In this document: piece after piece, positions 1 to 6,897 of the stretch
How the letters are laid out: the number at the start of each line of letters is the position of its first letter
Numbering within the stretch: position 1 is the first letter of the stretch
Assembly: GCA_023653245.1 (NCBI GenBank)
Contig: JAMNXK010000110.1
Span: 1 to 6,897, forward strand
Length of the DNA stretch: 6,897 nt
Origin: Tagaea sp.
Lineage (GTDB): Bacteria; Pseudomonadota; Alphaproteobacteria; CACIAM-22H2
Direction of reading: 5' to 3'
Notes under the pieces: model-generated
Told to the model about the DNA's origin: nothing
Seen by the model: only the letters and a program-made list of their open reading frames with translations
Databases searched by the model: none
Made by a program: the position numbers and the translations under genes

Positions 1-1
1 C

Positions 2-136
2 GAGGCGCGCTGGAACGCCTTCGCGAGCGATCCCGAGTGGATCGCGGCGCGCGCGGCCAGCGAGAAGGACGGCCCGATCGTCGCGCGGGTGGAAGCGTCG
101 ATCCTGCAGCCCACGCCCTACTCGGCCGTGACCTGA
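2..136 (+). CDS. NIPSNAP-family protein, C-terminal 44 residues (5' end outside window)
   Basis: An open frame enters from the left edge and stops at TGA 134-136. The visible peptide starts EARWNAFASDPEWIAARAAS and ends ILQPTPYSAVT. An aromatic/alanine-rich helix, then DPEW, then a VARVEASILQPTPYS strand resembles the C-terminal end of NIPSNAP domains (a ferredoxin-like alpha+beta barrel fold), which usually finish with an I/L-L-x-P-T-x-(F/Y)-S segment. The family's biochemical role is poorly defined in bacteria. The gene runs toward the hydratase operon (convergent, 57 bases between stop codons), so it is not part of that operon. The start, full length and partners lie outside the window. 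The family call rests only on a short tail and could change with the full sequence. Confidence 0.6.
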   Translation, partial: EARWNAFASDPEWIAARAASEKDGPIVARVEASILQPTPYSAVT

Positions 137-193
137 AAGCGCGCTTCGATCGGATTTGGCCCAGGCGAAGCCGCGCCAGCGCGTCTTGACGCT

Positions 194-910
194 TCAACGT
201 GCCGGAAAGCATTTCGGGACCATTCGTTGACGTCCCAATGGACCGGGGTTGACCGGACGATCGGGCGCATAGGGCTCGACGATCGCCGTTCCGATCATGG
301 CGTCGCGTGTCGCCAGCAGCGCCAACTCGGCCTCCGTCCGGCGTCCGGCATCGCGCGGCGCGAGCGGCAAGACGAGGTAGCGCATATCCGCGTTGGAATC
401 GTGAACCCGAACCTCGATGTCGAGCGGCACATCGAGTCCGAATTCTTTCAGAACGGCGCGGGGTTCGCGGACCGTCCGCGCGCGATAGGTCTTGGAGATA
501 TACCACCAAGGCGGCTGCCCCAGCAGCGAACGCGGATAGCACGAGCAAAGCGTGCAAACGATCACGTTGTGGATCTCGGCCGTGTTCTCCACGACGAGAA
601 GTTTCGCTTCCTTGATCGCGAAACCGAGTTCCGCGGCCGCCGCCGATCCGTCGGCCAGAAGACGCGCCTTGTAGGCCGGATCGAGCCACGCCCGCGCGAC
701 GATCTTGGCGCCCCATGCGACGTTCGGCGCTTCCAGCGCGGCGATCAATCGATCGGTGTCCGCCGGCGACAGCACGGCCCTCTCCAGGAGGATCTTGTGG
801 AGCGCCTCGGTCATCAGCGCATAGTAGTCGGCGCCGTCGTGCCCCTCGACCACGGGACGCGTGGGATCGGTCGCGACGGCCGGGATGCCGATGGGAGCGG
901 GCGCGCTCAT
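194..910 (-). CDS. nthA: Nitrile hydratase-type alpha subunit (thiocyanate hydrolase gamma-like), cobalt-type metal site
   Basis: This is the 238-aa catalytic subunit of a nitrile hydratase-family enzyme, which adds water to a C-N triple bond to give an amide; close relatives hydrolyse thiocyanate. The metal-claw motif C119-T-L-C122-S-C124 is intact; Thr rather than Ser after the first Cys is the pattern of cobalt-type members. Other conserved segments are seen: ARAWLDPAYKARLL (72-85), VVENTAEIHNVIV (106-118), EPRAVLKEFGLD (149-160), RYLVLPLAP (177-185) and TRDAMIG (201-207). After the claw it reads YPRSLLGQPPWWYISKTYR where common nitrile hydratases have YPW and WYKS, so the active-site pocket may be unusual. 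The start at ATG 910 gives a family-typical N-terminus, overlaps the upstream stop by 4 bases (ATGA), and has GGCGGAG upstream. The open frame continues upstream to 1129, but that extension overlaps the previous gene and is not conserved-looking. It is the last gene of the operon. The choice between nitrile hydratase and a thiocyanate hydrolase-type function is open. Confidence 0.93.
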   Translation of the reverse strand: MSAPAPIGIPAVATDPTRPVVEGHDGADYYALMTEALHKILLERAVLSPADTDRLIAALEAPNVAWGAKIVARAWLDPAYKARLLADGSAAAAELGFAIKEAKLLVVENTAEIHNVIVCTLCSCYPRSLLGQPPWWYISKTYRARTVREPRAVLKEFGLDVPLDIEVRVHDSNADMRYLVLPLAPRDAGRRTEAELALLATRDAMIGTAIVEPYAPDRPVNPGPLGRQRMVPKCFPAR

Positions 911-1206
911 GCCGTCGGCTCCGCCGGCGCCAGCCAGTGTTCGTAGACTTCGATCTCCAGCGTGTCGTACGCCGGCCCGGCGTAGCCGGACCAGAGTTCG
1001 GCCTGCGCGAAGTGCACGCGATACAGATCGACGGGCGGCAAGCCCGGACGCCCGTAGGCAAGGTCCTCGGGGTTCGGATACGCGCCGCAATGCCGTTCCA
1101 CGACACCGGTCTTGTGCCGCACGAACCACGGAATTCGAACATGCCCCGGCTTTCCGAGGTCGAGAACCGTCACGCGATCGCCGGGGCGGAATCGAGGCGA
1201 CGTCAC
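907..1206 (-). CDS. Nitrile hydratase beta subunit, C-terminal (SH3-like) half as a separate protein
   Basis: This 99-aa protein corresponds to only the C-terminal barrel domain of a usual nitrile hydratase beta subunit (about 210-230 aa). Recognisable parts are FRPGDRVTVLDLGKPGHVRIPWFVR (6-30), KTGVVERHCGAYPNPEDLAYG (32-52), LYRVHF (61-66), AELW (69-72) and YEHWLAPA (88-95), matching the family pattern of PGHTR, TGVVER, H/C-GAY-x-x-P, LY-x-V-x-F and ELW. The start is GTG 1206, four bases inside the previous gene (GTGA), with GGTGGAG just upstream; its stop overlaps the alpha start (ATGA). Splitting of beta into two genes is known from thiocyanate hydrolase (scnB-scnA-scnC), where ScnA is the C-terminal half, and three-subunit nitrile hydratases such as ToyJKL are known. 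The domain is expected to bind the alpha subunit and help close the active-site pocket in the cytoplasm. Confidence 0.88.
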   Translation of the reverse strand: MTSPRFRPGDRVTVLDLGKPGHVRIPWFVRHKTGVVERHCGAYPNPEDLAYGRPGLPPVDLYRVHFAQAELWSGYAGPAYDTLEIEVYEHWLAPAEPTA

Positions 1207-1556
1207 GGCTCCACCGATTTGCGCGCGTGATCCACGCGTTGGCCGCGCGCGGCGGCGATCGCGTCCATGCGTGCGCGAACCTCCTCGACCGACACCACGC
1301 CCTTTTCGGCGAGCAAAATAGTCAGCGCTTCGGCTCGCCGCTCGTAGAAGCCCAACGTTTCGTAGAGCGACTCCCCGAAACTCTCGAACACACGGCGGAT
1401 TTCGTCGAGCGAGACGGTCCGAGCCTTGCGCTCAAGCGCGCCCCGGATCGCCTCGGAAAGCTTCTGCCAGTCTTCGAAGGGACGTTCGACGCAGGCGACG
1501 GGTCCGCCGGGCAAGCCACCGATGTCGTGATAGCCGCGATAGGGCGGGCCGGACAC
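1203..1556 (-). CDS. Nitrile hydratase beta subunit, N-terminal half as a separate protein
   Basis: This 117-aa protein matches the N-terminal helical part of nitrile hydratase beta. The family signature HDIGG is at residues 9-13, followed by PFEDWQKL (23-30), SLDEIRRVFE, LGFYERRAEALTILLAEKGVVSVEEVRARM, the counterpart of the YYERW...LLVEKGVLT...L-x-ARM segment of normal beta chains. I chose GTG 1556 because it is the only standard start just ahead of HDIGG; the stop of the ATPase lies 5 bases upstream and GGGGAAG is the likely ribosome binding site. The same frame is open back to 2330, but that part is antisense-type shadow of the ATPase gene and is not protein-like. The stop TGA overlaps the GTG of the next gene. 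A nitrile hydratase activator (P14K type) also resembles this domain, but HDIGG and the position in front of the matching C-terminal half favour a structural subunit. Confidence 0.85.
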   Translation of the reverse strand: MSGPPYRGYHDIGGLPGGPVACVERPFEDWQKLSEAIRGALERKARTVSLDEIRRVFESFGESLYETLGFYERRAEALTILLAEKGVVSVEEVRARMDAIAAARGQRVDHARKSVEP

Positions 1557-1561
1557 GGCGC

Positions 1562-2404
1562 TCAGCTTCCCCGGACCGACGTCTGGAAAACGTCGAGCGC
1601 GCGCGCCTTCAAGGCGACGAAACGCGACTCGGTAAGCGTCGCCGGCGTCCGCGGTCGCGCAAGGTCGATGTCCATGAACTCGGCGATCCGAGAAGGCCTG
1701 CGCGTGAGCATCAGGAGTTTGTCGGCGAGATACACGGCCTCCTCCAGGTCGTGACTGACCAGCACGGTGGTCGTGCCGCGCTCGACCAGAACCTTCTGCA
1801 ATTGATCGCGCATGATCAAGGTCATTTCGTAGTCGAGAGCGGAGAACGGTTCGTCGAGGAACAACACTTCCGGGTCGATCACCAACGAGCGCATGATCGA
1901 CACGGTCTGCTGCTGGCCGCCGGACATTTGGTAGGGATAGCGATGGAGGTCGAACTTGAGGTCGAATCCGGCCGCGAGCGCTTCGATCCGCCGCGTCCGC
2001 TCCGCCTTGGGCACGCCCATCAGCTTGAGCGGATAGTGGATGTTGTCGATGGCGCGCAGCCAAGGAAACAGGGCCTCGCGGTAGTTCTGGAACACGTAGC
2101 CGATGCGCGTTTCGCCGATCGTCTTGCCCTCGAATAGAATCTGACCGCGCTCGAACGGCGTCAAGCCCGACACGATGTTGATGAAGGTCGATTTCCCGCA
2201 GCCGTTCGGCCCGAACACCGACACGATCTTGCCCTTGGGAAGATCGATGTCGAATCCGACATAGACGGGATTGCCGTCGAACGCCTTTTCGAGGCCCCGC
2301 ACCGTGATGTGCGTGCCGGGCGCGAACCACCGCAAGTTCGGCCGTGCGGTCGCCCCGCCGCCCCCGGCCGGCTCTTCGGCGCGGCGTTGCGCCCGCACGC
2401 TCAT
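1562..2404 (-). CDS. ABC transporter ATPase, nitrate/sulfonate/taurine importer type
   Basis: This 280-aa protein energises the importer encoded by the two upstream genes. Walker A is GPNGCGKST (65-73), Q-loop Gln106 in VFQNYREALFPWL, signature MSGGQQQ (160-166; Met replaces the usual Leu), Walker B VLFLDEP (180-186) with catalytic Glu185, D-loop SALD (188-191) and switch His218. The YREALFPWL and DYEMTLIMRD-QL segments are characteristic of the SsuB/TauB/NrtD-like group. The start at ATG 2404 overlaps the stop of the binding-protein gene (ATGA), implying translational coupling; there is no strong ribosome binding site of its own. The first 30 residues, rich in Arg, Ala and Gly, extend beyond the usual family start. 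The beta N-half gene begins 5 bases after the stop, so importer and hydratase genes are physically joined in one transcription unit. Substrate specificity cannot be told from an ATPase. Confidence 0.95.
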   Translation of the reverse strand: MSVRAQRRAEEPAGGGGATARPNLRWFAPGTHITVRGLEKAFDGNPVYVGFDIDLPKGKIVSVFGPNGCGKSTFINIVSGLTPFERGQILFEGKTIGETRIGYVFQNYREALFPWLRAIDNIHYPLKLMGVPKAERTRRIEALAAGFDLKFDLHRYPYQMSGGQQQTVSIMRSLVIDPEVLFLDEPFSALDYEMTLIMRDQLQKVLVERGTTTVLVSHDLEEAVYLADKLLMLTRRPSRIAEFMDIDLARPRTPATLTESRFVALKARALDVFQTSVRGS

Positions 2405-3396
2405 GCGCCGATTTCCGCGGGCTTGAGGATGATTTCGCGCACGTTCATGGGCGTGCGCAGCGCGCCCTCCGAGGAGAACACGTCGACCAGCGCCTGATAG
2501 GAGCGCAGATCGACGTCGTTGAGATCGCGCCACGCGCGCAAATACGGTTGCGCGACGATCTCGACCTGCGCCGCCTGCACGGCCGTGTACTTGGGCAGGA
2601 TCGCGCGGTGCTTGACGTAATCGTTTTCCGCCATCCGCGTGGCTTCGTCGAGGACCTGCACGACGCGGCGCGCCACGGCCGGTCGATCCTTGATGAACTT
2701 GGTGGTCAGCAGCGACACGCCCGAATAGAACGGGTCCGAGATCACCGAAGCGACGGGATTGGTCATCGCGCGCTTGGCCTCGCCCAGCGCCGTCACGATC
2801 GATCCCACCGGTTCGAGCGACAGCGTCGCGTCGACGGTGCCGGCGATGACCGCCTGGACCTGCAGACCGACGGCGAGTTCGACGAGGCGCACGTCGCGAT
2901 CGGGATCGAGGCCCGCCTTGCGCACCATATGGCGCGAGATCGTCCGCCATTGGATGCCCGGCAGGTGCCCGAGCGACTTGCCGCGCAGATCGGCGAACGT
3001 GCGGATGGGGGAATTGTTCGCGACGATGAGAGCGTCGTTGATCCGGTTGACCGCGACGCCGCCCCCTTGAAGGCCGAAGACCTTGAACGTCCCGGGAAAC
3101 TGCGACTCCGCCAGAACCGAGATTCCGGCCGCGGCGCCGGGCGCGCCGCAATCGGCGCGATTGGCGACCAGACTGTCGATGATCTGGTTGGGCGCTTGGA
3201 AGCGCGCGGACTCGACGTCGATGCCCGCACGCTCGAACAGCTTTTCCTCCAGCGCCACATAGTAGGCGAAGGTCTGCATGATCGGCAGCCAGGAGATCGT
3301 CACCTTGTCGCGCGCCTGGGCGAGGGCGGGGCTCGCCAGGCCGCTCAAGAGCGCGCTCGCGCCGATGCCCGCCAGTACTTCGCGCCGTTTCGTCAT
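2401..3396 (-). CDS. ABC transporter periplasmic substrate-binding protein (SsuA/TauA/NMT1-like) with Tat-type signal
   Basis: This 331-aa protein is the extracytoplasmic receptor of the importer. Residues 1-26 form a signal peptide: KRREVLAG at 3-10 gives a twin-arginine motif, a hydrophobic stretch runs 11-21 and ALA at 24-26 precedes the likely cleavage before Gln27. The mature part follows the SsuA/NMT1 pattern: a first strand with ISWLPIMQTFAYYVALEEKLFERAGIDV, NQIIDSLVANRAD at 70-82, TFADLRGKSLGHLPG at 133-147, then GLDPDRDVRLVEL and a second lobe with AVIAGTVDATLSLEP. Such proteins bind small compounds such as sulfonates, nitrate, ureides, pyrimidine precursors or nitriles; the ligand cannot be assigned. 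Start ATG 3396 has AGGAGA 5 bases upstream. It lies 26 bases after the permease stop and overlaps the ATPase start by 4 bases. Confidence 0.93.
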   Translation of the reverse strand: MTKRREVLAGIGASALLSGLASPALAQARDKVTISWLPIMQTFAYYVALEEKLFERAGIDVESARFQAPNQIIDSLVANRADCGAPGAAAGISVLAESQFPGTFKVFGLQGGGVAVNRINDALIVANNSPIRTFADLRGKSLGHLPGIQWRTISRHMVRKAGLDPDRDVRLVELAVGLQVQAVIAGTVDATLSLEPVGSIVTALGEAKRAMTNPVASVISDPFYSGVSLLTTKFIKDRPAVARRVVQVLDEATRMAENDYVKHRAILPKYTAVQAAQVEIVAQPYLRAWRDLNDVDLRSYQALVDVFSSEGALRTPMNVREIILKPAEIGA

Positions 3397-3422
3397 TTCG
3401 GTCTCCTGTTTGCGGTTGGTTG

Positions 3423-4235
3423 TCAGCCCCGGCCGGCCCAGTGGACGAGCCACTTCTCCAGGGCGAGGAAAACGAGGTTGAGCCCGTAGCCGAGCACGCC
3501 GGAGACCAGAATGGTCCCGTAGAGCTGGGGCAAGTCGAAGGTGATCTGACTGTCGATGATCCGTTTGCCCAGTCCGTCGTCCGAGCCGATGAACATCTCC
3601 GCCACCACGATCACGACGAGCGCGAGCGACACGGCCGTGCGCAAGCCGACGAAGGTCTGCGGCAGGCATTCGAAGAACATGACGTCCCGGAACACGCGAA
3701 ACCGCGACGCGCCCATCACGGTTGCCGCGAGAATTCGGGTCTGACGGGCGTTCATGACGCCGTAGGCGACGTTGAAGAGCACGACGAGCCATGCGGCGAA
3801 CGCGGCGACGGCGATCTTGGAGAAATCGCCCAGGCCGAAAATGATCATGAAAAGCGGGAACATCGCCGTGGCCGGGGTCGAGCGGAAAAAGTCGATCAGG
3901 AACTCGATCGAACGGTAAACCCGCTCGTTCGCGCCGATCATGATCCCGAGCGGCACGCCGAAAACGGCGGCGAGGCCGAACGCGTGCAACGTGCGCCACA
4001 GCGTGCGGACGAAATCCTCGGCCAGTCCGCCGCTCGCCGTATTCGTCCAGATCGAGTGAAGCGTGCGGACCGGCGACGGCAGAAGCCGCGGATTGACCCA
4101 GCCCATCGTATGCGCGGCGTACCACACGGCGAACAAGGCCACGGGGCCGATCGCCATCCAAACCCAACGCTTCGCGACGATTGTATGCACTTTATCGGCC
4201 CAGCCACGCCCCTTACCCGCCCAATTTCTGGGCAC
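3423..4235 (-). CDS. ABC transporter permease (SsuC/TauC-like, binding-protein-dependent)
   Basis: This integral membrane component has 270 aa from the chosen start. Hydrophobic segments occur around residues 26-45, 87-103, 124-137, 141-160, 201-216 and 239-258, giving about six helices. The ATPase-contacting EAA-type loop is LAATVMGASRFRVFRDVMFF-ECLPQTFVGLR (about 169-199), with the conserved Gly, Phe/Val and LP positions. Just ahead of helix 1 is the usual NPRLLPSP (48-55) region. I chose GTG 4235 because a sigma-54 promoter match upstream predicts transcription from about 4271, leaving a 36-base leader; no ribosome binding site is strong. GTG 4190 (255 aa) and ATG 4157 are alternatives, while GTG 4298 would lie upstream of the predicted transcription start. 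It is the first gene of the six-gene operon. The large antisense extension over the divergent gene is not coding. Confidence 0.9.
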   Translation of the reverse strand: MPRNWAGKGRGWADKVHTIVAKRWVWMAIGPVALFAVWYAAHTMGWVNPRLLPSPVRTLHSIWTNTASGGLAEDFVRTLWRTLHAFGLAAVFGVPLGIMIGANERVYRSIEFLIDFFRSTPATAMFPLFMIIFGLGDFSKIAVAAFAAWLVVLFNVAYGVMNARQTRILAATVMGASRFRVFRDVMFFECLPQTFVGLRTAVSLALVVIVVAEMFIGSDDGLGKRIIDSQITFDLPQLYGTILVSGVLGYGLNLVFLALEKWLVHWAGRG

Positions 4236-4281
4236 CCGCCGTCTGGCCGAGCGGGGAACGCATCGACCGGCGGCGAATGTC

Positions 4282-4297
4282 AGCAAGACGGATGCCA
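4282..4297 (-). promoter_or_regulatory. Putative sigma-54 (-24/-12) promoter for the importer-hydratase operon
   Basis: Read on the - strand, 4297 to 4282 is TGGCATCCGTCTTGCT. It agrees with the sigma-54 consensus TGGCACG-N4-TTGCW at 10 of 12 defined positions, including the invariant GG and GC with exactly 10 bases between them. The predicted transcription start is near 4271, about 36 bases before the chosen permease start codon. Sigma-54 promoters need an enhancer-binding activator such as NtrC; I see no convincing NtrC palindrome in the neighbourhood, so the activator is unknown. Confidence 0.62.
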
Positions 4298-4308
4298 CGA
4301 TCCCGGAA

Positions 4309-4324
4309 AGGCATGAAGCTTGCT
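4309..4324 (+). promoter_or_regulatory. Putative sigma-54 (-24/-12) promoter for the biuH-like gene
   Basis: On the + strand 4309-4324 is AGGCATGAAGCTTGCT. GG (4310-4311) and GC (4322-4323) are separated by exactly 10 bases, and 10 of 12 consensus positions fit TGGCACG-N4-TTGCW. Transcription would start near 4335, giving a 27-base leader that contains the GAGGAGG ribosome binding site at 4349-4355. Its outer edge is only 11 bases from that of the opposing promoter, so both could be driven from one activator site. That two such matches point outward in the single divergent intergenic region makes chance less likely. Confidence 0.6.
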
Positions 4325-4361
4325 GATCCACGCGCCGAACAACGGAACGAGGAGGCCCCAA

Positions 4362-5039
4362 ATGGGCGCCATTCCCGCAGACCCTTACGCCTGGCCGTTC
4401 GACGGCGACATCTCGCGCGCGAACACCGCGCTGATCGTCATCGACATGCAGACCGATTTCTGCGGCAAAGGCGGCTACGTCGACGTCATGGGTTACGATC
4501 TTTCGCTGACCCGCGCGCCGATCGAGCCCATCAAATCGGTCCTCGCGACCATGCGCGCGAAGGGCTATTGGATCATCCATACCCGCGAGGGACATCGGCC
4601 CGATCTATCGGACTTGCCCGCGAACAAGCGATGGCGCTCGCGCAACATCGGCGCTGGGATTGGCGACCCCGGCCCTTGCGGCAAGATCCTGGTGCGCGGC
4701 GAACCGGGGTGGGAGATCATCGAGGAGTTGGCGCCGTTGCCCGGCGAAACGATCGTCGACAAACCGGGCAAAGGTTCGTTCTGCGCCACCGATCTCGAAC
4801 TGATCTTGCGTCAGCGCGGCATCCGCAATCTGGTGCTGACGGGCATCACAACAGACGTATGCGTGCACACGACGATGCGCGAAGCGAACGACCGCGGATT
4901 CGAATGCCTGCTGCTTTCCGATTGCTGCGGGGCGACGGACCACGGCAACCATCTCGCGGCCATCAAGATGGTCAAGATGCAAGGCGGCGTTTTCGGCACG
5001 GTCTGCGACTCGCGCGCGCTGATTGCGGCGTTGCCGTAA
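4362..5039 (+). CDS. biuH: Biuret amidohydrolase-like cysteine hydrolase (isochorismatase-like superfamily)
   Basis: This 225-aa cytoplasmic enzyme belongs to the isochorismatase-like hydrolases that cleave ureide/amide C-N bonds. The Asp-Lys-Cys triad is visible as D28 in [12 protein letters not shown]134 in [10 protein letters not shown] and C167 in [10 protein letters not shown]. Its spacings (106 and 33 residues) equal those I recall for the characterised Rhizobium biuret hydrolase BiuH (D36, K142, C175). The remembered BiuH segments [68 protein letters not shown] and [16 protein letters not shown] are also nearly identical here. ATG 4362 is chosen over the in-frame TTG at 4320 because GAGGAGG (4349-4355) sits 6 bases before it and a sigma-54-like promoter fits. 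BiuH converts biuret to allophanate and ammonia. Guanylurea hydrolase and ureidoacrylate hydrolase (RutB) are related alternatives. The gene is divergent from the importer-hydratase operon, suggesting a shared pathway. Confidence 0.88.
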
Positions 5040-5051
5040 GCGTCGGAACCT

Positions 5052-5106
5052 TGGTGCCCCAGGCCGGACTTGAACCAGCACGCCCTTGCGGGCAACAGAT
5101 TTTGAG
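5052..5106 (-). other. 3' half of a tRNA-Leu(CAA): probable attachment-site remnant
   Basis: Read on the - strand from 5106 to 5052 this is a tRNA truncated at the anticodon loop. Visible in order: loop CTCAAAA (anticodon CAA), TCTGT of the anticodon stem, a class II variable arm with GCCC-GCAA-GGGC, T arm GCTGG-TTCAAGT-CCGGC, acceptor strand CTGGGGC, discriminator A and encoded CCA. The long variable arm plus A at the discriminator indicates leucine. The 5' half is missing: the bases before the loop (CGCCG) cannot pair with TCTGT, and no GCCCCAG acceptor partner follows in the expected place. A 3' tRNA fragment of this kind is the classic scar left at the far end of an element integrated by a tyrosine recombinase. 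It lies 12 bases after the biuH stop, in opposite orientation. By the usual geometry the element would be on the higher-coordinate side. Confidence 0.72.
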
Positions 5107-5315
5107 CGGCGTTGGAAACCGCGCATGCTCAAGGACTTAACCGTAAGCCCCTGAAAATCAAGTTACCCAGGTATAACCCGGTATACCGGGGTATATGGCG
5201 TCTTTGCGCGCGCGTGTCCCAAATCTGGCCCAGCCTGGTAGCGACAGGCTTCGAGAACATCAAAATAAATACCACACCAAAACTGTAAGATTGCGATGCC
5301 CCTAGATCCGGCCGT
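5107..5315. other. Non-coding junction region between the tRNA fragment and the solute-binding gene
   Basis: I see no credible gene in these 209 bases. They hold the three GGTATA repeats described separately, a sequence CTGAAAATC (5151-5159) that is an 8-of-9 inverted match to GATTTTGAG (5098-5106) at the tRNA break point, and an AT-rich patch at about 5258-5290 that contrasts with the GC-rich genes on both sides. No clear hairpin-plus-T-run terminator is seen for either the biuH gene or the solute-binding gene. The composition shift and repeats fit the end of an integrated element. Confidence 0.5.
5170..5199 (+). repeat. Three tandem GGTATA-headed 10-bp units (phased direct repeat)
   Basis: GGTATAACCC, GGTATACCGG and GGTATATGGC follow each other without gaps at 5170, 5180 and 5190. 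Each begins with GGTATA, and the centre one contains the palindrome GGTATACC. A 10-bp period puts the units on one face of the DNA, as expected for cooperative binding of a protein. The array starts 64 bases from the broken anticodon loop, so arm-type integrase or excisionase binding sites are a reasonable reading. An operator for an unrelated regulator is the alternative. Confidence 0.6.
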
Positions 5316-6500
5316 TCACGCCGTCGTCGCATCCGGCGTAATGTCCCCGGCGGGGGACGCGAGAGCCGATGCCCATGTTTTTCTGATCGCGTCCATGCGG
5401 GCTTGGCCAGGCAGATCCAAGAACTCGCGCCCGAAGATGGCGCCCAAGCGGTGTTGAATGCCGATATAGCCTGTAAATCGCGGGCGGACCCAGGCGGCTT
5501 CGACGGTCGAAACCGTTTCTTGGAAGGCGTTGCCGAAGAGCGCGTTGGACCTCGCGTCCCGCCACGCTTCAACGCGGCCCGGCTGCCCATGGTTCGCCGC
5601 GAAAATCTCCATCTGCACCGGGGCCGCCGCGACGAACGACACGAAACGCGCCGCGGCTTCGGGCGCCCGGCAACCGGCGGTCACGCCCAACCCCGTTCCG
5701 CCGAGGACCGATCCGCGATGATGCGGCGCCGAGGGGCCGGGGAAAGCGCCGAACGCGAGCGGCTTGGCGAAGTCGCGCTCCGCATGGGTCAAGTAGGCAT
5801 AGGCCGCCGGGCAGAAGACGATCTCGTCGCCCGCTTGCATGGCTTCGTGCAGTTGGATCGCATTTTGGGCCCAGCTGGACGGATGAACATACGGGAGAAT
5901 TCTGAGGAGTTGGCCGGTCGCCTCGTCGAGAACGCGCCGATCGATGGGATCGGCAAGCGGGTCCGCCGCGAAGGGCGCGCCGAGATTCGCGCACAGCGCG
6001 GCAAGCACGAGAAACCCATGCGGATTGAGGCACGCGAGCCCCAGCCATTTCCCCCGAAACCGCAGGCGGCGGCCGAGATCGACGACCTGATCCCATGTGG
6101 AGGGCGGCGGACCGAACTCGGCGAGTAGGTCTGCCCGATACACCGCCGTTTGCGTGGCGCCGTCGACGGGCACGCCCCAAATCGACCCGCCATAGCGATA
6201 GCTGGCGAGAGACGCGCCGACGAAGTCGCCGTCCCGGAGATCCGGCAGGAACTCGTCGGCCGGCCGGAACAATCCGGAGGCCCGGATCGATCCGCAGTAC
6301 GGATGGTCGAACACCACGAGATCGTAACGTTTCGTGACGCCGCCGCCGAGCGCATGCTCGAACCCGGCCAGCGACTGCACGTCCCATTCGATGTCGATCT
6401 CGGGCGCGATTTCTTGAAAAGCGCGCGTCGCCGCGATCATCGGGGCCGTCGCGCGCCGATGCGCCCAGTTGAGACCACGCAGAGCGATCTTCGCCGCCAT
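5316..6500 (-). CDS. Extracellular solute-binding protein family 1-like, without signal peptide
   Basis: The 394-aa protein has the layout of family 1 (sugar/polyamine type) binding proteins: a first lobe with MIAATRAFQEIAPEIDIEW (21-39), the hallmark strand YDLVVFDHPYCG (59-70), IWGVPVDGATQTAVYRADLL (107-126), PPSTWDQVVDLGRRL (132-146), and a second lobe with GDEIVFCPAAYAYL and an Ala-rich PEAAARFVSFVAAAP. The N-terminus, MAAKIALRGLNWAHRRATAP, has no hydrophobic signal segment, so export by Sec or Tat is not evident. A group of such signal-less homologues beginning L-(K/R)-G-(M/L)-x-W-x-H-x-R is known to me from proteobacterial catabolic clusters; their location and role are unclear. Start ATG 6500 has AGGGG upstream and follows the stop of the dehydrogenase gene by 4 bases, so the two are co-transcribed. 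No permease or ATPase for it is in the window. Confidence 0.85.
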   Translation of the reverse strand: MAAKIALRGLNWAHRRATAPMIAATRAFQEIAPEIDIEWDVQSLAGFEHALGGGVTKRYDLVVFDHPYCGSIRASGLFRPADEFLPDLRDGDFVGASLASYRYGGSIWGVPVDGATQTAVYRADLLAEFGPPPSTWDQVVDLGRRLRFRGKWLGLACLNPHGFLVLAALCANLGAPFAADPLADPIDRRVLDEATGQLLRILPYVHPSSWAQNAIQLHEAMQAGDEIVFCPAAYAYLTHAERDFAKPLAFGAFPGPSAPHHRGSVLGGTGLGVTAGCRAPEAAARFVSFVAAAPVQMEIFAANHGQPGRVEAWRDARSNALFGNAFQETVSTVEAAWVRPRFTGYIGIQHRLGAIFGREFLDLPGQARMDAIRKTWASALASPAGDITPDATTA

Positions 6501-6504
6501 TTCG

Positions 6505-6897
6505 CTACCCCTGCATCGGCATATGCGCGCCGCCATCGACCCAGATATTCGTTCCGGTGATGAAGCCGGACGCTTCGCCGCACAACAGCAGGGCGAGACC
6601 CGCGACCTCGTGCGGCTGCCCGGCCCTGCCCATGGGATTCTCGGACTCGACGATGCGCGCCCACTCGGCCGCATCCGCGCGCCGGTGCCGGTTGCGCGGC
6701 GTGACGACAAGGCCCGGCGACAACGTATTGAACGTCACGCCCGAGCGCGCATGGATCTTCGCAAGGTTGCGCATGAGATTCTCCTGCGCGCTTTTCAACG
6801 CGCAATACAGCGACAAATCCGGACGCGGCGAGTTCTGGGTCGTGCTGCCGATTCCCAAGACCCGTCCCCATCCGCGCGCCGCCATCGGCGGCACGGC
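6505..6897 (-). CDS. Short-chain dehydrogenase/reductase (SDR), C-terminal part (5' end outside window)
   Basis: The visible 130 residues cover the catalytic half of an SDR, an NAD(P)-dependent oxidoreductase of the Rossmann fold. The catalytic Ser in GIGSTTQ, Tyr in LSLYCALK and Lys four residues later are present, with 13 residues between Ser and Tyr as usual. These are followed by FNTLSPGLVVTP (counterpart of VNAISPG), GRAGQPHEVAGLALLLCGEASGFITGTNIWVDGGAHM, the standard C-terminus. The nucleotide-binding TGxxxGIG part is beyond the right edge. Substrate is unknown. The gene precedes the signal-less binding-protein gene by 4 bases in the same operon, which suggests a catabolic cluster continuing to the right. 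Confidence 0.93.
   Translation of the reverse strand, partial: AVPPMAARGWGRVLGIGSTTQNSPRPDLSLYCALKSAQENLMRNLAKIHARSGVTFNTLSPGLVVTPRNRHRRADAAEWARIVESENPMGRAGQPHEVAGLALLLCGEASGFITGTNIWVDGGAHMPMQG

Follow-up and report, generated by a model that had tools for sequence, protein, structure and literature searches.

Gene content and organization of the locus

The 6,897-nt stretch of DNA analyzed here (hereafter, the window) contains two divergent transcriptional arms, one combining a three-component ABC importer with three nitrile hydratase genes and the other consisting of a single gene, biuH (Table 1). A preliminary description had claimed this gene set, and we located each of its parts, including the 5-base gap that separates the importer from the hydratase genes. 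Because the set recurs in other genomes, as described below, its assembly lies far beyond chance. The window contains no tRNA and no gene for AtzF (allophanate hydrolase), and because it also returns no Rfam family at the gathering threshold, there is no match to a guanidine riboswitch within it.

Table 1. Genes and promoter-like sites of the cassette in window coordinates
Feature	Position	Strand	Profile match or motif
Split nitrile hydratase, alpha (predicted)	194..910	-	PF02979, 232.4 bits (cut-off 27.2); Co-type motif CTLCSCY; clade motif CYPRSLLGQPPWWYISK
Stand-alone C-terminal half of the split hydratase beta subunit (predicted), 99 aa, GTG start	907..1206	-	PF02211, 74.2 bits (cut-off 27.7)
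Stand-alone N-terminal half of the split hydratase beta subunit (predicted), GTG start at 1556	1203..1556	-	PF21006, 46.8 bits (cut-off 21.5)
5-base gap, ATPase stop codon to beta-N start	1557..1561	-	
ABC transporter ATPase, NitT/TauT/SsuB type	1562..2404	-	PF00005, 98.8 bits
Periplasmic substrate-binding protein (SBP), NitT/TauT (SsuA-like) fold	2401..3396	-	
ABC transporter permease, start at GTG 4235 or 4190	3423..4235	-	PF00528, 74.5 bits
Sigma-54-type -24/-12 promoter-like site toward the importer/hydratase operon	4282..4297	-	TGGCATCCGTCTTGCT
Sigma-54-type -24/-12 promoter-like site toward biuH	4309..4324	+	AGGCATGAAGCTTGCT
BiuH, predicted biuret amidohydrolase, 225 aa, with conserved residues for catalysis and biuret binding	4362..5039	+	NF050097, 421.9 bits (cut-off 370)

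A split hydratase with its own signature

The alpha, beta-C, and beta-N domains are encoded by separate genes, which is the arrangement of the split three-subunit nitrile hydratases. The alpha subunit has a cobalt-type claw motif (CTLCSC), and its matches in the PDB are Co-type nitrile hydratases. Against the NCBIfam equivalog TIGR01323 it scores 220 bits, below the curated cut-off of 249.85, and against the thiocyanate hydrolase gamma subunit (TIGR03887) it scores 170.3 bits, below the curated cut-off of 291.45; given the better score with the nitrile hydratase profile, we rejected a thiocyanate hydrolase identity for this subunit. In beta-N, our alignments place the sequence FYERR at the position of the canonical beta motif YYxxW, an exchange of Tyr for Phe and of Trp for Arg. 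This signature of the active-site region is common to the importer-linked hydratases and is missing from the other split hydratases that we viewed; together with GQPPxWYISK, it marks the clade of the window. Hydratases with the signature also occur at two loci where this importer is not adjacent (L057 and L065). We considered the beta-N Arg (canonical beta 72) as a counterpart of what we take to be an Arg pair in thiocyanate hydrolase and dropped the idea, as offsets in the profile matches put that presumed pair nearer the Arg of an LDExRR motif.

The preliminary description regarded a split-beta hydratase as undescribed, which is incorrect, since the three-subunit nitrile hydratase reported from Streptomyces canus (PMC7329996) and thiocyanate hydrolase are both precedents. 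Split beta subunits are thus already known, and what appears to distinguish the clade of the window is its own Tyr-to-Phe and Trp-to-Arg signature.

BiuH and the importer

The window BiuH, which passes the curated cut-off of its NCBIfam model, is 80% identical to the Rhizobium BiuH encoded on pRL10. A residue table shows that it keeps the triad Asp36, Lys142, and Cys175 as well as the substrate residues Phe41, Lys145, and Gln215. All six are described for the Rhizobium enzyme as acting in catalysis or biuret binding, and a Gln215Glu substitution is reported to cripple its use of biuret (PMC5806882). Lys145 and Gln215 are present in all 10 cassette copies checked, those being the window and nine further copies, whereas the pMET-2 hydrolase has Tyr145 and Glu215. 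The guanylurea hydrolase of this plasmid is described as having almost no activity on biuret (PMC9800807). Glu215, a marker of guanylurea hydrolases that we drew ourselves from this one pMET-2 enzyme, identified by position and neighbor, is absent from the window protein, which has Gln215 instead. Judged by its profile score and these residues, the window enzyme is predicted to be a true BiuH.

The SBP combines an NMT1 domain with an SsuA fold and is therefore a NitT/TauT-type (SsuA-like) binding protein. A structure search confirmed the SsuA-like fold, a result that speaks to the fold rather than to the ligand, and the score against the aliphatic sulfonate-binding protein SsuA (TIGR01728) is 98.3 bits, below the cut-off of 163.5.

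Divergent sigma-54-type promoter-like sites

The "matching promoter" of the preliminary description corresponds to two divergent -24/-12 sites of the sigma-54 type between the arms. A back-to-back pair of this kind is conserved in nine of 10 divergent cassettes scanned (the exception is L004, from Xanthobacter sp. YC-JY1), the pattern of a sigma-54 divergon; the same pair did not occur in Markov-shuffled sequence (1.29 Mb) and occurred a single time in the control loci (411 kb). The scoring matrix was our own, built from the sigma-54 consensus, and the cut-off and spacing were fixed after a first look at the data. In 11 upstream regions of LysR-type and nitrilase-type operons, we saw no such pair, and it is also missing from the co-directional locus L096. 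When four promoter regions were inspected for NtrC-type boxes, a single half-site turned up, that of L137. Both arms would be transcribed from these predicted promoters, which fits expression under nitrogen limitation.

Recurrence and co-occurrence across genomes

Co-conservation across genomes had been named in advance as a check, and hydratase, importer, and BiuH do recur together. The seven-gene divergon is found at eight other loci (L001-L004 and L137-L140), although at L001 and L138 its outermost genes are cut off by the contig border, and at L096 the genes for permease, SBP, ATPase, beta-N, beta-C, alpha, BiuH, and AtzF follow one another in one direction as a single operon. With the window SBP as the query, 16 genomes have a relative at 57% identity or more, and in every one of them the importer operon includes a gene for a nitrile-type enzyme, a split hydratase in nine and a tandem nitrilase-family protein in seven. 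The tandem nitrilase at L146 is identical to a Rhodobium orientis protein. Because the hydratase-type rows fall into two groups in the SBP tree, one of them beside the nitrilase-type rows, the tree suggests that the enzyme was exchanged on one importer lineage. A nitrilase module, a signature hydratase, and BiuH occur together in one genome (G100).

Within the order sampled, BiuH is present in 7/7 hydratase-type genomes (one of the seven copies is cut by a contig end), 2/7 nitrilase-type genomes, and 53/249 background genomes, and AtzF is present in 14/14 cassette genomes versus 89/249 of the background. The corresponding Fisher values, 2.9e-5 for BiuH and 1.1e-6 for AtzF, are too small because the genomes are kin and the background includes the test set. 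The AtzF gene adjoins biuH in L096, follows the nitrilase gene in L146 and L147, and lies at another genomic site in 11 of 12 other hydratase-type genomes examined; in G001 (2.2 Mb), no AtzF scored above the cut-off. Two genomes whose SBPs are distant and occupy other settings (G1198 and G1125) also encode AtzF, which is therefore not cassette-specific.

The linkage of biuH to the importer is not uniform. Three hydratase importer operons (L097, L148, and L149) lack BiuH, which is encoded at another genomic site; the hydratase-type genomes in which biuH is unlinked yet present are G863, G1030, and G1043. Because G863 has its BiuH inside a BMP-importer/formamidase cluster of the rhizobial type, this copy may serve another pathway, as is possible for the unlinked copies more generally. 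In G1113, a signature hydratase is present and a search for BiuH gave no match. At L005, a divergent M20 gene was rejected as an alternative partner: since the BiuH-importer half in this genome (G005) stops at the end of a different contig, a misassembly or break explains the arrangement equally well.

A proposed route from cyanourea to allophanate

We read gene content, gene order, promoter-like sites, co-occurrence, and residue conservation directly from the sequences, and from these we predict the substrate, import, each enzymatic activity, sigma-54 control, and the use of cobalt. The cassette probably serves to scavenge nitrogen from a small N-cyano compound, with cyanourea (NC-NH-CO-NH2) the foremost candidate. 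The NitT/TauT-type importer would bring in the N-cyano compound, the cobalt-type split hydratase would add water to the nitrile to yield biuret, BiuH would remove one ammonia to give allophanate, and AtzF would release the remaining nitrogen. In the related genomes, a single nitrilase-family enzyme in place of the hydratase would convert cyanourea directly to allophanate. The co-occurrence pattern fits a replacement of the nitrilase by hydratase plus BiuH, with both yielding allophanate, and thereby points to cyanourea. An N-cyano compound is a precedented substrate, as a split three-subunit nitrile hydratase is reported to convert acetamiprid to the amide IM-1-2 (PMC7329996). Counting against the cyanourea reading are the unlinked BiuH copies, the signature hydratases of G1113, L057, and L065, and the mixed gene content of G100.

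The broader proposal, which we hold at about even odds, is of a dedicated bacterial pathway for cyanourea, or for an anionic N-cyano-ureide related to it, of which a single importer lineage carries two exchangeable versions: a remodeled split cobalt hydratase working with BiuH, or a tandem nitrilase in which one domain seems to be inactive. Allophanate hydrolase would act downstream of both, and the divergent version would be nitrogen-controlled. The idea of an importer coupled to cyano-ureide hydration and BiuH had been raised in the preliminary description, and it gains from the co-conservation, the L096 operon with AtzF, the nitrilase substitution, and the co-occurrence across genomes.

An unlikely alternative is that the importer carries biuret or another ureide; a nitrilase-family amidase would then stand in for BiuH, and the hydratase would have a side role, supplying biuret from a cyano compound. 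The tandem nitrilase-family protein scores 253 bits, far under the NCBIfam nitrilase cut-off of 500, also matches N-carbamoylputrescine amidase (a carbamoylase) at 179 bits, and could be an amidase; the five of seven nitrilase-type genomes without BiuH over the cut-off are compatible with an amidase too. The hydratase operons that lack BiuH and the two hydratase groups in the SBP tree, however, tie the importer to the nitrile step, and the three annotated biuH clusters that we viewed in Rhizobium and Pseudomonas have a different, BMP-type importer.

We give little credence to a second alternative, in which two unrelated nitrogen-limitation operons lie back to back, the hydratase having ordinary nitriles (or thiocyanate) as its substrates and BiuH having only the promoter region in common with it. 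Sigma-54-type sites on both arms mean that co-regulation alone could keep the arms together, and the three-subunit layout equals that of thiocyanate hydrolase. Against this, L096 places the same genes with AtzF co-directionally and lacks the divergent promoter pair, the hydratase-type genomes with an unlinked biuH have nevertheless kept it, and alpha is better explained as a nitrile hydratase by its profile scores.

Dicyanamide, which the hydratase would convert in two rounds, first to cyanourea and from there to biuret, is a slimmer prospect: the double hydration is chemically feasible and an anionic substrate would suit both the beta-N Arg (canonical Trp) and an SsuA/NrtA-like SBP, but the tandem nitrilase would not reach allophanate in one step, and to our knowledge dicyanamide is only a man-made anion. 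We consider it highly improbable, and reject on the BiuH residues, that cyanoguanidine is the on-pathway substrate, hydrated to guanylurea for cleavage by an isochorismatase-like enzyme as the preliminary description had also suggested, although such a pathway may exist elsewhere because a canonical nitrile hydratase occurs on Klebsiella wastewater plasmids together with an importer and a Glu215-bearing BiuH-like hydrolase.

For cyanourea metabolism or a nutrient role of cyanourea, we found no described enzymes and no documentation in the open-license literature searched by titles and abstract starts, a search that would miss older work on dicyandiamide degraders. If the cyanourea proposal is correct, nitrile hydratases would have a defined natural function as suppliers of biuret metabolism, and for an N-cyano nutrient there would be a named importer, a choice of two enzymes, and a type of promoter. 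The proposal would also bear on the fate of cyanamide-derived fertilizer chemicals in soil and wastewater, and FYERR, GQPPxWYISK, and Gln215 versus Glu215 would become testable predictors of substrate across genomes.

Comparison with known systems

The S. canus nitrile hydratase AnhD-AnhE-AnhA, described as converting acetamiprid to its amide, resembles the window enzyme: separate genes for the two beta parts precede that for alpha, an activator gene is absent, and the enzyme is of the cobalt type (PMC7329996). In contrast to the window, the main text of that account mentions no ABC transporter, and we found no ureide hydrolase in it (PMC7329996). FYERR and GQPPxWYISK belong to the window clade, the S. 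canus enzyme being compared from its published description. A Streptomyces split nitrile hydratase (L152) has an aquaporin and a nickel/cobalt transporter as neighbors. Thiocyanate hydrolase (PDB 2dd4/2dd5) shares the three-part architecture of the nitrile hydratase fold, although the window alpha is closer to nitrile hydratase (220 versus 170 bits, the latter against a thiocyanate hydrolase cut-off of 291).

The rhizobial biuret/cyanuric acid cluster (biuH, atzD, and atzF; pRL10) shares the closely related BiuH and the allophanate route. Unlike the window, it has a BMP-type importer, formamidase, and cyanuric acid hydrolase, and the stretches viewed contain no hydratase. The pMET-2 guanylurea hydrolase region likewise pairs an SsuA-type importer with an isochorismatase-like hydrolase (PMC9800807), but its gene group lacks a hydratase, its hydrolase is the Glu215 enzyme, and the region has no tblastn match to the window SBP at E 1e-3. 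The Klebsiella plasmids pRHBSTW-00973_4 and _5 have a related importer (SBP 64%, permease 59%, and ATPase 51%) together with a tandem nitrilase, and a canonical nitrile hydratase and a BiuH-like hydrolase lie farther along; they differ from the window in their unsplit beta subunit with an accessory protein, their Glu215 hydrolases, and a second importer.

Conservation of the cassette

Six minus-strand genes encode, in order, a permease, a substrate-binding protein (SBP), an ATPase, and the beta-N, beta-C, and alpha proteins of a cobalt-type nitrile hydratase, the beta subunit being encoded as two proteins (three genes in all); the seventh gene, biuH, is divergent. As the preliminary description held, five bases separate the ATPase stop from the hydratase GTG start. 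BiuH reaches 421.9 bits on the curated model for biuret amidohydrolase, whose cut-off is 370, and the Rhizobium BiuH from pRL10 is 80% identical to it. The binding protein and SDR adjoining the cassette are apparently unrelated to it; in the relatives' loci searched, tblastn gave no match above 45 bits for the former and only generic matches (about 30-36%) for the latter.

Using the beta-C half as query, one public-genome scan returned five loci, four with all seven genes at identities of 83-89% (BiuH), 74-83% (SBP), and 72-73% (alpha, which reaches the contig end in L001). In the fifth genome (G005), biuH-permease-SBP-ATPase runs off one contig's end, and a split hydratase lies near another contig's end. 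The cassette is a real, recurrent catabolic unit. In the Acetobacteraceae-type cassettes of L001, L003, and L109, biuH is followed by one M20-type hydrolase or two; both of those tested belong to the hydantoinase/carbamoylase family. In L137, a DUF6925 gene immediately adjoins biuH.

A split hydratase is in itself a common find, and most are unlinked to this importer: at E 1e-15, 9 Pseudomonadota genomes out of 398 have a beta-C relative, as do 100 out of 200 from the Acetobacteraceae, and no SBP match above 45 bits was found in the 28 loci viewed (L057-L084). Beta-N and beta-C are separate (different frames or an intervening stop) in 24 of these, with no call in 4; most have YYERW-like motifs, without such an importer.

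The earlier suggestion of matching promoters was borne out by a sigma-54-type -24/-12 element facing each arm, a back-to-back pair conserved in nine of ten divergent cassettes scanned (the window, L001, L002, L003, L109, and L137-L140; absent from L004). With a self-made score matrix and cut-offs set only after initial inspection, divergent pairs numbered 0 in 1.29 Mb of Markov-shuffled sequence and 1 in 411 kb of control loci. From these sites we infer control by nitrogen limitation, and the cassette is probably under nitrogen regulation.

Coordinates of features in the window and in loci of other genomes
Sequence	Feature	Positions	Strand	Context
Window	Short coding tail	2-136		
Window	Sigma-54-type -24/-12 element	4282-4297	-	between biuH and permease
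Window	Sigma-54-type -24/-12 element	4309-4324	+	between biuH and permease
Window	biuH	4362-5039	+	
Window	Binding protein, other family (family 1/8 extracellular)	5316-6500		adjoins cassette
Window	SDR	6505-6897		adjoins cassette
L001	M20-type hydrolases	1-2014		after biuH
L003	M20-type hydrolases	1-971		after biuH
L109	M20-type hydrolases	7031-9467		after biuH
L137	DUF6925 gene	6248-7231		adjoins biuH
L057	Signature split hydratase	4827-8871		beside formamidase gene
L065	Signature split hydratase	3922-5226		9 kb contig
L098	Distant SBP locus	6633-11040		
L146	Tandem nitrilase-family protein	6348-8021		
L089 (NZ_CP056226.1)	Klebsiella plasmid stretch	1644-19987		shared with L153
L153 (NZ_CP056225.1)	Klebsiella plasmid stretch	3919-15563		shared with L089

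The importer as a probe

We used the SBP as query so as not to select for hydratases. At E 1e-90 or better, it matched in 3 of 385 class genomes and in 16 of 397 order genomes (G004 being common to both sets). The genomes with an SBP at 57% identity or more, a line chosen after contexts had been seen, number 16, and all have a nitrile-type enzyme inside the importer operon, either the split hydratase (nine: L004, L096, L097, L137-L140, L148, L149) or a tandem nitrilase-type protein (seven: L141-L147). Three matches fall below 57% and have different surroundings. Other genes flank L150 and L151, whereas L098 (47%) adjoins an AtzF-like (allophanate hydrolase) gene and two BiuH-like genes whose residue 215 is Gly or Val, perhaps another ureide pathway.

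The most telling locus is L096, which runs in a single direction as permease-SBP-ATPase-betaN-betaC-alpha-BiuH-allophanate hydrolase; upstream is a gene that looks LysR-like from its sequence. In L146 and L147, the importer is followed by the nitrilase and allophanate hydrolase, and the regulator shares 65-66% identity with the one in L096. The tandem protein (~555 residues in L141-L147) matches a Klebsiella carbon-nitrogen hydrolase over its full length at 51-53%, with two such domains in both copies tested (L146, Klebsiella). Domain 1 has the Glu-Lys-Cys motifs; in domain 2 of L146 and L147, Gly replaces the catalytic Cys (MMGYDG).

Klebsiella wastewater plasmids also carry the importer with tandem nitrilase. 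Two plasmids from a single wastewater isolate of Klebsiella pneumoniae have a stretch in common, with a sigma-54-type regulator, this module, a second importer, a canonical nitrile hydratase with accessory protein, and a BiuH-like hydrolase carrying Glu215; the gene set resembles a nitrogen module for cyanoguanidine/guanylurea.

Proposed exchange of the nitrile-converting enzyme

One nitrilase does the same job as a nitrile hydratase plus an amidase. The hydratase would convert cyanourea to biuret and BiuH biuret to allophanate, the nitrilase would yield allophanate from cyanourea directly, and both forms would meet at AtzF; BiuH should thus be needed in hydratase-type but not nitrilase-type genomes, and AtzF in both. 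In the order sampled, BiuH occurs in 7/7 hydratase-type genomes (above cut-off in G004, G960, G1084, G1185, G1030, and G1043; cut at a contig end in G1158), 2/7 nitrilase-type (G100, G389), and 53/249 background genomes, and AtzF in 14/14 of both types versus 89/249. The co-conservation of hydratase, importer, and BiuH, proposed earlier as a check, is seen both in the recurring seven genes and in the order sampled. Fisher values (2.9e-5 and 0.65 for BiuH in hydratase- and nitrilase-type genomes, 0.021 between the two, 1.1e-6 for AtzF) overstate significance, as several genomes are closely related, the background includes some of the tested genomes, and fewer candidates were scored per background genome. 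G1198 and G1125, with distant SBPs, have AtzF and no BiuH above cut-off.

Among 13 hydratase-type genomes overall, BiuH is above cut-off in 12 and truncated in 1, with importer linkage in 10; it is unlinked in G1030, G1043, and G863, where it lies inside a BMP-importer cluster resembling rhizobial ones. AtzF is above cut-off in 12, missing in G001 (2.2 Mb assembly). In the SBP tree, which has long branches at L150, L151, L098, and L004, hydratase-type rows form two groups, one beside nitrilase-type rows (92/87, slightly below the tool's star); three label changes are required, and starred branches force at least two. This grouping suggests that the enzyme was exchanged on a single importer lineage.

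Substrate prediction and comparison with known enzymes

Importer-linked beta-N proteins read F-Y-[ER]-R-R, whereas canonical enzymes and the other split hydratases viewed mostly have Y-Y-x-x-W; importer-linked alpha proteins carry GQPPxWY[IV]SK following the metal motif. This signature appears in 17 rows, window included, with the importer in the same operon in 13. Of the remaining four, L111 meets a contig end, L144 lies ~4 kb from an importer-nitrilase, and L057 and L065 do not have this importer adjacent. In L057, a different, possibly CmpA/NrtA-like binding-protein gene lies nearby, and the genome has an importer-nitrilase module elsewhere (L141); L065 has no importer on its contig. We take the changed beta-N residues to be Tyr68 and Trp72, near the substrate, where a positive charge would go well with an anionic substrate, for example deprotonated cyanourea.

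Two substrate branches had been offered, cyanourea/biuret and cyanoguanidine/guanylurea. Lys145 and Gln215, which bind biuret in the solved BiuH structure (PMC5806882), are kept in BiuH from the window and from nine other cassettes. The pMET-2 cysteine hydrolase, by position and deaminase neighbor the guanylurea hydrolase characterized in PMC9800807, has Tyr145 and Glu215; the two Klebsiella hydrolases share its Glu215 and carry Asn or Thr at position 145. As far as one characterized enzyme can tell, the two branches are thus separable and the cassette falls in the biuret branch, with cyanourea as the predicted substrate; Lys145/Gln215 in all 10 copies disfavors cyanoguanidine/guanylurea.

A split-beta hydratase with its own SsuABC-type importer had appeared undescribed, but the split beta as such is known from a three-subunit nitrile hydratase of Streptomyces canus. 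That enzyme hydrates the N-cyano group of acetamiprid, giving the amide IM-1-2 (PMC7329996; structure of IM-1-2 in PMC12646544), and its beta-N protein is a metal chaperone. Given this chaperone, the missing activator gene, which the S. canus enzyme also lacks, is not a problem for the window's hydratase. No paper in the open-licence literature searched connects nitrile hydratase with a pathway of biuret breakdown; PMC12625717, which comes closest, gives both gene names separately, for nitrifier genomes. The cassette gives a specific chemical prediction open to test. Its components are of known kinds; we know of no earlier account of their combination or of the pathway predicted here.
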